64,000 nucleotides of DNA from NCBI RefSeq assembly GCF_001513785.1, contig NZ_LNQS01000008.1:310001-374000 (forward strand). The letters are read 5' to 3'. Positions within the stretch are counted from its first letter, which is position 1; every line of letters begins with the position of its first letter. The notes beneath the pieces are model-generated. The model worked only from the letters and a program-made list of their open reading frames with translations, ran no database searches and was not told the origin of the DNA. This DNA is from Rheinheimera sp. EpRS3 (GTDB lineage Bacteria > Pseudomonadota > Gammaproteobacteria > Enterobacterales > Alteromonadaceae). Below are positions 1 through 64,000 of the stretch, piece by piece. A program made the translations under genes and the position numbers.

Positions 1-703
1 CTGCATAGCGGGCCAGTGCACTGCCGCCCCACATGGCACACAATAGGTGATCATCGGCATCAATAATGGCGCCATCCGGCTCGCTACCTGCAGGCACTGT
101 CGCAAACGGCTCTGCCCTGCCAATATCACCGCTGGCCGCATCGAACCGGTACCGGTTAATTTGCCGTAGTGGTGAATCAGCGTGGTACATCAGGCTGCTA
201 TCGTGGTTCCAGCACAGCGCATTAGGAATACGCAGGCCGCTCAGCATCTGCTGACAACCTTTTTGATCCAGCCGGTACAAGCTGCCGCTGGCAGCGGTAT
301 CTGCTGTTGCCTGCTCTACCATAGTGCCGGCCCAGAACCGGCCCTGGCGGTCGACGCGGCCATCGTTAAAGCGGTTGCCGCTTAATTGCTGTTGGGGTTT
401 TGCCAGCCACAAGATAGCGCCGCTATCGGGGTTATACAGTGCCAACCCGCTGGCAAAGGCCACCAGCAAGGGGTAGCGGCTTGCCATCGGATCGGTAGCA
501 TTTAACAACGTAAAACAGCTGATGCGCTCAGGCAGTGGCCATTGACGTAGTGTTTGCTCTGGCCAGCGCAGCTGAAACAAGGCTTGGCCGTGAATATCTG
601 TCCACCACACACTGCCGCTGGCCGCGTGCCAGAAAATACCTTCGCCCAGGCGGTTTTTTACGTTGATACTGGCTAATAGTTGCAGGTTTTCGCTGTTAGC
701 CAT
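1..703 (-). CDS. SMP-30/gluconolactonase-family sugar lactonase, partial
   Basis: Probable sugar lactonase hydrolysing an aldonolactone (here likely L-arabinono-lactone) to the free sugar acid in the cytoplasm. The 234 visible codons show the SMP-30/regucalcin beta-propeller pattern: an early GEG metal-ligand motif at about residue 21, NRFNDGRVD near 105, PNALCWN near 150 and EPDGAIID near 205, which match the Glu-Asn-Asp metal site of the family. The frame runs off the left window edge, so the C-terminus is missing. The ATG lies inside the end of the upstream permease gene (8-base overlap), so it is the last visible gene of the sugar operon and probably translationally coupled. Family assignment is firm; the exact lactone is inferred from the neighbours. 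Confidence 0.88.
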   Translation of the reverse strand, partial: MANSENLQLLASINVKNRLGEGIFWHAASGSVWWTDIHGQALFQLRWPEQTLRQWPLPERISCFTLLNATDPMASRYPLLVAFASGLALYNPDSGAILWLAKPQQQLSGNRFNDGRVDRQGRFWAGTMVEQATADTAASGSLYRLDQKGCQQMLSGLRIPNALCWNHDSSLMYHADSPLRQINRYRFDAASGDIGRAEPFATVPAGSEPDGAIIDADDHLLCAMWGGSALARYA

Positions 704-1682
704 GAGCAGTACTCCGTGCCGCTGTTGTTAATGCAGTGCGCCGGCTGAGTAATTTTTGCAGCACAATAAAACCGAACAACAGCAAGCCGATAACAATTTT
801 GGTCCACCAGCTGCTTAAACTGCCATCAAAAATAATATAGGTCTGGATCACGCCCATCAGCAGCACCCCCAACACTGTACCGATAACAAAACCACTACCG
901 CCGGTTAGCAAAGTACCGCCAATAACTACGGCAGCAATCGCATCCAGCTCCATGCCAACGCCGGCCAGGGCATAGCCGGAAAAGGTATAAAAGGTAAACA
1001 CGATACCGGCCAGCGCCGCCAGCACACTACTTAGTACATAGATGGCTATAGTGGTGCGCGCTACCGGCACGCCCATCAGCTCAGCTGACTGACTATTACC
1101 GCCCAGCGCATAGACATAAGTACCAAAGCGGCTGTAGTGCATCAGCACAATAACCAGCAACAACAACACGATAAAGATCATGGTTGAAGCACCTACCCAG
1201 CCGCCGCCGGGCAGCGCAAAGCCAAATTCAGCTATCGCATCGTAAAAGCTGTGGTTGATGGCTACTGATTCTTCACTGAGCGTGGTTGCCAGACCACGTG
1301 CCAGAAACATGCCTGCCAGCGTGACAATAAACGGCTGCAGTTTATAAACGTGGATCAGCACGCCCATCAGCGCACCAAATAACGCCGCCACCGGCAGGAT
1401 CAGCGCAAAAGCCAGCAGCGGGTGCCACTGGTACTGGCTGATCAGTAAACTGGCGGCCACGCCACTGAGCGCAATCACTGCACCGACGGATAAATCAATA
1501 CCACCGGAGATAATCACCAGTGTCATACCCAGCGCGACAATCAGTAAAAAGGCATTGTCACTAAACAAATTACTCACCACGGCCAGTGAGGCAAAGCCGT
1601 CAAACTGCCAGCCACCAATGCCAAACAACAGGCACAGCAACGCCGCCGTGATCCACAAGGGTAAATAGCGCACCGACATCAT
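696..1682 (-). CDS. yjfF: Sugar ABC transporter permease, YjfF-like
   Basis: Inner-membrane permease of a CUT2-type (RbsC-like) sugar ABC importer. The 328 residues are almost entirely hydrophobic helices, and the family segment GGIDLSVGAVIALSG is visible near residue 60. It is the second permease of the operon and overlaps the preceding permease by an ATGA start/stop overlap. Paired YtfT/YjfF permeases are characteristic of the E. coli galactofuranose importer YtfQRT-YjfF, and the substrate-binding gene here is clearly of that type. In this operon the substrate is more likely L-arabinofuranose or a related furanose; that is inference. Orthology to yjfF rests on position and pairing, not on alignment. 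Confidence 0.85.
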   Translation of the reverse strand: MMSVRYLPLWITAALLCLLFGIGGWQFDGFASLAVVSNLFSDNAFLLIVALGMTLVIISGGIDLSVGAVIALSGVAASLLISQYQWHPLLAFALILPVAALFGALMGVLIHVYKLQPFIVTLAGMFLARGLATTLSEESVAINHSFYDAIAEFGFALPGGGWVGASTMIFIVLLLLVIVLMHYSRFGTYVYALGGNSQSAELMGVPVARTTIAIYVLSSVLAALAGIVFTFYTFSGYALAGVGMELDAIAAVVIGGTLLTGGSGFVIGTVLGVLLMGVIQTYIIFDGSLSSWWTKIVIGLLLFGFIVLQKLLSRRTALTTAARSTAHG

Positions 1683-2755
1683 GCCTTATCTCCTTTACGC
1701 CACTTTCGCAACTTGGGTAACCAGCTGCTTAGCTGGCGGCGGAACTTATCTGACTGCAGCAACAGCACCAGCAGCACTACCAGGGCTTTAATCAATAAGT
1801 TAAATTTGGCCGGTACACCACTGACAATAATAGTGGTGCTTAAACTTTGAATAATCAGCACGCCGATAACCGACAACAGCAGTGAAAACCGTCCGCCGCT
1901 GAGCACCGCACCACCAATCACCACCGCCAGAATGGCATCCAGCTCCAGCCATAAACCGGCGTTATTGGCATCCGAGCCCTGAATGTCGGCGGCGCTGATC
2001 ATACCGGCCAGCGCCGCACAAAAGCCGGCAAAGGCATAGACAAACAGCTTTATCGCTTTATCGTTAACACCTAAATAACGGCTGGCGGTAGCATTGCAGC
2101 CTACCGCCTCAATAAACAGGCCCAGCGCGGTGCGCCGCAGCAGTAGCTGGCTTAAAGCAAACATGCCGATAACCAGCCAGATTGGCAGCGGCAGCCCTAA
2201 CCAACTACCGGTACCAAGCCAGGCAAAATCGGGCCGCAAAAAGGTTACTATCTGGCCCTGGTTAATCAGCTGGGCGACACCGCGCCCGGCCACCATCAGC
2301 AATAAGGTAGCCACAATCGGCTGAATTTTCAGATAACTGACCAGAGTGCCATTAATAAGGCCAGCAGCAATACCGGTCGCCAGCCCGGCTGCAATCACCA
2401 ATGCCAACGGTAACTCTGTCTGCAACAATAAATTCGCGCATACTGCACCGGCAATGGCCATCACGGCCCCGACTGACAAATCAATACCGCCGGTAGCAAT
2501 CACCAGGCTCATACCTATTGCCAGCAATGCTACCGGCGCACTACGGTTTAAAATATCAATTAACGAGCCATACAAGCGGCCGTCCTGGAAACTTAGCTGA
2601 AAAAAGCTGGCATCCAGCAGCAGGTTTACCGCCAGCAGCAACATTAGCGCTGCCAGTGGCCACAAATAACGCGCCGACGCTTTAATGCTGCCAGGGCTGT
2701 AACGTGCCAGCCGCGCCTGCTGTAAGCTGTCGGCGCAAGATTGAGTCTGTTTCAT
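1679..2755 (-). CDS. ytfT: Sugar ABC transporter permease, YtfT-like
   Basis: First of two RbsC-family permeases of the furanose importer, 358 residues. It has a basic N-terminus of about 28 residues, then multiple membrane spans, with the family motif ATGGIDLSVGAVMAIAG near residue 90 and a second conserved stretch (LDAILAVVIGGAVLSGG) near 270. Its ATG directly abuts the stop codon of the ATPase gene and its stop overlaps the start of the next permease, so the transporter genes form one tightly packed transcription unit. Expected to form a heterodimer with the YjfF-like protein in the inner membrane. Confidence 0.86.
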   Translation of the reverse strand: MKQTQSCADSLQQARLARYSPGSIKASARYLWPLAALMLLLAVNLLLDASFFQLSFQDGRLYGSLIDILNRSAPVALLAIGMSLVIATGGIDLSVGAVMAIAGAVCANLLLQTELPLALVIAAGLATGIAAGLINGTLVSYLKIQPIVATLLLMVAGRGVAQLINQGQIVTFLRPDFAWLGTGSWLGLPLPIWLVIGMFALSQLLLRRTALGLFIEAVGCNATASRYLGVNDKAIKLFVYAFAGFCAALAGMISAADIQGSDANNAGLWLELDAILAVVIGGAVLSGGRFSLLLSVIGVLIIQSLSTTIIVSGVPAKFNLLIKALVVLLVLLLQSDKFRRQLSSWLPKLRKWRKGDKA

Positions 2756-4255
2756 TTATCCCTCTGCAATAGCCTGCATAATATGCGGGGCAGTCATAGT
2801 GTCGCCGCTTAATTCCGTCACTTTTTGCCGGTCGCGCAGCACCACGACTTTACCGGCAAAAGCGACCAATTCCTCCAGCTCAGACGAGGTGACCAGCAGC
2901 GACATACCTTGCTGACACAGGCTTTTAATCAGTAATAAAATTTCGGCGTGGGCGCCAATATCAATGCCGCGGGTGGGTTCGTCCAGAATAAGTAATTGCG
3001 GATTAATGGCCAGCCAGCGCGCCAGGATCACCTTTTGCTGATTGCCACCGCTTAGTTGCTCAATAGGTTTGTCGGCATCCGGCGTGGCAATTTGCAGCTT
3101 GTCGATATAGAACGCCGCCAATTGTTGCTGTTGTTTAACCGGCAAATAGCGCCACCAGCCACGACGAGCCTGCAGTGCCAGCATAATGTTTTCGCGAATG
3201 GATAAAGGGCCGATAATGCCCTCTGTTTTGCGCTCTTCCGGACACAGCGCAATACCGGCTTTTATCGCATCAGCAGGCTGCTGCAACCGCAAAGTTTTAC
3301 CGCCAAACTGAATCTCGCCCTGGCTTAAAGCATCAACACCATACACAGCACGACACACCTCGGTACGGCCAGAGCCAAGCAACCCGGCCAATCCGACAGC
3401 CTGGCCTTGTGCTACCGTTAGCGAAACACCACTAATTGAGCCCTTTACTGCAATATTGTTCAGTACCAGCAGCGGCTCAGCTACGGCTGGCGTGGTGGTA
3501 GCAGCCTGATGTGTCAGCTGTTGCAACTCTTTGCCGAGCATGGCTTCAATCAGCCGGGAACGCGGTAAATCAGCCGCCAGGTATTCGCCTACTTTGCTGC
3601 CGTTACGCAGCACGGTAATGCGATCACTTATCTGATACACCTGATCAAGGAAGTGGGTAATAAACACTATCGCCACCCCCTGCTCACGCAGCTGGCGCAT
3701 TACGTCAAACAACATCTGCACTTCACTGCTATCAAGGCTGGCAGTCGGTTCGTCCAGCACCAGCACTTTAGCCGACATTGCTACGCCACGGGCAATGGCA
3801 ATCAGTTGCTGTACGGCGACAGAATATTGCGCTAATGGGGCAGTAACGTCGATATTAAGCTTAAAACGCAGCAATAACTGCTGCGCCTGCTGCTGCATTT
3901 TTTGGTGCTGAATTAAGCCAAAGCGGCGCGGTTCATGGCCCAGAAACAGGTTTTGTGCCACGCTCAGGTTAGGCAGTAAATTCACCTCCTGATACACGGT
4001 ACTAATACCGGCTTGTTGTGCTGCAGCCGGGCTGGCAAAGCTGCAGTTTTGGCCGTTAAAGTAAATGTCACCGCTGCTTTTGGCCAGCGCGCCGGTCATT
4101 ACCTTAACCAGTGTAGATTTACCGGCGCCGTTTTCGCCGAGCAGAGCGTGTACTTCACCGGCAAATAAACGTAAATCGACATCTTGCAGCGCCTTAACGC
4201 CGGGAAAATGTTTACAGACCTGTTTCAGCTCTAATACCAGAGATGGCGTAGTCAT
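2756..4255 (-). CDS. ytfR: Sugar ABC transporter ATP-binding protein, YtfR-like
   Basis: Cytoplasmic ATPase of the CUT2 importer, 499 residues with two fused ABC domains as in RbsA/AraG/YtfR. The first domain carries Walker A GENGAGKST near residue 40 and Walker B VLVLDEPTAS near 165. The second has a degenerate Walker A region (GLLGSGRTE), a clear LSGGNQQK signature near 400 and Walker B LLILDEPTRG. That asymmetry, with one good and one degenerate P-loop, is normal for sugar importers. The gene follows the binding-protein gene by about 50 bases and abuts the first permease. It is probably expressed with the whole sugar operon. Confidence 0.9.
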   Translation of the reverse strand: MTTPSLVLELKQVCKHFPGVKALQDVDLRLFAGEVHALLGENGAGKSTLVKVMTGALAKSSGDIYFNGQNCSFASPAAAQQAGISTVYQEVNLLPNLSVAQNLFLGHEPRRFGLIQHQKMQQQAQQLLLRFKLNIDVTAPLAQYSVAVQQLIAIARGVAMSAKVLVLDEPTASLDSSEVQMLFDVMRQLREQGVAIVFITHFLDQVYQISDRITVLRNGSKVGEYLAADLPRSRLIEAMLGKELQQLTHQAATTTPAVAEPLLVLNNIAVKGSISGVSLTVAQGQAVGLAGLLGSGRTEVCRAVYGVDALSQGEIQFGGKTLRLQQPADAIKAGIALCPEERKTEGIIGPLSIRENIMLALQARRGWWRYLPVKQQQQLAAFYIDKLQIATPDADKPIEQLSGGNQQKVILARWLAINPQLLILDEPTRGIDIGAHAEILLLIKSLCQQGMSLLVTSSELEELVAFAGKVVVLRDRQKVTELSGDTMTAPHIMQAIAEG

Positions 4256-4308
4256 AAATGGCTCCTGTACTTTGCGGCAGCGAAGGCCGAACCTACGCTG
4301 CCAGTCAG

Positions 4309-5268
4309 TTATTTATTGGTACGCTTCTGATATTCGGCTGCTGCCGTATCCTGGCTGAACAGCTCGCCGGTATTATTAATGTATTTAGGTATCGATTTAT
4401 CGCCACTTAAGTAAGCCGCTATCACATCAAAGGCCGGGCCGCCCAGGTGCGGATCAAGCTCAACGGTGGCATTGGCTTCACCGTCGGCCATGGCTTTGAA
4501 ATAGTCCGGTACGCCGTCCACCGCCACTACCAAAATATCCTGGCCCGGTTTTAAGCCTGCTTCTTTAATAGCCTGAATCGCCCCCAGCGCCATTTCATCG
4601 TTATGCGCCCACAAAGCACAGATATTGCGGCCGCCCTGCTCGGCTTTAAGAAAACTTTCCATCACTTCTTTGCCTTTACTGCGGGTAAATTCAGCGGTCT
4701 GGCTGCGGATAATTTTTGCAGCGGGGTACTCTGCCAATACTTCGTTAAAGCCTTTGGCGCGGTCAATGGCGGCCGTGGCCCCCACGGTACCCTGTAGCTC
4801 AACTATGGCGCAGTTACCGTCGGTTTTTTGCATCAGCCAGCGGGCAACTTTGCGGCCTTCCTCGGTAAAGTCTGAGGCAATACGGGTTAAAAATAATGAG
4901 TCGTCATTTAGCTGCACATTACGATCGACAATCACCACCGGAATACGCGCCCGTTTGGCCTCACGCAGCACCGGCGCCCAGCCGGTTTCAACCACCGGCG
5001 CAATAATAATGGCATCGACCCGCTGGGCAATGAAGCCACGTACCGCACGGATCTGGTTTTCCTGTTTTTGCTGCGCATCAGCAAATTTTAAGTCGATTTT
5101 ACGCGCGGCGGCTTCTTGCTTAACCGACTCACTGAAACTGCTGCGCCAGCCGCTTTCTGAACCCACCTGCGAAAAGCCAATGGTGGTGGCCCTCGCCAAA
5201 GAAGATAGTGCCAGCGAAGAAGACAGCACCAGCATAGCTGTGGCGCCTAACAGACGTTTAATTTTCAT
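4309..5268 (-). CDS. ytfQ: Periplasmic furanose-binding protein, YtfQ-like
   Basis: Periplasmic substrate-binding protein of the importer, 319 residues with a cleavable signal peptide (about residues 1-27, ending SLARA). The mature start TIGFSQVGSESGWR, the stretch QQKQENQIRAVR, and VELQGTVGA, FTRSKGKEVMESF and DGVPD closely match what I recall of E. coli YtfQ, the galactofuranose-binding protein. L-arabinofuranose is the five-carbon analogue of D-galactofuranose, so uptake of arabinofuranose released by the GH43 enzyme is a reasonable inference. It is the first transporter gene and is separated from the epimerase gene by 88 bases with no operator-like copy that I could see. Confidence 0.92.
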   Translation of the reverse strand: MKIKRLLGATAMLVLSSSLALSSLARATTIGFSQVGSESGWRSSFSESVKQEAAARKIDLKFADAQQKQENQIRAVRGFIAQRVDAIIIAPVVETGWAPVLREAKRARIPVVIVDRNVQLNDDSLFLTRIASDFTEEGRKVARWLMQKTDGNCAIVELQGTVGATAAIDRAKGFNEVLAEYPAAKIIRSQTAEFTRSKGKEVMESFLKAEQGGRNICALWAHNDEMALGAIQAIKEAGLKPGQDILVVAVDGVPDYFKAMADGEANATVELDPHLGGPAFDVIAAYLSGDKSIPKYINNTGELFSQDTAAAEYQKRTNK

Positions 5269-5356
5269 ACCTTGTCCCCGTTGACCGGGTTACCCCGGCA
5301 GTTTTATAAGTTATGCGATGCGGGGTCTGTGCCCCGTTGCGATCGCGCTTGGCGGT

Positions 5357-6421
5357 TTAGCTTATCCTCTGTGTATAAAAACGATAAATAGTGCGCTGCC
5401 GGTAGGCCTGCGCCGGTGTAATTAAAATCGATGGAAACTGCGGCAGATTAACTGCATTAGGGTAAGCATGGGTTTCCAGGCACAGCCCGGCAAATTTGCT
5501 AAGCGGCAACCCATCGGCGCCGTTCAGGCTGCCATCGAGAAAATTGCCACTGTAAAACTGCATACCGGCCTCAGTGGTGAGAATGTCCATCACCCGGCCT
5601 GAGCCCGGATCTGTGAGCACAGCCGCCAGTTGTGGCTGCTGTTTATTGATGTTATTCAACACAAAAAAATGATCATAGCCATTAGTAAGTTGCGCTATAT
5701 CGCGGCCGATAGTTTTGGCCTGCTGAAAATCAAAGGCCGTACCCGCCACCGCCAGCAAGTTACCGTTAGGCACCAACTGCTGATTAACCTCTAAGGTATG
5801 GCCGGCGTTAAGCCATAATGTATGCCCCAGCACATCAGCACCGGGTTTAGCCGCCAGATTCCAGTAACAATGGTTAGTTAACGATAGCGGCGTAAGCTTA
5901 TCGGTAGTGGCGTAATAGTCGATGCTAAGCTCGTTATCGCGGTTCAGCCGGTAGCAAACTTCCAGCACCACATTACCGGGGTAGCCCTGATCACCATCGG
6001 CACTTTGGCAGCTGAAGATCACCGCCACGCTGTCGGCCTGTTGCTCAGTACGGTATTGCCAGAAGCGACTGCCAAGCCCTTCTGGCCCGCCATGCAGCTG
6101 GTTGGCGCCCTCGTTAGCGGCAAGCTTGACCTGCTTGCCATCAAGCTCAAACGCCGCAGCAGCAATGCGGTTAGCCACCCGGCCAATGGTGACGCCAAAA
6201 TAGTACGGATTTACTGCCCACTGCGCCGGGTCCTGATAATTCAGCACCAGTTCGGCCGCTATACCGCTTTCATCCAGCTGGGTAACTGACCAGATGCCAG
6301 CCCCCAGCGTCGACAGCGTAGCTGTTAAGTCATTGCCATTATCCAGAGTGATCAGCTGTAGCGGTTGCGCCAGCGCAGGATGCGCCAGCTCACGACTGCT
6401 AACTGACATTGCCGCTGCCAT
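5357..6421 (-). CDS. galM: Aldose 1-epimerase (mutarotase)
   Basis: Interconverts alpha and beta anomers of free aldoses, feeding the correct anomer to the sugar dehydrogenase. At 354 residues it has the usual GalM length and hallmarks: NRIAAAAFELDGK near residue 85, the HGG motif near 110, the catalytic His in LTNHCYWNL near 180 and the catalytic Glu in LETHAYPNAVN near 315. The ATG overlaps the aldehyde dehydrogenase stop codon (TAATG), implying coupling; a second ATG four codons later (6409) is a possible alternative start and neither has a strong Shine-Dalgarno. No signal peptide is apparent, so it is probably cytoplasmic. Confidence 0.88.
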   Translation of the reverse strand: MAAAMSVSSRELAHPALAQPLQLITLDNGNDLTATLSTLGAGIWSVTQLDESGIAAELVLNYQDPAQWAVNPYYFGVTIGRVANRIAAAAFELDGKQVKLAANEGANQLHGGPEGLGSRFWQYRTEQQADSVAVIFSCQSADGDQGYPGNVVLEVCYRLNRDNELSIDYYATTDKLTPLSLTNHCYWNLAAKPGADVLGHTLWLNAGHTLEVNQQLVPNGNLLAVAGTAFDFQQAKTIGRDIAQLTNGYDHFFVLNNINKQQPQLAAVLTDPGSGRVMDILTTEAGMQFYSGNFLDGSLNGADGLPLSKFAGLCLETHAYPNAVNLPQFPSILITPAQAYRQRTIYRFYTQRIS

Positions 6422-8037
6422 TAGCTGACGCTCGCTACCGCAGCTTCTACCGCAGCAGTAGTGCGCTCACCATTGACTAGCCGTGAGATTTGCAGCGGAT
6501 TGCTATCTTGCAGCTCTTGCGGTAACAGTGCCTGTGGGTAGTTTTGGAAACATATTGGCCGGATAAAACGGGCAATTGAGGCGGTACCTACTGAAGTAAA
6601 ACGGGCATCGGTTGCTGCCGGGAAAGGCCCGCCATGCATCATCGCATCGCACACTTCCACGCCTGTCGGGAAGTTATTAATCACCAACCGGCCAACTTTG
6701 CTGCGCAGCAACTGCACCAGTTTACTTTGCCCGGCCAATTCCGGCTCTGTGCAGTGAATAGTGCCGGTTAGCTGGCCTTTAAGGCTACTCACTACCTGGA
6801 GCAACTGATTGTTATCGTTACAGACCACCACCACCGAGGTGTGGCCAAACACTTCTTCCTGTAAATGCGGGTTGGCCAAAAAGGTAGCCGCAGCCACTTT
6901 AAATAACTGCGCCTGAGTATAAAAGCCCTGCTCTGCAGTAACGGCTGCGCCGCTGCCGGCGATACTCACGCCTGGCTGTGCTGCCAGCTCAGCCACACCT
7001 TTATTGTAGGCATCGGCAATATTGTCATTCAGCATCACGCCGGCCGGTGTTTTCGCCAGTGCTTCAGCCGCGCTTTGCATAAAGCTGTCCAGCTCTGGTC
7101 CGGCTATAGCTACGGCCACGCCAGGGTTAACACAAAACTGACCACAGCCCAGGGTTAACGAAGCCACATAGCCTTGGGCTAATACTGCGCCTGATTGCTG
7201 CAGCGCCTGTGGCAGAAATACCACCGGGTTAACACTGCCCATCTCGGCGAATACCGGTATTGGCTCCGGCCGGTCATTAGCCAGTTTGAACAGCGCCATA
7301 CCTCCGGCCAGTGAGCCGGTAAAACCGACTGCTTTTACGGCGGGTGCTACTACCAGCTCAGAGCCAATTTCCCGGCCAGAACCCATTAATAAAGAGAACA
7401 CACCAGAGGGTAAACCACAGGCTTTAACGGCGTTATCCAGCGCCTGCGCTACTAACTCACAGCTGCCAGGGTGCGAATTATGGCCTTTTACCAGCACCGG
7501 GCAGCCTGCTGCCAGCGCTGCAGCGGTATCGCCACCGGCGACCGAGAACGCCAACGGAAAGTTACTGGCGCCAAATACCACAACCGGCCCAAGCGGCTGG
7601 TTCATAAAACGTATATCCGGCCTTGGCAGTGGCTGGCGCTCTGGTAACGCCGTATCAATGCGGATATCGAGATAATCACCCGTGCGAATGGAGCTGGCAA
7701 ATAAGCGCAGCTGATGACAAATACGACCACGCTCACCTTCAACCCGGCCGCGCGGATAGCCGGTCTCCTGCATTACCCGTTCAATTAGCTCGTCCCCCAA
7801 CGCCATTACTTCTTCCGCGCAGCGCTGTAAAAACTCTGCCCGCTGTGCCGCACTGGTGTTTGCATACAAGGGCGCTGCAGCTTCTGCTGCCGCTACAGCT
7901 GAGGCAACCTGGGCCTTGCTGGCATAGCTTAATGCTGGGGCTATTTTCTGGCCGGTTGCCGGGTTAATGGCCTGATATTGCCCTGCTTCACCTGCCAGCC
8001 ATTGGCCGTTGATCAGTTGTTTGCCGGTAATACGCAT
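6421..8037 (-). CDS. Aldehyde dehydrogenase, alpha-ketoglutarate semialdehyde type
   Basis: Likely oxidises 2-oxoglutarate semialdehyde to 2-oxoglutarate, the last step of non-phosphorylative pentose oxidation, linking it to the TCA cycle. The 538-residue protein shows the ALDH pattern of the KGSADH type: FGASNFPLAFSVAGGDTAAA (cofactor region), VGFTGSLAGG near 250, the catalytic Glu in FAEMGSVNP near 280 and the catalytic Cys in LGCGQFCVNPG near 315, followed by EEVFGHTSVV. Only NAD(P) specificity remains open. It lies between the epimerase and the SDR gene in the catabolic operon. An ALDH of this class beside an IlvD/EDD dehydratase argues for a pentose rather than a hexose pathway. Confidence 0.87.
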   Translation of the reverse strand: MRITGKQLINGQWLAGEAGQYQAINPATGQKIAPALSYASKAQVASAVAAAEAAAPLYANTSAAQRAEFLQRCAEEVMALGDELIERVMQETGYPRGRVEGERGRICHQLRLFASSIRTGDYLDIRIDTALPERQPLPRPDIRFMNQPLGPVVVFGASNFPLAFSVAGGDTAAALAAGCPVLVKGHNSHPGSCELVAQALDNAVKACGLPSGVFSLLMGSGREIGSELVVAPAVKAVGFTGSLAGGMALFKLANDRPEPIPVFAEMGSVNPVVFLPQALQQSGAVLAQGYVASLTLGCGQFCVNPGVAVAIAGPELDSFMQSAAEALAKTPAGVMLNDNIADAYNKGVAELAAQPGVSIAGSGAAVTAEQGFYTQAQLFKVAAATFLANPHLQEEVFGHTSVVVVCNDNNQLLQVVSSLKGQLTGTIHCTEPELAGQSKLVQLLRSKVGRLVINNFPTGVEVCDAMMHGGPFPAATDARFTSVGTASIARFIRPICFQNYPQALLPQELQDSNPLQISRLVNGERTTAAVEAAVASVS

Positions 8038-8068
8038 AATCTTGGTCCTGTTAAGTTAGCGCAGCTGG

Positions 8069-8851
8069 TTAAATCCAGCCGCCGTCTACAATAAAGTTCT
8101 GTGCTGTGCAAAGCCTGCTGTCGTCAGAGGCGAGAAACAGTGCCATAGCCGCGACATCTTCCGGCATCACGCTGTCTTTAAGGCACTGGTTTTTCTCGAT
8201 ATCCAGGGCAGTTTCCGGTGTCACCCAGTGGGTTAACTGGCGCTCGGTCATTACCCAGCCTGGTGTTAACGTATTAACGCGGATTTTATCCGGGCCTAAA
8301 TCCCGTGCTAAGCCCCGGGTTAAACCCAATACGGCAGCTTTGGCACTGGTATAGCCCGGCATGCCGCCCTGGCTTTCGTACCAGCTCATCGAGCCAAGGT
8401 TAATCACTGAGCCACCACCGAGTTTTTTCATCTGCGGATACACCGCCTGAATAGCGAAAAACTGATGGCGCAGGTTAATTTGCATGCGCTGATCCCAGTA
8501 CTCCTCTGTTACATCCAAAAAGTGATGCCGGGTGTCACTGGCCGCGTTATTAATAAGTACCGCAATAGCCCCTAAATCCTGCTCAGTCTGGCCAATAACC
8601 TGCTTTAAGCGCTCGATATTAGTCAGATCGCAACTGTAAAAACGCACTGCACCATGTTGCCGGTTGTCATCCGCCAATGCCTGTAACCGGCTAATCAACG
8701 CCTGGGATTCTGCTTCAAGGATATCAACAAACGCCACTTTGGCGCCCTGACGATAAAAGGCTTCAACCAGGCAAGCACCAATGCCGGAACCGCCACCGGA
8801 GATAAATACGGTTTTATCCCGCAAGCTGGGATAATTGTTACTTAACTTCAT
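8069..8851 (-). CDS. SDR-family sugar 1-dehydrogenase (probable)
   Basis: Classical short-chain dehydrogenase/reductase of 260 residues. The Rossmann glycine motif SGGGSGIG is near residue 19, the NNAAS segment near 97, the catalytic Ser in LGSMSWY near 147 and the YTSAKAA Tyr-Lys pair near 160; it ends in VDGGW as SDRs usually do. In this operon its expected role is NAD(P)-dependent oxidation of L-arabinose (or another free aldose) at C1 to the lactone, supplying the SMP-30 lactonase. The substrate cannot be read from the sequence; the role comes from context. It is separated from the dehydratase by 50 bases that contain a strong hairpin. Confidence 0.82.
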   Translation of the reverse strand: MKLSNNYPSLRDKTVFISGGGSGIGACLVEAFYRQGAKVAFVDILEAESQALISRLQALADDNRQHGAVRFYSCDLTNIERLKQVIGQTEQDLGAIAVLINNAASDTRHHFLDVTEEYWDQRMQINLRHQFFAIQAVYPQMKKLGGGSVINLGSMSWYESQGGMPGYTSAKAAVLGLTRGLARDLGPDKIRVNTLTPGWVMTERQLTHWVTPETALDIEKNQCLKDSVMPEDVAAMALFLASDDSRLCTAQNFIVDGGWI

Positions 8852-8868
8852 AGCTAACCCTGTTTAAC

Positions 8869-8894
8869 CGCCTGCTGTAGCAGGCGCCGTTTTT
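8869..8894 (+). terminator. Hairpin with T-run oriented against the operon
   Basis: A perfect inverted repeat (CGCCTGCT / AGCAGGCG, two-base centre) is followed on the + strand by CCGTTTTTATT. As drawn it is a Rho-independent terminator for + strand transcription, while both flanking genes are on the - strand. On the - strand it would be a stable hairpin without a T-run, so it may block antisense transcription or act as an mRNA-stabilising hairpin between the dehydratase and SDR cistrons. Confidence 0.5.
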
Positions 8895-8901
8895 ATTATG
8901 T

Positions 8902-10653
8902 TTAATGCGAATGTGCCGGCACCGCTGCACCGCGACAGCCCACCAGAAAATCAAAGTCGCAGCCTTCATCGGCCTGCAATACCCGTTCGCGATACATTTC
9001 CATATAACCACCGGTACGCATAATGACCTGGGTAGATTTTAGTTTTTCCAGCCGAGCCGCCAGTTCAGCATCCGACACTTCCAGTTGCAACAGGCCATTC
9101 TCGGCATCCAGCTGAATGTAATCGCCTTCCTGCACGGCGGCCAGCGGGCCCAGTTCCATCGCTTCGGGTGTGACATGCAACACAACTGTGCCAAAGGCGG
9201 TACCACTCATCCGCGCATCAGAAATACGCACCATATCTTTAATGCCTTTTTTCAGCACTTTTGGCGGCAGGCCCATATTGCCAACTTCGGCCATGCCGGG
9301 GTAGCCTTTGGGGCCACAGTTTTTCAATACCATTACGCTGTTCTCGTCGATATCCAGCTCAGGGTCGTTAATGCGTGCTTTGTATTGATCGAAATTTTCA
9401 AATACTACGGCCTTGCCGCGGTGCTTCATCAGATGCGGGCTGGCCGCAGAGGGCTTTAATACCGCGCCGCGGGGAGCCAGATTACCGCGTAAAATACAGA
9501 TGCCGCCGTTCGCCACCAGCGGGTTATCCAGCGGGCGAATGACATCATCGTTATGACACTGCGCGTCTTTAACGTTGTCCCAGATAGTTTTGCCGTTTAC
9601 CGTCAGCGCGTCTTTTGTCAGCACACCCAACTCACCCAGCCGGCGATGTACCGCCGGTAAGCCACCTGCGTAATAAAACTCTTCCATCAGATATTTGCCG
9701 GATGGCTGTAAATTCACAATGGTGGGCACACCGCGGCCATGCTCCCAGTCGTCCAGGCTTAAATCCACGCCAATCCGCCCGGCGATAGCTTTTAAATGGA
9801 TCACGGCATTGGTTGAACCACCGATAGCCGCATTGGTACGGATCGCATTTAAAAATGCATCTTTAGTCAGAATTTTCGACAGGCGTAAATCTTCATGCAC
9901 CATCTCAACAATGCGCATACCGGACAAATGCGCCAGCACATAGCGGCGTGAATCCACTGCCGGAATAGCCGCATTATGTGGCAAGCTGGTACCGAGCGAT
10001 TCAGCCATACAGGCCATGGTAGAGGCGGTGCCCATGGTATTACAGGTACCGGCAGAGCGTGACATGCCGGCTTCGGCGCTTAAAAATTCGTTCATATCAA
10101 TATTGCCGGCTTTTAAATCTTCATGCATCCGCCACACCAAAGTACCGGAGCCAACATCCTGGCCTTTATGTTTACCATTTAACATCGGGCCGCCGGTAAC
10201 AACGATAGTGGGCAAATCGCAGCTGGCAGCCCCCATTAGTAACGCCGGTGTGGTTTTGTCGCAGCCCACCAGCAGCACTACGCCGTCTATCGGATTACCG
10301 CGGATAGACTCTTCAGTATCCATCGCAGCCAGGTTACGGGTTAACATTGCAGTAGGGCGTAAATTCGACTCGCCATTGGAAAACACCGGAAATTCAACCG
10401 GAATACCACCTGCTTCACGAATACCATTTTTTACCCGCTCGGCAATTTCACGAAAATGAGCATTGCACGGCGTTAACTCTGACCAGGTATTACACACACC
10501 GATAACCGGCCTGCCTTGAAAGTGGTGATCCGGAATACCCTGATTTTTCATCCAACTACGGTACATAAAACCGTTTTTGTCATTAGTGCCGAACCAGCTT
10601 GCTGATCGTAATACTGTCTTGTTGCCACTCTTTTTGTCGTCGTTATCTGCCAT
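8902..10653 (-). CDS. IlvD/Edd-family sugar-acid dehydratase (probable L-arabinonate dehydratase)
   Basis: Iron-sulfur dehydratase converting an aldonate (here probably L-arabinonate) to the 2-keto-3-deoxy acid. About 583 residues, typical of the pentonate branch of the IlvD/EDD family. Three Cys motifs expected for the cluster are present: GVCNTW near 55, VGCDKTTPA near 125 and GTCNTMGTAST near 200; ISDARMSGTAFG lies in the C-terminal part. I place the start at the ATG at 10653, five codons inside the longest open frame, whose first codon is TTG. It is the first gene of the long leftward operon, downstream of two copies of an operator-like motif. The family is certain; arabinonate specificity is inferred from context. 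Confidence 0.9.
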   Translation of the reverse strand: MADNDDKKSGNKTVLRSASWFGTNDKNGFMYRSWMKNQGIPDHHFQGRPVIGVCNTWSELTPCNAHFREIAERVKNGIREAGGIPVEFPVFSNGESNLRPTAMLTRNLAAMDTEESIRGNPIDGVVLLVGCDKTTPALLMGAASCDLPTIVVTGGPMLNGKHKGQDVGSGTLVWRMHEDLKAGNIDMNEFLSAEAGMSRSAGTCNTMGTASTMACMAESLGTSLPHNAAIPAVDSRRYVLAHLSGMRIVEMVHEDLRLSKILTKDAFLNAIRTNAAIGGSTNAVIHLKAIAGRIGVDLSLDDWEHGRGVPTIVNLQPSGKYLMEEFYYAGGLPAVHRRLGELGVLTKDALTVNGKTIWDNVKDAQCHNDDVIRPLDNPLVANGGICILRGNLAPRGAVLKPSAASPHLMKHRGKAVVFENFDQYKARINDPELDIDENSVMVLKNCGPKGYPGMAEVGNMGLPPKVLKKGIKDMVRISDARMSGTAFGTVVLHVTPEAMELGPLAAVQEGDYIQLDAENGLLQLEVSDAELAARLEKLKSTQVIMRTGGYMEMYRERVLQADEGCDFDFLVGCRGAAVPAHSH

Positions 10654-10681
10654 GGTTGCATCTCGCAATAGCTTAATTTAA

Positions 10682-10701
10682 TATTATTGTATTACTAATA
10701 C
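10682..10701. promoter_or_regulatory. Candidate GntR (FadR-type) operator, site 1
   Basis: A 13-base palindrome GTATTACTAATAC lies within a 20-base stretch that closely resembles the reverse complement of the site at 10790-10809 (17 of 20 positions by eye). It sits about 30 bases before the dehydratase start, so it probably overlaps the operon promoter or leader. The likely ligand is the local FadR-type GntR protein; that assignment is inference. Confidence 0.6.
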
Positions 10702-10789
10702 TAAAACCTTGGAAAGGTTACAAGTGATTTTTTTCTCCGGCAGCAAAATCGGCAAGGTGCCAATGGGGTAAAACAGCTGTCAAAGCAGC

Positions 10790-10809
10790 TTATTAGTAAT
10801 ACTATAATT
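10790..10809. promoter_or_regulatory. Candidate GntR (FadR-type) operator, site 2
   Basis: Contains the perfect palindrome TAGTAATACTA and matches site 1 in inverted orientation. It lies 36 bases before the GH43 start codon in the shared divergent intergenic region (10654-10844). Two near-identical copies facing opposite promoters suggest coordinated control of both transcripts. Confidence 0.6.
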
Positions 10810-10844
10810 CAAATCTGACAATTACAAATATCGACAGGGGACTT

Positions 10845-11780
10845 ATGAAAACACTACTACTGCTACTGGGCTTAAGCTGGGCAATAGCTGCCAGCGCCAA
10901 CCCGATTTTTAAGGACATACGCACCGCCGATCCAGCTGCGATAGTGCACAACGACACCGTATACCTGTACACCGGCCATGATGAAGCGCCAGACAACAAA
11001 GGCTTTTTTGTCATGCATGACTGGCTGGTGTTTTCATCGACCGATATGCTGAACTGGCAACGCCATGGCCCTAAACTCAGCACCAAAGACTTTAAATGGG
11101 CCAAAGGCGATGCCTGGGCCTCACATGTGATTGAAAAAAATGGCAAGTTTTATTGGTTTGTTACCGTGCGCCACACCACTATTAATGGCTTTGCTATTGG
11201 CGTTGCGGTAGCCGACAACCCACTGGGGCCGTTTAAAGATGCGCTAGGCAAGGCACTTATTACCAATGATATGACCACCGACACCGAGATTGACTGGGAC
11301 GACATAGACCCGGCCGTGTTTACCGACGATGACGGCCAGTCTTATCTGTTTTGGGGTAACACCAAAGCACGCTACGCCAAACTGAAAGACAATATGATTG
11401 AACTCGACGGCCCGATTAACACCATCGATATACCCGATTTTACTGAAGCCTTGTGGGTGCATAAACGTGGCGACATTTACTATCTGTCCTATGCCTCCGG
11501 CTTCCCGGAAAAAATTGCCTATGCCACCAGCAAAAGTATTCATGGCCCCTGGCAGTATCGCGGCATTCTGAACGAAGTGGCTGGCAACTCGCCGACTAAC
11601 CATCAGTCGATTATCGGGTTTAAAGATAAATGGTTCTTTATCTACCACACCGGCGCATCACAACCTGACGGCGGCGAATTCCGCCGTGCGGTGGCAATAG
11701 ATCCACTGTACTACAACGAAGATGGCAGCATTAAACGCATCATTATGACATCCGAAGGTATCACCGAAGCGGTGAAATAA
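10845..11780 (+). CDS. Secreted GH43-family glycosidase
   Basis: Glycoside hydrolase of family 43, probably an arabinan/arabinofuranoside-degrading enzyme acting in the periplasm or outside the cell. The 311-residue protein starts with a signal peptide (residues 1-18, ending ASA). The three GH43 acids appear in order: Asp in RTADPAAIV near residue 28, Asp in DDIDPAVFTDDDG near 155 and Glu in FTEALWVHKRGD near 202, in a five-bladed propeller-sized domain without any extra carbohydrate-binding module. A good ribosome site (AGGGGA) precedes the ATG. It starts a rightward unit with the AraD1-type gene. Beta-xylosidase or exo-galactan activity is possible in GH43, but the pathway context favours L-arabinose release. 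Confidence 0.88.
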   Translation: MKTLLLLLGLSWAIAASANPIFKDIRTADPAAIVHNDTVYLYTGHDEAPDNKGFFVMHDWLVFSSTDMLNWQRHGPKLSTKDFKWAKGDAWASHVIEKNGKFYWFVTVRHTTINGFAIGVAVADNPLGPFKDALGKALITNDMTTDTEIDWDDIDPAVFTDDDGQSYLFWGNTKARYAKLKDNMIELDGPINTIDIPDFTEALWVHKRGDIYYLSYASGFPEKIAYATSKSIHGPWQYRGILNEVAGNSPTNHQSIIGFKDKWFFIYHTGASQPDGGEFRRAVAIDPLYYNEDGSIKRIIMTSEGITEAVK

Positions 11781-11787
11781 CTTATTT

Positions 11788-11824
11788 GCCGGCTGCAAGC
11801 TAATATGCCGCGGCCGGCTTTTTT
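11788..11824 (+). terminator. Terminator-like hairpin between GH43 and AraD1-type genes
   Basis: GCCGGC ... GCCGGC (self-complementary six-base arms, 19-base loop) followed by a run of six T. It lies inside what otherwise looks like one + strand transcription unit, so it may reduce rather than stop expression of the second gene. Confidence 0.55.
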
Positions 11825-11853
11825 GTACTACTTTTTGTAATAAGAGGAACACC

Positions 11854-12852
11854 ATGCGTCTTATTCAGTTTTATACATCAGACAAACAGCGCGCTGTAGC
11901 TATTGTTAATTCAGCCGACAGCGTTACAGTGCTGCATAGCGTCAGTTCGGTTTATCAGTTGGCACAGCTGGCGCTAAGCAACCAACTGTCATTGCAACAG
12001 CAAAGTCTGGCCCTGAAAAGCGACACCACGTTAAGCTATACCGACATTATTCAGCAACAACGCTTGCTGCCGCCCTATGACCACCCGGACGATGCCGCCC
12101 ATATGCTGATAACGGGCACCGGCCTGACCCACTTAGGCAGCGCCGACACCCGCGCCACTATGCATGCACAGACATCCGGCAAAGCCGACTCTGAGCTGAC
12201 CGATACCATGAAAATGTTTAAGCTGGGAGTAGAAGGCGGCAAGCCTGTAGCTGGCCAGCAAGGCGTGCAGCCGGAATGGTTCTATAAAGGCGATGGCAGC
12301 ATTGTCGTCGCACCAGGGGCAGCGTTAACCTCCCCTGCGTTTGCGTTAGATGGCGGCGAAGAGCCGGAAATTGCCGGTTTGTACCTGATTGGCCCGCAAG
12401 GACAACCGTACCGGCTTGGCTTTGCTATTGGTAATGAGTTCTCTGATCATAAAACCGAGCGGCAGAACTACCTGTATCTGGCGCATTCGAAACTACGACC
12501 ATGCTCGTTCGGCCCTGAGCTGCTGGTAGGCGAGTTACCGGCTGATATTCGCGGCCACTCGCGGATTATCCGTAACGGCGAAACTGTGTGGCAAAAACCT
12601 TTTGTCAGCGGTGAGCAAAATATGTCGCACAGCATTGCCAACCTTGAGGCGCACCATTTTAAATACCGCCAGTTCTGCCGCCCGGGCGATGTCCATGTGC
12701 ATTTCTTTGGCACCGCAACCTTGAGTTTTGGCGATGGTTTTGAGACAAAGGCCGGTGATGTGTTTGAAATTGGCGCAGCGCCATTTGGCCAGCCACTGCA
12801 AAATATGCTGGCTGTAGATAATGATGCCAGTGTGCAGGTTAAAGCGCTGTAA
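11854..12852 (+). CDS. AraD1/GguC-type FAH-family protein (probable 2-keto-3-deoxy-pentonate dehydratase)
   Basis: A 332-residue protein of the fumarylacetoacetate hydrolase fold, resembling the GguC/AraD1 group found beside sugar transporters and pentose oxidation genes. Visible FAH-like features are LITGTGLTHLG near residue 87, the acidic metal-binding region DGGEEPEIAGLYLIG near 170, and AIGNEFSDHKTE near 195. In the pathway it would dehydrate 2-keto-3-deoxy-L-arabinonate to 2-oxoglutarate semialdehyde, the one step not covered by another visible gene; no DapA-type KDA dehydratase is present in the window. That role is inferred. The ATG follows AAGAGGAAC, a good ribosome site. Confidence 0.75.
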   Translation: MRLIQFYTSDKQRAVAIVNSADSVTVLHSVSSVYQLAQLALSNQLSLQQQSLALKSDTTLSYTDIIQQQRLLPPYDHPDDAAHMLITGTGLTHLGSADTRATMHAQTSGKADSELTDTMKMFKLGVEGGKPVAGQQGVQPEWFYKGDGSIVVAPGAALTSPAFALDGGEEPEIAGLYLIGPQGQPYRLGFAIGNEFSDHKTERQNYLYLAHSKLRPCSFGPELLVGELPADIRGHSRIIRNGETVWQKPFVSGEQNMSHSIANLEAHHFKYRQFCRPGDVHVHFFGTATLSFGDGFETKAGDVFEIGAAPFGQPLQNMLAVDNDASVQVKAL

Positions 12853-12873
12853 CTGTAGCGCAGAGATGGCAAG

Positions 12874-12924
12874 GCAGTAAGCCAAAAGTTTAGTTAACAA
12901 CTATTGGTTTACTGCTTATTTTTA
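12874..12924 (+). terminator. Rho-independent terminator after the AraD1-type gene
   Basis: A 12-base stem (GCAGTAAGCCAA with TTGGTTTACTGC, one G-U pair) closes an 18-base loop and is followed by TTATTTTT. It lies between the convergent AraD1-type and GntR genes and fits termination of the rightward transcript. Confidence 0.75.
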
Positions 12925-12941
12925 GCGTACCGCTTAGTGTT

Positions 12942-13670
12942 TTATGCGCCGCTGCCGGTAAAATTGGTCAGGGCATAATCGAGGTTTTCTTTTGACCGGC
13001 TGAGTAAACGCGACATGGCTTGTTTGGCGCCTTGCGCATCGCCTGCGGCTATCGCCTCATACACCGCTTTGTGCGCCGGCAGGGCTTCGGTATATTCATC
13101 ACCAATTGAACTGCTCAGACGGAATAACCCCATCAACGCCGTTTGGATGGTCATACCCAGCGAAATCATAAATTCATTGTTAGTGGCATTCAGCACACAG
13201 AGGTGGAAATTCAGATCGCTGGAGAATACTTCATCAGTGCCCAGCTTAGCTTTTTCCATATCTTTATAAGCTTTAGCCAGCAATTTTATCTGCTCAGCAG
13301 TGCTGTTTTTCGCTGCCAGCTCTGCAGAGGCCGGTTCAAAAATTTCCCGTACTTCAAACAGTGAAACAAAAAACTTTGGCGTAGGCTTAGACTCAAAACA
13401 CCAACTGAGTATTTCGGTATCGAACATATTCCAATACTGCCGCGGCCGCACGCGTGTGCCCAGTTTGGGGCGAGCCTCAATTAAGCCTTTGGCAGTGAGA
13501 ATTTTAAAGGCTTCACGCAGCGCGGTGCGCGATACATCCAGTTCTGCGCCAATGGCAGCTTCGTTCGGAATATATTCACCCGGCGTATAAACCCCACTAA
13601 CAATGCGGGTTCCCAGCTCTTCGGCCACCCAACCATGGATACTTTGCGGACGATTTCTGCCTGCAGCCAT
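12942..13670 (-). CDS. GntR-family (FadR subfamily) transcriptional regulator
   Basis: A 242-residue regulator with an N-terminal winged helix-turn-helix (residues about 10-75, including YIPNEAAIGAELDVSRTALREAFKILTAKGLI) and a C-terminal all-helical FCD ligand domain (LFEVREIFEPASAELAA ... LNFHLCVLNATNN ... HKAVYEAIAAGD), the layout of FadR-type GntR repressors. Its ligand in such loci is usually a sugar acid of the pathway. It lies convergent to the AraD1-type gene and carries its own degenerate copy of the operator-like motif upstream, suggesting autoregulation. It is the obvious candidate for control of the whole 1-13 kb locus. Confidence 0.88.
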   Translation of the reverse strand: MAAGRNRPQSIHGWVAEELGTRIVSGVYTPGEYIPNEAAIGAELDVSRTALREAFKILTAKGLIEARPKLGTRVRPRQYWNMFDTEILSWCFESKPTPKFFVSLFEVREIFEPASAELAAKNSTAEQIKLLAKAYKDMEKAKLGTDEVFSSDLNFHLCVLNATNNEFMISLGMTIQTALMGLFRLSSSIGDEYTEALPAHKAVYEAIAAGDAQGAKQAMSRLLSRSKENLDYALTNFTGSGA

Positions 13671-13723
13671 TCAGTTTCCCCTTGCTCACACCTGTACTGT
13701 CAACCGTAACCGCTTAACTGTGC

Positions 13724-13743
13724 CAATACTACTACAATAATAT
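13724..13743. promoter_or_regulatory. Degenerate operator-like site before the GntR gene
   Basis: Read on the - strand, TATTATTGTA is identical to the left part of site 1, and 15 of 20 positions agree overall. It lies about 55 bases before the GntR start. Weaker than the other two sites, so autoregulation is only a suggestion. Confidence 0.4.
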
Positions 13744-13765
13744 ATATCCTATCTTATTAATGCAG

Positions 13766-13803
13766 AAAAACCCATAATCTAAGCCAACTTAGCAAGATTA
13801 TGG
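13766..13803 (-). terminator. trpS terminator overlapping its stop codon
   Basis: On the - strand, arms CCATAATCT / AGATTATGG enclose a loop that itself can pair (CTAAG/CTTAG), followed by GTTTTTC. The TAA stop of trpS lies inside the left arm. Confidence 0.75.
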
Positions 13804-14802
13804 CAGCACAAAACCCACAGCATCATTCACTTTTGCCAGTGTCGCTGCGGCTCGCGAACGGGCTTTTTCTGCCCCGGCACGCATTACTGTGGTTAAGGTA
13901 GTTTGATCGGCACGTAACTCGGTAAAGGTTTTCTGTACCGGCTCCAGCAAAGCAATGACAGCATCGGCAACATCGCCTTTTAAATGGCCGTACATTTTAC
14001 CTTCGTATTCGGCTTCCAACGCGGCGATGGTTCTGCCGGTAACACCGCTTAGTATGCTTAATAAGTTGGCTACGCCCGGTTTAGCGTCCAGATCAAAACG
14101 TACCCGTGGCGGATCTTCTGAATCCGTCATCGCCTTTTTAAATTTCTTACTGATCATTTTCGGATCTTCAAGCAAACCGACGAAGTTCCACGGATTTTCA
14201 TCCGATTTAGACATCTTCTTCGTGGGGTCTTGCAAACTCATGACCCGAGCCGCTACCGGCGGAATAAAAGGCTCCGGTACAGTAAAAATGTCGCCATGCA
14301 CTGCGTTAAAGCGTGTTGCTACATCACGGGCTAATTCTAAATGCTGCTTTTGATCATGCCCCACCGGAATTTGATTCGCTTGATACAATAAAATATCGGC
14401 GGCCATCAGTACCGGGTAAGTAAATAAACCGGCATTAACGTTGTGCGTATGGCGCTCAGATTTATCTTTAAACTGCGTCATCCGGCTAAGCTCACCAAAC
14501 TGGGTGTAGCAGTTCAGCACCCAGGCCAGTTGGCTGTGCTCCGGCACGTGCGACTGCAGAAACACAGCAGAACGCTTTGGATCGATACCACAGGCCAGAT
14601 ACAACGCCAGGCTGTCGAGCGAGGCATTACGCAGAGCTGCCGGCTCTTGCCGTACAGTAATAGCATGCAAGTCAACAATACAGTACAAGCAATCATAGTC
14701 ATCCTGCATTTTGTCCCATTGGCGCAGCGCCCCCAGATAATTACCGATGGTAAGTTGTCCGGATGGCTGTGCACCACTTAGCACAATTGGCTTATTGCTC
14801 AT
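13798..14802 (-). CDS. trpS: Tryptophanyl-tRNA synthetase
   Basis: Charges tRNA(Trp) with tryptophan; class I aminoacyl-tRNA synthetase of about 334 residues, the usual bacterial length. The HIGH-equivalent TIGN is in [18 protein letters not shown] near the N-terminus and the KMSKS loop in [14 protein letters not shown] near residue 195. I choose the ATG at 14802 because the protein then begins [15 protein letters not shown] like E. coli TrpS; the longer frame starts at a GTG four codons earlier. It follows rpe in the same direction as in the E. coli dam-rpe-gph-trpS cluster, but no gph lies between them here. Confidence 0.97.
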
Positions 14803-14898
14803 AGTTGTATCCACTTTAAAGGCTGTATTGTTATTGATAGGCCGGTGCAGACCGGTTTGAAGAGCAGCATTATAACCATATCAGCGCGTTGCAACAGT

Positions 14899-14919
14899 AA
14901 AAAAGCCGCTTAACGCGGC
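14899..14919 (-). terminator. rpe terminator overlapping its stop codon
   Basis: On the - strand, GCCGC-GTTAA-GCGGC is followed by six T. The loop contains the TAA stop codon of rpe. It separates rpe from trpS, so trpS probably has its own promoter in 14815-14898. Confidence 0.75.
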
Positions 14920-15584
14920 ACTTTTGCCAATTGCTGGCGCATCTTAGTAATCACTTCGGCATAATCCGCGGCATTAAAAATGGCCGAACCGGCAACAAAC
15001 ATATCAGCGCCGGCTGCAGCGATGTCAGCAATGTTATCCAGGTTTACCCCACCATCAATTTCCAGCCGGATGGGCAAGCCGCTGGCATCGATAATATTGC
15101 GTGTTGCCGCCAGTTTCTCCAGCGTGGCCGGAATAAACTTTTGCCCGCCAAAGCCCGGGTTAACCGACATCAGCAAAATAACGTCGACTTTGTCCAATAC
15201 ATAATCCAGGTAACTCAGTGGCGTAGCCGGGTTAAATACTAATCCGGCCTGACAGCCATGGCTTTTAATTAACTGCAGAGTACGGTCAATATGCCGCGAT
15301 GCCTCAGGGTGAAAAGTAATAATGCTGGCACCCGCTTGTGCAAATTGCGGCACCAGCGCATCAACCGGTTCTACCATTAAATGCACATCTATCGGTGCAG
15401 TAATGCCGTAATTTCTCAGCGCCTGACACACCATAGGCCCCATGGTCAGGTTTGGCACATAATGATTGTCCATCACATCAAAGTGCACCACATCGGCACC
15501 AGCCTTTAATACCGCCGCCACATCATCTCCGAGGCGGGCAAAATCAGCAGACAAAATAGAAGGCGCAATCAAATAGGGTTGCAT
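14910..15584 (-). CDS. rpe: Ribulose-phosphate 3-epimerase
   Basis: Pentose-phosphate and Calvin-type epimerase interconverting D-ribulose 5-phosphate and D-xylulose 5-phosphate. About 224 residues, a TIM barrel with the family hallmarks: [16 protein letters not shown] at the N-terminus, [18 protein letters not shown] near 35, DVHLMVEP near 67, [14 protein letters not shown] near 140 and [11 protein letters not shown] near 175. The start at ATG 15584 gives the conserved N-terminus and has GGAA upstream; the longer frame begins at GTG 15605. In relatives rpe lies directly downstream of dam; here about 5 kb of other genes separate them. Confidence 0.97.
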
Positions 15585-15817
15585 AGCAGATTTCCGTTTA
15601 AGCACAGTGTGCGAACTTTACTGAATTTGGCATAAAAATGCACGGTTATGCCGCAGTGCATTAGCGCCCAAAAAACGAGCAACGGCGCACCAATTTAGCA
15701 CAAGCTGTTACATAAGTTAAAACCAGACTAACTTATCCACATGAATTAAAACAATAAAACTACATGGCATATATCTTGGAACCCCAAATCGAGGGAACAG
15801 AGAAAAGGGCGAATAAA

Positions 15818-16498
15818 ATGAAAACAGCAACAAAAATGACGACGTTAGCAACTAGCATGATTTTACTGGGATTATCGGCCAGCAGTTTTAGTGCCAGCGC
15901 AGTAGAACTGAGCGGAGATATCACTTTCGCTTCAGACTATGCGTTTCGTGGTGTGTCACAAACTGAAGAAGCACCAGCCTTGCAGGGTGGACTATCACTC
16001 ACTGACGAGTCCGGATTTTATGTTTCAGTTTGGGGTTCAAACGTTGATTTTCTGGCCGAAGGTACCTTAGAACTGGATGTGATGTTGGGTTGGAGTGGTG
16101 CCATCAATGATGACTGGTCCACCGACGTTGGTATTATGCGCTACGGCTATCCGAACGCAGAAATCGATGGTTCCAATTTCTGGGAGATTTATGGCTCCTT
16201 ATCATACAAAGATTTAACCTTTGGCCTGGCATACAGTGATGATTACTATGCTAACAGTGGTAACTTCTATTATGTGTACGCTAATTACAGTTATGCCTTA
16301 ACTGAAAGTTTCAGTTTAGACTTACATGTCGGCCAGAACGAATATGATGATAGCAGTGCCAGCTATCTGGACTGGAGCGTGGGTGTCAGCACTGAAGTTC
16401 TGGGCGCGGGGCTAAGCCTGGCGTACGTTGACACTGATGTTGATGGTTCATATCTGGCGGATAGCCGGGTGATATTTTCTATTTCAAAAAGCTTTTAA
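15818..16498 (+). CDS. TorF-family putative outer-membrane porin
   Basis: A small predicted beta-barrel protein of the TorF/TIGR02001 (gcw_chp) type, about 226 residues. It has a signal peptide (residues 1-27 from ATG 15818, ending SASA) and mature sequence VELSGDITFASDYAFRGVSQTEEAPALQ, which is the family opening, followed by alternating aromatic/hydrophilic strands (GFYVSVWGSNVDF, LTFGLAYSDDYY, YYVYANYSYAL) and a C-terminal Phe in SISKSF, as outer-membrane barrels have. The start at 15818 is preferred because AAGGG lies before it; a longer frame from 15764 adds residues before the signal peptide. Transcribed divergently from rpe. Substrate unknown. Confidence 0.8.
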   Translation: MKTATKMTTLATSMILLGLSASSFSASAVELSGDITFASDYAFRGVSQTEEAPALQGGLSLTDESGFYVSVWGSNVDFLAEGTLELDVMLGWSGAINDDWSTDVGIMRYGYPNAEIDGSNFWEIYGSLSYKDLTFGLAYSDDYYANSGNFYYVYANYSYALTESFSLDLHVGQNEYDDSSASYLDWSVGVSTEVLGAGLSLAYVDTDVDGSYLADSRVIFSISKSF

Positions 16499-16654
16499 CG
16501 CTACGATTAAGCTGCCGGTGTAGTTGCGCCGGTAGCTACCTCATTTGAATCATATTGTTCGGCCGATAATAAAATGGTGAAGAAATAATCAGCTTGAATC
16601 AAAAAGCCAGATGCTTTATTATCTGAACTGTTTACAAGAGCAAATGGAATTAAC

Positions 16655-16906
16655 ATGAAATTCACCACCCCGTTAAAAGCGGCTGTAATTTCAGCTGGCA
16701 TTATTGCCGGAGCTCTGAGCCTTGCCTTACCTGACTGGGTTGCCAATCACCACTGCCAGCAACTGATGCAGTCAGCTATGCCGTGTACCGAGGTTGATCA
16801 ACAAAACTGGCTGAGCTGGTTTACCGGCAAAAGTCGCTCAACCCAGTTTCATTTCGTTGATTTACTTGAACTCCTAAGCCGGTTTGCTCCGGTACAAAAG
16901 TCTTGA
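16655..16906 (+). CDS. Small secreted or membrane-anchored protein of unknown function
   Basis: 83 residues that I do not recognise. The N-terminal 27 residues (MKFTTPLKAAVISAGIIAGALSLALPDWVA) look like a signal peptide or anchor, followed by a short polar domain with two cysteines (HHCQQLMQSAMPC). The reading frame is credible because a TGGA ribosome site precedes the ATG and its TGA stop overlaps the TTG start of the DUF2970 gene (TTGA), suggesting a coupled pair. Codon use resembles the host rather than the AT-rich island that follows. Confidence 0.6.
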   Translation: MKFTTPLKAAVISAGIIAGALSLALPDWVANHHCQQLMQSAMPCTEVDQQNWLSWFTGKSRSTQFHFVDLLELLSRFAPVQKS

Positions 16907-17097
16907 CAAACCAAAAACCCTCTCTATCGCAAGTCATTAAAGCTGTGTTAGGTGCTTTGGTCGGCGTTCAGTCAGAGCAGCAACGCCAACAAGACTTCAG
17001 CGCAAGCAGCCCGCTACCTTATATTGTTGTCGGTGTTATTGTTACCCTGCTTTTTGTGGTAACACTGCTACTTGTAGTGTCCTGGGTACTCTCTTAG
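16903..17097 (+). CDS. DUF2970-family small membrane protein
   Basis: 64 residues matching the DUF2970 pattern as I recall it: an amphipathic stretch SLSQVIKAVLGALVGVQSEQQRQQDFS followed by one hydrophobic helix (about residues 37-62). Function of the family is unknown. The start is TTG, read in a TTGA overlap with the upstream stop, so translation is probably coupled. It is the last gene with host-like composition before the AT-rich segment. Confidence 0.7.
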   Translation: MTNQKPSLSQVIKAVLGALVGVQSEQQRQQDFSASSPLPYIVVGVIVTLLFVVTLLLVVSWVLS

Positions 17098-17160
17098 GTT
17101 GATACACCGCAAATAGTTCAGCTACCTTACCGCGCGTTGCACCATTTTGGCTAATCGAGT

Positions 17161-17206
17161 GAAGTTGCAGAGAAAGGGTTAGTTAAAAAGAGCGAGCTGT
17201 CCCCCC
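17161..17206. other. Possible mobile-element remnant at the island edge
   Basis: The 215 bases between the DUF2970 gene and the methyltransferase contain a tract ending GAGCGAGCTGTCCCCCC. I associate similar tracts with remnants flanking IS200/RAYT-like elements in marine Gammaproteobacteria, but this is from memory. No dam remnant is found here. Composition turns AT-rich to the right. Confidence 0.25.
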
Positions 17207-17274
17207 AAATTAATTAGAGAAGTATGTAGTTGGAAAATTGTTTTCGGCATTACATGAATTATGGCGCTTGCAAA

Positions 17275-17295
17275 TGTATACTGTTTAAATATACA
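17275..17295. promoter_or_regulatory. Inverted repeat before the methyltransferase operon
   Basis: TGTATA-N9-TATACA, a perfect six-base inverted repeat, ends 17 bases before the ATG of the methyltransferase and overlaps AT-rich promoter-like sequence (TTAAATATACATATAG). It could be an operator limiting methyltransferase expression. No control-protein gene is visible nearby. Confidence 0.4.
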
Positions 17296-17312
17296 TATAG
17301 TGAGAAAGTTAA

Positions 17313-18038
17313 ATGCCCGAAGAATCAGTTAACTATGGAATGTTCGATACTTTAGAGACAGGCAACGAGTCTTTACCTTTTAACTTGTATAACATGGATG
17401 CAATATCTTGGTTAAAGACACTGAATGACAATTCTGTTGATCTCATGATTACAGACCCACCATATGAGTCACTAGAAAAACACAGAAAAATAGGGACAAC
17501 TACACGCTTAAAAAACAGTAAAGCCTCCAGCAACAAGTGGTTCGAAATATTTCCGAACGAGCGTTTCGAGTCTTTGCTGATAGAGGTATATCGAGTTCTC
17601 AAAAAGAATAGTCATTTCTATCTTTTCTGTGATCAAGAAACAGCATTCTATGTGAAACCGATAGCTGAAAGCGTAGGATTCAAATTTTGGAAACCTATCG
17701 TATGGGACAAAATGAAAATAGGTATGGGGTACCATTACAGAGCTAGGTACGAATTCATTTTGTTTTTTGAAAAGGGAAAGAGGAAACTTAATAATTTTTC
17801 AACTCCAGATGTTTTACAGGTGCCCAGAGTATTCCGAGGATACCCCACAGAAAAACCTGTGAAACTATTGGAAATACTGATAAATCAAAGTAGCATGGCC
17901 GGAGAATGTATATTTGACCCTTTTATGGGGTCTGGTTCAACCGGAAAAGCAGCTCTAAACTTAAAACGACAATTTGTTGGAAACGATTTGTGTGTAGAAG
18001 CCTGTCAAGTGACTAAAGATAGGTTAATCAAAGAATAA
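17313..18038 (+). CDS. DNA methyltransferase, DPPY type (N6-adenine/N4-cytosine, beta-like order)
   Basis: 241-residue amino-methyltransferase. Catalytic motif IV DPPY is at about residues 48-51 (LMITDPPYESL) and the AdoMet motif I DPFMGSGSTGKAA near 205, so the catalytic motif precedes the binding motif as in the beta class of type II and orphan methyltransferases. The segment between holds a GTTTRLKNSKASSNKWF stretch, probably part of target recognition. It is the first of three genes packed on the + strand (9-base gap, then ATGA overlap). Codon use is AT-rich, unlike the flanking core genes, indicating transfer. It could be the modification half of a restriction or defence module; target sequence unknown. 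Confidence 0.9.
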   Translation: MPEESVNYGMFDTLETGNESLPFNLYNMDAISWLKTLNDNSVDLMITDPPYESLEKHRKIGTTTRLKNSKASSNKWFEIFPNERFESLLIEVYRVLKKNSHFYLFCDQETAFYVKPIAESVGFKFWKPIVWDKMKIGMGYHYRARYEFILFFEKGKRKLNNFSTPDVLQVPRVFRGYPTEKPVKLLEILINQSSMAGECIFDPFMGSGSTGKAALNLKRQFVGNDLCVEACQVTKDRLIKE

Positions 18039-18047
18039 GGACGTCGC

Positions 18048-18443
18048 ATGATTTTAACGGTATTGGCATATCCCAAAGATTTCCCACAGGGAGTTCCTCC
18101 CCAAAACGCCCAAGCAGCAGACGGAATAGCTTATAGGGTTGTGGTAAATAATCCTCCTAAACAACAGGATTTCTGTGGTTACTACAGAGAACCGTTTCAA
18201 AAAAAAGTGCCTGCCAATCCGCCTCCTAATTTTTTTGGGACATCTATGTACAGAAAATACGAATCCATAAAATTAGCTAGAGATTTGTATAAAAATCTTC
18301 GAGGAAAAAAAATAGCTAAAGGGAAGTTGAGTTCAGAATATGGTGTAATTTCTGATGAAAGACATGATTCCCACTTTGAAGCTTGGTTAAAAGAAAATTG
18401 CGGTATCGAAAAAAACTTCGAAGTTTTGAGTTGTGAATTATGA
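18048..18443 (+). CDS. Hypothetical protein in the methyltransferase operon
   Basis: 131 residues, not recognised. It begins MILTVLAYPKDFPQGVPPQ, is rich in Pro, Lys and aromatic residues, and contains NPPPNFFGTSMYRKYESIK near the middle; no membrane segment, signal peptide or catalytic motif stands out. A strong ribosome site (AAGGACGTCGC) lies between the methyltransferase stop and its ATG, and its TGA overlaps the ATG of the next gene, so it belongs to the operon. It shares the AT-rich composition. It might be a small nuclease, a specificity subunit or a DNA-binding accessory, but nothing in the sequence decides this. Confidence 0.75.
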   Translation: MILTVLAYPKDFPQGVPPQNAQAADGIAYRVVVNNPPKQQDFCGYYREPFQKKVPANPPPNFFGTSMYRKYESIKLARDLYKNLRGKKIAKGKLSSEYGVISDERHDSHFEAWLKENCGIEKNFEVLSCEL

Positions 18444-19735
18444 ATTTCATACCCAAGCTTCAAGAATTAGGCACCGTAAAGCTTTTGAAGATTTATCACC
18501 AATACGATATCCCAAGGACATTCTTAGTTAGCACTAGAAATCTCGGCTCTTGTGTCGTCATTTGGTTTGATGAAGATGAAAGTTGTGACTCTTGGTATTA
18601 CGCTCCCGTAAATGACGAAGAAATAGAAAGACTGGAACGCGGTTATGTGCAACTTCGTGATGTTTTTTGCCATAAAGAGTTATACGAAATCAGAACTGGA
18701 CACTGTGAAACAGTGAAAGCTTCCTTTAATCGGATTTCTCCTTCTACAGTCGATCAAGACGCATTGCCACCGCCTGGATTTGCAGTCAAGGTTATCGGGG
18801 AAGGGATATTTGATATTGAGCAGCGCAAGCACGATTCGTTTGCACTACACTCGAACTCACACGAAATTAGAATAAGTAGGCCTGGGAGCAAAAAACTAAT
18901 TGAGTGGGAACCTATTGAGTTTATATTTGGAGCTTGGAAGAGATTACACAATAACATCCTCCAAACTGTGCAAAATATAACCGAAGACGTTTCAGCTTTT
19001 CCAGATGTTGCTACTACTGGTTCGTATAAAATGCAATTTCGATCATCTCACAATAACGATGTATATGAAGGTGTGAAAAAGGTGTTTGACGCAGTTAAAT
19101 GTGCAGATGGTTCTTTATATAAATTAAAAGAGCTGAATGTAGATTTATCTGTATTAGAAGAGCTGCTTTTAAATCTGATAGAGTTTAATCTGAAATTTGA
19201 AATAAGAACAAATTCTGGTGCTCTTATAGAGAGTTTAAATTACAAGTTAGTTGAAAAAACAATCAACGCTTTAAATGAATATAACCAACATATAATCTCA
19301 AGTGATCTAATACCTCAAGCGAATGAAATTGACCGAATAATTACATATGTAAAAAATAAGTCTACGGGTAAACCATTTACATCAGAAACAGAAGACATTA
19401 CCCCTCGACAGATAGATTATTATAAAGCAGCTTCTGACATGCTTGGTCTAAGTAACAGAGGTACTCTGACTCCGATAGGGTGGAGGTTATCAGAGTTAGA
19501 AAATGAAATTGAAATCTACCAAATATTACTTGATAGATTTGAAACATCAGAGTGCGGATGGGCTTGGTTAAAGTACGCAGGTGTAAGATCTATATTAGAG
19601 CTAGACCCATATTCAGCAGAAAGCTTTCTGAGAGAATATTCTACAGGTCTAAGTGAGTCTACGATTGTAAGACGAGCTTCAACTCTCAGAAAATGGCCTT
19701 TAGCATTTGCTGAAAAATTAAATAGGTCGCGTTGA
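18440..19735 (+). CDS. Hypothetical protein, DUF6575-like N-terminus, in the methyltransferase operon
   Basis: 431 residues. The first about 110 residues (from FIPKLQELGTVKLLKIYHQYD, then VIWFDEDE and WYYAPVNDEEIERL) resemble DUF6575, a domain of unknown function, as I recall it. The middle is helical and Leu/Asn/Glu-rich. The last about 110 residues begin TPRQIDYYKAASDMLGL and LTPIGWRLSELE, and look like a winged-helix module seen at the C-termini of some restriction and defence proteins; this comparison is from memory. No clear PD-(D/E)xK or HNH nuclease signature is visible. Translation is coupled to the 131-residue gene by an ATGA overlap. A restriction or effector role beside the methyltransferase is plausible but unproven. 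Confidence 0.7.
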   Translation: MNFIPKLQELGTVKLLKIYHQYDIPRTFLVSTRNLGSCVVIWFDEDESCDSWYYAPVNDEEIERLERGYVQLRDVFCHKELYEIRTGHCETVKASFNRISPSTVDQDALPPPGFAVKVIGEGIFDIEQRKHDSFALHSNSHEIRISRPGSKKLIEWEPIEFIFGAWKRLHNNILQTVQNITEDVSAFPDVATTGSYKMQFRSSHNNDVYEGVKKVFDAVKCADGSLYKLKELNVDLSVLEELLLNLIEFNLKFEIRTNSGALIESLNYKLVEKTINALNEYNQHIISSDLIPQANEIDRIITYVKNKSTGKPFTSETEDITPRQIDYYKAASDMLGLSNRGTLTPIGWRLSELENEIEIYQILLDRFETSECGWAWLKYAGVRSILELDPYSAESFLREYSTGLSESTIVRRASTLRKWPLAFAEKLNRSR

Positions 19736-19784
19736 TAGAAAAAGCAATACGAGCCCAGCCAGATATTTACGCGCTTGCAATGCA

Positions 19785-19806
19785 CAATCTCTTTGCGAAG
19801 AGATTG
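19785..19806 (+). repeat. Perfect hairpin downstream of the island operon
   Basis: CAATCTCTT-TGCG-AAGAGATTG, a nine-base perfect stem with a four-base loop, is followed by CTTTACC. It has only a weak T-run, so it may be an auxiliary terminator or an RNA-processing hairpin. Confidence 0.55.
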
Positions 19807-19832
19807 CTTTACCTATACCACTTTATAACCAT

Positions 19833-19872
19833 AGCCTCTTGGATAACTTCAACCTAGAGGCTTTTTTCTTTT
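19833..19872 (+). terminator. Rho-independent terminator of the methyltransferase operon
   Basis: AGCCTCT with an inner GG pairs to CC and AGAGGCT across a 12-base loop, followed by TTTTTCTTTT. It lies between the convergent island genes and ends the rightward transcript. Confidence 0.8.
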
Positions 19873-19940
19873 GAGTTTAGTAAGTATTGATACACCTTTA
19901 CACTAATCAACCTTCTAAACTTATTACAAGGCATTTAAGA

Positions 19941-20510
19941 CTATTTAGCAGGAAACATCACAAACCCGTGTTTCTCAAAGGTCTTCTTAAATTTCATACT
20001 ATTTTTTCCAAAATAGAAGAACGCCTGACCTCGAGTATTTCCTGATATATTTTTTCTATCAGCATTCCAGAAGCTTATTCTATGATTCGTAAAACAAATA
20101 GCACTACAATGATTCACAAGTGCACTAAACCACCTGGTATCAGTAGCATTATTTGCCAGTACAATACCTTCTACAAATTTATGAGCGTCATATTGATCAA
20201 TAAATCGATTTACAGAGCGCCCACACAGCCCTGCTGAATAGGGAGGGTTCATAAAAACTTTAACCTTGTCACCAACGTTCCAATCGTTGTCGAAAGCACT
20301 GTTATCTATAGTGAATATCTTTGTCGCCCGTACGATTTCATTTGCTCTTTCTGACGAAAAAGGGTCTAGATCGATTCCACCTAAGACAGTTCGAACTGAA
20401 TCTATATACTCAGGTGGAGTAAACCAAGCGTCAGAATCTCTTTTCTTTTCCTCAGAAGTGCCAGGCTTAGCTCCAATGTAGGCTAATTTGTTTGAGTTAG
20501 CTTTGGTCAT
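19941..20510 (-). CDS. Phage-type DNA N6-adenine methyltransferase
   Basis: 189 residues of the phage Dam-like family (Pfam DNA N-6-adenine-methyltransferase). Diagnostic features are DAWFTPPEYIDSVRTVLG near residue 27, LDPFSSERAN near 48, the catalytic MNPPYSAG near 87, and RISFWNADRKN with GQAFFYFG near the C-terminus. The ATG at 20510 follows a GAGGCGAT ribosome site; a TTG one codon earlier is the end of the open frame. Convergent to the three-gene operon and just downstream of the broken dam gene in the same direction. It might supply adenine methylation that the host Dam can no longer perform, or protect the island DNA; its target is unknown. Confidence 0.88.
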   Translation of the reverse strand: MTKANSNKLAYIGAKPGTSEEKKRDSDAWFTPPEYIDSVRTVLGGIDLDPFSSERANEIVRATKIFTIDNSAFDNDWNVGDKVKVFMNPPYSAGLCGRSVNRFIDQYDAHKFVEGIVLANNATDTRWFSALVNHCSAICFTNHRISFWNADRKNISGNTRGQAFFYFGKNSMKFKKTFEKHGFVMFPAK

Positions 20511-20544
20511 CAAAATCGCCTCAGTGTTTTTCTATAATTACGAC

Positions 20545-20555
20545 GTGTATTACAC
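20545..20555. promoter_or_regulatory. Palindrome before the phage-type methyltransferase
   Basis: GTGTATTACAC is an 11-base perfect palindrome about 35 bases upstream of the methyltransferase ATG, overlapping likely promoter sequence (TAATTATAG on the - strand). Candidate operator; no regulator is identified. Confidence 0.35.
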
Positions 20556-20563
20556 ATCTAATT

Positions 20564-21256
20564 CTAATAAGTACGCCATTTATAAGCATGGTTTACAAAT
20601 CGACGTTTTCTTGTAAAGGTAAATAAAACTTTTCTTAAAAAGGATTCAAAGATCAAAGCATTATCAACAACCCAAGCGAAAAGTTCTTTTTTAGTTCGAT
20701 ATAAGCAATAAACCACTGCACCAACAGGCGCCTGCAGCATTAGTTGCTGGTAGCTGGCACAGCTAAATTCAGCACGTTGCGCTTTCTCTGCGAAAAAATA
20801 CAACTCGGCTTGTGGAAAGTACGGCTTTTTATAACTGCCAAAAGGCACATTAAACTTACCTGAAAGATTGTAACGGCACAGGCCATTGTAGCCATGCCGG
20901 TTCAGATACAGAAATAACAGCGCCCGCTCATAGGCATCGTCACTGAGGTTGAATTGCTGGCGCAACCGCAGATAAACCTCACGCTGGTTAGTGAGCTGTG
21001 TAAACAAGGTTTTTGCATCAGCTATAAAACTATCGGGCTGAGTTTTAACCAGTTGATACAAGTTAATTAGATCTGCGTTAATATCGTTCAGTTTATAGCT
21101 TGGATAATCAGTATTAAGGAATACTGAGCCGGCGCCAACGAAAGGTTCTATCAGAGTATCACTGTCTGGCAGATGCTGTTGTATTGCATCTACCAGATTG
21201 TATTTCCCACCCGCCCACTTAAGAAATGCCCGGCTTTTTTGCCTGCTTTTAACCAT
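20564..21256 (-). pseudogene. dam: Truncated Dam adenine methyltransferase lacking DPPY
   Basis: Residues 1-184 are a clear housekeeping Dam: RAFLKWAGGKYNLVDAIQQH, EPFVGAGSVFLNTDYPSY, LFLYLNRHGYNGLCRYNL and GKFNVPFGSYKKPYFPQAELY. The match ends at VVYC (codon ending at 20705), where Dam should continue with the catalytic DPPY. Instead 46 unrelated residues rich in Phe, Arg and Lys run to a stop; about 95 residues of normal Dam, with the catalytic motif, are missing. I checked all three - strand frames over 20521-20707 and found no DPPY, so this is not a simple frameshift. Host-like composition stops at the same point, so acquisition of the neighbouring island removed the 3' end. GATC methylation by this protein is very unlikely. 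Confidence 0.88.
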
Positions 21257-21262
21257 AGGTTG

Positions 21263-22552
21263 TTATTCCGGCACGCTTTGCTGGTTGCGGCGCAAGGCGT
21301 TAATTTCTGTCTGTACGGCCTGTAATCGTTTAACAAAAGGCCCGCCAGTCCGCAGTGCCTCAGGCAACTGTGCCAGTTGTTGATTAGCAGCAGCGGCATT
21401 ACTAAACGGTGCCAATAATATTACCCGTTGTGTTTTACCCTGCCAGTTACGCTGATAAACCAGGCTGCCCAGCTGTGGATAAGCCTTATTAAAGCGCTGT
21501 AAGGACGCATCACTGGACAATACGGCAAGCTGCAGTGCTACCTGTTGTTTGTCCATGCCGAGCAGTTCGGTTTCATCATACTTAAAAGACTCTACTACAA
21601 GCGGTTCCTCAACCTCTGGCGCATCCGGTTCTGATACGGCTTGCTCTGCCGGCACGGTTGCATTTTCAGCTTCAATCGCACTATCGTCTGTAACGATTTG
21701 CTCTGGCGCAGCAGGTGGAATTGTCGGGATCAGTTCTGGTTCAGGTACAGGCTCTACAAAAGCGGTGTCTTGTTCTGCGATAACGTCTTCTGGCTCTGGC
21801 GTAACTGCTGGTATCGGCACCGGTATACGCACTGGCGTATCAGGTGTTTCGCTTTCAGGCCAGAAAAAATAAAGCAACATAGCCACCAAAACTACCGCTA
21901 TCACAATATATACCGCTTTAAACGGCGGCATAGCAGGCTTAGTGTATTCTGGTATTATTGCAGCAGACCTGGCTTGCGCCGCGGGACGCAATAACAAGTG
22001 CAGGTTGCCATCAGCATCAGCCAGACGAGTGGTAATTTCCAGTGGATTAAGTTGTTCTGCTAGCAGCAAGGATTCTGCATCGGCGGATGTAGGCCGATTG
22101 ATGGTAAGCGTTAAGCCGTCGTCTAATAAGGGTTTGCCGGAAAAGCTAAACAGCAAACAGGATAAATTCTGTAACTGTGGCAAAATAGTGCTAAATTGCT
22201 CGGTATTATCAATGATAAGCAGCAACGGCATTGTACCGGCCTGGGCCGCTATTTGTTCCGACAACGCGACACCAGCCTGGGCTGGCAAACCAAACCATTG
22301 CTGCATTAACTGGCCTGCAACCTGATCATCACCTGCGGCGGTATTGAGCAAAGCAACGTTATATTGCTCGGAAAACAGCTCAGCCAGTGTCAATGCCAGT
22401 GTTGACTTACCGCTGCCCACTGCACCAACAGCCTCAATATGATCAACATCATTAAACGCCAGTTGGAACAGCAACCGTTCTGTCCATTCCCGCTGCGATG
22501 GCAGCAAGTGGTCAAACGATGCTAACTTTGCCTGCAGTTCAGTTGTTTCCAT
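21263..22552 (-). CDS. damX: DamX-like cell-division protein (ATPase-like + SPOR)
   Basis: Membrane protein recruited to the septum. About 429 residues: an N-terminal AAA-like domain with Walker A GAVGSGKST near residue 43, one transmembrane helix near 215-235 (AVYIVIAVVLVAMLLYFFW), a Pro/Glu/Val-rich acidic linker, and a C-terminal SPOR domain (ALQLAVLSSDASLQRFN ... QRVILLAPFSNAAAANQQL) that binds denuded peptidoglycan. ATG 22552 is preferred over the TTG two codons upstream. It overlaps the aroB end and is followed by dam, the conserved aroK-aroB-damX-dam order. Confidence 0.9.
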   Translation of the reverse strand: METTELQAKLASFDHLLPSQREWTERLLFQLAFNDVDHIEAVGAVGSGKSTLALTLAELFSEQYNVALLNTAAGDDQVAGQLMQQWFGLPAQAGVALSEQIAAQAGTMPLLLIIDNTEQFSTILPQLQNLSCLLFSFSGKPLLDDGLTLTINRPTSADAESLLLAEQLNPLEITTRLADADGNLHLLLRPAAQARSAAIIPEYTKPAMPPFKAVYIVIAVVLVAMLLYFFWPESETPDTPVRIPVPIPAVTPEPEDVIAEQDTAFVEPVPEPELIPTIPPAAPEQIVTDDSAIEAENATVPAEQAVSEPDAPEVEEPLVVESFKYDETELLGMDKQQVALQLAVLSSDASLQRFNKAYPQLGSLVYQRNWQGKTQRVILLAPFSNAAAANQQLAQLPEALRTGGPFVKRLQAVQTEINALRRNQQSVPE

Positions 22553-23609
22553 CAGCAAATACCCTGAAAAGTTCCGTTTCGGTTACGTTATCTACCACAG
22601 CTGTGGCGCCAAACGCGGTTGGTAACACAAAACGCATACTGCCGTTTTTAACTTTTTTATCCGTTTTCATGTAAGGCATAAAATCGCCAATATGCATACC
22701 TTCTGGAGGTTTAACCGGCAATGAAAATGCCAGCAATAATGCATTAATACGTGTTAAGTCTGCTGCTTGCAAATCGCCCCGACTGAAAGCCAGTTCAGCG
22801 GCCATTACCATACCTACTGCCACCGCCTCGCCATGCAGCCATTCGCCATAACCCAGATAAGCTTCTATAGCATGGCCAAAAGTATGGCCTAAATTAAGCA
22901 GTGCTCTTTCGCCTTGCTCTGTTTCATCGCGGCTGACAATATCAGCTTTCATTTGGCAACAGTAGCGAATCATCTCGGCCAGTGTAGCAGCATGCTGTTG
23001 TTGAATAAGCTGTTGTTTCTGTTCCAGCCAGCTGAAAAACTCAGCGTCAGCTATCAGGGCATACTTAATCACTTCTGCCATACCGGCTGCAAACTCCCGC
23101 GTAGGCAACGTTGATAACACTGCAGTATTAATCAGTACCTGAGCAGGTTGTTTAAAAGCACCGATCATATTCTTGCCAAGCGGATGGTTTACGGCTGTTT
23201 TACCACCCACAGAAGAATCGACCTGAGATAATAACGTAGTGGGAATTTGTAAAAAGGGCACACCGCGCTGATAACAGGCAGCAACAAAACCAGTAAGATC
23301 GCCAATTACCCCACCGCCCAGTGCAACCAGTAGTGCATCGCGGGACATGCGCTGTTCCAGCAAAAAACCCATAACCTGTTCAAACGAACTTAAGGTTTTA
23401 TAGGCTTCACCATCAGGCAGTAAGAAATGTAGTGTTGTGCAGCCGGTAAACAATTGCTGCACAGACTGAAGATAAAGTGGGGCCACGGTGGGGTTAGAGA
23501 TAATAACAACCTGACGGCAGTTCGCCAGCGCAGGTTCTAGCCCTTGAAAATTATCAGCGATAGAGATGGTGTAGCTGCGTTCGCCAAGTTGGACTTCAAC
23601 TTTCTGCAT
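22539..23609 (-). CDS. aroB: 3-dehydroquinate synthase
   Basis: Second step of the shikimate pathway: NAD- and metal-dependent cyclisation of DAHP to 3-dehydroquinate. 356 residues. Conserved motifs are GGGVIGDLTGFVAACYQRG near 97, PTTLLSQVDSSVGGKTAVNH near 128, the substrate/metal region EVIKYALI and RALLNLGHTFGHAIEA near 240, with GEAVAVGM near 265. It follows aroK by 24 bases and overlaps damX by 14, so it belongs to the aroK-aroB-damX operon. Confidence 0.97.
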   Translation of the reverse strand: MQKVEVQLGERSYTISIADNFQGLEPALANCRQVVIISNPTVAPLYLQSVQQLFTGCTTLHFLLPDGEAYKTLSSFEQVMGFLLEQRMSRDALLVALGGGVIGDLTGFVAACYQRGVPFLQIPTTLLSQVDSSVGGKTAVNHPLGKNMIGAFKQPAQVLINTAVLSTLPTREFAAGMAEVIKYALIADAEFFSWLEQKQQLIQQQHAATLAEMIRYCCQMKADIVSRDETEQGERALLNLGHTFGHAIEAYLGYGEWLHGEAVAVGMVMAAELAFSRGDLQAADLTRINALLLAFSLPVKPPEGMHIGDFMPYMKTDKKVKNGSMRFVLPTAFGATAVVDNVTETELFRVFADGNN

Positions 23610-23633
23610 CAGCAGCTCCCCGGTAGATGTTGG

Positions 23634-24152
23634 TTAGAAACCCAGTTGTTCTATAATCTGACTGGCTACAGCACGAGCGCTTTGCTCATCCGTACGCACT
23701 GTAAAGTCAGCAATTTCTGCATAAAGCGGGTTACGTTCAGCCGCCAGACGCTCCAGAACCTCTTTGGGTGCTTCTTCAGTTTGCAGCAACGGCCTGCGTT
23801 TATCACGCTGAGTACGGGCAACCTGCTTTTCAATTGGTGTCTCAAGATACACTACAATACCGCGCGCAGACAAGCGGTTACGGGTCTCTTTACTCAGTAC
23901 GGATCCACCGCCAGTAGCCAGCACAATGCCCTGTAGTTCGGTCAGATCCTGAATGACAGTTTCTTCACGTACGCGGAAACCCTCTTCACCTTCCAGATCA
24001 AATACCCAGGCAATATCTGCACCGGTGCGGCGCTCGATTTCCTGATCCGAATCGTAGAACTCAAGATGAAGCATGTCTGCTAAGTGACGTCCAATTGTGC
24101 TTTTGCCTGCACCCATTGGGCCAACAAGGAAGATATTACGTTTTTCTGCCAT
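23634..24152 (-). CDS. aroK: Shikimate kinase I
   Basis: Phosphorylates shikimate with ATP. 172 residues with Walker [10 protein letters not shown] at about residues 11-19, the shikimate-binding [18 protein letters not shown] segment, the EGFRVRE motif near 60, GGGSVL near 82, and the lid region [11 protein letters not shown]. It heads the aroK-aroB-damX-dam block downstream of pilQ, a typical gammaproteobacterial order. The 173 bases between pilQ and aroK probably hold its promoter. A TAGTATTACTA palindrome lies directly before the ATG, where a Shine-Dalgarno would be expected, and none is obvious. Confidence 0.97.
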
Positions 24153-24325
24153 AGGTAGTATTACTAATCAGCTAACTCAGTGAAAAGTTGAATTCAAGGA
24201 CCAAAAGGCTCCCACGAAAATTTGAAGCGCTGAATTATGTCAGGAATAGCCTTTTGTTGGCAAGCTAATTCTCAAACCTCCAGCACCGCTGCCAGCGCAG
24301 CTACAGCAGTGCTTATGTTGTCAGC

Positions 24326-26392
24326 TCACAGGCCGTCAGTAATGATTTTTGGTGTTACGAAAATTAGTAACTCATTCTTTTCATTAACTTCACGGGTTGA
24401 TCTGAACAAAACGCCGACATAAGGAATATCACCAAATAACGGCACCTTATTAACTGTCGATAGAATTTGCTGCTGGTAAATACCACCTAGAACGATGGTT
24501 TCACCATTATCAACCAAGACCTGGGTTTGTATTTGTTGTGTATCAATGGCTGTTGCTGGCCCGGTTGGGGTTTGCACCGTTTCACCACGGGTATTCTGGG
24601 TAATAATCAGATCCAGGATGATTTTATTGTCCGGGGTGATCTGGGGCGTTACTGTTAAACTTAATACCGCTTTCTTAAACTCCACGGTGGTAGCACCGCT
24701 GGATGCAGCCTGTACATAGGGGATTTCAACACCCTGCTCTATCCTGGCTTCTTTCTGGTTTGCCGTAGTAATACGCGGGCTGGCGATAATTTCACCTTTG
24801 TTTTCTTGCTCAAGGGCTGAAAGTTCAAGATCCAGTAAGGTGCCATCTGCCAGGCGGGCGATATGAAAAGCAATACTACCTGCCGGGTTGCTGGCAGGTA
24901 AGTTCACATTCCAGCGATCATCAAGTGAAGGGATCACACCATTAGCAATACTGTTGGCGCCACCTGCAGAGCCTGATGTACCCTGATTAGAGCTGCCACT
25001 GCTTTGCTGGTCGCTAAAGCCCCAGCGAATACCCAGCTCATCAGTAACACTGTCACGCACGGTTACCATGCGCGATTCAATCAGTACCTGCCGTACCGGA
25101 ATATCCAGCCGCTCTATTAACTTACGGACGCTTTCAATATTACGGGCGGTATCTTTAATTAAGATGGTATTGGTACGCTCATCCACATTAACAGAACCGC
25201 GGGATGACAGCATGGTTGCATCTTTGTTTGATAATAACCCGGCTAAATCAGCCGCTTTGGCGTAATTAATTGTCAGGAAATCCGAGTACAAAGGCTCCAG
25301 ATCGGCCACTGTTTGTCTGGCCTCAAGTTCTCTGGCTTCACGCGCTGCCAACTCCTCGGTTGGCGCTACCATCAGGATATTGCCTTCCATCCGCTTATCT
25401 AAACCTTTGACCCTAAGCACAATATCCAGAGCCTGATCCCAGGGCGTACCATCTAAACGCAACGTAATATTGCCGGTTACAGAGTCACTGGTTACCAGAT
25501 TAAAGCCGTTATAATCAGCAATAATCTGTAGTACGGTACGCACCGGGATATCCTGGAAATTCAATGAAATTGCCCGGCCTTTATACTCTTTTCCGCCGCC
25601 AAGAATGCTGCGGTTGGTGGTATCGCGCTCCACATTCAACGTGAAAATGTTATCGATTTGCTGATAGGTAAAGGTAAACTCTGCAGTAGTATCTACCACC
25701 AGACGGGTAGAGCTGCCTTCTTTAAAGGTTTCTATACCTTTTACAATAGTACCAAAATCAACTACATCCAACTGATACAACAACTCGTCGAGAATATCGG
25801 TGTTATGAAACTCAACTTCCAGTTTCCCTAAACGCTCGGCTACATCAACAGCGGCGGTGTTATCGCGTAAAAACACCAATACGTGGCCTTCGCCTTTATC
25901 ACCACGGCGAAAATCAATTGCATTTACCCGGTTAATATAAGTGGGGGTGACATCGGCCACTGAACCAACATTACCTGAAGTAGGGTTGTCGGAAATATGA
26001 ATATGAAAAACATTACCTCTGACCCGGGTACGATAAATTTTCAGATAATCCAGATAGATAACAGTTTTAAACCCTTCACCGACAAATTCAGACGTAACAC
26101 GTTTTACCCCGGCTTTATCGATCAGTACTTCGTTTAATTTTTCTTCGTAATCTGAGTTATCAAAAAATAATTCAATACGAGCAGGTTCATTGAACACCTG
26201 AATACTCGGATCTGCGTACAACTCTTCATCAAAAATAAACTCAATTTCTGTTTCACCTGTCAGCAACGGGTTGTATCTGACATCATATAACAGGGGCACA
26301 GCTGCTGCGGGCAACGACAGTAACATTAAGGCTGCAAAGCACATAGCTGTGCACTGGAGTCTGCCAGACATTATTTTGATTATTTTATCCAT
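24326..26392 (-). CDS. pilQ: Type IV pilus secretin PilQ
   Basis: Outer-membrane secretin through which the type IV pilus is extruded. 688 residues: signal peptide (to about residue 31), two N-terminal AMIN-type peptidoglycan-binding regions (about 35-135 and 150-255), an STN/secretin short domain (RAISLNFQDIPVRTVLQIIADYNG near 280), an N0/N1-like region, a Gly/Ser-rich stretch near 465, and the secretin barrel (VLIESRMVTVRD ... VPLFGDIPYVGVLFRS ... ELLIFVTPKII). Last gene of pilMNOPQ, 18 bases after pilP. Confidence 0.96.
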   Translation of the reverse strand: MDKIIKIMSGRLQCTAMCFAALMLLSLPAAAVPLLYDVRYNPLLTGETEIEFIFDEELYADPSIQVFNEPARIELFFDNSDYEEKLNEVLIDKAGVKRVTSEFVGEGFKTVIYLDYLKIYRTRVRGNVFHIHISDNPTSGNVGSVADVTPTYINRVNAIDFRRGDKGEGHVLVFLRDNTAAVDVAERLGKLEVEFHNTDILDELLYQLDVVDFGTIVKGIETFKEGSSTRLVVDTTAEFTFTYQQIDNIFTLNVERDTTNRSILGGGKEYKGRAISLNFQDIPVRTVLQIIADYNGFNLVTSDSVTGNITLRLDGTPWDQALDIVLRVKGLDKRMEGNILMVAPTEELAAREARELEARQTVADLEPLYSDFLTINYAKAADLAGLLSNKDATMLSSRGSVNVDERTNTILIKDTARNIESVRKLIERLDIPVRQVLIESRMVTVRDSVTDELGIRWGFSDQQSSGSSNQGTSGSAGGANSIANGVIPSLDDRWNVNLPASNPAGSIAFHIARLADGTLLDLELSALEQENKGEIIASPRITTANQKEARIEQGVEIPYVQAASSGATTVEFKKAVLSLTVTPQITPDNKIILDLIITQNTRGETVQTPTGPATAIDTQQIQTQVLVDNGETIVLGGIYQQQILSTVNKVPLFGDIPYVGVLFRSTREVNEKNELLIFVTPKIITDGL

Positions 26393-26410
26393 GATTTACT
26401 CGCATACCTG

Positions 26411-26947
26411 TCAATTACTCGCCGCAGATGACAGATCAGTCATCTGTAACATGGTCGTCCGTTCTTTCCAGCAACCCGCGCCATCGGGGATCAATTCCAG
26501 CAACTCTATATGAGTAGGCTCCACATTAATCACCCTGCCGTGAAACAATCCTACGTGGTTGCTCAGGGTTACCCGGTGCAATGTTTTGTCAGAGGCCTCA
26601 ATCAGCGCCCAGATATTACCTGTATCGCCCAAGGTGCCACGCATCTTTAAGTTGTCCAGCGCGTATTTTTCTAATGGTTCTTTCCTGCGCCTCGGGTCTG
26701 GATGCAAACAGTCTTGCACCTGCAGAAACTTATCCTGTACCGCCTCTGGCCTTGGTGCGGCAAAGGGGCTCCGTACGTCCTGAGAGCGATAAGGAATATG
26801 AACAAACTCCTTAACTTCTGGCAACGGTTCTACACGGGCTTTGGTGCTGGATTTTACTTCGGCAATGTACTGCTGCACACCGCTCAAATCATTAAAACAA
26901 CCGCTTAGTAGTAAGCTCAACCCAACAACACACATTGGTCTTATCAT
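26411..26947 (-). CDS. pilP: Type IV pilus assembly lipoprotein PilP
   Basis: 178-residue inner-membrane lipoprotein linking the PilNO complex to the PilQ secretin. It begins with a lipoprotein signal (VVGLSLLLSGCFND, lipidated Cys at about residue 17), followed by a flexible Pro/Lys region and a C-terminal beta domain with FVHIPYRSQDVRSPFA and LDNLKMRGTLGDTGNIWALIEA, typical of PilP. Start overlaps the pilO stop by four bases. Confidence 0.95.
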   Translation of the reverse strand: MIRPMCVVGLSLLLSGCFNDLSGVQQYIAEVKSSTKARVEPLPEVKEFVHIPYRSQDVRSPFAAPRPEAVQDKFLQVQDCLHPDPRRRKEPLEKYALDNLKMRGTLGDTGNIWALIEASDKTLHRVTLSNHVGLFHGRVINVEPTHIELLELIPDGAGCWKERTTMLQMTDLSSAASN

Positions 26948-27537
26948 GGCTGAACCTCCTTATAGCGGTAGGTTTTTGCCACTACATTAAAACGTAGCCT
27001 TTCGTTTGGTTCGGTTTGAATAGAAAAGTCATGCAAACTTACAATACGCGGCAATTTAGCGACTTCACTGACGAAATTACCAAACTGGTGGTAGTCACCT
27101 ACTACTTCTATTTTTATTGGCAACTCAGTATAAAATTCTTTTTCTATTTCCGGTTCCCAGTTAATACGAATAAAAGTTAACCCACTGGTGGTTCCAACAT
27201 AGGTAATGTCATCCAGCAGGCCTGGTGTTTCATGCGTTGTTGGCAACTGTTTTAGCAAAAACGAAAACGTTTGCTCCATCTCAACCATTTGCTGCTTATA
27301 TAAATCCAGATTTACTGCAAATGCATATTTGCTGCGGTAAAGCTGGCGTAACTCAACTTCCTTTTTTTGTGCAAAAGCCAACTCATCAATCTTGCTGTCA
27401 ACCAGCAGGAAATAACTTAATACCGATACTAAAAGTGCAAGTATTACAGCAAAGATGATCTTTGCGGCAACAGGCCAGGAACCCATGTTCTGAAAATCCA
27501 GATCATTGATATCAATCTCAGATAGATTCAGATTCAT
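26944..27537 (-). CDS. pilO: Type IV pilus assembly protein PilO
   Basis: 197-residue bitopic inner-membrane protein that pairs with PilN. A short cytoplasmic tail with DINDLDFQNMGSWP, one transmembrane helix at about 25-47 (IIFAVILALLVSVLSYFLLV), a coiled coil and a ferredoxin-like periplasmic domain ending in QTEPNERLRFNVVAKTYRY. Overlaps pilN and pilP by four bases on each side (ATGA), as expected for equimolar production of an assembly subcomplex. Confidence 0.95.
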   Translation of the reverse strand: MNLNLSEIDINDLDFQNMGSWPVAAKIIFAVILALLVSVLSYFLLVDSKIDELAFAQKKEVELRQLYRSKYAFAVNLDLYKQQMVEMEQTFSFLLKQLPTTHETPGLLDDITYVGTTSGLTFIRINWEPEIEKEFYTELPIKIEVVGDYHQFGNFVSEVAKLPRIVSLHDFSIQTEPNERLRFNVVAKTYRYKEVQP

Positions 27538-28130
27538 TTAGCACCACCTTTTACCGGAGTTGCAGGGGCGTCAGAGCCCTGCACCGCTTCGTAACCTTCA
27601 ACTTTGAGGTGCATCTTAAAATTACTTAATAAGCTGGTATTATCTTTACCAGCCTCGATAAATTCCAACAATGGGCTGGAAAGCAATTCTGACTCTTCTG
27701 CTTCGCGTAATAAATTAGATAAACGGTTGTTAGATTCGCTTTTACCAATTAACAGCAAAGCCGTACCTTTTTTATCCAGCTGAGTTAGGTAAACCCCGGC
27801 AGGCACTGACTGGGCGATAGCGTCCATAATTTGCGTCCCCAGATTACGGCTGCCTTGCAGCTGTTCAATCAGTGACATACGCTGTTGTAAATTTTTCTTC
27901 GTGTCATTTAGCGTGCGGATCTCCGCTATGCGTTGATCCAGCACCTTAATTTCATTTTCCAGATAGCGGTTGCGCTGAGTTTGTCCGTCAATACGGGCGT
28001 TATAGGTTATGTTTACCAGAAATATAAGTAAAAAACTCATTACCGCTGTTGCCGTAAGCACTGTAAGGTATTGTTTCTGCTGCTCTTTACGCGCCGCTTC
28101 CCGCCACGGCAACAGGTTTATATATGCCAT
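27534..28130 (-). CDS. pilN: Type IV pilus assembly protein PilN
   Basis: 198-residue inner-membrane protein. The N-terminus AYINLLPWREAARK is the conserved PilN segment that docks into PilM; a transmembrane helix follows (about residues 22-44), then a coiled coil (LENEIKVLDQRIAEIRTLND) and the periplasmic domain with IAQSVPAGVYLTQLDKKG. It overlaps pilM by 13 bases and pilO by four. Confidence 0.95.
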   Translation of the reverse strand: MAYINLLPWREAARKEQQKQYLTVLTATAVMSFLLIFLVNITYNARIDGQTQRNRYLENEIKVLDQRIAEIRTLNDTKKNLQQRMSLIEQLQGSRNLGTQIMDAIAQSVPAGVYLTQLDKKGTALLLIGKSESNNRLSNLLREAEESELLSSPLLEFIEAGKDNTSLLSNFKMHLKVEGYEAVQGSDAPATPVKGGAK

Positions 28131-29197
28131 GATGAAAAACTCCTTAACGCCAGACCGCTGGCAACCATTAACTGCGATGAATGACGGTTAAGCTGATCAC
28201 GGTCAACAGACGTGGCCACTTCCATGGCTTTAAAAGGATTCGCCACCACGGTATGAATGCCCAACTCATCAATCAGCAGCTTATCAATACCTTCTATAAG
28301 CGCAGTGCCACCAGACAACACCAGGTAATCCACAGTGTCTTTACCACTGCTGGTAAGGTACATCTGGATACCGCGGCGTACCTGTTGTAGCAGCATAGTC
28401 TGAAATGGTGCCAAAACTTCAAAGGTGTAATTTGGTGGCAAATCGCTGTTTACTTTGGCTTGTTCTGCTTCGTCGTAGCTTTTATTGTAATAAGATAAAA
28501 TACTACGGGTGTATTGATCGCCGCCAAATACCTGATCACGGGTATACAGTGTTTTGCCATTTTCCATAATGCTGAGTAAGGTCATGGTGGCGCCTATGTC
28601 CACCATAGCAACCACTTTTTTATGCGCATCATCTGGTAATTGTTTCAAACATAGTTGTGCAGCGCGGCTTAAAGCATAGCTTTCAATATCCACCACCTTT
28701 GCCGTGAATCCGCTATTGTCTAATGCAGCAACACGCGCCTCAATACTTTCTGTGCGGGCAGCACTTAACAGCACATTAACTTTGGAAGGATCAGCTTCGT
28801 TCACATCCAGCTTTTCAAAGTCCAGGCTAACTTCATTTAATGGGTAAGGAATTAACGTGTCTGCTTCTACTTCAATCTGGCTTTCCAGTTCAGCATCCGT
28901 TAAGGACACATCCATGAAAATGACTTTGCTGATCACGGTAGATCCGGAAACGGCGGCGGCAGCAAATTTTACTGAACGGGGGATCTTTTTGCGGATCTTG
29001 CTAAGCACATTGCCTACGGCCTCTATGTCCTGTATCTCACGATCAGACATAGCACCTTTCGCCATTGGCTCAACTGCAACGGCTTCCACTTTGTAAACAC
29101 CATTATGCTGGCTAAGTAACACAGCTTTGACGGAGTGTGCACCAACGTCAATCCCAACCATCATGGGCGTTTGTTTACTAAACAGGCGATTTATCAT
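28118..29197 (-). CDS. pilM: Type IV pilus assembly ATPase-like protein PilM
   Basis: Cytoplasmic actin-like (FtsA-fold) protein of 359 residues that binds PilN. Nucleotide-fold motifs are GIDVGAHSVKAVLL near residue 15, MVDIGATMTLLSI near 195 and LVLSGGTALIEGID near 300. First gene of the pilMNOPQ operon, divergent from mrcA across 153 bases that must hold both promoters, the standard arrangement in pseudomonads and alteromonads. Confidence 0.95.
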   Translation of the reverse strand: MINRLFSKQTPMMVGIDVGAHSVKAVLLSQHNGVYKVEAVAVEPMAKGAMSDREIQDIEAVGNVLSKIRKKIPRSVKFAAAAVSGSTVISKVIFMDVSLTDAELESQIEVEADTLIPYPLNEVSLDFEKLDVNEADPSKVNVLLSAARTESIEARVAALDNSGFTAKVVDIESYALSRAAQLCLKQLPDDAHKKVVAMVDIGATMTLLSIMENGKTLYTRDQVFGGDQYTRSILSYYNKSYDEAEQAKVNSDLPPNYTFEVLAPFQTMLLQQVRRGIQMYLTSSGKDTVDYLVLSGGTALIEGIDKLLIDELGIHTVVANPFKAMEVATSVDRDQLNRHSSQLMVASGLALRSFSSWHI

Positions 29198-29350
29198 AGC
29201 ACCCTGCGACCAATTTATAGTTATGATTATAATTGTCTCATTGATAGCTTAGTCGCTAATTTTTGGCAAGAAAAAGCGTTTAATCTAATGCTAATAAATA
29301 TATACTAGCAGCGTTGTAAAGGAATTGGGAGTAAAAATTGGGGCTATTCA

Positions 29351-31960
29351 GTGTCTTGGGTTAAAAAACTTTTAATTCTTAGCCTGCTAATGATCGTCTT
29401 TGGCATCATTTCGATCGCTGGGATCTACTTTTATCTTAAAGATGATCTTCCAGACGTCACAACCTTGCAGGATGTAAGACTACAAACGCCGATGCAGGTA
29501 TTTACTGCAGACGGAGAACTGATTTCGCAATTTGGTGAAAAACGCCGTATTCCACTTAAATTGGAAGAAATGCCGCCTTTGTTAATAGAGGCATTCTTAG
29601 CTGTTGAGGATACAAGGTTTTATGAACACCCCGGTATAGATATCATCGGTATTTTCCGTGCTGTTACGGTAGTGGCATCATCGGGCGATTTCAGTCAGGG
29701 TGCCAGCACTATTACCCAACAGCTGGCGCGGAACTTCTTTTTAAGCCGCGAAAAGAAGATAGTTCGTAAAATCAAAGAGATTTTTCTAGCGATTCATATA
29801 GAGCAACTACTAACAAAAGATCAGATCCTCGAGCTTTATCTAAATAAGATAGAGCTGGGTCAACGGTCTTTCGGTGTGGGTGCTGCAGCTCAGGTGTATT
29901 TTGGTAAAACGGTGCACGAATTAACTGTCGATGAAATTGCTATTATTGCCGGTTTACCTAAAGCCCCCTCTGCGCTCAATCCTGTGCGCTCGGCATCTAA
30001 TGCCAGAGCACGCCGTAATGTTGTGCTTGGCCGTATGCTGGAAACACGCGTAATTGACAAAGCCGCTTACGATCTGGCCATTGCTGCTCCGGTTACCAGC
30101 CGCTTGCATGGTGCCCAAATTACCGCCTCTGCACCTTATATTGCTGAAATGGTGCGTCAGGACATGGTCAATCGCTTTGGCGAAGAAACTGCCTACTCTG
30201 CAGGCTTACAAGTGTTTACCACTATTCAGAGCAAGCAGCAGGCAGAAGCAAAACACGCATTGCAGCAAAACCTGTATGACTACGACGAACGCCATGGCTA
30301 CAGAGGGCCGGTAGCAGAGCTATGGCAATCAACTCTGGTTGAAGCAGAAAACGCAGAGCATAAGTTTGAACAGGAAGATCCGCTAAGCGCAGAAGAAATT
30401 CTTGCCTACCTTGATAAACAAAGTAGCATTGAAGACTTACGTTCAGCCATTATTACAGCAGTGCATGAACAAAGTGCCGATGCGATTATTGCCGGTGGTC
30501 AGGAAGTCACATTGCAATGGGACGGCCTGAAGTGGGCTCGTACTTTTCAAACTGATGAACGTCAGGGCGTCGCACCAAAAACGGCTTTTGCTATTGTTAA
30601 GCCCGGACAACACGTTTTGCTGCGCCAGCAGAACGACCAATGGCGCCTCAGCCAGGTACCCCAGGCCAGTAGTGCCATAGTAGCAATTGATCCGCATAAT
30701 GGTGCTATCCGCTCGCTGGTTGGTGGCTACAGCTTTAGCCAAAGCCAGTTTAATCGTGTTACGCAGGCAAAACGGCAGGTGGGTTCAAACATAAAACCCT
30801 TTATCTATTCTGCCGCGCTGGAGCATGGCCATACGCTGGCAACCATTATGAATGATGCTCCTATTCATCAGTGGGACAGCAATGCAGGTATTGCCTGGCG
30901 GCCGAAAAACTCTCCGGCAGTTTACGACGGCCCAATCCGCGTGCGTGAAGCACTGGCCAAGTCAAAAAACGTAGTGTCAGTTCGTCTGCTCAGAGCAGTG
31001 GGTATAGATAACATTATTACCCACCTGCAACGCTTTGGTTTTACGCCCAGTGATTTACCGCGCAATGAAACCCTTTCATTAGGTTCAGCCTCATTAACGC
31101 CGTTGGAACTGGTAACAGGCTATGCAGTATTTGCTAATGGCGGCTATCTGGTAACGCCTTACGTTATTGAGAAAATACTGAGTGAAGAGGGTGAGCTATT
31201 GTATCAGCACAACCCTGTCACCGCCTGCCAGGGCTGCGACACAACGCCTGCGGAACAGCAGACAGCCGAACAGCCTGGTGATGCTGAAGCCCAGATGGAT
31301 CAGTTATTTAATACCTTGTCACTTGATACGCCATTAAACCAGCAAGACATCGCAGAGCAGTCAGTAAAACAGGCTGAGCAGGTTATTTCTGAGCAAAACA
31401 GCTTTCTTATTGCCGATGCGCTAAAAAGCAGTGTTTGGGGTGGTGGCAGCTGGCAACATGGCACAGGCTGGAATGGCACTGCATGGCGCGTGCAGCGCCT
31501 GAAAAGACGCGATATTTCGGCAAAAACCGGTACCACCAATGACTCTAAAGATACCTGGTTCTCTGGTTTTACCCCGGATCTGGCTGTAACAGTGTGGGTG
31601 GGTTTTGACGACGCTAACCGCAGCCTGGGCCGTGCTTTATGGCATGCCAATATGGGCCAGCAGCAAAGCGCAGGTACTGAATCCGGCGCCCGTACTGCAC
31701 TACCCGCCTGGCTTACTTACATGGAAACGGCTTTACCGCAATATCCGGAGCAGCCAGCTAATGCGCCTGTCGGTTTATCATCTGTACGTATCGACTTACA
31801 AACCGGCCTGCTGACCAACCGTACCGACTACACCAGTGCTTTTGAATACTTTAAACCCGGTACAGAGCCTAAGCAGTATGCTACCGCCAATATTCAGCAA
31901 ATCAGTTTTGATAAAGCACAGGATAAAAAGCAGGACGAAGAGGAAGTTGAGTTGTTCTGA
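29351..31960 (+). CDS. mrcA: Penicillin-binding protein 1A (bifunctional)
   Basis: Class A PBP that polymerises and cross-links peptidoglycan at the outer face of the inner membrane. 869 residues: N-terminal anchor (about 6-28), glycosyltransferase domain with VEDTRFYEHPGID near 88 and QGASTITQQLARNFFL near 118, an OB-like insertion, and transpeptidase domain with the active-site SxxK in VGSNIKPFIY near 479, SKN near 539 and KTGT near 724. The start codon is GTG, preceded by TTGGGG. Length and order fit PBP1a (ponA/mrcA). Followed by a strong bidirectional terminator shared with argH. Confidence 0.96.
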   Translation: MSWVKKLLILSLLMIVFGIISIAGIYFYLKDDLPDVTTLQDVRLQTPMQVFTADGELISQFGEKRRIPLKLEEMPPLLIEAFLAVEDTRFYEHPGIDIIGIFRAVTVVASSGDFSQGASTITQQLARNFFLSREKKIVRKIKEIFLAIHIEQLLTKDQILELYLNKIELGQRSFGVGAAAQVYFGKTVHELTVDEIAIIAGLPKAPSALNPVRSASNARARRNVVLGRMLETRVIDKAAYDLAIAAPVTSRLHGAQITASAPYIAEMVRQDMVNRFGEETAYSAGLQVFTTIQSKQQAEAKHALQQNLYDYDERHGYRGPVAELWQSTLVEAENAEHKFEQEDPLSAEEILAYLDKQSSIEDLRSAIITAVHEQSADAIIAGGQEVTLQWDGLKWARTFQTDERQGVAPKTAFAIVKPGQHVLLRQQNDQWRLSQVPQASSAIVAIDPHNGAIRSLVGGYSFSQSQFNRVTQAKRQVGSNIKPFIYSAALEHGHTLATIMNDAPIHQWDSNAGIAWRPKNSPAVYDGPIRVREALAKSKNVVSVRLLRAVGIDNIITHLQRFGFTPSDLPRNETLSLGSASLTPLELVTGYAVFANGGYLVTPYVIEKILSEEGELLYQHNPVTACQGCDTTPAEQQTAEQPGDAEAQMDQLFNTLSLDTPLNQQDIAEQSVKQAEQVISEQNSFLIADALKSSVWGGGSWQHGTGWNGTAWRVQRLKRRDISAKTGTTNDSKDTWFSGFTPDLAVTVWVGFDDANRSLGRALWHANMGQQQSAGTESGARTALPAWLTYMETALPQYPEQPANAPVGLSSVRIDLQTGLLTNRTDYTSAFEYFKPGTEPKQYATANIQQISFDKAQDKKQDEEEVELF

Positions 31961-31985
31961 CTTTCTGTATTGCTTGCAGATAATT

Positions 31986-32010
31986 AAAAAGCCCGCATTG
32001 CGGGCTTTTT
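31986..32010. terminator. Bidirectional terminator between mrcA and argH
   Basis: AAAAAGCCCGC-ATT-GCGGGCTTTTT, an 11-base perfect stem with T-runs on either strand, between convergent mrcA and argH. Confidence 0.9.
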
Positions 32011-32033
32011 AATACTTATCAATATGATAAGAG

Positions 32034-33413
32034 TCAGGCTGATTCAAACCACTGCTTTGCCTGTGCCAGGGCCGCGAGCACTTGCTGCGGTGCAGTACCG
32101 CCCAGGGCTGCACGTTTTTGTAAACCGGCTTCCAGTTGCAGCGCCGGATAGACATCCTCGCCAATCAATCTGCTAAACTGCTGTAACTCGCTCAGAGGCA
32201 AGGCTTCCAGCGCCAGCTGCTGCTTAGCCGCATGCAATACCAGCTCGCCGACTACCTCGTGTGCATCACGAAACGGCATACCTTTACTAACTAAGTAATC
32301 GGCTAAGTCAGTGGCGTTGCTGTAGCCCAGCTCTGCCGCCTGGCGGCACTGTGCCTCGTTAACACTTAAGTGCGGGAGTACCGTGGCCAATACCAGCAAA
32401 GATTGCTGCCACGTCGCCATCAGGTCAAAAAAGCCCTGCTTGTCTTCCTGCATATCTTTGTTGTAAGCCAACGGTAAGCCTTTTAGTACATGTAAAATCG
32501 CCACTAAATGGCCCAGTACACGGCCGGTTTTGCCGCGCAGTAACTCAAACACGTCGGGGTTTTTCTTTTGCGGCATTAACGATGAGCCGGAGCTTATCGC
32601 ATCGCCCAGTTTGAAAAAGCCCGCTTCGCCGGAGCAGAAAAAAATAACATCTTCGGATAAGCGTGATAAATGCGTCATACAGATGCTGGCCGCGGCAGAT
32701 AACTCCACCACGTAGTCACGGTCTGATACCGCATCCAGGCTGTTTAGCGCAGCGCTGCTAAAACCCAACCGCTGTGCCAGCTGCTCACGATCAACTGCGA
32801 CACCGGTGCCGGCTAAGGCACCGCAACCGAGCGGACACACATCCATCCGCGTCAGCGCATCGTCTAAGCGGCTGACATCGCGTTTAAACATCTCAACATA
32901 GGCCAGTGCCCAGTGCGCTACCAATACCGGCTGAGCCCGCTGTAAGTGGGTAAAACCGGGCATTACCGCCGTACCGGCACGCTCTGCAAAGGTCAGCAAG
33001 GCCGCTATGGCACCAAGTAAAGACTGACGCACACTTTGTGCATTCAGTTTGCTCCACAAGCGCAAGTCAGTTGCTACTAAATCATTGCGGCTGCGGCCAG
33101 TGTGCAGCTTTTTCGCCACTGCCCCCAGCTTTGCGGTTAGCTGCGCTTCAACCCAGCTGTGAATATCTTCTTCGCTGGTTTGCAGCGGCAACTTAGGGTC
33201 GGCATCTATCGCCACTGCTAAATCGGCCAGCCCGGCATCGAGCTGCGCCGCTTCGTCGCTGCTGATAATACCGGCCTGCGCCAATTGCTGCGCCCAGGCG
33301 CGCGAGGCCTGAATATCCTGTTGCGCCAGCAGATAATCAAAGCTTAGCGAGTCGTTAAAATCGCGAAACTCCGCCAGGGTTGCTTCCTGAAACCGTCCGC
33401 CCCACATAGCCAT
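32034..33413 (-). CDS. argH: Argininosuccinate lyase
   Basis: Last step of arginine synthesis: splits argininosuccinate to arginine and fumarate. 459 residues. N-terminus MWGGRFQEATLAEFRDFNDS, HTGRSRNDLVATDLRLW near 105, PGFTHLQRAQPVLVAHW near 155 and the superfamily signature GSSLMPQKKNPD near 280 are all present. It follows argG by five bases and is the last gene of the argCBFGH operon. In some relatives argH is fused to argA; here it ends at the normal length. Confidence 0.97.
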   Translation of the reverse strand: MAMWGGRFQEATLAEFRDFNDSLSFDYLLAQQDIQASRAWAQQLAQAGIISSDEAAQLDAGLADLAVAIDADPKLPLQTSEEDIHSWVEAQLTAKLGAVAKKLHTGRSRNDLVATDLRLWSKLNAQSVRQSLLGAIAALLTFAERAGTAVMPGFTHLQRAQPVLVAHWALAYVEMFKRDVSRLDDALTRMDVCPLGCGALAGTGVAVDREQLAQRLGFSSAALNSLDAVSDRDYVVELSAAASICMTHLSRLSEDVIFFCSGEAGFFKLGDAISSGSSLMPQKKNPDVFELLRGKTGRVLGHLVAILHVLKGLPLAYNKDMQEDKQGFFDLMATWQQSLLVLATVLPHLSVNEAQCRQAAELGYSNATDLADYLVSKGMPFRDAHEVVGELVLHAAKQQLALEALPLSELQQFSRLIGEDVYPALQLEAGLQKRAALGGTAPQQVLAALAQAKQWFESA

Positions 33414-33418
33414 AATAA

Positions 33419-34627
33419 TTAACCCTTTTGTTGCTGGTGCAGCGTACGGATGCGGCTGGCCAGGCTGTACAAGCGAATAAAGCCGGCCGCATCTTTCTGG
33501 TTGTACACTTCATCGCCTTCAAAGGTAGCAAAAGCTTCAGAGTACAGCGAGTTAGGCGAGCGGCGCTTGGCCACGGTAACATTACCTTTATACAGCTTAA
33601 TTACCACATCACCGGTTAACTGTTCGGCCAGCGAAGTTGCCGCCGCCAATAGGGCATCTTTTAACGGCGTAAACCAACGGCCGTCATATACCAGCTGGGC
33701 AAATTCCTGGCCGACTTCTTCACGGTATTTCAGTGAAGTGCGGTCATATACCAGCGCTTCCAGGCCTTTTAACGCCGCCATTAAAATGGTGCCGCCCGGT
33801 GTTTCATAACAGCCGCGGGACTTCATACCAACTAAGCGGTTCTCGACGATATCAATCCTGCCAATACCATGCTCAGAGCCGATTTCGTTTAACAATTCAA
33901 TCGCTGCTACCGGCGCAACGGCATGGCCGTTAATTTTGCTCAGCTCGCCTTTATCAAAGCTCAGCTCAACATAGGCAGCATGATCCGGTGCCTGCTCCGG
34001 TGATTTGGTCCACATCCATACCTGGTCTGACGGTTCACACCAGGGGTTTTCCAGCTCGCCGCCCTCATGTGAGATATGCCATAAGTTAGCATCACGGCTG
34101 TAAATTTTGGTAGCAGACGCCGTGGTTGGTACCTTTTTCTCTGCAAGGTAATCCAGCAATGACTGGCGTGAGTTAAATTGCCACTCCCGCCATGGTGCGA
34201 TCACTGCTAACTGCGGTGCCAGCGCAGCAAAAGCGCCCTCAAAGCGCACCTGATCATTACCTTTACCGGTACAGCCATGGCACAGTGCATCGGCGCCCAG
34301 CTCCAGCGCCAATTTTACCTGAGCACGGGCAATAACAGGCCGTGCCATAGAAGTACCCAGCAGATACTGGCCTTCGTATACGGCACCGGTTTTCAGTGTC
34401 GGGTAGATCACTTCTTTTACCAGCTCTTCGCGTAAATCAACGATATGGCAACTGCTGGCACCGGAGTTAATGGCTTTTTGCTCAACACCGGCCAGTTCCT
34501 CATCGCCTTGGCCAACGTTGGCGACAAAGGCGATCACTTCGCAGTTATAGTTGTCTTTTAACCAGGGCACGATAGCCGAAGTGTCCAGACCGCCGGAATA
34601 GGCTAAAACGACTTTTTTAATACTCAT
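33419..34627 (-). CDS. argG: Argininosuccinate synthase
   Basis: Joins citrulline and aspartate using ATP. About 402 residues. The PP-loop AYSGGLDTS is near residue 9; [13 protein letters not shown] near 118 and the C-terminal [12 protein letters not shown] complete the family pattern. I choose ATG 34627 ([13 protein letters not shown]) since GAGGAC lies just before it; the open frame extends five codons to a TTG. It begins inside the 3' end region of argF, indicating coupling. Confidence 0.97.
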
Positions 34628-34634
34628 AGTGTCC

Positions 34635-35549
34635 TCACGCAAATAAACTGATTAATACGGCATTCTGGGCATGCATGCGGTTTTCCGCCTGCAGTAATAC
34701 AAGTGACGCCTCGCTGTCGAGTACCTCGCTGGTAACCTCGTGCTCACGGTGCGCTGGTAAACAGTGCATAAAATATTTTACCGCCAGCCGTTGCATCACG
34801 GCGGTATTGATCTGATACGGCTTAAACACCCGCTCAATAAGTTCAGGATCGGCTTTATCGCCCATCGATAGCCAGGTATCAGTATAGATAGCATCGGCGC
34901 CGGCGGCGGCGGATAAATGCGGGCTCAGCTCCAGCACAGCGCCGGTGTCGGCAGCAATTTTCTGCACATTCAGCAGCACCTGGGCATCCGGTGAAAAGCC
35001 TTGTGGCGTTACCACTGTCATCTTCATACCGCTAAGCGCGGCGCCAATCATCAGCGAATGGCAGACATTGTTGCCATCACCGACATAAGCCAGATGCACT
35101 TTGCTCAGATCGCCAAAGCGCTCTTTTAGCGCCAGTAAATCAGCCAGCGCCTGGCATGGGTGATATAAATCGCTCAGCGCGTTAATCACCGGTTTATGGC
35201 TGGCCTGTGCCAGTTGCTCCAGTGTTTGCTGCGAGAAGACCCGCGCCACTATGGCATCGGTCCAGCAGGCCAGATTACGGCCAAAATCGGCGACGGTTTC
35301 GCGTTTACCCATAGCGCCGTTTTGCTGATCCAGATACACACTGTGGCCACCGAGCTTATAAATACCCACATCAAAACTAACGCGGGTACGCAGCGATGGC
35401 TTCTCAAAAATCAGCGCTATGCTTTTGCCCGCCAGCGCCTGAGTGTATTTCTGCGGTTGCTGCTTTACATTCAACGCTAAATTCAGCAAATCGTTAAGCG
35501 TTGCCGGGCTTAATTCAGCCAGACTCAATAGTTGGTTCAGTTTACTCAT
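34635..35549 (-). CDS. argF: Ornithine carbamoyltransferase
   Basis: Converts ornithine and carbamoyl phosphate to citrulline. 304 residues. The carbamoyl-phosphate site SLRTRVSFD is near residue 52, [10 protein letters not shown] near 130, and the ornithine loop HCLPAHRE near 265. Lies between argB and argG in the arginine operon, separated from argB by 43 bases. Confidence 0.97.
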
Positions 35550-35592
35550 TTTCAGCTGATCTGCCGCCAGTGCGGCATCCTTGTTTAAGGGA

Positions 35593-36363
35593 CTAACAGA
35601 CGATGCGCGTGCCTACTGCTTGCTGTCGCATCAGATTTAACAAATCTTGCGGGTGTTGCCAGCCCGCGACGGTGATACTTCGTCGCAGTGCCTGAGCGGT
35701 GTCTAAAGCGGCATCCAGTTTTACTTTCATACCACCCTTGATAATACCTTGGGTGACTAATTCTGCCGCCTGAGCTCCATTAAGCTCACTGATAAGCTTA
35801 CCTTCGCCATCTAAAATACCCGGCACGTCGGTCAGCAACACCAATTGCCCCTGTACCAGCTGACAAATAGCGGCAGCAGCTAAATCGGCATTTACATTTA
35901 ATAATTGCGCCTGCTCGCCATGACCAACCGAGCTGAATACCGGTGTAAAACCGGCAGACAATAAATTTTGTAATAAGCTGCCGTCTTGTGGTTTAGCCAC
36001 GCCAACAGCTCCCAGTTTGGTATTTAATTCAAAGCGGCAGCTGTTACCGGCAGACAGCGTTAACCCGACTGGCTTTAAACCCTGTAATGAGGCACGCGCT
36101 ACCATGTGCGTATTAACGGCACCGGCTAAAGCACCGGCGATCACCGGCATTTGCTCAGCAGGTGAAATACGCTGGCCATCGAGTTTTTCAGTGTGAAAAC
36201 CAAATTTGGCCAGCCACTGATCAACCTGATCGCCGCCGCCGTGCACCAGCACCAGCGGATACTGCTGCTTTAATTCAGCACACACTGCCAGCAAGGCATC
36301 CAGCGCGCTGTCATCCTGCAACAGGCGGCCGCCCATTTTCAGTACCAGAGGGGTATTATTCAT
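35593..36363 (-). CDS. argB: Acetylglutamate kinase
   Basis: Phosphorylates N-acetylglutamate. 256 residues of the amino-acid kinase fold: LVLKMGGRLLQDD at the N-terminus, VHGGGDQVDQWL near 40, NVNADLAAAAIC near 160, LLTDVPGILDG and GGMKVKLDAALD near 210. The length and sequence match the E. coli-type enzyme. The start overlaps the end of argC by eight bases. Confidence 0.95.
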   Translation of the reverse strand: MNNTPLVLKMGGRLLQDDSALDALLAVCAELKQQYPLVLVHGGGDQVDQWLAKFGFHTEKLDGQRISPAEQMPVIAGALAGAVNTHMVARASLQGLKPVGLTLSAGNSCRFELNTKLGAVGVAKPQDGSLLQNLLSAGFTPVFSSVGHGEQAQLLNVNADLAAAAICQLVQGQLVLLTDVPGILDGEGKLISELNGAQAAELVTQGIIKGGMKVKLDAALDTAQALRRSITVAGWQHPQDLLNLMRQQAVGTRIVC

Positions 36364-37396
36364 GGCTCACCCCGGCAAATAAACCGGCGGTTTCCGGCTT
36401 AGCAAAACGCACGTTAGCCGCTTGCATCGCCTGAGCTGCTGCACCTTTTAACAGGTTATCAATAGCTGATACCACCACCAATTGCTCGCCATCCTGCTGC
36501 CAGTAAATATCACAATATGGTGTACCGGCTACATCGGCGACATTAGGTGAGTGCGACACTAAACGCACTAACGGCTTACCGTTATAGGCGTTAGTAAAGG
36601 CAGCACTTACCTGCTCTGGCGTAACGCCGGCTTTTAGCGTTACCACACTGGTGGCCAGAATGCCGCGTTTAAAGTTGCCCAGATGCGGCGTAAACACCAC
36701 TTTGCGGCCCAGGTTTTGCTCTATTTCCGGCCGGTGGCGATGTTTAAAAAAGCCATAGGCATTTAAGCCGACTTCACAAAATGAGGTGCTAAGTGCCGCC
36801 TTACGGCCTGCACCGGAAACACCGCTGGTAGCGTTGATTACAGGAATACAGTTATCTGCCACCAAACCGGCTTTAATCAGTGGCAACAGCGCTAAAGTAC
36901 AGGCTGTCGGATAACAGCCAGGCACAGAAATTAACCGCGGCAATGGCGTGTTCTGCCATTCCATTAAGGAATACACCGCTTCTTCTAACAGTTCAGGATG
37001 CTGATGCTCATAACCATAATACTGCGGATACAGCTGCGGTTGCTTTAACCGGAAAGCACCGGATAAATCCACCACATCGATACCTTGTGCCAGTAATAGC
37101 GGCGTTACCGCTTCGCTGGCTTCATGCGGCAGCGCTAAAAAAGCCACATCAATTTTGCCGTTTAAGCCTGCAGCCAGCTCATCCGTCCACGGCTGAACCA
37201 GAATATCCAGCTGCTGTTTGTAACGCGGATACAAAGAAGAAAACGGCTCTGCACTGCGCCCGGCAGAAGCATAGGCACCACAAAGTTCAAAATAGGGATT
37301 GCGCGCTAAAATCACTGCCAGTTCAGCACCGCTGTAACCGGCAGCACCTAATACAATGCTGCGTACTAAAGAAGAAGATTTGTCAGTTGATAACAT
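36356..37396 (-). CDS. argC: N-acetyl-gamma-glutamyl-phosphate reductase
   Basis: NADPH-dependent reduction of acetylglutamyl phosphate to the semialdehyde. About 346 residues. Rossmann motif LGAAGYSGAELA near residue 17, LALPHEASEAVTPLL near 88 and the catalytic cysteine in VPGCYPTACTLALLP near 155. I place the start at ATG 37396: the open frame continues 28 codons further, but that extension would run through the promoter and the ARG boxes. First gene of argCBFGH. Confidence 0.95.
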   Translation of the reverse strand: MLSTDKSSSLVRSIVLGAAGYSGAELAVILARNPYFELCGAYASAGRSAEPFSSLYPRYKQQLDILVQPWTDELAAGLNGKIDVAFLALPHEASEAVTPLLLAQGIDVVDLSGAFRLKQPQLYPQYYGYEHQHPELLEEAVYSLMEWQNTPLPRLISVPGCYPTACTLALLPLIKAGLVADNCIPVINATSGVSGAGRKAALSTSFCEVGLNAYGFFKHRHRPEIEQNLGRKVVFTPHLGNFKRGILATSVVTLKAGVTPEQVSAAFTNAYNGKPLVRLVSHSPNVADVAGTPYCDIYWQQDGEQLVVVSAIDNLLKGAAAQAMQAANVRFAKPETAGLFAGVSHE

Positions 37397-37451
37397 CGGA
37401 TACGGCTCTCGAACAGTAAATAACGTATAGGTATAGCACGAAACAGCCGCT

Positions 37452-37480
37452 AGTGTAGAACGGCCGCCATGCAGTTTCAA
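37452..37480 (-). promoter_or_regulatory. argC promoter
   Basis: On the - strand, TTGAAA, a 17-base spacer and TACACT form a good sigma-70 promoter about 55 bases before the argC ATG. ARG box 1 overlaps the -35 element, as expected for repression by ArgR. Confidence 0.7.
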
Positions 37481-37516
37481 GAATTATTATTCTGTTTTTG
37501 TGAATTTTTATACAAA
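37478..37516. promoter_or_regulatory. Tandem ARG boxes (ArgR operator)
   Basis: Two 18-base ARG-box-like palindromes: AGAATTATTATTCT (37480-37493, perfect palindrome) and TGAATTTTTATACA (37501-37514, one mismatch to the TGAAT-N4-ATTCA core). Their centres are 21 bases apart, the canonical spacing of paired ARG boxes bound by an ArgR hexamer. No argR gene is in the window. Confidence 0.8.
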
Positions 37517-37536
37517 ACAGTTCATGGTAATAATGC

Positions 37537-40527
37537 TTAAACAGCAACATCTACCCTGTTGCGGCCATTTTGCTTTGCTTTATACAGTGCGCTGTCAGAA
37601 CGTGACAATAACTTATCATAGTGTGCCTCTCCGGCAAACTCAGCAATGCCCATACTTACTGTAATACGCAGGTTTGCTGCAAAAACTGCACAATCAATCT
37701 GCATAATCGCCTGACGCATTCGTTCGCAAATATCCTGCGCCACCTTTACCGTGGTATTAGGCAACAATATGGCAAACTCTTCCCCCCCCCAGCGCGCTAC
37801 CGTGTCGTCGGCCCGGCAATGGCTGCTAATTTCTGCGGCCACCAACTTGAGTATTTCATCACCAATGCTATGGCTGTAACTGTCGTTTACCTGTTTAAAA
37901 TGATCTATATCCAACAGCACCAGGCAAAGTGGTAAATTATTACGCCGTGAGCGCGCGCACTCACGCGCCAGTGCTTCATCAAACGCGCGCCGGTTCGCCA
38001 GCCCCGTTAACGCATCACGCCGTGCCTGTTGCTCAAATTCTTCGGCCTGGCGTTTTAATTGTATCAACAGAGCTGAACGTTCCTGATCTATCGCTTTTAA
38101 ATGATCGGCCTGCTGCTGTAATTCAACGGTTTTTTCCGCTACCTGCCAACGTAATAATTGCTCACGCCGGCGCAAAGCGTTAAGACGCCAGCGCAACATT
38201 ATCAGGCCCAGCAATGTGACCAAACCTATTATCGCCAGCCAGAAACCCGGCCTTTGCCAGATATAAGGAAAAATGGTGAAGCTTAAGCTGGCTTCATGTT
38301 CGCTCCAGCCGCCTTGCGGATAAGCTGCACTGACTAAAAAGCGATACTCTCCTGGTGGCAGGTTGGTGTACTCGGCCACGTTTTGTGAACCCCGCTCCAC
38401 CCAGTCAGAATCGAACCCCTGCAACCTGGTTCGATATTGAATACGCTGTGGCATAACAAAACCCAGCCCGGCAAAGGCAAATTCCAGCCGGTTAACCCCT
38501 GCAGCTAACTGAATTGAAGAGGTTAACTGTCTTTCAGTGCCATTAACTTTCAGGCTTTCGATCACTATCGGCGGAATATTTGCCGCAAAGCGTTTTAACA
38601 CCTGCGGCTGCACCATACTGGCACCTTTGGAGGTAGCAAACCAGACAGCACCGTCCTGTGCTAATGTAGCAGCAGGCATAGAACCACCATTTGCCTGAGC
38701 ACTTTGCATGCCATCACCTTCACCAAATAACTCATAGTCAAGTTGATGCCGCTCACCACTTAGTACTGCAGCAATATGCTCTCGTTCCAGCCGCAGTATG
38801 CCCCTGTTACTGCTGATCCACAGGTGCTGTTGTCTGTCGATCACCACCTGAAACAACTTATCAAACGGCAAGCCGACATTTCGGCCCAACATTTTTAACT
38901 CGCCGCTGCTCAATGAGTAGTGAACCAGGCCGCGGTCGGTTGTCATCCAAATGGCATCAGCACCGCTATCCAATGCAAAACCAAAAGCGTATTCCGCCCC
39001 GTCCAGATTGCTGAAATCAACCGGCATTATGCTGCCATCTGGCTGCATAATAGCCACACCAGCCCCGGTACCAATAAACAACCTGCCATCGCTGTGCTGG
39101 TACAACGCCATAATAAACGGTGCCGGTAATCCCTCTGTGGTGGTAAAGTTTTTGATGCCGTCAGTGCCGACATAGTTAAGCCCCTGCGCTGTTCCTACCC
39201 AGAGCCCGCCGTCTTTTGCCGCTAACAGCGCACGGATTTCATTGGCCAACAAACCACTTTGCCGGTCCAGCCGCCGGACAATTTTACCGTCCTGCCACAG
39301 CAGCACGCCGTCGGTGTAGGTACCAATCCATACCGAGCCATCTGTAGCCTCGGCCAGGCTTAATACCGACTGGCCGCGGCTGGCAGCAGACAAATCCAGT
39401 GTTTCCAGCTGCCGCCCCGCCAACCGGCTAACACCCTGGCTGCTGCCAATCCAAACTGAGCCGTCGCTGTGCGCCATTACACTGCGCACATAGTCCCCGG
39501 CAAGCCCAAGTTCGGCGGTGTAAGTAATAAAAGGTGCGTCGCGTAAACGGAATAAGCCACCGTTAGTGCCTACCCACACACTTTGCTCGCGATCCAGATA
39601 CAACGATAAAATACGGTTATTTGGCAAGCCACCGGCGATAGTTAGTTGCTCCAGCCCCTGCTCACTGTAACGAAGCAAACCACGGTCAGTGGTACCAATC
39701 CAGATTTGCTCATTGCTTAACAACAATGATGAAACCGGTAAATCGGCTAAGGCAGCATTGAGCAATGCACTTTGGCCATTTTGCCAGCTAAATAAGCCAC
39801 GCTCGGTCCCTGCCAACACTTTGTCGTTATACTGAGCTAACACAAATACCGGCACGGCAGGTATGTCCTCTACTACCACTATTTGCGGCTGCGGCTGTGT
39901 TGTATCCAACCAGGCCAGGCCACGACCAGAACCCATCCACAGCCGGCCAACACTATCAACCATTAAGCTGTGTACAACATCACTGGGTAAACCATCAGCC
40001 TGGGTATATTGCTTGCGGCTGCCATCCGGTGCCTGGCGGAACAAGCCTTCCCCCTCGCTGGCCAGCCAGAACATGCCATGTTTGTCTTCAACTACGGCAT
40101 TTAGTAAAACATTAAACGCCGGCCAGCTTTGCCAGCTGTTATCCACACGCCGGATAAAACCGCCGCGCGCGCCCACTACCAACAGGTTGCCGGCATTATC
40201 TTTACGCAGCGCTCTGATACCGGAATCAGGCAGGCCTGTCTGCGGCCCACGGCCCAAAATACTAAACTCCCGGCCATTAAAGCGGGCAATACCTTCCCAG
40301 GTGGCTATCCAAAGATAACCATCTTCGCTTTGGCTGATACTGTTTATGGTGTTGTGCGGCAGGCCGTCGCGGGTGGTCCAGCTTTCCTGAAAATAATTGC
40401 TTAGTTTGGCCGGGCTGGCACTGGCAAAAAGGCTTGCGCAGCTGCACAACAACATCAGTAGTGCCAGCCAGCTATGGCGCATTAATGAGTGTCTGGCAAC
40501 ACAGCGCCAGCTGAGAACTTCAGACAT
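37537..40527 (-). CDS. Beta-propeller sensor diguanylate cyclase (Reg_prop/Y_Y_Y/GGDEF)
   Basis: Membrane-bound diguanylate cyclase of 996 residues making c-di-GMP. Order: signal peptide (to about residue 37), many two-component-regulator propeller repeats (motifs such as DGYLWIATWEGIARF, GSVWIGSSQGVSRL) over about 45-680, a Y_Y_Y domain (YRTRLQGFDSDWVE, LPPGEYRFLVSA) to about 780, one transmembrane helix, a coiled coil, and a GGDEF domain with RWGGEEFAILLP near 910. The active GGEEF motif predicts catalysis. The codons for Trp-Gly-Gly-Glu contain an uninterrupted run of nine G (37782-37790). An alternative start is the ATG 15 codons in (40482). A free-standing gene, between argC and metF. 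Confidence 0.93.
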   Translation of the reverse strand: MSEVLSWRCVARHSLMRHSWLALLMLLCSCASLFASASPAKLSNYFQESWTTRDGLPHNTINSISQSEDGYLWIATWEGIARFNGREFSILGRGPQTGLPDSGIRALRKDNAGNLLVVGARGGFIRRVDNSWQSWPAFNVLLNAVVEDKHGMFWLASEGEGLFRQAPDGSRKQYTQADGLPSDVVHSLMVDSVGRLWMGSGRGLAWLDTTQPQPQIVVVEDIPAVPVFVLAQYNDKVLAGTERGLFSWQNGQSALLNAALADLPVSSLLLSNEQIWIGTTDRGLLRYSEQGLEQLTIAGGLPNNRILSLYLDREQSVWVGTNGGLFRLRDAPFITYTAELGLAGDYVRSVMAHSDGSVWIGSSQGVSRLAGRQLETLDLSAASRGQSVLSLAEATDGSVWIGTYTDGVLLWQDGKIVRRLDRQSGLLANEIRALLAAKDGGLWVGTAQGLNYVGTDGIKNFTTTEGLPAPFIMALYQHSDGRLFIGTGAGVAIMQPDGSIMPVDFSNLDGAEYAFGFALDSGADAIWMTTDRGLVHYSLSSGELKMLGRNVGLPFDKLFQVVIDRQQHLWISSNRGILRLEREHIAAVLSGERHQLDYELFGEGDGMQSAQANGGSMPAATLAQDGAVWFATSKGASMVQPQVLKRFAANIPPIVIESLKVNGTERQLTSSIQLAAGVNRLEFAFAGLGFVMPQRIQYRTRLQGFDSDWVERGSQNVAEYTNLPPGEYRFLVSAAYPQGGWSEHEASLSFTIFPYIWQRPGFWLAIIGLVTLLGLIMLRWRLNALRRREQLLRWQVAEKTVELQQQADHLKAIDQERSALLIQLKRQAEEFEQQARRDALTGLANRRAFDEALARECARSRRNNLPLCLVLLDIDHFKQVNDSYSHSIGDEILKLVAAEISSHCRADDTVARWGGEEFAILLPNTTVKVAQDICERMRQAIMQIDCAVFAANLRITVSMGIAEFAGEAHYDKLLSRSDSALYKAKQNGRNRVDVAV

Positions 40528-40631
40528 TACTACTCATCCCTGTTCATTAAGCAATTGCTAAAGCAATAATGCTGCTCAGATTACCCCAATTTTCAGTTGG
40601 CGCCAACCCGGCAAAAGTCCATTTGTTAATG

Positions 40632-40655
40632 AAAAAAGCCCGCTTAATCACGGGC
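40632..40655 (-). terminator. Terminator of the metBLF operon
   Basis: On the - strand, GCCCG-TGATTAAG-CGGGC followed by six T, 20 bases beyond the metF stop. Confidence 0.85.
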
Positions 40656-40674
40656 ACAGGTGTGTCAGAGCAGG

Positions 40675-43990
<3,316 letters not shown>

Positions 43991-43991
43991 T

Positions 43992-44021
43992 ATGTATTAC
44001 CAAAAGCATGTATTACCAAAA
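43992..44021. repeat. Short tandem repeat at the metB-metL junction
   Basis: ATGTATTACCAAAA occurs at 43992-44005 and again at 44008-44021. One copy contains the last codons and stop of metB; the other lies in the 22-base gap before metL. It looks like a recent small tandem duplication. Confidence 0.8.
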
Positions 44022-45287
44022 AGCGCTGAGCGCCGGGTTAAGCCGAAACTGCTGCTGTTGCTGTTCATTCTGTTGCTTTAACCTGTCAGTCTGCTGGTTA
44101 AGCTGTTGCTGATGATTCTGCTGATTATGTTGCGCCACAGCGTTAAAAGCCTGTTGTAAATCGGCCAGCAAATCATCAGCGTTTTCAATACCTACCGACA
44201 GACGGATTAACGTAGCGCCGATACCGGCAGTTTTCTGTGCGGCGGCATCCATTGATGCATGCGTCATAGTACCCGGATGGCACACCAGACTTTCAATACC
44301 CCCCAATGACTGGGCCAAGGTAAATAAACGCAGTGCAGAGAAAAACACCGGCAGTAAGGCTTCGTCAGCGGCCAAATCAAAACTGCACATCGCACCAAAG
44401 CCGCTTTGCTGGGCTTTAGCAATAGCATGGCCTGGATGCTGCGGCAGCCCGGGGTAATACACTTTAGCCACCAGTGGCTGCTTTGCCAGAAAATCGACTA
44501 CCCGGGCGGTATTGTCCTGCTGCAAACGCAACCGCGGTTCCAGTGTACGCAGGCCGCGCAGCGTCATATAGCTGTCAAAAGGTGCACCGGTAATGCCCAG
44601 GCAATTAGCCCACCATTTTAATTCATCGCCCAGTTGCTGCGATTTTGCAATCAGCACACCACCGACAATATCGCTGTGACCATTAATATACTTGGTGGTG
44701 GAATGCACGACGATATCGGCACCCAGCGCCAGAGGTTGCTGTAATATCGGCGATAAAAAGGTGTTATCCACCACCACCAATGCTTGTAATACTTTGGCCA
44801 AATCACATACTGCGCGCACATCAGTAATTTGCAATAACGGGTTAGACGGCGTTTCCAGCCAGATCATTTTCGGTTTAACAGCCCGGATTTGCTCAGCCCA
44901 GCCAGCTTGCTGAAAATTTACCACCAACAGGTTAAAAGCACGCTTACGCTGTGCCAGGTTAATAAACAACCGGTAACTACCGCCGTAGCAGTCATGCGGG
45001 ATCACCAGCGTATCATCCGGTGTCAGCAGTTGCAGTGCCAACAGGCAGGCAGACATGCCGGTGCTGGTCACTATGGCTTTTACCCCGCCTTCCAGCTCAG
45101 CCAGCGTTTCGGCCAGTAAATCCCGTGTCGGGTTATTCGAGCGTGAATAATCGTACGGGCCGGGTTGTTTAAAAGCTCTTAATTCATAAGTTGAGGTTAA
45201 ATACAGCGGTGGTGTAACCGCAGCATGAGCAGAGTCCTGAGCGATACCGGCCCGGGCAGCGATAGTCGCGGCGTGGCGCTTTGACAT
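44013..45287 (-). CDS. metB: Cystathionine gamma-synthase with Gln-rich C-terminal tail
   Basis: PLP enzyme joining O-succinylhomoserine and cysteine. About 424 residues, some 35-40 longer than the usual 386. YDYSRSNNPTRDLL near residue 45, the PLP lysine in VVHSTTKYINGHSD near 200 and SLGGIESLVCHP near 330 define the family. After the normal end (DADDLLADLQQAFNAV) follows a low-complexity tail dominated by Gln and Asn, ending NPALSAFW. ATG 45287 is chosen because the upstream ATG (45299) sits within its ribosome site (ATGAGG). First gene of metBLF, divergent from metJ. Confidence 0.94.
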   Translation of the reverse strand: MSKRHAATIAARAGIAQDSAHAAVTPPLYLTSTYELRAFKQPGPYDYSRSNNPTRDLLAETLAELEGGVKAIVTSTGMSACLLALQLLTPDDTLVIPHDCYGGSYRLFINLAQRKRAFNLLVVNFQQAGWAEQIRAVKPKMIWLETPSNPLLQITDVRAVCDLAKVLQALVVVDNTFLSPILQQPLALGADIVVHSTTKYINGHSDIVGGVLIAKSQQLGDELKWWANCLGITGAPFDSYMTLRGLRTLEPRLRLQQDNTARVVDFLAKQPLVAKVYYPGLPQHPGHAIAKAQQSGFGAMCSFDLAADEALLPVFFSALRLFTLAQSLGGIESLVCHPGTMTHASMDAAAQKTAGIGATLIRLSVGIENADDLLADLQQAFNAVAQHNQQNHQQQLNQQTDRLKQQNEQQQQQFRLNPALSAFW

Positions 45288-45301
45288 GGGAAACCTCATT
45301 T

Positions 45302-45325
45302 AGATGTTTAGACGTCTAAAAGTAT
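45302..45325. promoter_or_regulatory. MET-box array proximal to metB
   Basis: Consecutive 8-base units AGATGTTT, AGACGTCT (perfect consensus, 45310-45317) and AAAAGTAT match the MetJ operator AGACGTCT at 6, 8 and 5 of 8 positions. They lie about 15-40 bases before the metB ATG. Confidence 0.8.
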
Positions 45326-45339
45326 AATGATAGAAATAA

Positions 45340-45363
45340 AGATGTCAAACCATTTAGCCGTCT
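45340..45363. promoter_or_regulatory. MET-box array proximal to metJ
   Basis: AGATGTCA, a weak unit, then AGCCGTCT (7 of 8) at 8-base spacing form a second array in the metB/metJ intergenic region. The two arrays are 22 bases apart in register, so each probably serves one of the divergent promoters. Confidence 0.65.
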
Positions 45364-45468
45364 ATAATCATTATTTGTTGTACACTATTTGACTGCGCGG
45401 CATAACAAGATAGAATTTCGCCACTTGCGAAAAGCAATACAACATAATGACTAATACAAGGTAACCAT

Positions 45469-45804
45469 ATGGCTAAGTGGAATGGGGAATATATTCACCC
45501 GTACGCGGAACACGGTAAAAAATCAGAACTCGTAAAAAAAATCACCGTATCTATTCCGCTGAACGTATTAAAAGTGCTGACAGATGAGCGCACCCGCCGC
45601 CAGGTAAACAACCTGCGACATGCAACCAACAGTGAATTATTATGCGAAGCGTTTCTGCATGCATTTACCGGCCAGCCACTGCCAGCCGATGAAGATTTAC
45701 GTAAAGATAACCCGCACCAGATCCCTGCAGAAGTACGCCAGATCTTAACCAGCATGGGCAAACCGATTCCGGTTATTATTGAAGCTGACAGCGACGAAGA
45801 ATAA
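45469..45804 (+). CDS. metJ: Methionine repressor MetJ
   Basis: Ribbon-helix-helix repressor using S-adenosylmethionine as co-repressor. 111 residues, almost identical in layout to E. coli MetJ (105): [60 protein letters not shown] is read in order. Transcribed divergently from metB with MET boxes between; it probably represses metBLF and itself. Confidence 0.97.
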
Positions 45805-45805
45805 C

Positions 45806-45841
45806 AAACAGAACACCCGCCAGTTGGCGGGTGTTCTGTTT
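45806..45841. terminator. Bidirectional terminator between metJ and malic enzyme
   Basis: A 16-base perfect stem (AAACAGAACACCCGCC with its complement) around an AGTT loop; it starts two bases after the metJ stop and lies before the convergent malic enzyme end. Confidence 0.9.
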
Positions 45842-45890
45842 CTGCAGCATGTTAACTGCGCTGGTTAGGTATGGCAGTTAAGTCTGGCAA

Positions 45891-47132
45891 TTAACTATAG
45901 TAGTTTTCCGGCAACGGTAACCTTGCCACCCCGGATGCCACTGCGGCATGTGCAACCGCCAGAGCAACCCGTGGTAACAGGCGCGGGTCCATCGGTTTAG
46001 GAATAATGTAGGTTTTACCAAAACTAAGCTGGTCAACCTTAGCGGCAGTTAACACTTCCTGCGGCACAGCCTCTTTAGCAATAGCCCTAATCGCATTTAC
46101 CGCCGCCAGTTTCATTTCATCGTTAATAACACTGGCGCGTACATCTAAAGCACCGCGGAAAATAAATGGAAAACACAGCACGTTATTTACCTGGTTCGGA
46201 TAATCTGAACGGCCGGTAGCCATAATAATATCGTCGCGCATCGCATGGGCCAGCTCAGGCTTAATTTCCGGATCCGGATTCGAGCAGGCAAAAATAACCG
46301 GCTTGTCGGCCATTAACTTTAACGCCTCTGGCGGTAATACGTCCGGGCCAGACACCCCAACAAATACATCAGCACCGTTTAAAGCATCTTCTAATGTGCG
46401 TTTATCAGTATTGTTGGCAAACAGCAGCTTGTACTGGTTTAGGTCATCACGGCGGGTGTGAATAACACCTTTAGTATCCAGCATATAAATATGTTCACGC
46501 TGAGCACCGCATTTAATCAGCAGTTCCATACAGGCAATAGCCGCTGCACCTGCGCCCATACAGACAATAATTGCGTTTTTAATATCTTTACCCTGAATTT
46601 CCAGTGCGTTTAACATGCCAGCGGCTGTGACAATAGCAGTACCGTGCTGATCGTCATGAAATACCGGAATTTTGCAGCGTTTAATCAGCTCTTTTTCAAT
46701 TTCAAAGCACTCCGGCGCTTTGATATCCTCAAGGTTTATGCCGCCAAAGGTGTCGGCAATATTGGCGACAGTATTGATAAACTCTTCTGTGGTGCGGTGT
46801 GTTACTTCAATATCAATCGAATCCAGGTTAGCAAAACGCTTAAACAGCAATGCCTTACCTTCCATTACCGGCTTCGAGGCCATAGGCCCTAAATTACCCA
46901 GGCCTAAAATAGCCGTGCCATTAGTAATTACAGCCACCAAATTGCCTTTGGCGGTGTACTTGTACACATTGTCGATATCAGCAGCTATTTCGCGTACCGG
47001 CTCAGCCACACCAGGGCTGTAGGCCAGAGCCAGATCAGTAACGGTTTCGGCCGGTTTGCTGATCTCAATACTGATTTTGCCGGGTGTGGGTTCTGCGTGG
47101 TAACGCAGTGCTTGTTCTCTGAAATCTGACAT
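45891..47132 (-). CDS. Malic enzyme (short form, no phosphotransacetylase domain)
   Basis: Oxidatively decarboxylates malate to pyruvate with NAD(P). 413 residues. Conserved features are YSPGVAEPVREIA near residue 38, LGLGNLGPMASKPVMEGKALLFK near 75, FHDDQHGTAIVTAAGM near 155 and the Rossmann motif VCMGAGAAAIACMELL near 190. It resembles the N-terminal part of MaeB but lacks the phosphotransacetylase-like C-terminal half. A monocistronic leftward gene. Cofactor preference cannot be read safely. Confidence 0.93.
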   Translation of the reverse strand: MSDFREQALRYHAEPTPGKISIEISKPAETVTDLALAYSPGVAEPVREIAADIDNVYKYTAKGNLVAVITNGTAILGLGNLGPMASKPVMEGKALLFKRFANLDSIDIEVTHRTTEEFINTVANIADTFGGINLEDIKAPECFEIEKELIKRCKIPVFHDDQHGTAIVTAAGMLNALEIQGKDIKNAIIVCMGAGAAAIACMELLIKCGAQREHIYMLDTKGVIHTRRDDLNQYKLLFANNTDKRTLEDALNGADVFVGVSGPDVLPPEALKLMADKPVIFACSNPDPEIKPELAHAMRDDIIMATGRSDYPNQVNNVLCFPFIFRGALDVRASVINDEMKLAAVNAIRAIAKEAVPQEVLTAAKVDQLSFGKTYIIPKPMDPRLLPRVALAVAHAAVASGVARLPLPENYYS

Positions 47133-47303
47133 CTGTTTATCCTGCCGTTTGTTGTAGGGCTTAGCGTAAAGTTATTGTTATACAGTTACGTCTGAGGGAG
47201 GCTTATTCTAAAGAGCTGCCAGCGGTAAGAGAACCTTAATCAGTCTGATCGTACCAGCGCAAAATGGTTTATCTGGCTATACCACTTTAGTCGCACCCAG
47301 TAG

Positions 47304-47315
47304 TTGTTATAACAA
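47304..47315. promoter_or_regulatory. Palindrome in the malic enzyme / rpmE intergenic region
   Basis: The 306 bases between the malic enzyme start and rpmE end hold the terminator listed next and this 12-base perfect palindrome TTGTTATAACAA, about 170 bases upstream of the malic enzyme ATG. A second near-palindrome, TGGCTATACCA, lies about 30 bases nearer. No known operator is recognised. Confidence 0.3.
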
Positions 47316-47388
47316 TTACGACAGACAAACGACATTTCTTTTAGCAATATTGAATATAAATTCCTCATCTGACACAAATTACAGGCAC

Positions 47389-47415
47389 AAAAAAAGCACC
47401 CGCAGGTGCTTTTTT
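47389..47415. terminator. rpmE terminator
   Basis: AAAAAAAGCACC-CGCA-GGTGCTTTTTT, a strong bidirectional Rho-independent terminator 24 bases after the rpmE stop. Confidence 0.88.
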
Positions 47416-47438
47416 CTGTTTTGCTGTAACAGAACCGA

Positions 47439-47651
47439 TTAACGGTTGCCCAGTACAGAGAAACGTTTTTTGAAGCGATCTACACGGCCGCCTACGTCTA
47501 ACACTTTTTGCTTACCGGTATAAAACGGGTGGCAAGCTGAGCAAACGTCCAGGTGGATGTCTTTGCACAGTGCTGATTTAGTTTTGAATGCATTACCGCA
47601 AGTACAAGTTGCAGTAATCTCTTTATATTCTGGGTGAATACCTGGCTTCAT
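47439..47651 (-). CDS. rpmE: 50S ribosomal protein L31, zinc-binding type
   Basis: 70 residues, [32 protein letters not shown] is read at the N-terminus with Cys residues in CTC, C and C-x-x-C positions (TCTC, LC, VCSAC), the Zn-containing (C+) form of L31. Divergent from priA, as in many Gammaproteobacteria. The zinc-free paralogue (ykgM type) is not in the window. Confidence 0.97.
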
Positions 47652-47855
47652 GGGTTACCTCGTTAGGCCGTATCGCTATCTGGTCAAATTGTTGCCAGAC
47701 ACCATACGTAATTACAGTTAATTAAGGGCGCGTAGCTTAATAGATAGCCACAAAAGTTGCAACAGCTTATGCACCGGTGCAATAAATTTTGTTTTACTTG
47801 GCATTTAACCGGGCTGTCCTTACACTTGAAGGCTGCTATTTAACAGGACCCTGTT

Positions 47856-50030
47856 GTGACTGTAGTACGCGTGGCTCTGCCGGTGCCGCTAAGACAACAC
47901 TTTGACTACCTTATTGCCTCTGATCAACCTTGTCAGATTGGCTGTCGTGTACTTGTGCCTTTTGGTAACCGCCAGTTGGTAGGCATTATCTGGCAACTTG
48001 CACCTGACGATGGCTTTGATGCCAGCAAACTAAAAACCGTACTGCAACTGCTCGACACCACGCCGGTGCTGCCACCGTTACTGTGCCAGTTGCTAAGCTT
48101 TGCGGCTGAATATTACCATTACCCGCTTGGTGAAGTGTTAATCAGCGCCCTGCCAGCTTTGCTGCGCGAAGGCCGTAACTTAACAGACTACCAACCTAAA
48201 GCCTATCGCCTGACCACTGCAGGCCAGCAACTCAGTGCTACAGCATTAAAGCGCTCGGCCAAACAAAGTGCGCTGTGGCAGGCACTGCAAAGCCATCAGT
48301 TAACCGAATCAGTGCTGTTGCAGCAACATAGCCGCGCCACCTTAAAACAGTTACTGGATAAACAGCTGGCAGAAGAGCTGATTGTGCCACCGGTACCTTT
48401 TACTGCACCGCTAAAACCCGCTACAGGCCTTAAACTTACCAGCGCCCAGGCATTGGCGGTTACAGCAGTTGACCAGGCCTGCGGCCGCTTTGAACGCTTA
48501 TTGCTCGAAGGTGTTACCGGCTCGGGGAAAACCGAAGTGTACCTGCAAAGCATTGCCGGCTTGCTTAATCAGCAACAGCAGGTATTGGTGATAGTGCCGG
48601 AAATTGGCTTAACGCCGCAGACACTGGCACGGTTTCAGGCGCGGTTTGATGTTCCGGTGCTCTGCTGGCACTCTGCACTTAGCGATAGCGAGCGCTTACA
48701 TTGCTGGCTGCAGGCCAGCACCGGCGCCGCGGCTATTATTATCGGCACCCGTTCGGCACTGTTTTTACCCTTTTACCGCCTGGGGCTGATTATTATTGAT
48801 GAAGAACATGACCAGTCATTAAAACAGCAGGACGGTTTTCGCTATCACGCCCGCGATTTAGCCATTAAGCGCGCGGCGCTGCAGCACTGCCCTATTCTGT
48901 TGGGCTCAGCTACCCCCAGCCTGGAAAGCCTGCACAACACACTGAATAAACGTTTTATCCACTTACCGCTGCCAGACCGTGCAGCAGGCCAGGCCTTACC
49001 GGTGTTTGAACTGGTCGATTTAAAACAGCAGGTATTGCAGTTTGGCCTGGCCAGCCAAACGCTGGCACAAATAAAAAAACAATTAGATTTAGGCCTGCAG
49101 GTGATGTTGTTTTTAAACCGGCGCGGCTTTGCCCCGGCACTAAGCTGCCAGGAATGCGGCTGGCTAACCGAATGCCATCGCTGCAGCGCTTTTACTACCT
49201 ACCATAAACAAAGCCGCCAGTTAGTGTGCCACCATTGTGGCGCCAGCAAAGCCGTGCCGCGCCAGTGCGGCAGTTGCGGCAGCACCCAGCTAAAACCGTT
49301 GGGCCAGGGCACCGAACAATTAGAGGAAAACCTGCAGCAGTTATTTGCGGGTGTGGCCATTACCCGGCTTGACCGTGACAGCACACGCCGCAAAGGCGCG
49401 CTGCACCGGGCACTGGATGATATTCATCAAAGCGGTGCCAGGCTGATTGTCGGCACCCAGATGCTGGCCAAGGGCCATCATTTTCCTAATGTCAGCCTGG
49501 TGGTGATTGTTGACGTTGACGGCGCGCTGTACAGCAGCGATTTTCGTGCCCCCGAACAACTGGCGCAGTTACTTACGCAAGTAGCCGGCCGCGCAGGCCG
49601 TGGCAGCAGCGGCGGTAAAGTGCTGCTGCAAACCCATTACCCGGAACATGTTTTACTGCAGGATATTATTAATAACGGTTATGCGTCTTTTGCCCGCAGT
49701 GCGCTGAAAGAGCGCGAGCAAACCCGTTTGCCGCCCTTTCAGCATCTGGCACTGTTTCGCGCCGAGGCGCATCAGTCTGATCTTTGCCAGCAATGGCTGC
49801 AGCAATTGGCCGACTACAGCCGTCAGTTTAGCGGCTTACAACTACTGGGCCCAATACCGGCACCACTGGAGCGCCGGGCCGGTAAATACCGCTGGCAATT
49901 GCAATTGTACAGCACAGGCAGGCCACAGCTGCACAGTGCGCTGGATAATATGCTGCAACAGCTGCACAGCTGGCCATTAAGCCGAAAAGTAAAATGGCAA
50001 CTGGACGTTGACCCCACCGATCTTACCTGA
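47856..50030 (+). CDS. priA: Primosomal protein N' (PriA helicase)
   Basis: Replication-restart 3'-5' DNA helicase. 724 residues: N-terminal DNA-binding region (RVALPVPLRQHFDYLI), Walker A GVTGSGKTEVYL near 224, DEEH box IIIDEEHDQSLKQQ near 314, eight cysteines for two zincs between about 430 and 475 (CQECGWLTECHRC, CHHCG, CGSCGS), and helicase motif VVIVDVDGALYSSDFRAPE followed by QVAGRAGR. The start codon is GTG with AGGA upstream. Confidence 0.96.
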   Translation: MTVVRVALPVPLRQHFDYLIASDQPCQIGCRVLVPFGNRQLVGIIWQLAPDDGFDASKLKTVLQLLDTTPVLPPLLCQLLSFAAEYYHYPLGEVLISALPALLREGRNLTDYQPKAYRLTTAGQQLSATALKRSAKQSALWQALQSHQLTESVLLQQHSRATLKQLLDKQLAEELIVPPVPFTAPLKPATGLKLTSAQALAVTAVDQACGRFERLLLEGVTGSGKTEVYLQSIAGLLNQQQQVLVIVPEIGLTPQTLARFQARFDVPVLCWHSALSDSERLHCWLQASTGAAAIIIGTRSALFLPFYRLGLIIIDEEHDQSLKQQDGFRYHARDLAIKRAALQHCPILLGSATPSLESLHNTLNKRFIHLPLPDRAAGQALPVFELVDLKQQVLQFGLASQTLAQIKKQLDLGLQVMLFLNRRGFAPALSCQECGWLTECHRCSAFTTYHKQSRQLVCHHCGASKAVPRQCGSCGSTQLKPLGQGTEQLEENLQQLFAGVAITRLDRDSTRRKGALHRALDDIHQSGARLIVGTQMLAKGHHFPNVSLVVIVDVDGALYSSDFRAPEQLAQLLTQVAGRAGRGSSGGKVLLQTHYPEHVLLQDIINNGYASFARSALKEREQTRLPPFQHLALFRAEAHQSDLCQQWLQQLADYSRQFSGLQLLGPIPAPLERRAGKYRWQLQLYSTGRPQLHSALDNMLQQLHSWPLSRKVKWQLDVDPTDLT

Positions 50031-50111
50031 AGCCGCACTGTTGTTTCTTTTTCTGCTTAACCTAGTAGAATAGCCGCCAAGCCCCGAAGTTTGAGCAAAT
50101 TACCTGACCTT

Positions 50112-50672
50112 ATGCCACAAAAAGATTACGTTAAAGCCAGCCGGCCTAAGGCCAAAACCGCCAGCCGCCGTCCGGCCAGAGCCAACAGCAAAGCTGTCGC
50201 GCCGAAAAAACCCTGGTTGTTAATTCTGGTTACCCTCACACTGGTCAGTGGTTTTATTTATTTTCTCTGGTACTTAAATCAGCAACCGGCTGCACCGGTA
50301 ACGCCGGTGGCTAAAAAAGAACAAGCTGTTAAAAAAGACGAGCTGCCAGCCAAACCCACTGAAGAGCCATACCAATACATTAAAGAGCTGGAAAACAAAG
50401 AAGTAATTGTAGAAGTGCCGGTACAACAGCAATCCAGTGGCCCTTATCAGATGCAGTGTGGCTCGTTCCGCCAGGAACAACAGGCTGAAGCGATGAAAGC
50501 CCAAATCGCTTTTGCCGGTTTTGCCTCAACCGTGCGCCGTACTGAAGGCACTAATGGTGTTTGGTTTCGGGTGGTGTTAGGCCCTTATGAATCCAAGCGT
50601 AAGGCCACTTCAGACATGAACCGCCTACGCCAGCAAAATATCAATACCTGCAGGATCTGGAACTGGACTTGA
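50112..50672 (+). CDS. ftsN: Cell division protein FtsN
   Basis: Late essential divisome protein that triggers septal peptidoglycan synthesis. About 186 residues: cytoplasmic [13 protein letters not shown], resembling the E. coli MAQRDYVRR start; a transmembrane helix near 35-56 ([22 protein letters not shown]); a Lys/Glu/Pro-rich linker; and a C-terminal SPOR domain ([21 protein letters not shown] ... [15 protein letters not shown]). The open frame extends seven codons to a TTG at 50091, but homology favours ATG 50112 even though no good Shine-Dalgarno precedes it. Shorter than E. coli FtsN (319). Lies between priA and hslV, as in E. coli. Confidence 0.9.
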
Positions 50673-50730
50673 AAAGCGCCCGGCGCAGCCACACTTAAGC
50701 CTTAAGTTAATCACGCCACAGGGCTTATTC

Positions 50731-51249
50731 ATGACCACTATTGTTTCTGTTCGCCGCGATGGCCACGTTGCCATCGGCGGTGACGGCCAGGTTTCGCTTG
50801 GTAACACCGTAATGAAGGGCAACGCCCGCAAAGTTCGCCGTTTGTACAACAACAAAGTTATTGCCGGTTTTGCCGGTGGTACGGCCGACGCCTTTACCTT
50901 ATTTGAACGCTTTGAAGCCAAGCTTGAAGTGCATCAGGGCCATTTAATGCGCGCCGCGGTTGAACTGGCCAAAGACTGGCGCACTGATCGCATGCTGCGC
51001 AAGCTTGAAGCGCTGCTTGCTGTAGCCGACGCCAATACCTCACTGATTATTACCGGTAACGGTGATGTAGTGCAGCCCGAGCATGACCTTATTGCCATTG
51101 GCAGCGGCGGCCCTTACGCCCAGGCTGCGGCCACTGCACTGCTGCAAAATACCCAGTTAAGTGCGCGCGACATTGTTGAGAAAAGTCTGACTATTGCCGG
51201 TGATATCTGTGTTTACACCAATCACCACCAGACCATTGAAGAATTATAA
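50731..51249 (+). CDS. hslV: ATP-dependent protease peptidase subunit HslV
   Basis: Proteasome-like threonine peptidase, 172 residues. The mature protein begins with the nucleophile Thr2 ([29 protein letters not shown]), with the [26 protein letters not shown] stretch near 35. Forms the HslVU protease with the next gene, 11 bases away. Confidence 0.97.
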
Positions 51250-51260
51250 GCAGGTACTTT

Positions 51261-52595
51261 ATGTCTGATATGACCCCAAGAGAAATTGTGCACGAACTGG
51301 ACCGCCACATTATCGGCCAGAATAAAGCCAAACGTGCTGTGGCTATAGCCCTGCGTAACCGCTGGCGCCGTATGCAGCTGGAACCGGCACTGCGCCAGGA
51401 AGTTACGCCGAAAAACATTCTGATGATTGGCCCCACCGGTGTAGGTAAAACTGAAATTGCCCGTCGTCTGGCCAAACTGGCCAATGCGCCCTTTATTAAA
51501 GTAGAAGCCACCAAATTTACTGAGGTGGGCTATGTTGGCAAAGAGGTAGAAAGCATTATCCGCGATTTGGCTGACAGCGCGGTAAAAATGTTCCGCGAGC
51601 AGGCGATTGAGAAAAACCGCTTTCGTGCTGAAGAAGCCGCTGAAGAGCGTATTTTAGATGTACTGCTGCCACCGGCCCGCGACAACTGGAGCGATGCCGA
51701 CAACAAACCTGCAGCAGACAGCAATACCCGCCAGGTATTTCGCAAAAAACTGCGCGAAGGCCAGTTAGACGATAAAGAAATTGAGCTGGAGCTATCGCAA
51801 GGCCCTATCGGTGTTGAAATTATGGCACCGCCAGGTATGGAAGAAATGACCTCGCAACTGCAAAGCATGTTTCAAAGCCTGGGCAGTGAGAAAAAGAAAA
51901 AGCGTAAACTGAAAATCAAAGATGCTTTTAAACAACTGATCGAAGAAGAAGCCGCCAAACTGGTGAACCCGGAAGAGCTAAAGGCACAAGCGCTGGAAGC
52001 TGTAGAGCAAAACGGCATCGTGTTTCTCGATGAAATTGACAAAATATGTAAGCGCGGTGAAACCAGTGGGCCAGACGTTTCGCGCGAAGGCGTACAACGT
52101 GACTTACTGCCGCTGATTGAAGGTTGTACCGTTAACACCAAGCACGGCATGGTAAAAACCGACCATATTCTGTTTATTGCCTCTGGCGCATTTCAGATGA
52201 GCAAACCATCAGATTTAGTGCCGGAACTACAAGGCCGCCTGCCCATCCGGGTAGAACTGGAAGCATTAAGTGCTGCTGATTTTGAGCGCATACTGACAGA
52301 GCCTAAAGCCTCACTGACCGAGCAGTCTATCGCGATGCTCGCCACCGAAGGCGTTAAGCTGAGTTTTGATGCTGAAGGTATTAAAAGCCTGGCTGCAGCA
52401 GCATGGCAGGTAAACGAAACCACTGAAAACATTGGTGCGCGCCGCCTGTACACCGTAATGGAGCGGCTGCTGGAAGAAATTTCCTATGACGCTGCCGATC
52501 ATGCCGGTGAACATATTGAGGTTGATGCCGCTTATGTTGAAAAGCATCTGGGCGCACTGGTAAAAGACGACGACTTAAGCCGGTTTATTCTGTAA
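51261..52595 (+). CDS. hslU: ATP-dependent protease ATPase subunit HslU
   Basis: AAA+ unfoldase of HslVU, 444 residues. Walker [10 protein letters not shown] near residue 60, the pore segment following [14 protein letters not shown] near 92, the I-domain over about 110-245 ([19 protein letters not shown]), Walker [14 protein letters not shown] near 255, and the C-terminus DLSRFIL that inserts into HslV. Probably heat-shock controlled; I saw no clear sigma-32 promoter. Confidence 0.98.
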
Positions 52596-52597
52596 CG

Positions 52598-53002
52598 ATG
52601 GCCAACACAGAGCACAGCGCACAAACTACTCAGCTGCAGGTTAGCCGCCTGCACTACCACCGCCAAAGCCGGACACTGGACATCACGTTCAGCGATGGCA
52701 CTGTGGCGTGCTTTAGTGCAGAGTTTCTGCGGGTGTTCTCGCCATCGGCTGAAGTACGTGGCCACGGCAAGCCCAAACTGGTAAGCAATAAAAAACTGGT
52801 TAGCATCAGCAAGCTGCAGCCGGTTGGCCATTATGCGGTAAAGTTGGTGTTTGACGATGGCCACGACAGCGGCATCTACAGCTGGCAATATCTTAAACAG
52901 CTCAACGAGCAGCAAAGCGAGCTATGGCAACAGTATCTGGCACAACTGGATCAGGCCAACGCCAACCGCGATGGTTTAATTGCTGTTAACGTGCGTTATT
53001 AA
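52598..53002 (+). CDS. DUF971 (GBBH-like N-terminal) protein
   Basis: 134 residues of the DUF971 family, related to the N-terminal domain of gamma-butyrobetaine hydroxylase. Recognised by LDITFSDGTVACFSAEFLRVFSPSAEVRGHG and GHYAVKLVFDDGHDSGIYSWQYL. Starts two bases after hslU, a conserved neighbour in this group. The role is unknown; an Fe-S or metal-related function has been suggested for the domain, and nothing here decides it. Confidence 0.9.
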   Translation: MANTEHSAQTTQLQVSRLHYHRQSRTLDITFSDGTVACFSAEFLRVFSPSAEVRGHGKPKLVSNKKLVSISKLQPVGHYAVKLVFDDGHDSGIYSWQYLKQLNEQQSELWQQYLAQLDQANANRDGLIAVNVRY

Positions 53003-53014
53003 CCGGATTAGTCA

Positions 53015-53260
53015 TCATTTGATGCTTACCTCCACCGCCTCAGCAAGCCCCGCCCTTCGGCGTTCAACTAATTGTGATAACTGGTAATCGTCCAGCATAT
53101 CCATTAACCATTCATAGGTTTCTGCCGGAACAAGGTAAGCCGTAGGTTTATTGTGGTTAAGAATAGCAACAGCAGCGCCATTGGCTTCGTTAAGTAACGC
53201 TGTTGGGTTCTTTTTTAACTCTGAAATGCTGACTGAGCAATCTGCCAAAACCCGCTTCAT
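53015..53260 (-). CDS. Phd/YefM-family antitoxin without adjacent toxin
   Basis: 81 residues. The N-terminal domain DCSVSISELKKNPTALLNEANGAAVAILNHNKPTAYLVPAETYEWL is the Phd/YefM (StbD-like) DNA-binding fold; the acidic/basic tail LVERRRAGLAEAVEVSI would wrap the toxin. A ParE/RelE partner is normally encoded immediately downstream, but only 12 bases separate this gene from the convergent DUF971 gene. Either the toxin was lost or the antitoxin acts alone. Confidence 0.85.
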   Translation of the reverse strand: MKRVLADCSVSISELKKNPTALLNEANGAAVAILNHNKPTAYLVPAETYEWLMDMLDDYQLSQLVERRRAGLAEAVEVSIK

Positions 53261-53389
53261 AAAAACACCTTTTTCAACCCTAAATTAAGTGCTAATTTTA
53301 GACCTATATAATAAAAAGTGCCAGCGCTGAGTTTACGGCATAGTGTTTGGTTAAGGATCTGGTTTATACCACGTGAAAACTCATAGCTG

Positions 53390-53731
53390 TTAAGCTGTTT
53401 CCTCAATGCTCTCTTTCTGCTCTGCCCAGTTTAACAGCGCGTCCAAAGCAGGGCACAATGCCTGCCCCCATGAAGTTAACCGGTATTCAACCTTAGGTGG
53501 CACCTGCGGGTATACCTTGCGCTGCACAATGCCATCTGCTTCAAGCTTTCTCAGCTGCTGAGCCAGCATCTTTTGCGAGATGTCAGGAATAAGTTTCTCG
53601 AAATCAGAATAACGCTGCACTTTTCCGTCGAACAAATGAAACAGGATCACCAGCTTCCAGCGCCCTTCCAGAAATTTAATTGCTTCAAGCGTTTCGGCCG
53701 CAGCGCTAGCAGGCGTATAAATCTTTCTCAT
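53390..53731 (-). CDS. HxlR-family transcriptional regulator
   Basis: 113-residue MarR-like winged helix of the HxlR/DUF24 group: LEGRWKLVILFHLFDGKVQRYSDFEKLIPDISQKMLAQQLRKLEADGIVQRKVYPQVPPKVEYRLTSWG is in order. The cysteine near the N-terminus used by redox-sensing members is absent, so it probably answers to another signal. Divergent from the SnoaL-like/SDR pair across 93 bases, and the likely regulator of that pair. Confidence 0.9.
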   Translation of the reverse strand: MRKIYTPASAAAETLEAIKFLEGRWKLVILFHLFDGKVQRYSDFEKLIPDISQKMLAQQLRKLEADGIVQRKVYPQVPPKVEYRLTSWGQALCPALDALLNWAEQKESIEETA

Positions 53732-53824
53732 AGGTATGTCACTTACTTTTTCGTGCGTTCTTGATTATTGCTAAGCCTAAGCAGAAACTTCCTGCTCAGC
53801 AACAGTGCAGCAGGAGAAATTTAA

Positions 53825-54151
53825 ATGAATATTCAGTTAGCTAAATCCATCAATAATTATTTTGCGATCGGCAACGGTACAGGCTCGGTCCGGGTACAGG
53901 ATTGTTTCACGCCCGAGGCCGTTGTACTTGATGAAGGTGGCACTTATCAGGGCCAGCCGGCTATTGAATCCTGGCTGCAGAAAACCCGACAAAAGTATCA
54001 GTTCAGCGCCAAGCCCATCAGCGCTACATCGAAGGAACAGCAAGAAATCGTGGTTGCAGAAGTCAGTGGCAATTTCCCTGGCAGCCCAATACAGCTGAGC
54101 TATGTCTTTGTCCTTAACGGCGACAAGATCCAATCGCTGGAGATTTCCTGA
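53825..54151 (+). CDS. SnoaL/NTF2-like protein
   Basis: 108 residues with an NTF2-like fold pattern: early helix [12 protein letters not shown], then [30 protein letters not shown] and strands ending [16 protein letters not shown]. Such proteins are small isomerases, hydrolases or binding proteins; the substrate is unknown. Its TGA overlaps the ATG of the SDR gene by one base, so both are made together. Confidence 0.82.
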
Positions 54152-54930
54152 TGGCTATGGATTTAGCGCTACAAGGCAAAAAAGTGCTGGTAACTGCTGG
54201 CACAAAAGGGATAGGTGAAGCAGTTGTGACGCTGCTGCGGGATTGTGGCGCAAGTGTACTGGCCTCGGCACGAAGCCGCCCGGCGTCTTTTCCCGAAGAA
54301 CTGTTTGTCGCGGCTGACCTGACAACAATACAGGGCTGCAATACGCTGATAGATGCTGTGAACAGCCGCCTTGGTGGCGTTGATATTATCATTCATGTAT
54401 TGGGTGGTTCAGCTGCACCGGCCGGTGGTTTTGCCGCGCTCAGCGAAGACGTGTGGCAACATGAGTTAAATCTCAATCTGTTTCCAGCCGTGCGTTTAGA
54501 CCGTGCTTTACTACCGCAAATGTTGGCACAAGGCGAAGGTGTCATTATTCATGTCACCTCTATTCAGAACGTTCTTCCTCTGCCAGAGTCCACCACGGCT
54601 TATGCTGCCGCCAAAGCTGCATTGTCAGCGTATAGCAAAAGCTTGTCTAAAGAAGTCGCACCAAAAGGTGTGCGGGTTGTGCGTGTATCGCCTGGTTGGG
54701 TTGAAACAGAGGCATCAGTGGCGTTAGCTGAACGGCTGGCCGAGCAGGCAGGCACTGATTACGAGGGCGGCAAACAGATTATTATGGCTTCACTTGGCGG
54801 CATTCCGCTCGGGCGACCGTCTAAACCTGTTGAAGTGGCAAATCTGATAGCATTTCTTGCATCGCCACTCGCGTCAAGTATTACCGGCACAGAATATGTG
54901 ATTGACGGCGGAACAACTCCCACGGTTTAA
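54151..54930 (+). CDS. SDR-family oxidoreductase
   Basis: 259-residue classical SDR. Glycine motif VTAGTKGIG near residue 14, [13 protein letters not shown] near 90, catalytic Ser in HVTSIQN near 141, YAAAKAAL Tyr-Lys near 155, and the C-terminal GTEYVIDGG. The cofactor motif reads TAGTKGIG rather than TGGxxGIG, still compatible with NAD(P) binding. A second ATG two codons in (54157) is an alternative start. Together with the SnoaL-like and HxlR genes it forms a small, probably mobile, metabolic cassette of unknown substrate. Confidence 0.88.
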
Positions 54931-54939
54931 GACATTACC

Positions 54940-54979
54940 CACCGAAAAATAGCAGGCGCCAGCGAGTTATTTTCCGGTG
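54940..54979 (+). repeat. Long inverted repeat after the SDR gene
   Basis: CACCGAAAAATA pairs with TATTTTCCGGTG (11 of 12) around a 16-base loop, nine bases after the SDR stop. No T-run follows, so its termination role is uncertain. The rest of the 227-base gap to 55157 shows no credible gene. Confidence 0.5.
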
Positions 54980-55157
54980 CATAACAGACTACACTTCACC
55001 AACGATACCGTGCTTTGACACTCCATACATACGCGCAAGATATCCTGACTCTTATCTGATTACGCATGAAGCCAAATTTAACACGAAAAGCGACGTAGTG
55101 AGTTAACGTCGCAACCAGGCTTTTTTGCTGGCAATACAATTTGTTTGTTATAAGGTT

Positions 55158-55889
55158 TTACTGCAATTTCAACTGTGTAGCCCAATCTACCTTCTGGTAA
55201 ACGGACTTATTCTTAAAATCTGTTTTCCCTGTTGATGAACCCACATAATAAAATCCACTACCCATAGAGCCGAAAGCGCCTACTGAAGTTAGGCTTTTGG
55301 GTAATGCAGCCACAGCCTGTTCTGCAGTTTCATAAACATGATTCTCAGGATAAGCAGTAGTAATAGCGCCCTGACTTGAATAGCTGATTGCTTGGTTTAC
55401 TAGCCTACTCACAACAGCATCATTCGTAACACCTTTCGCCCAACCGAGTGATTTGCCTTTTAAAAGATGCAGCTCGTCACTGTGCCCGGCATAAAAAACT
55501 TCATCGGCTACAATCACACCATTGTCTTCAATACACCAGTCCACGATCACGAAACTGGCATAGCTTGCGTTGGTAATAACCTGCGCATATTTGTGAATCT
55601 TGACATGTATATTGAAACTATCTTTTGCACTGGGGGCATTATTGTTAATAGCATCTAATGCAGCAACTTTAATAGCAGCGACATCTTCATCTGAGAAAGC
55701 TCCCCAATTGAATGCACCATGTGACGCATTGTCACTAGCATCTTTGCCAGTGATCACCGTTAAATTTTCTACTCTTTTAGTTACAGCAATATCGTTGGTT
55801 AATCTGGGATACTCCGATTTTGAAGCTGTACCTGTTACACCACAACCTGCCAGAAACATTATCCCTGTAAGGACAACTACTTTTCTCAT
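55158..55889 (-). CDS. Putative lipoprotein of unknown function
   Basis: About 243 residues. The chosen start (ATG 55889, GGAG before it) gives a lipoprotein signal, RKVVVLTGIMFLAGCG, with lipidated Cys near residue 16; the open frame extends 19 codons further but would bury the signal. The mature part has IHVKIHKYAQVITNASYASFVIVDWCIEDNGVIVADEVFYAGHSDEL and is rich in Ser, Ala and Val. I do not recognise a family. Probably anchored at the outer membrane, facing the periplasm. Free-standing gene in the accessory zone. Confidence 0.7.
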   Translation of the reverse strand: MRKVVVLTGIMFLAGCGVTGTASKSEYPRLTNDIAVTKRVENLTVITGKDASDNASHGAFNWGAFSDEDVAAIKVAALDAINNNAPSAKDSFNIHVKIHKYAQVITNASYASFVIVDWCIEDNGVIVADEVFYAGHSDELHLLKGKSLGWAKGVTNDAVVSRLVNQAISYSSQGAITTAYPENHVYETAEQAVAALPKSLTSVGAFGSMGSGFYYVGSSTGKTDFKNKSVYQKVDWATQLKLQ

Positions 55890-55949
55890 TACAACTCCAT
55901 TACCGGTGAGGCTTTTGGGCATCCCGTTCGTGATTTTGCTACTCATTGA

Positions 55950-56195
55950 ACCGTCTTACCAGCCCGACTAAATTGGCTACTAGACAATTTTACACCGCTA
56001 AATCAGAGTATTACTAGTTCAAATAAAGGCTGGGCAGCCATTATCAACTGGTTAACCGATGAAATTGCCTTCTGCCATCAAGTGCTCATTGAGAATGAGA
56101 GAGCCCGCTCTATGTTTGTTACAGGCTATCGCCTGGCTACCATGATGGCAGATAAAGCAGCCTATCTTGCTGATGAACTACAAACTAACCGCTAA
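55950..56195 (+). pseudogene. Open-frame remnant without a good start
   Basis: An 82-codon open frame beginning just after a stop, with no ATG until codon 55. The C-terminal part (NWLTDEIAFCHQVL, ENERARSMFVTGYRLATMM, ADKAAYLADELQTNR) looks protein-like, but I recognise no family. It fills most of the 393 bases between the lipoprotein and the next small gene. Probably the 3' end of a lost gene. Confidence 0.35.
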
Positions 56196-56282
56196 CTCGG
56201 CCTGAAGACGGATTTCAGTTATTAACTCCGGGAAGGTCCATATGTGTTAGGCACGCATGCTCCAAACGGAACTTATAAACAT

Positions 56283-56510
56283 TTAGGGATTTATAACAGT
56301 TATATACGAGGCTTTTTCGTTAAGCATATCTCGTAATTCCTTGGCCTCAACCTCGGTAATTCCTTGTTTTAATTCTATGTACATACTGCCAGTTTTACTC
56401 ACGAATGGTAATTGCTGAGTTTCAGGATAGCACTCCAAAGCCCACACAGAACTTTCTTTATAGGGCAGCTCTTTGACTATGTATCGATAGTCAGCTCTGT
56501 TTGTACTCAT
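56283..56510 (-). CDS. Small hypothetical protein
   Basis: 75 residues from ATG 56510 (GGGTAAAG upstream; the frame extends five codons). Sequence STNRADYRYIVKELPYKESSVWALECYP and a charged C-terminal half (TEVEAKELRDMLNEKASYITVI). Soluble, no motif recognised. Similar-sized orphan genes are common in accessory zones. Confidence 0.5.
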   Translation of the reverse strand: MSTNRADYRYIVKELPYKESSVWALECYPETQQLPFVSKTGSMYIELKQGITEVEAKELRDMLNEKASYITVINP

Positions 56511-56734
56511 GTTCTTTACCCTCAAATAAATATGAAACTTTAAGGCTGCTCTTACCCATAAAAATCAGCCGTGCGCTGTTTTTCATCTGCTAATTTTACT
56601 TGTCACGTCTAACCAACTGATTCGTACCGATAGTTGCCCTACAGTGGGAAGAGGCTTCGATGCATTGGCGGTGTAACTGTGGCTGTGAACCACCGCTAAA
56701 GCTCCATGAAGCTCTTGTTGAGAAACTGTTCGCT

Positions 56735-57262
56735 CTAGTACGGCCAGCCATGTGCCTCGTTAAACCCTGACCTATTCATGAGATCAGATATAAGCTCTTC
56801 TACAAGCTTATAGTCTGACGGATACACCAATTTCATTTTGCCGCTTGCCTTCTTAAGCTCGGATTTTCTTAACGGCACCTGATACTTAGACCCCCATTGC
56901 ACGAAAATTGTGAGTCGCTCAAGTAGGTCACGTTGAAAATCCGTAAGATTGAGGTCCAATTTTCGTGCGACATCTGAAAGATCATGCGCAGCTTTGTGGA
57001 AATGCCGAGGATCCAGCCGGTCTTTGGAAAGATCCGGTTTAGACTGAAATACTAAAGCACCTTTCATTGCATTTTCAGCAGAGAGTCCAAGAAGTAGCAT
57101 TGCTCCCTTCATTGCCCCTACTCGACGATAATTATCTTCCTCACTCCGAATCGATTCGTGACCTGAAAAAACTTCGTAGAGTGCCTTGGAGGCTTCATAC
57201 ATCTCGCACGACTGCCTAAACCAGCTCTCAGGTGTCGACACACCTTTTTCGAACTCGATCAC
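56735..57262 (-). CDS. Hypothetical helical protein, possibly HEPN-like
   Basis: 175 residues, predicted mostly helical. The stretches LLLGLSAENAMKGALVFQS near residue 57, HDLSDVARKLDLNLTDFQRDLLERLTIFVQWGSKYQVP near 93-130 recall HEPN-type nucleotide-binding or RNase-like families that pair with nucleotidyltransferases, but the catalytic RxxxxH motif is not obvious and this is a weak inference. The start codon is GTG with a strong AGGAG five bases before it; a perfect 12-base hairpin lies immediately upstream of the ribosome site. No partner gene follows on the same strand within 200 bases. Confidence 0.55.
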   Translation of the reverse strand: MIEFEKGVSTPESWFRQSCEMYEASKALYEVFSGHESIRSEEDNYRRVGAMKGAMLLLGLSAENAMKGALVFQSKPDLSKDRLDPRHFHKAAHDLSDVARKLDLNLTDFQRDLLERLTIFVQWGSKYQVPLRKSELKKASGKMKLVYPSDYKLVEELISDLMNRSGFNEAHGWPY

Positions 57263-57275
57263 AGATTCTCCTAAT

Positions 57276-57311
57276 TATAGAGCGAACACTTATTCGGCAG
57301 TTCGCTCTATA
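57276..57311 (-). promoter_or_regulatory. Strong hairpin in the leader of the HEPN-like gene
   Basis: TATAGAGCGAAC and GTTCGCTCTATA form a perfect 12-base stem around a 12-base loop, ending three bases before the AGGAG ribosome site of the gene. As DNA it is a long palindromic operator candidate; as RNA it could control ribosome access. Confidence 0.6.
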
Positions 57312-57417
57312 TTTAAACACAGCTTGACCAAATTTTGTAAACTCAATGTGATAAACATTACTTTGCTTTTTGATCATTTACAACGAATTATAGGTACAAG
57401 TCTTTTTGATGTTGACG

Positions 57418-57448
57418 CCCCCGGTCCGTCTAAAAAGACGGGCTGGGG
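57418..57448 (+). terminator. G/C-rich hairpin between the HEPN-like gene and the chemoreceptor
   Basis: CCCC...CCGTC pairs with GACGG...GGGG (10 of 12) around TAAAAA, followed by TTTTGCG on the + strand. No + strand gene precedes it; on the - strand it lies downstream of the chemoreceptor stop. Confidence 0.45.
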
Positions 57449-57474
57449 TTTTGCGTAGTATTTATGCTGCTGGC

Positions 57475-59334
57475 TTAGGCGTGGAACCGGTCTACCGTTT
57501 GATGTAAACGGGCTGCCTGCTGGGCGACTTCTTCGCTAATCGACGCATTTTGTCTGGCGTGGGCGTAGGTTTCATCTGACAGATCCCGAATTTTAACCAC
57601 GTTTTTATTTACCTCTGCTGCCACATGGCTTTGCTGCTCAATTGCCGCGGCTATTTGCGTGGTCATATCCATAATATTGCTGACATCTGCAGTGATTTCA
57701 CCCAGTAAACGCATGGCCACATTGGCCTGGCTGGCGCTTTCGCTGCCCTGCTCGCGACAACTTAGCATTACTTTAACAATTTCATTGGTACGCCCCTGCA
57801 GGCCGCCTACTATGGCTTCAATCTGCCGGGTTGATTCCTGTGTGCGCATAGCGAGGTTTCGTACTTCGTCTGCCACTACGGCAAAACCACGGCCCTGATC
57901 GCCTGCTCTGGCTGCCTCAATGGCAGCATTAAGTGCCAGTAAGTTTGTTTGTTCGGCAATGCCCCGGATAACGTCCAGCACCGAGCCTATAGTTTTGCTG
58001 TCCTGCTCAAGCTCTGATACTACCCCGGCCGCATTTTGCAGCCTGTCTGACAACAGCTGAATACGTTGCACGGTTTGCTGCACTTCCATTCTGCCGGTCT
58101 GGGCATTCTGGTTAGTGGCCTCTGCCCTGGCGGCGGTGTTTTCCGTATTACTGGCGATTTCGTTTATGGTAGCGCCCATTTCCGTTACCGCCGTGGCAAC
58201 CATGTCAGTTTCACTTTGCTGTTGTTGCATGCCGCGGCTGGTATCGGCGGTAGACTGCGCCAGTTCATTGGTGGCCTGATCGAGCATTTCCAGCGCCTGA
58301 TTTACCGTTTTAATTAAATCCTGAAAATCACCCAGCATGGCGTTGAAGTCTGTCGCTAATGTGCTCATTTCATCTTTACCGGCAACATCAACCCGCATAC
58401 GAAAATCGTTACTGCTGCGAATAAGGCCAATGGTTTTACATACATCCAGCACCGGGCGCAATATGCTGCGGCTGGTCATCGCTACCAGCAGCAACACTAC
58501 CGCCAGCACCAAAACAAAAATACCTACCGCCAGCCGTTGCACTGAAGTAACTGCATCGGCAATAGCTTCGCTGGTCTGCACGGATAACTCGCTAAGGCTG
58601 GTTTCAGTAGTTTGAATGGCGGTGCGCATTTGCCCGGTTAAACCCTGGGTTTCGTCCAGACCGCTTTGCTGAATTGAGCTGACCAGCGCCGTAAAATGCT
58701 GCTGATAGTTATCCAGTAAATTTTTACTGGCCGGATCATCCGCTACTGCTTGCTGTAGCTGCAATGCCACCTGGTTAAACTGCTGCTGGTAAGCCAAGTC
58801 CCGGCGCAGCAAAAAGTCTTTTTCAGCACGGCGTAATTGCAACAATAATACGCTAAGGTTGTCACGCCCCAGTTGCTCAAAGCGGCTTTCAAGCTGGTGC
58901 ACGGTTTGGCGCAGTTCTCCCATCATACCGGAGGACGGGTTCAGGCCGATAACCTGCTGCTGCGCCACTAACTGATTAAATGCCTGCTGATACTGCGCCG
59001 TTAAACCCAGAAACTGCTGCAATGGTTTGGCATCAATGTTGTGCTGCACCAGCAACTGCTGTAGCTCTGTTGAACGCTGCTGCATCTGGCTGTAGTGATC
59101 ATTCAGCCGCTGCTGGTACTTAAGATCGGTGCGCATAACAAAGTCTTTTTCATGGCGGCGAAACATCAGTACGTCGGTACTTATTTGTTCTACCAATTGC
59201 TGTGTTCTGGCCAGAGACGTTAACTGCGCACTTTGATAAAACAGGATCAGCAACATTACTGCCATTGCCACTACCAGTGCCCCGCCGTTAATAAATAACC
59301 GCTGTTTTATCGATAACTGTCGTAACTGATTCAT
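57475..59334 (-). CDS. Methyl-accepting chemotaxis protein with HBM-type sensor
   Basis: Transmembrane chemoreceptor, about 619 residues. N-terminal membrane helix (about 12-34), then a long helical periplasmic sensor with two related halves marked by FRRHEKDFVMR and LRRAEKDFLLRRD, the signature of the HBM (helical bimodular) domain; a second membrane helix near 270-290; HAMP; and a cytoplasmic signalling hairpin with IAEQTNLLALNAAIEAARAG and GRGFAVVADEVRNLAMRTQE. Known HBM receptors sense organic acids such as TCA intermediates; the ligand here is unknown. Start at ATG 59334 is preferred over 59358. No CheR/CheB pentapeptide is seen at the C-terminus. Confidence 0.93.
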   Translation of the reverse strand: MNQLRQLSIKQRLFINGGALVVAMAVMLLILFYQSAQLTSLARTQQLVEQISTDVLMFRRHEKDFVMRTDLKYQQRLNDHYSQMQQRSTELQQLLVQHNIDAKPLQQFLGLTAQYQQAFNQLVAQQQVIGLNPSSGMMGELRQTVHQLESRFEQLGRDNLSVLLLQLRRAEKDFLLRRDLAYQQQFNQVALQLQQAVADDPASKNLLDNYQQHFTALVSSIQQSGLDETQGLTGQMRTAIQTTETSLSELSVQTSEAIADAVTSVQRLAVGIFVLVLAVVLLLVAMTSRSILRPVLDVCKTIGLIRSSNDFRMRVDVAGKDEMSTLATDFNAMLGDFQDLIKTVNQALEMLDQATNELAQSTADTSRGMQQQQSETDMVATAVTEMGATINEIASNTENTAARAEATNQNAQTGRMEVQQTVQRIQLLSDRLQNAAGVVSELEQDSKTIGSVLDVIRGIAEQTNLLALNAAIEAARAGDQGRGFAVVADEVRNLAMRTQESTRQIEAIVGGLQGRTNEIVKVMLSCREQGSESASQANVAMRLLGEITADVSNIMDMTTQIAAAIEQQSHVAAEVNKNVVKIRDLSDETYAHARQNASISEEVAQQAARLHQTVDRFHA

Positions 59335-59413
59335 ACTGCCTGCCTGAGTTATTAACAACTCAGTTGAGCATAGCGCAGCCAGATAAAAGTGCGGGCTATT
59401 TTTCGGCTAACCA

Positions 59414-59938
59414 TTAATTGTATATAATATAGGCACTTAAACTGCATAAAGTGCCAAGAGTGGCACCGGCGATAACATCAAGCGGAAAATGTACGCCCAG
59501 CATAATACGTGACAACCCCACACTGCAGGCCCAGATCAGCGCTAAAACGGCCAGCGCCGGAAAATAAATGGCCAGTGTGGTTGCTACCACAAAGGCACCG
59601 GCCGTGTGGCCGGAAGGCAGGCTAAAGCGGTCAGAAGGGGTAATATGGGCATAACCAAACACCGTTAAAATATCTGCTGGCCGGGCCCGTTTGATACAAT
59701 TTTTCAGAACTAAATACAGCGGTAATTCCAGCGCAAAAGCCAGCAACAGTATCGTAGTTAACTCTGTAGCATCGGTATGGTTAAACAGATATAAAATGCC
59801 GCAAAGCAGCAGGTACAACGGGCCGTCGGCCGTTTTAGACAAAAAGTAGCTGGCGACAAATGCCTGCCGGGACGAGCTGCGGCTGAACAAGCTGCAAAAT
59901 GAGTGGTGATCCCATTGCTCCAGACGTTTAAGTAACAT
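59414..59938 (-). CDS. PAP2-family membrane phosphatase
   Basis: 174-residue membrane phosphatase of the PAP2 (type 2 phosphatidic acid phosphatase) family. The three motifs are LKNCIKRARP near residue 80, SLPSGHT near 110 and SRIMLGVHFPLDV near 145, with about five membrane helices. It could be an undecaprenyl-pyrophosphate or lipid phosphatase (PgpB/BacA-like role); the substrate cannot be told from sequence. Confidence 0.92.
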   Translation of the reverse strand: MLLKRLEQWDHHSFCSLFSRSSSRQAFVASYFLSKTADGPLYLLLCGILYLFNHTDATELTTILLLAFALELPLYLVLKNCIKRARPADILTVFGYAHITPSDRFSLPSGHTAGAFVVATTLAIYFPALAVLALIWACSVGLSRIMLGVHFPLDVIAGATLGTLCSLSAYIIYN

Positions 59939-59993
59939 AACTGCGCCCTGTCATTTATCCTGACTAAACGCAGCCTAACGGCTTTTTATGACG

Positions 59994-62003
59994 TTATAAT
60001 GACATTTTACTGCGATAAAACGCGATGGCATCGGCTTCTGTCAACGGCTTGGCCAGGTAATAGCCCTGCACCGCATCACAAGACATGTTTTGCAGCAGTT
60101 GCAATTGCACGGCCGTTTCAACGCCTTCAGCCAGAATACGTTTGCCCAAACCATGTGCCAGCTTAATCATGGTTTTAACAATCATCATATCGGAATCGTT
60201 ACCGGCCATATCCATTACAAAACTGCGGTCTATCTTAATTTTGTCTATTGGCATACGCCGTAAATAGGCAAGTGAAGAATAACCGGTACCAAAATCGTCA
60301 ATAGATACGCGGATACCCAGTTGTTGCAGTTCCATCACGTAATTTGAGCCTTTTTCCATATCATGCATGGCGGTGTTTTCAGTGATCTCAAGCTCCAGCA
60401 GATCCGGTGAGACTTTGTACTGTAATAATAACCGCTGGATTTCACGTTTCAGGCCGTCAAGCTGAAAATTTACCGGCGACATATTTACCGCCAACGGAAT
60501 ATGTAAGTGCTGCTGTTTCCACTGGCTGATCGTGAGCACCGCCTTGCGCAGCACCCACAAATCCAGTTGCCGGTTTAGCCCCAGTTGCTCCACAAAGGGT
60601 AAAAACTGCCCCGGCATCAAAAAGCCTTTTTGTGGATGCTGCCAGCGTAACAGCACTTCAAAGGCTTCTATACTATTGCTCCGTGCACAACACTGCGGCT
60701 GGAAGTACAACACAAACTGGTTATGTTCCATCGCTGCCAGCAATTCTGTTTCCCAACTGATCAGGCGGCTGCTTTCATCTTCCATACCGGGCTGATACTC
60801 CAGCCAGCGGCTTTGCATGCGTTTGGCCTGATGAAAAGCAATATTGGCTTTTTGTACCAGTTGCTCTGCATTGGTGGCATGCTGGGGAAACCTTGCCAGG
60901 CCAATGCTGCAGCTTAATTTCAGCGAACCACAATCGAGCACAAAGCTTTTTTCTACCAGTTGCTGTAAATGCCGGATAGTAAACTGCAACTGGGTATCAT
61001 TATGTACATCGGTGATCACCAGAGTAAAAATATCGCCACCGGTGCGGGCAATTAATGCCGGTTTTAACACACTTTGTTCAAAACGCCGGATCAGCTGGCG
61101 TAAAATCTCATCACCTTGTTTCAGGCCAACCGACTCATTGACGGTTTTAAATTTATCTAAACCCAGCATCAGCAAATGTAGCGGTGCTGCTTTTTCCTGC
61201 CGCAACTGGTCGTTTAGTATAGATAACAGCGCATCGCGGTTTAATGCACCAGTTAGCTGATCGTAGCGGTTAAGGTAGTGGGCTTTTTCGGTTAGCTGCG
61301 CGTTGGTACTGCGTTCATGCTCTTGCAACCACATAATCAGGCTTAGCCCGAGGCAACAAAGCAAAAACAATTCGGCACTTTTATACAGCAGGATCCAGTA
61401 GCTCCATTCCTCCTGGCGTTCTGCCAGCATCAGCCAGATACCGTTGCCAACATATAATAAGCCCCAGAGTATCAACGTAACCACGGCCAGCCGCTGCCCC
61501 AATGTGGGTGACATTCTCTGCCATAACCCTACAGCAGCTGTCAGCAACACAATGCCCATCAATAACAGTCTGATATACAACTGAAAATATAACTGCCAAC
61601 TGGCGAAGGCGTCGGTTACTGCAAATGGCACTACGCTAAGTAGCGCAATAACAGCCAGCAACAGCAGAGTAGGCAGCAATTTTACTCTTAACAACAAATG
61701 CTGCTTGTCATGCCTTGTCATTACCATGCCGCGTAGTAGTAGCATGGCAAAAGCGTAGCTGCTGAAGATCAGTAAAAACTGAAATACTGAGGGGATTACC
61801 GCGGTTCCAGCCCCCAGCCCCGCAGCGCCCTGGATCAAAATTGCCGACTGATATAGGGCAAAACAAAGCAAGGCGGCAAACCAGCATTTAATGTATTCCT
61901 GCCGGTATATCCGGCTAAAATGCCACAGCAAATAACACAGTAATAAGGCTATGCCCAGCTGGGTAAAGTACACAACAAACCTGGCAAATAATTCGGAGGT
62001 CAC
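59994..62003 (-). CDS. Membrane GGDEF-EAL protein, probable c-di-GMP phosphodiesterase
   Basis: 669 residues. The first about 230 residues form a seven-helix membrane sensor region; then a GGDEF domain whose active site reads GGDIF (ARTGGDIFTLVIT), so cyclase activity is probably lost; then an EAL domain with the ExLxR motif as EVLLRW, NMSPVNFQ, EITENTA, IDDFGTGYSSL, KIDRSF and AEGVET, all of which predict an active phosphodiesterase. The start codon is GTG. Not in an operon with its neighbours. Confidence 0.93.
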   Translation of the reverse strand: MTSELFARFVVYFTQLGIALLLCYLLWHFSRIYRQEYIKCWFAALLCFALYQSAILIQGAAGLGAGTAVIPSVFQFLLIFSSYAFAMLLLRGMVMTRHDKQHLLLRVKLLPTLLLLAVIALLSVVPFAVTDAFASWQLYFQLYIRLLLMGIVLLTAAVGLWQRMSPTLGQRLAVVTLILWGLLYVGNGIWLMLAERQEEWSYWILLYKSAELFLLCCLGLSLIMWLQEHERSTNAQLTEKAHYLNRYDQLTGALNRDALLSILNDQLRQEKAAPLHLLMLGLDKFKTVNESVGLKQGDEILRQLIRRFEQSVLKPALIARTGGDIFTLVITDVHNDTQLQFTIRHLQQLVEKSFVLDCGSLKLSCSIGLARFPQHATNAEQLVQKANIAFHQAKRMQSRWLEYQPGMEDESSRLISWETELLAAMEHNQFVLYFQPQCCARSNSIEAFEVLLRWQHPQKGFLMPGQFLPFVEQLGLNRQLDLWVLRKAVLTISQWKQQHLHIPLAVNMSPVNFQLDGLKREIQRLLLQYKVSPDLLELEITENTAMHDMEKGSNYVMELQQLGIRVSIDDFGTGYSSLAYLRRMPIDKIKIDRSFVMDMAGNDSDMMIVKTMIKLAHGLGKRILAEGVETAVQLQLLQNMSCDAVQGYYLAKPLTEADAIAFYRSKMSL

Positions 62004-62172
62004 TACGGGCAGCCGGTAAATTTTGTTACCATCACCATAGCAAACAACCTGTCAAAACGACAACTATGTGACACGCTGCAGGCTACGAAAAACCAATAAT
62101 AATAATAGTTTGAGCTTACTCCAGTCAGCGCTATACTGTGGGCTCAGTACCTTTCCTCAACCGGAGCTTCTT

Positions 62173-62658
62173 ATGGAATACAACACTTCTGAATTATGTG
62201 ATCTTTATGCCGATTTAGTTGATGTAGTAGAGCCGCTGTTTGCCAGCTACGGTGGCAGACGTTCTTTTGGTGGTAAAATTCATACCGTCAAATGTTTTGA
62301 AGACAACGGCCTGGTACGGCAGATGCTAACTGATCCCGGCATTGGCAAAGTGTTGCTGATAGACGCAGGCGGCTCTGCCCGTCGCGCTATCATTGACGCT
62401 GAACTGGCGTCACTGGCTGCGGCTAATGGCTGGGAAGGCATAGTATGTTATGGCAGTGTACGCGATTTAGATCTGCTGGAAGATTTCGATATCGGTATTC
62501 ATGCGGTTAATGCCATTCCGGTGGGTGCTGATGACAAAGGCTTCGGTGAAACCGATGTGCCGGTCAATTTTGCCGGTGTCACCTTTTTGCCGGGCGATCA
62601 CCTGTATGCCGACAGCACTGGCATTATTATGTCGCCAGACGCACTGGATATTGAATAA
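62173..62658 (+). CDS. rraA: Ribonuclease E activity regulator RraA
   Basis: Trimeric inhibitor that binds RNase E and modulates RNA turnover. About 161 residues from ATG 62173 (GGAG eight bases upstream); the open frame extends 35 codons but the extension is low-complexity and unlike the family. [55 protein letters not shown] and [24 protein letters not shown] match RraA throughout. It precedes the arginase-superfamily gene by 12 bases. Confidence 0.96.
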
Positions 62659-62670
62659 AACGGCACTGGC

Positions 62671-63729
62671 ATGCTGAATTTTTTTACCCGCGACCAACTT
62701 AACCAGCACTGCAGCATCCGTGATGGTGAGCTGCGCCTCGGGCAGGCACTAAACCTGCCTGATCCAGCACTCAACCTGGCTGAACAACTGGCGCAAAGCA
62801 AAGCTGAAGGCTGTCGCTTTGTGCTGCTGGGCGTGCCGGAAGATATCGGCCCCCGGGCAAATCTTGGCCTGGGCGGCGCAGACAAAGGCTGGACAGCGTT
62901 TTTAAACAAATTTGTAAACCTGCAAAGTAATCATTTTATTGCCGCCGGGCAAATTTTGCTGCTGGGCGAGATACAGTGTGCCGACTTACAACAGCAAGCC
63001 AGTAATCTTGATATCTCACAACCACAGCAGCTTAGCCAGCTACGGCAGCTGGTTGAGGTTCTGGACAACAGAGTTGCAACCGTGGTGCAGGCAATATTTG
63101 ACGCCGGCCTATTACCGGTTGTCATCGGCGGTGGCCACAATAATAGTTACCCGATAATAAAGGCGTTAAGCCAGGCCAGCGGCCAGCAGGTTAATTGCGC
63201 CAATTTAGACCCGCATTCAGATTTTCGGCCGCTTGAAGGCCGCCACAGCGGCAATGGCTTTAGCTATGCCTGGCAAGACGGCATACTAAAACATTACTTT
63301 GTACTGGGTTTGCATGAGCTGAAAAATTCAGCCGCAACACTGGCGCAATTACAACAAGCTGGCGGTGAATTTTGTAGTTATCAGCGAATTTTTGTCCGTC
63401 AGGAATTGAATTATCAGCAGGCGTTGGATATGTGTATCGACAATGTTGTGCTGGGCAATGGCGACATTGGTATTGAGGTAGACACCGACAGTATCAGTCT
63501 GATGCCGGTAAGCGCCTTTACTAACTGCGGCATCAATGTGCAGGCCGCTGAGCAATTTGTTTATCAACTGGCTAAATTACCCCGCAGCCGGTATTTGCAC
63601 CTGGCAGAAGCAGCTCCGCTACAACATCCGGCTGGTTTGGCCGCTGGCATTAACGAAGCAGGGCAAGTGTTGTCTGCACTGGTGTTGGCGTTTATGCAGG
63701 GTAAAAAAGATCAGGCTATTGCAATTTAA
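62671..63729 (+). CDS. Arginase/formimidoylglutamase-superfamily hydrolase
   Basis: Binuclear manganese ureohydrolase-like enzyme, 352 residues. The metal ligands are in VVIGGGHNNSYP near residue 150, NLDPHSDFRPLEG near 178 and VDTDSISLMP near 270, in the arginase order. Its closest functional type is formimidoylglutamase-like proteins of Gammaproteobacteria; the true substrate is unknown. It follows rraA and overlaps the convergent EAL gene by 14 bases. Confidence 0.85.
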   Translation: MLNFFTRDQLNQHCSIRDGELRLGQALNLPDPALNLAEQLAQSKAEGCRFVLLGVPEDIGPRANLGLGGADKGWTAFLNKFVNLQSNHFIAAGQILLLGEIQCADLQQQASNLDISQPQQLSQLRQLVEVLDNRVATVVQAIFDAGLLPVVIGGGHNNSYPIIKALSQASGQQVNCANLDPHSDFRPLEGRHSGNGFSYAWQDGILKHYFVLGLHELKNSAATLAQLQQAGGEFCSYQRIFVRQELNYQQALDMCIDNVVLGNGDIGIEVDTDSISLMPVSAFTNCGINVQAAEQFVYQLAKLPRSRYLHLAEAAPLQHPAGLAAGINEAGQVLSALVLAFMQGKKDQAIAI

Positions 63730-64000
63730 TCTTGTCTGGCTGCCACTGCTTTAACCATACGGCAAAACCACTGAGTTCAAACGGCCGTGAGTAAAAAAAG
63801 CCCTGCCCACGGCTGCAGCCCATGCGCAGCAATTTTTGCTCTACTTCTGCTTCTTCCACGCCTTCGGCTATCACACCCAGATCCAGATTACGCGCCATAT
63901 CAATAATGGCGCCGGTAATGGCAGCATTCATATCAGATTTATGCAGATCACTGATAAAAGAGCAGTCAACTTTAACGTACTGCACAGGGAGTTGCCTGAT
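63716..64000 (-). CDS. EAL-domain c-di-GMP phosphodiesterase, partial
   Basis: Last 94 codons of an EAL domain that enters from beyond the right edge. Visible are LPVQYVKVDCSFISDL, the AEGVEE motif (VIAEGVEEAEVEQKLLRMGC) and GQGFFYSRPF, all from the C-terminal half of an EAL domain. The N-terminal catalytic ExLxR and any sensor domain lie outside the window. Third c-di-GMP gene in the window. Confidence 0.88.
   Translation of the reverse strand: MRQLPVQYVKVDCSFISDLHKSDMNAAITGAIIDMARNLDLGVIAEGVEEAEVEQKLLRMGCSRGQGFFYSRPFELSGFAVWLKQWQPDKIKLQ

Follow-up and report, generated by a model that had tools for sequence, protein, structure and literature searches.

A housekeeping dam gene in Rheinheimera sp. 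EpRS3 is split by a foreign, methyltransferase-bearing island

Gene Content of the Locus

The window considered here, a 64,000-nucleotide stretch of one Rheinheimera sp. EpRS3 contig, contains a housekeeping dam gene in two pieces with an island of foreign genes between them (Table 1). The gene upstream of dam is presumably damX, named by synteny, with the SPOR domain of its product falling below the cut-off, and the gene on the far side is taken to be rpe from a reading of its sequence together with synteny. A sigma-70 and terminator scan of positions 17000-21300 gave eight promoter-like sites (11.5 in shuffled sequences) and three terminator-like ones (2.9 in shuffles), so that no promoter or terminator signal in this interval exceeds the shuffles.

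Table 1. Features of the dam locus, in window coordinates.
Feature	Position	Strand	Description	Basis
rpe (presumed)	14910..15605	-	Host gene, next in the order aroK-aroB-damX-dam-rpe-trpS	Sequence reading and synteny
DUF2970 gene	16903..17097	+	Host gene, convergent with dam; 3' ends overlap	Same arrangement in G014
dam 3' remnant	17042..17158	-	Codons 254-291 (the last 38) and stop	Own-genome match of intact Dam
Inserted island	17159..20705		3,547 bp, replacing 208 bp of dam	G014 junctions, GC
Beta-class N6/N4 DNA methyltransferase	17313..18038	+	DPPY at 17454-17465; FDPFMGSGS	PF01555
PD-T4-10_A-like, candidate antitoxin	18048..18443	+		PADLOC PD-T4-10_A (E=6.9e-7); alignment
PD-T4-10_B-like DUF6575 protein, candidate toxin/effector	18440..19735	+		PF20215 (E=8e-16); PADLOC PD-T4-10_B (E=2.1e-4)
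Phage-type DNA adenine methyltransferase	19941..20510	-	189 aa from ATG; NPPY at 20238-20249	PF05869 (Dam)
dam' tail	20564..20704	-	46 out-of-family codons and stop; island DNA	Within insert; no listed family match
dam'	20705..21256	-	Codons 1-184 of housekeeping dam, ending VVYC	G014 identity; PF02086/PRK10904.1
damX (presumed)	21263..22558	-	Host gene, upstream of dam'	Between aroB and dam; collinear with G014

The open reading frame that includes dam' (20564-21256, minus strand) encodes 230 amino acids. PF02086 matches it over residues 14-184 (E=3.9e-52; profile positions 1-181 of 253) and PRK10904.1, a profile of 271 positions, over residues 6-184; no family match continues past residue 184 except that of a single PHROG, which reaches 185. 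The broken protein scores above the TIGR00571 subfamily cut-off (208.5 vs. 114.85) and the Pfam cut-off, and below the PRK10904.1 equivalog cut-off (301.2 vs. 441 bits). Motif I of the alpha-class Dam domain is present (FVGAGS, 21125-21142), while DPPY and the remainder of codons 185-253 are absent, leaving the domain incomplete. The initial annotation had described Dam homology running to VVYC at residue 184 and stopping directly before DPPY, an unrelated tail of 46 residues, and no DPPY in any minus-strand frame of 20521-20707. All of this is borne out: in the closest relative, G014, VVYC is followed directly by the first codon of DPPY, no listed family match extends past residue 185, and the frames, when checked, lack the motif. 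The observation was right but incomplete, the cut being one end of a replacement of 208 bp by 3,547 bp. Because 20564-20704 falls inside the inserted stretch, the tail is island DNA accidentally read in frame (GC of 20564-20705, 29.6%). The island has removed the catalytic DPPY, and this copy therefore cannot encode a complete Dam.

Junctions, Composition, and Age of the Insertion

Of 30 genomes from the same genus, G014 is the closest and served to place the junctions; its intact Dam has 291 residues and is 98% identical to dam' over residues 1-184. Codons 185-253 of that gene (208 bp, the first codons being those for DPPY) are missing from the window, and the island junctions correspond to 12499/12500 and 12707/12708 of the G014 stretch (L033); the right edge could be off by 1 bp, with base 20705 counted in both island and dam'. 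Up to 17158 and again from 20706 onward the window and G014 run collinearly with some 96% identity (18 kb fetched), and GC is 36.8% in the island vs. 47.3 and 47.4% in the flanks. A search of the genome with the intact Dam returned two pieces, dam' and the 3' remnant (93% identity), the second match extending a few codons into the island. Because the last 38 codons survive beyond the island, dam is split, not simply truncated.

In the comparison with relatives that the initial annotation had proposed, the dam frame is open and includes DPPY in 29 of the 29 same-genus loci inspected, and in all 30 relatives the match to Dam continues as far as residue 184, within open frames 273 or more amino acids long (the thirtieth, G023, without a fetched locus). 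A DNA search with 17100-20720 gave matches in 9 of the 30 other genomes of the genus, all of them within query bases 1-60, which are flank, and none to island DNA; for many genomes this search scored 9 of the first-look candidates. That dam has been split by a foreign, methyltransferase-bearing island is solid.

How the island arrived is a guess, since neither an integrase nor terminal repeats were found. No direct or inverted repeats link its ends, and the deleted 208 bp have no notable homology to it, the longest exact match being 10 nt; an integrase or transposon boundary was considered and rejected on these two grounds. No integrase match in the island exceeds the cut-off (a SAM-like match in the B protein is sub-threshold, at 18.4 vs. 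22.3 bits), and no tRNA or tmRNA gene lies in the window. The integrase, att repeats and tRNA/tmRNA site of an integrase-mobilized island or P4-like satellite are thus all lacking here.

Along the window's branch, dam' has accumulated 8 synonymous and 4 nonsynonymous changes, vs. 130 and 23 in 11 neighboring genes (Fisher p=0.11; counts omit ambiguous sites); on the G014 branch the corresponding dam counts are 8 and 0, or 7 and 0 by a second script. Relaxed selection on dam' was considered and rejected, given p=0.11 and the variability of the changed positions across the 29 relatives. Because dam' shows no clear sign of decay, the insertion event is probably young.

Island Genes

The product of 17313-18038, which we take to be a beta-class methyltransferase from the order of its motifs, also has a 41-residue match to PF02086 that barely exceeds the cut-off (23.4 vs. 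22 bits). The A gene starts nine nucleotides after it, and its last 4 nt are shared with the start of B. These two adjacent genes match both PD-T4-10 models, with weak E-values and no curated cut-off given for the models. As far as the consulted part of the original description goes (PMC9519451, Nat Microbiol 2022), PD-T4-10 also consists of two adjacent or overlapping genes, of which B is toxic in E. coli and neutralized by A, the pair protecting against T-even phages, and DUF6575 is among the newly found defense domains. The island pair is distant from this system, as the E-values in Table 1 indicate; and no methyltransferase is mentioned in the same portion of that description, whereas the pairs in the window and in two other loci (L048 and L056, below) are preceded by a beta-class methyltransferase. 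In family-model searches neither A nor B of the window matched a nuclease family. The AlphaFold model of B (mean pLDDT 80.6, pTM 0.55) matches nothing in the PDB at E<=0.001 and two entries at that threshold in a viral structure library, the better of them named DUF6575. The B protein of L048 weakly matches REase_II (0.0029) and an endonuclease effector model (0.0044).

The remaining island gene encodes a protein that belongs to PF05869 (65.6 bits, gathering cut-off 28.1) and also matches phrog_111; its score lies below the TIGR01712 equivalog cut-off (48.6 vs. 97.05 bits). NPPY begins at residue 87 of the 188-aa query, and LDPFSS and WFTPP are present as well. The gene is on the same strand as dam' and starts 53 nt after the dam' stop, with its ATG at 20508-20510 and, 8 nt before this, a GAGG that is a plausible ribosome site. 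Phage T1 Dam, which methylates GATC, is a member of the same family (E=1.7e-70) and shares the W-x-TP, LD and NPPY motifs, but is only 25% identical to the island enzyme; this is closer to proteins of other phages, at up to 54% identity in IMG/VR contigs and 42% in Vibrio phages. Among 394 genomes of the order, 17 have a match to the protein, the close ones being the strain's own, G307 and G110.

One Pantoea phage encodes a Dam-superfamily enzyme, and its DNA is digested by DpnI and resists MboI, which host Dam could explain (PMC8306585, in the part consulted). A GATC-specific phage MT-A70 enzyme is on record, as is a phage adenine methyltransferase with very relaxed or non-specific activity, its family not established here (both in the consulted part of PMC7556043); the portion of PMC4936722 examined for GATC specificity contains nothing on GATC. 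Because GATC-specific and very relaxed phage methyltransferases are both on record, GATC is a candidate target of the island's PF05869 enzyme.

Relatives of the Island

Fifteen loci with adjacent A and B genes were compared. Three, including the window, have the order methyltransferase-A-B; one (L049) has a PF05869 gene followed by A and B; one (L058) has a methyltransferase relative nearby; and ten (L050, L051, L059, L060, L114-L119) have no relative of either island methyltransferase in the fetched stretch, six of these (L114-L119) being similar prophage-like contigs. Relatives of the methyltransferase without annotated A and B genes alongside occur in L057, L131, and L132. Because the methyltransferase, the A-B pair, and the PF05869 gene occur in differing combinations across loci, the parts of the island are, on this comparative evidence, mobile and combine freely, and the shared gene orders show a PD-T4-10-like pair that travels with a methylase. 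In the Aeromonas plasmid represented by L132 (3935-5900), the methyltransferase relative lies immediately after an integrase and before a gene of the phosphoadenosine phosphosulfate reductase family.

In the two other loci with the full order, the module lies behind a tmRNA gene and an integrase: at 4909-7281 of L048, from Chimaeribacter arupi (73, 44, and 42% identity), and at 5931-8287 of L056, from E. coli E7-1N7, where phage polarity suppression genes follow. The L056 arrangement matches the defense hotspot between psu and int in P4-like satellites, as given in the consulted part of PMC9122126 (Cell Host Microbe 2022). L048 has the tmRNA gene, integrase, module, and a primase-helicase, and P4-like is a reading of it; no Psu relative was found there (one ORF compared). 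The island differs from the hotspot, having no integrase, psu, tmRNA or tRNA, and a dam gene as its site.

The components are sparsely distributed. The A-B DNA of L056 is present in one of 5,426 E. coli genomes, E7-1N7 itself, and island DNA in two of the 5,426, limited to the methyltransferase part. The B protein is matched in 7 of 394 genomes of the order, and DUF6575 (E<=0.001) in 3 of 369 of the class, two of them over the cut-off; both counts include the strain's own genome. Viral contigs searched with the window's own sequence gave no B. The idea that the PF05869 gene always accompanies the A/B system was considered and rejected, L049 being the only other locus with that combination. A close relative of the L049 PF05869 gene occurs without A/B in L110 (from G307), and neither A nor B was found in the fetched flanks of 16 loci with viral PF05869 relatives.

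Fate of GATC Methylation

In gammaproteobacteria Dam labels the old strand of DNA in mismatch repair and sets the timing of replication. MutH and SeqA were both matched in this genome, in open frames of 259 and 206 amino acids. Methyltransferases were sought genome-wide in three families, PF02086, PF05869, and PF01555. A second complete dam, which the initial annotation had suggested looking for, did not appear: the sole PF02086 match in this search is the broken dam, and the one PF05869 gene and the one PF01555 gene over the cut-off are both in the island. A weak, partial PF01555 match below the cut-off, possibly a further methyltransferase, lies at C1:486478-486648 (L112) of the same genome.

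The initial annotation concluded that GATC methylation had either been lost from this locus or moved to another enzyme. As an either/or this stands; the replacement insertion, the 3' remnant and the phage-type Dam had been overlooked. Any remaining Dam-type marking would have to come from another enzyme, most plausibly an island-borne one, and a GATC enzyme encoded outside the island, for instance of the MT-A70 type, could also exist, since the genome search was limited to the three families.

The explanation preferred here, with a probability of roughly 0.5, is that a mobile defense cassette destroyed the host Dam and that the island's PF05869 enzyme supplies GATC methylation in its place. 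A phage- or satellite-derived anti-phage cassette would have landed in dam by illegitimate (non-integrase) recombination; the PF05869 enzyme, transcribed from the damX promoters, would make GATC methylation; and Dam would thereby have been displaced in place by a non-orthologous enzyme. The A/B pair may act as a toxin/antitoxin-like abortive-infection module, with the beta-class methyltransferase as its passenger or partner. That GATC methylation has probably been kept is suggested by mutH and seqA, which are retained and open.

The same insertion could also have occurred with no replacement, the strain being Dam-minus, the island methyltransferases directed at other sites, and MutH and SeqA stranded without hemimethylated GATC. 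Dam is non-essential in many bacteria, the search of PF02086, PF05869, and PF01555 turned up no proven GATC enzyme, and if the insertion is young (flanks 96% identical to G014) mutH and seqA would not have decayed yet; but a phage-type Dam with a plausible ribosome site occupies precisely the slot of dam and is oriented as dam is, and in two other genomes of the family (G205 and G295) the slot holds another Dam-family gene in place of the housekeeping-type dam. A Dam-minus strain is thus possible, if somewhat doubtful, and we lean slightly toward supply of GATC methylation by the PF05869 enzyme. It is distinctly improbable that the beta-class enzyme does this instead, forming a restriction-modification-like system with A and B whose mark would coincide with that of Dam. 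The methyltransferase-A-B order common to the window, L048, and L056 would fit such a system, as would the PF02086 match noted above, the nuclease-like matches of the L048 B protein, and best solved-structure matches labeled Adenine specific DNA methyltransferase (DpnA). Those solved entries, however, match at just E=2.6e-15 and 2.9e-15; the window's own B has neither a nuclease family match nor, at E<=0.001, a PDB fold match; and the genes are often found apart, both as A-B loci with no nearby relative of either methyltransferase (10 of 15) and as methyltransferase relatives with no A-B alongside.

An assembly or contamination artifact, with sequence from an unrelated contig misjoined inside dam, would account for the sharp GC change and the absence of attachment-site repeats. 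It would need two independent breakpoints within one gene, and the dam remnant is intact on the far side. Assembly error is very unlikely, given the 860-kb contig, a listed contamination of 0.12, collinearity with G014 on both sides, and an insert whose open genes have relatives in other mobile elements.

Did the cassette take over the host epigenetic system, destroying dam by landing on its catalytic segment and filling the operon slot with a phage-type Dam that it carried? This seems rather unlikely. If true, mismatch-repair strand choice and SeqA control would depend on the cassette, that dependence would make the island hard to lose, and the G205 and G295 swaps would add to the instances of Dam being displaced at the damX-rpe slot. 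A genome with MutH and SeqA but an island-split Dam and two other methylases is in any event a ready natural test: can a phage-type enzyme run mismatch repair and replication timing, or how does a cell cope without Dam?

Other Dam Genes at the damX-rpe Slot

Intact Dam matches 379 of the 394 genomes of the order at E<=0.001. Of the 15 without a match, nine are at most 1.2 Mb in size and three more are less than 90% complete, neither being true of G057, G235, and G376. Five weak-match genomes were chosen for a second look and four stretches fetched, the other weak ones belonging mostly to family f3. In two of the stretches (G140 and G414) damX, aroB, and rpe were not found in the 15.5 kb fetched. 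G295 and G205 are members of the same family as the window, and in each the damX-DUF2970/rpe slot is occupied by a PF02086 gene that shows 35-39% identity and encodes a DPPY of its own, together with other genes. These slots resemble the window in that the housekeeping-type dam is gone and another Dam-type gene is there; they differ in having a complete PF02086 gene with DPPY where the window has a PF05869 enzyme and a split dam. Because the G295 and G205 slots hold a diverged PF02086 gene, displacement of Dam at this position has, on the comparison of these loci, occurred elsewhere in the family. No report of an island splitting dam was found in the literature, judged from titles and abstract openings, which is no proof of absence. 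The PF02086 slot genes lie at 7177-8004 (minus strand) of L127 and 7117-7941 (plus strand) of L128, and the extra genes at these dam slots encode a GGDEF-EAL protein and MarR-family, sodium:solute symporter, and amino acid kinase proteins.
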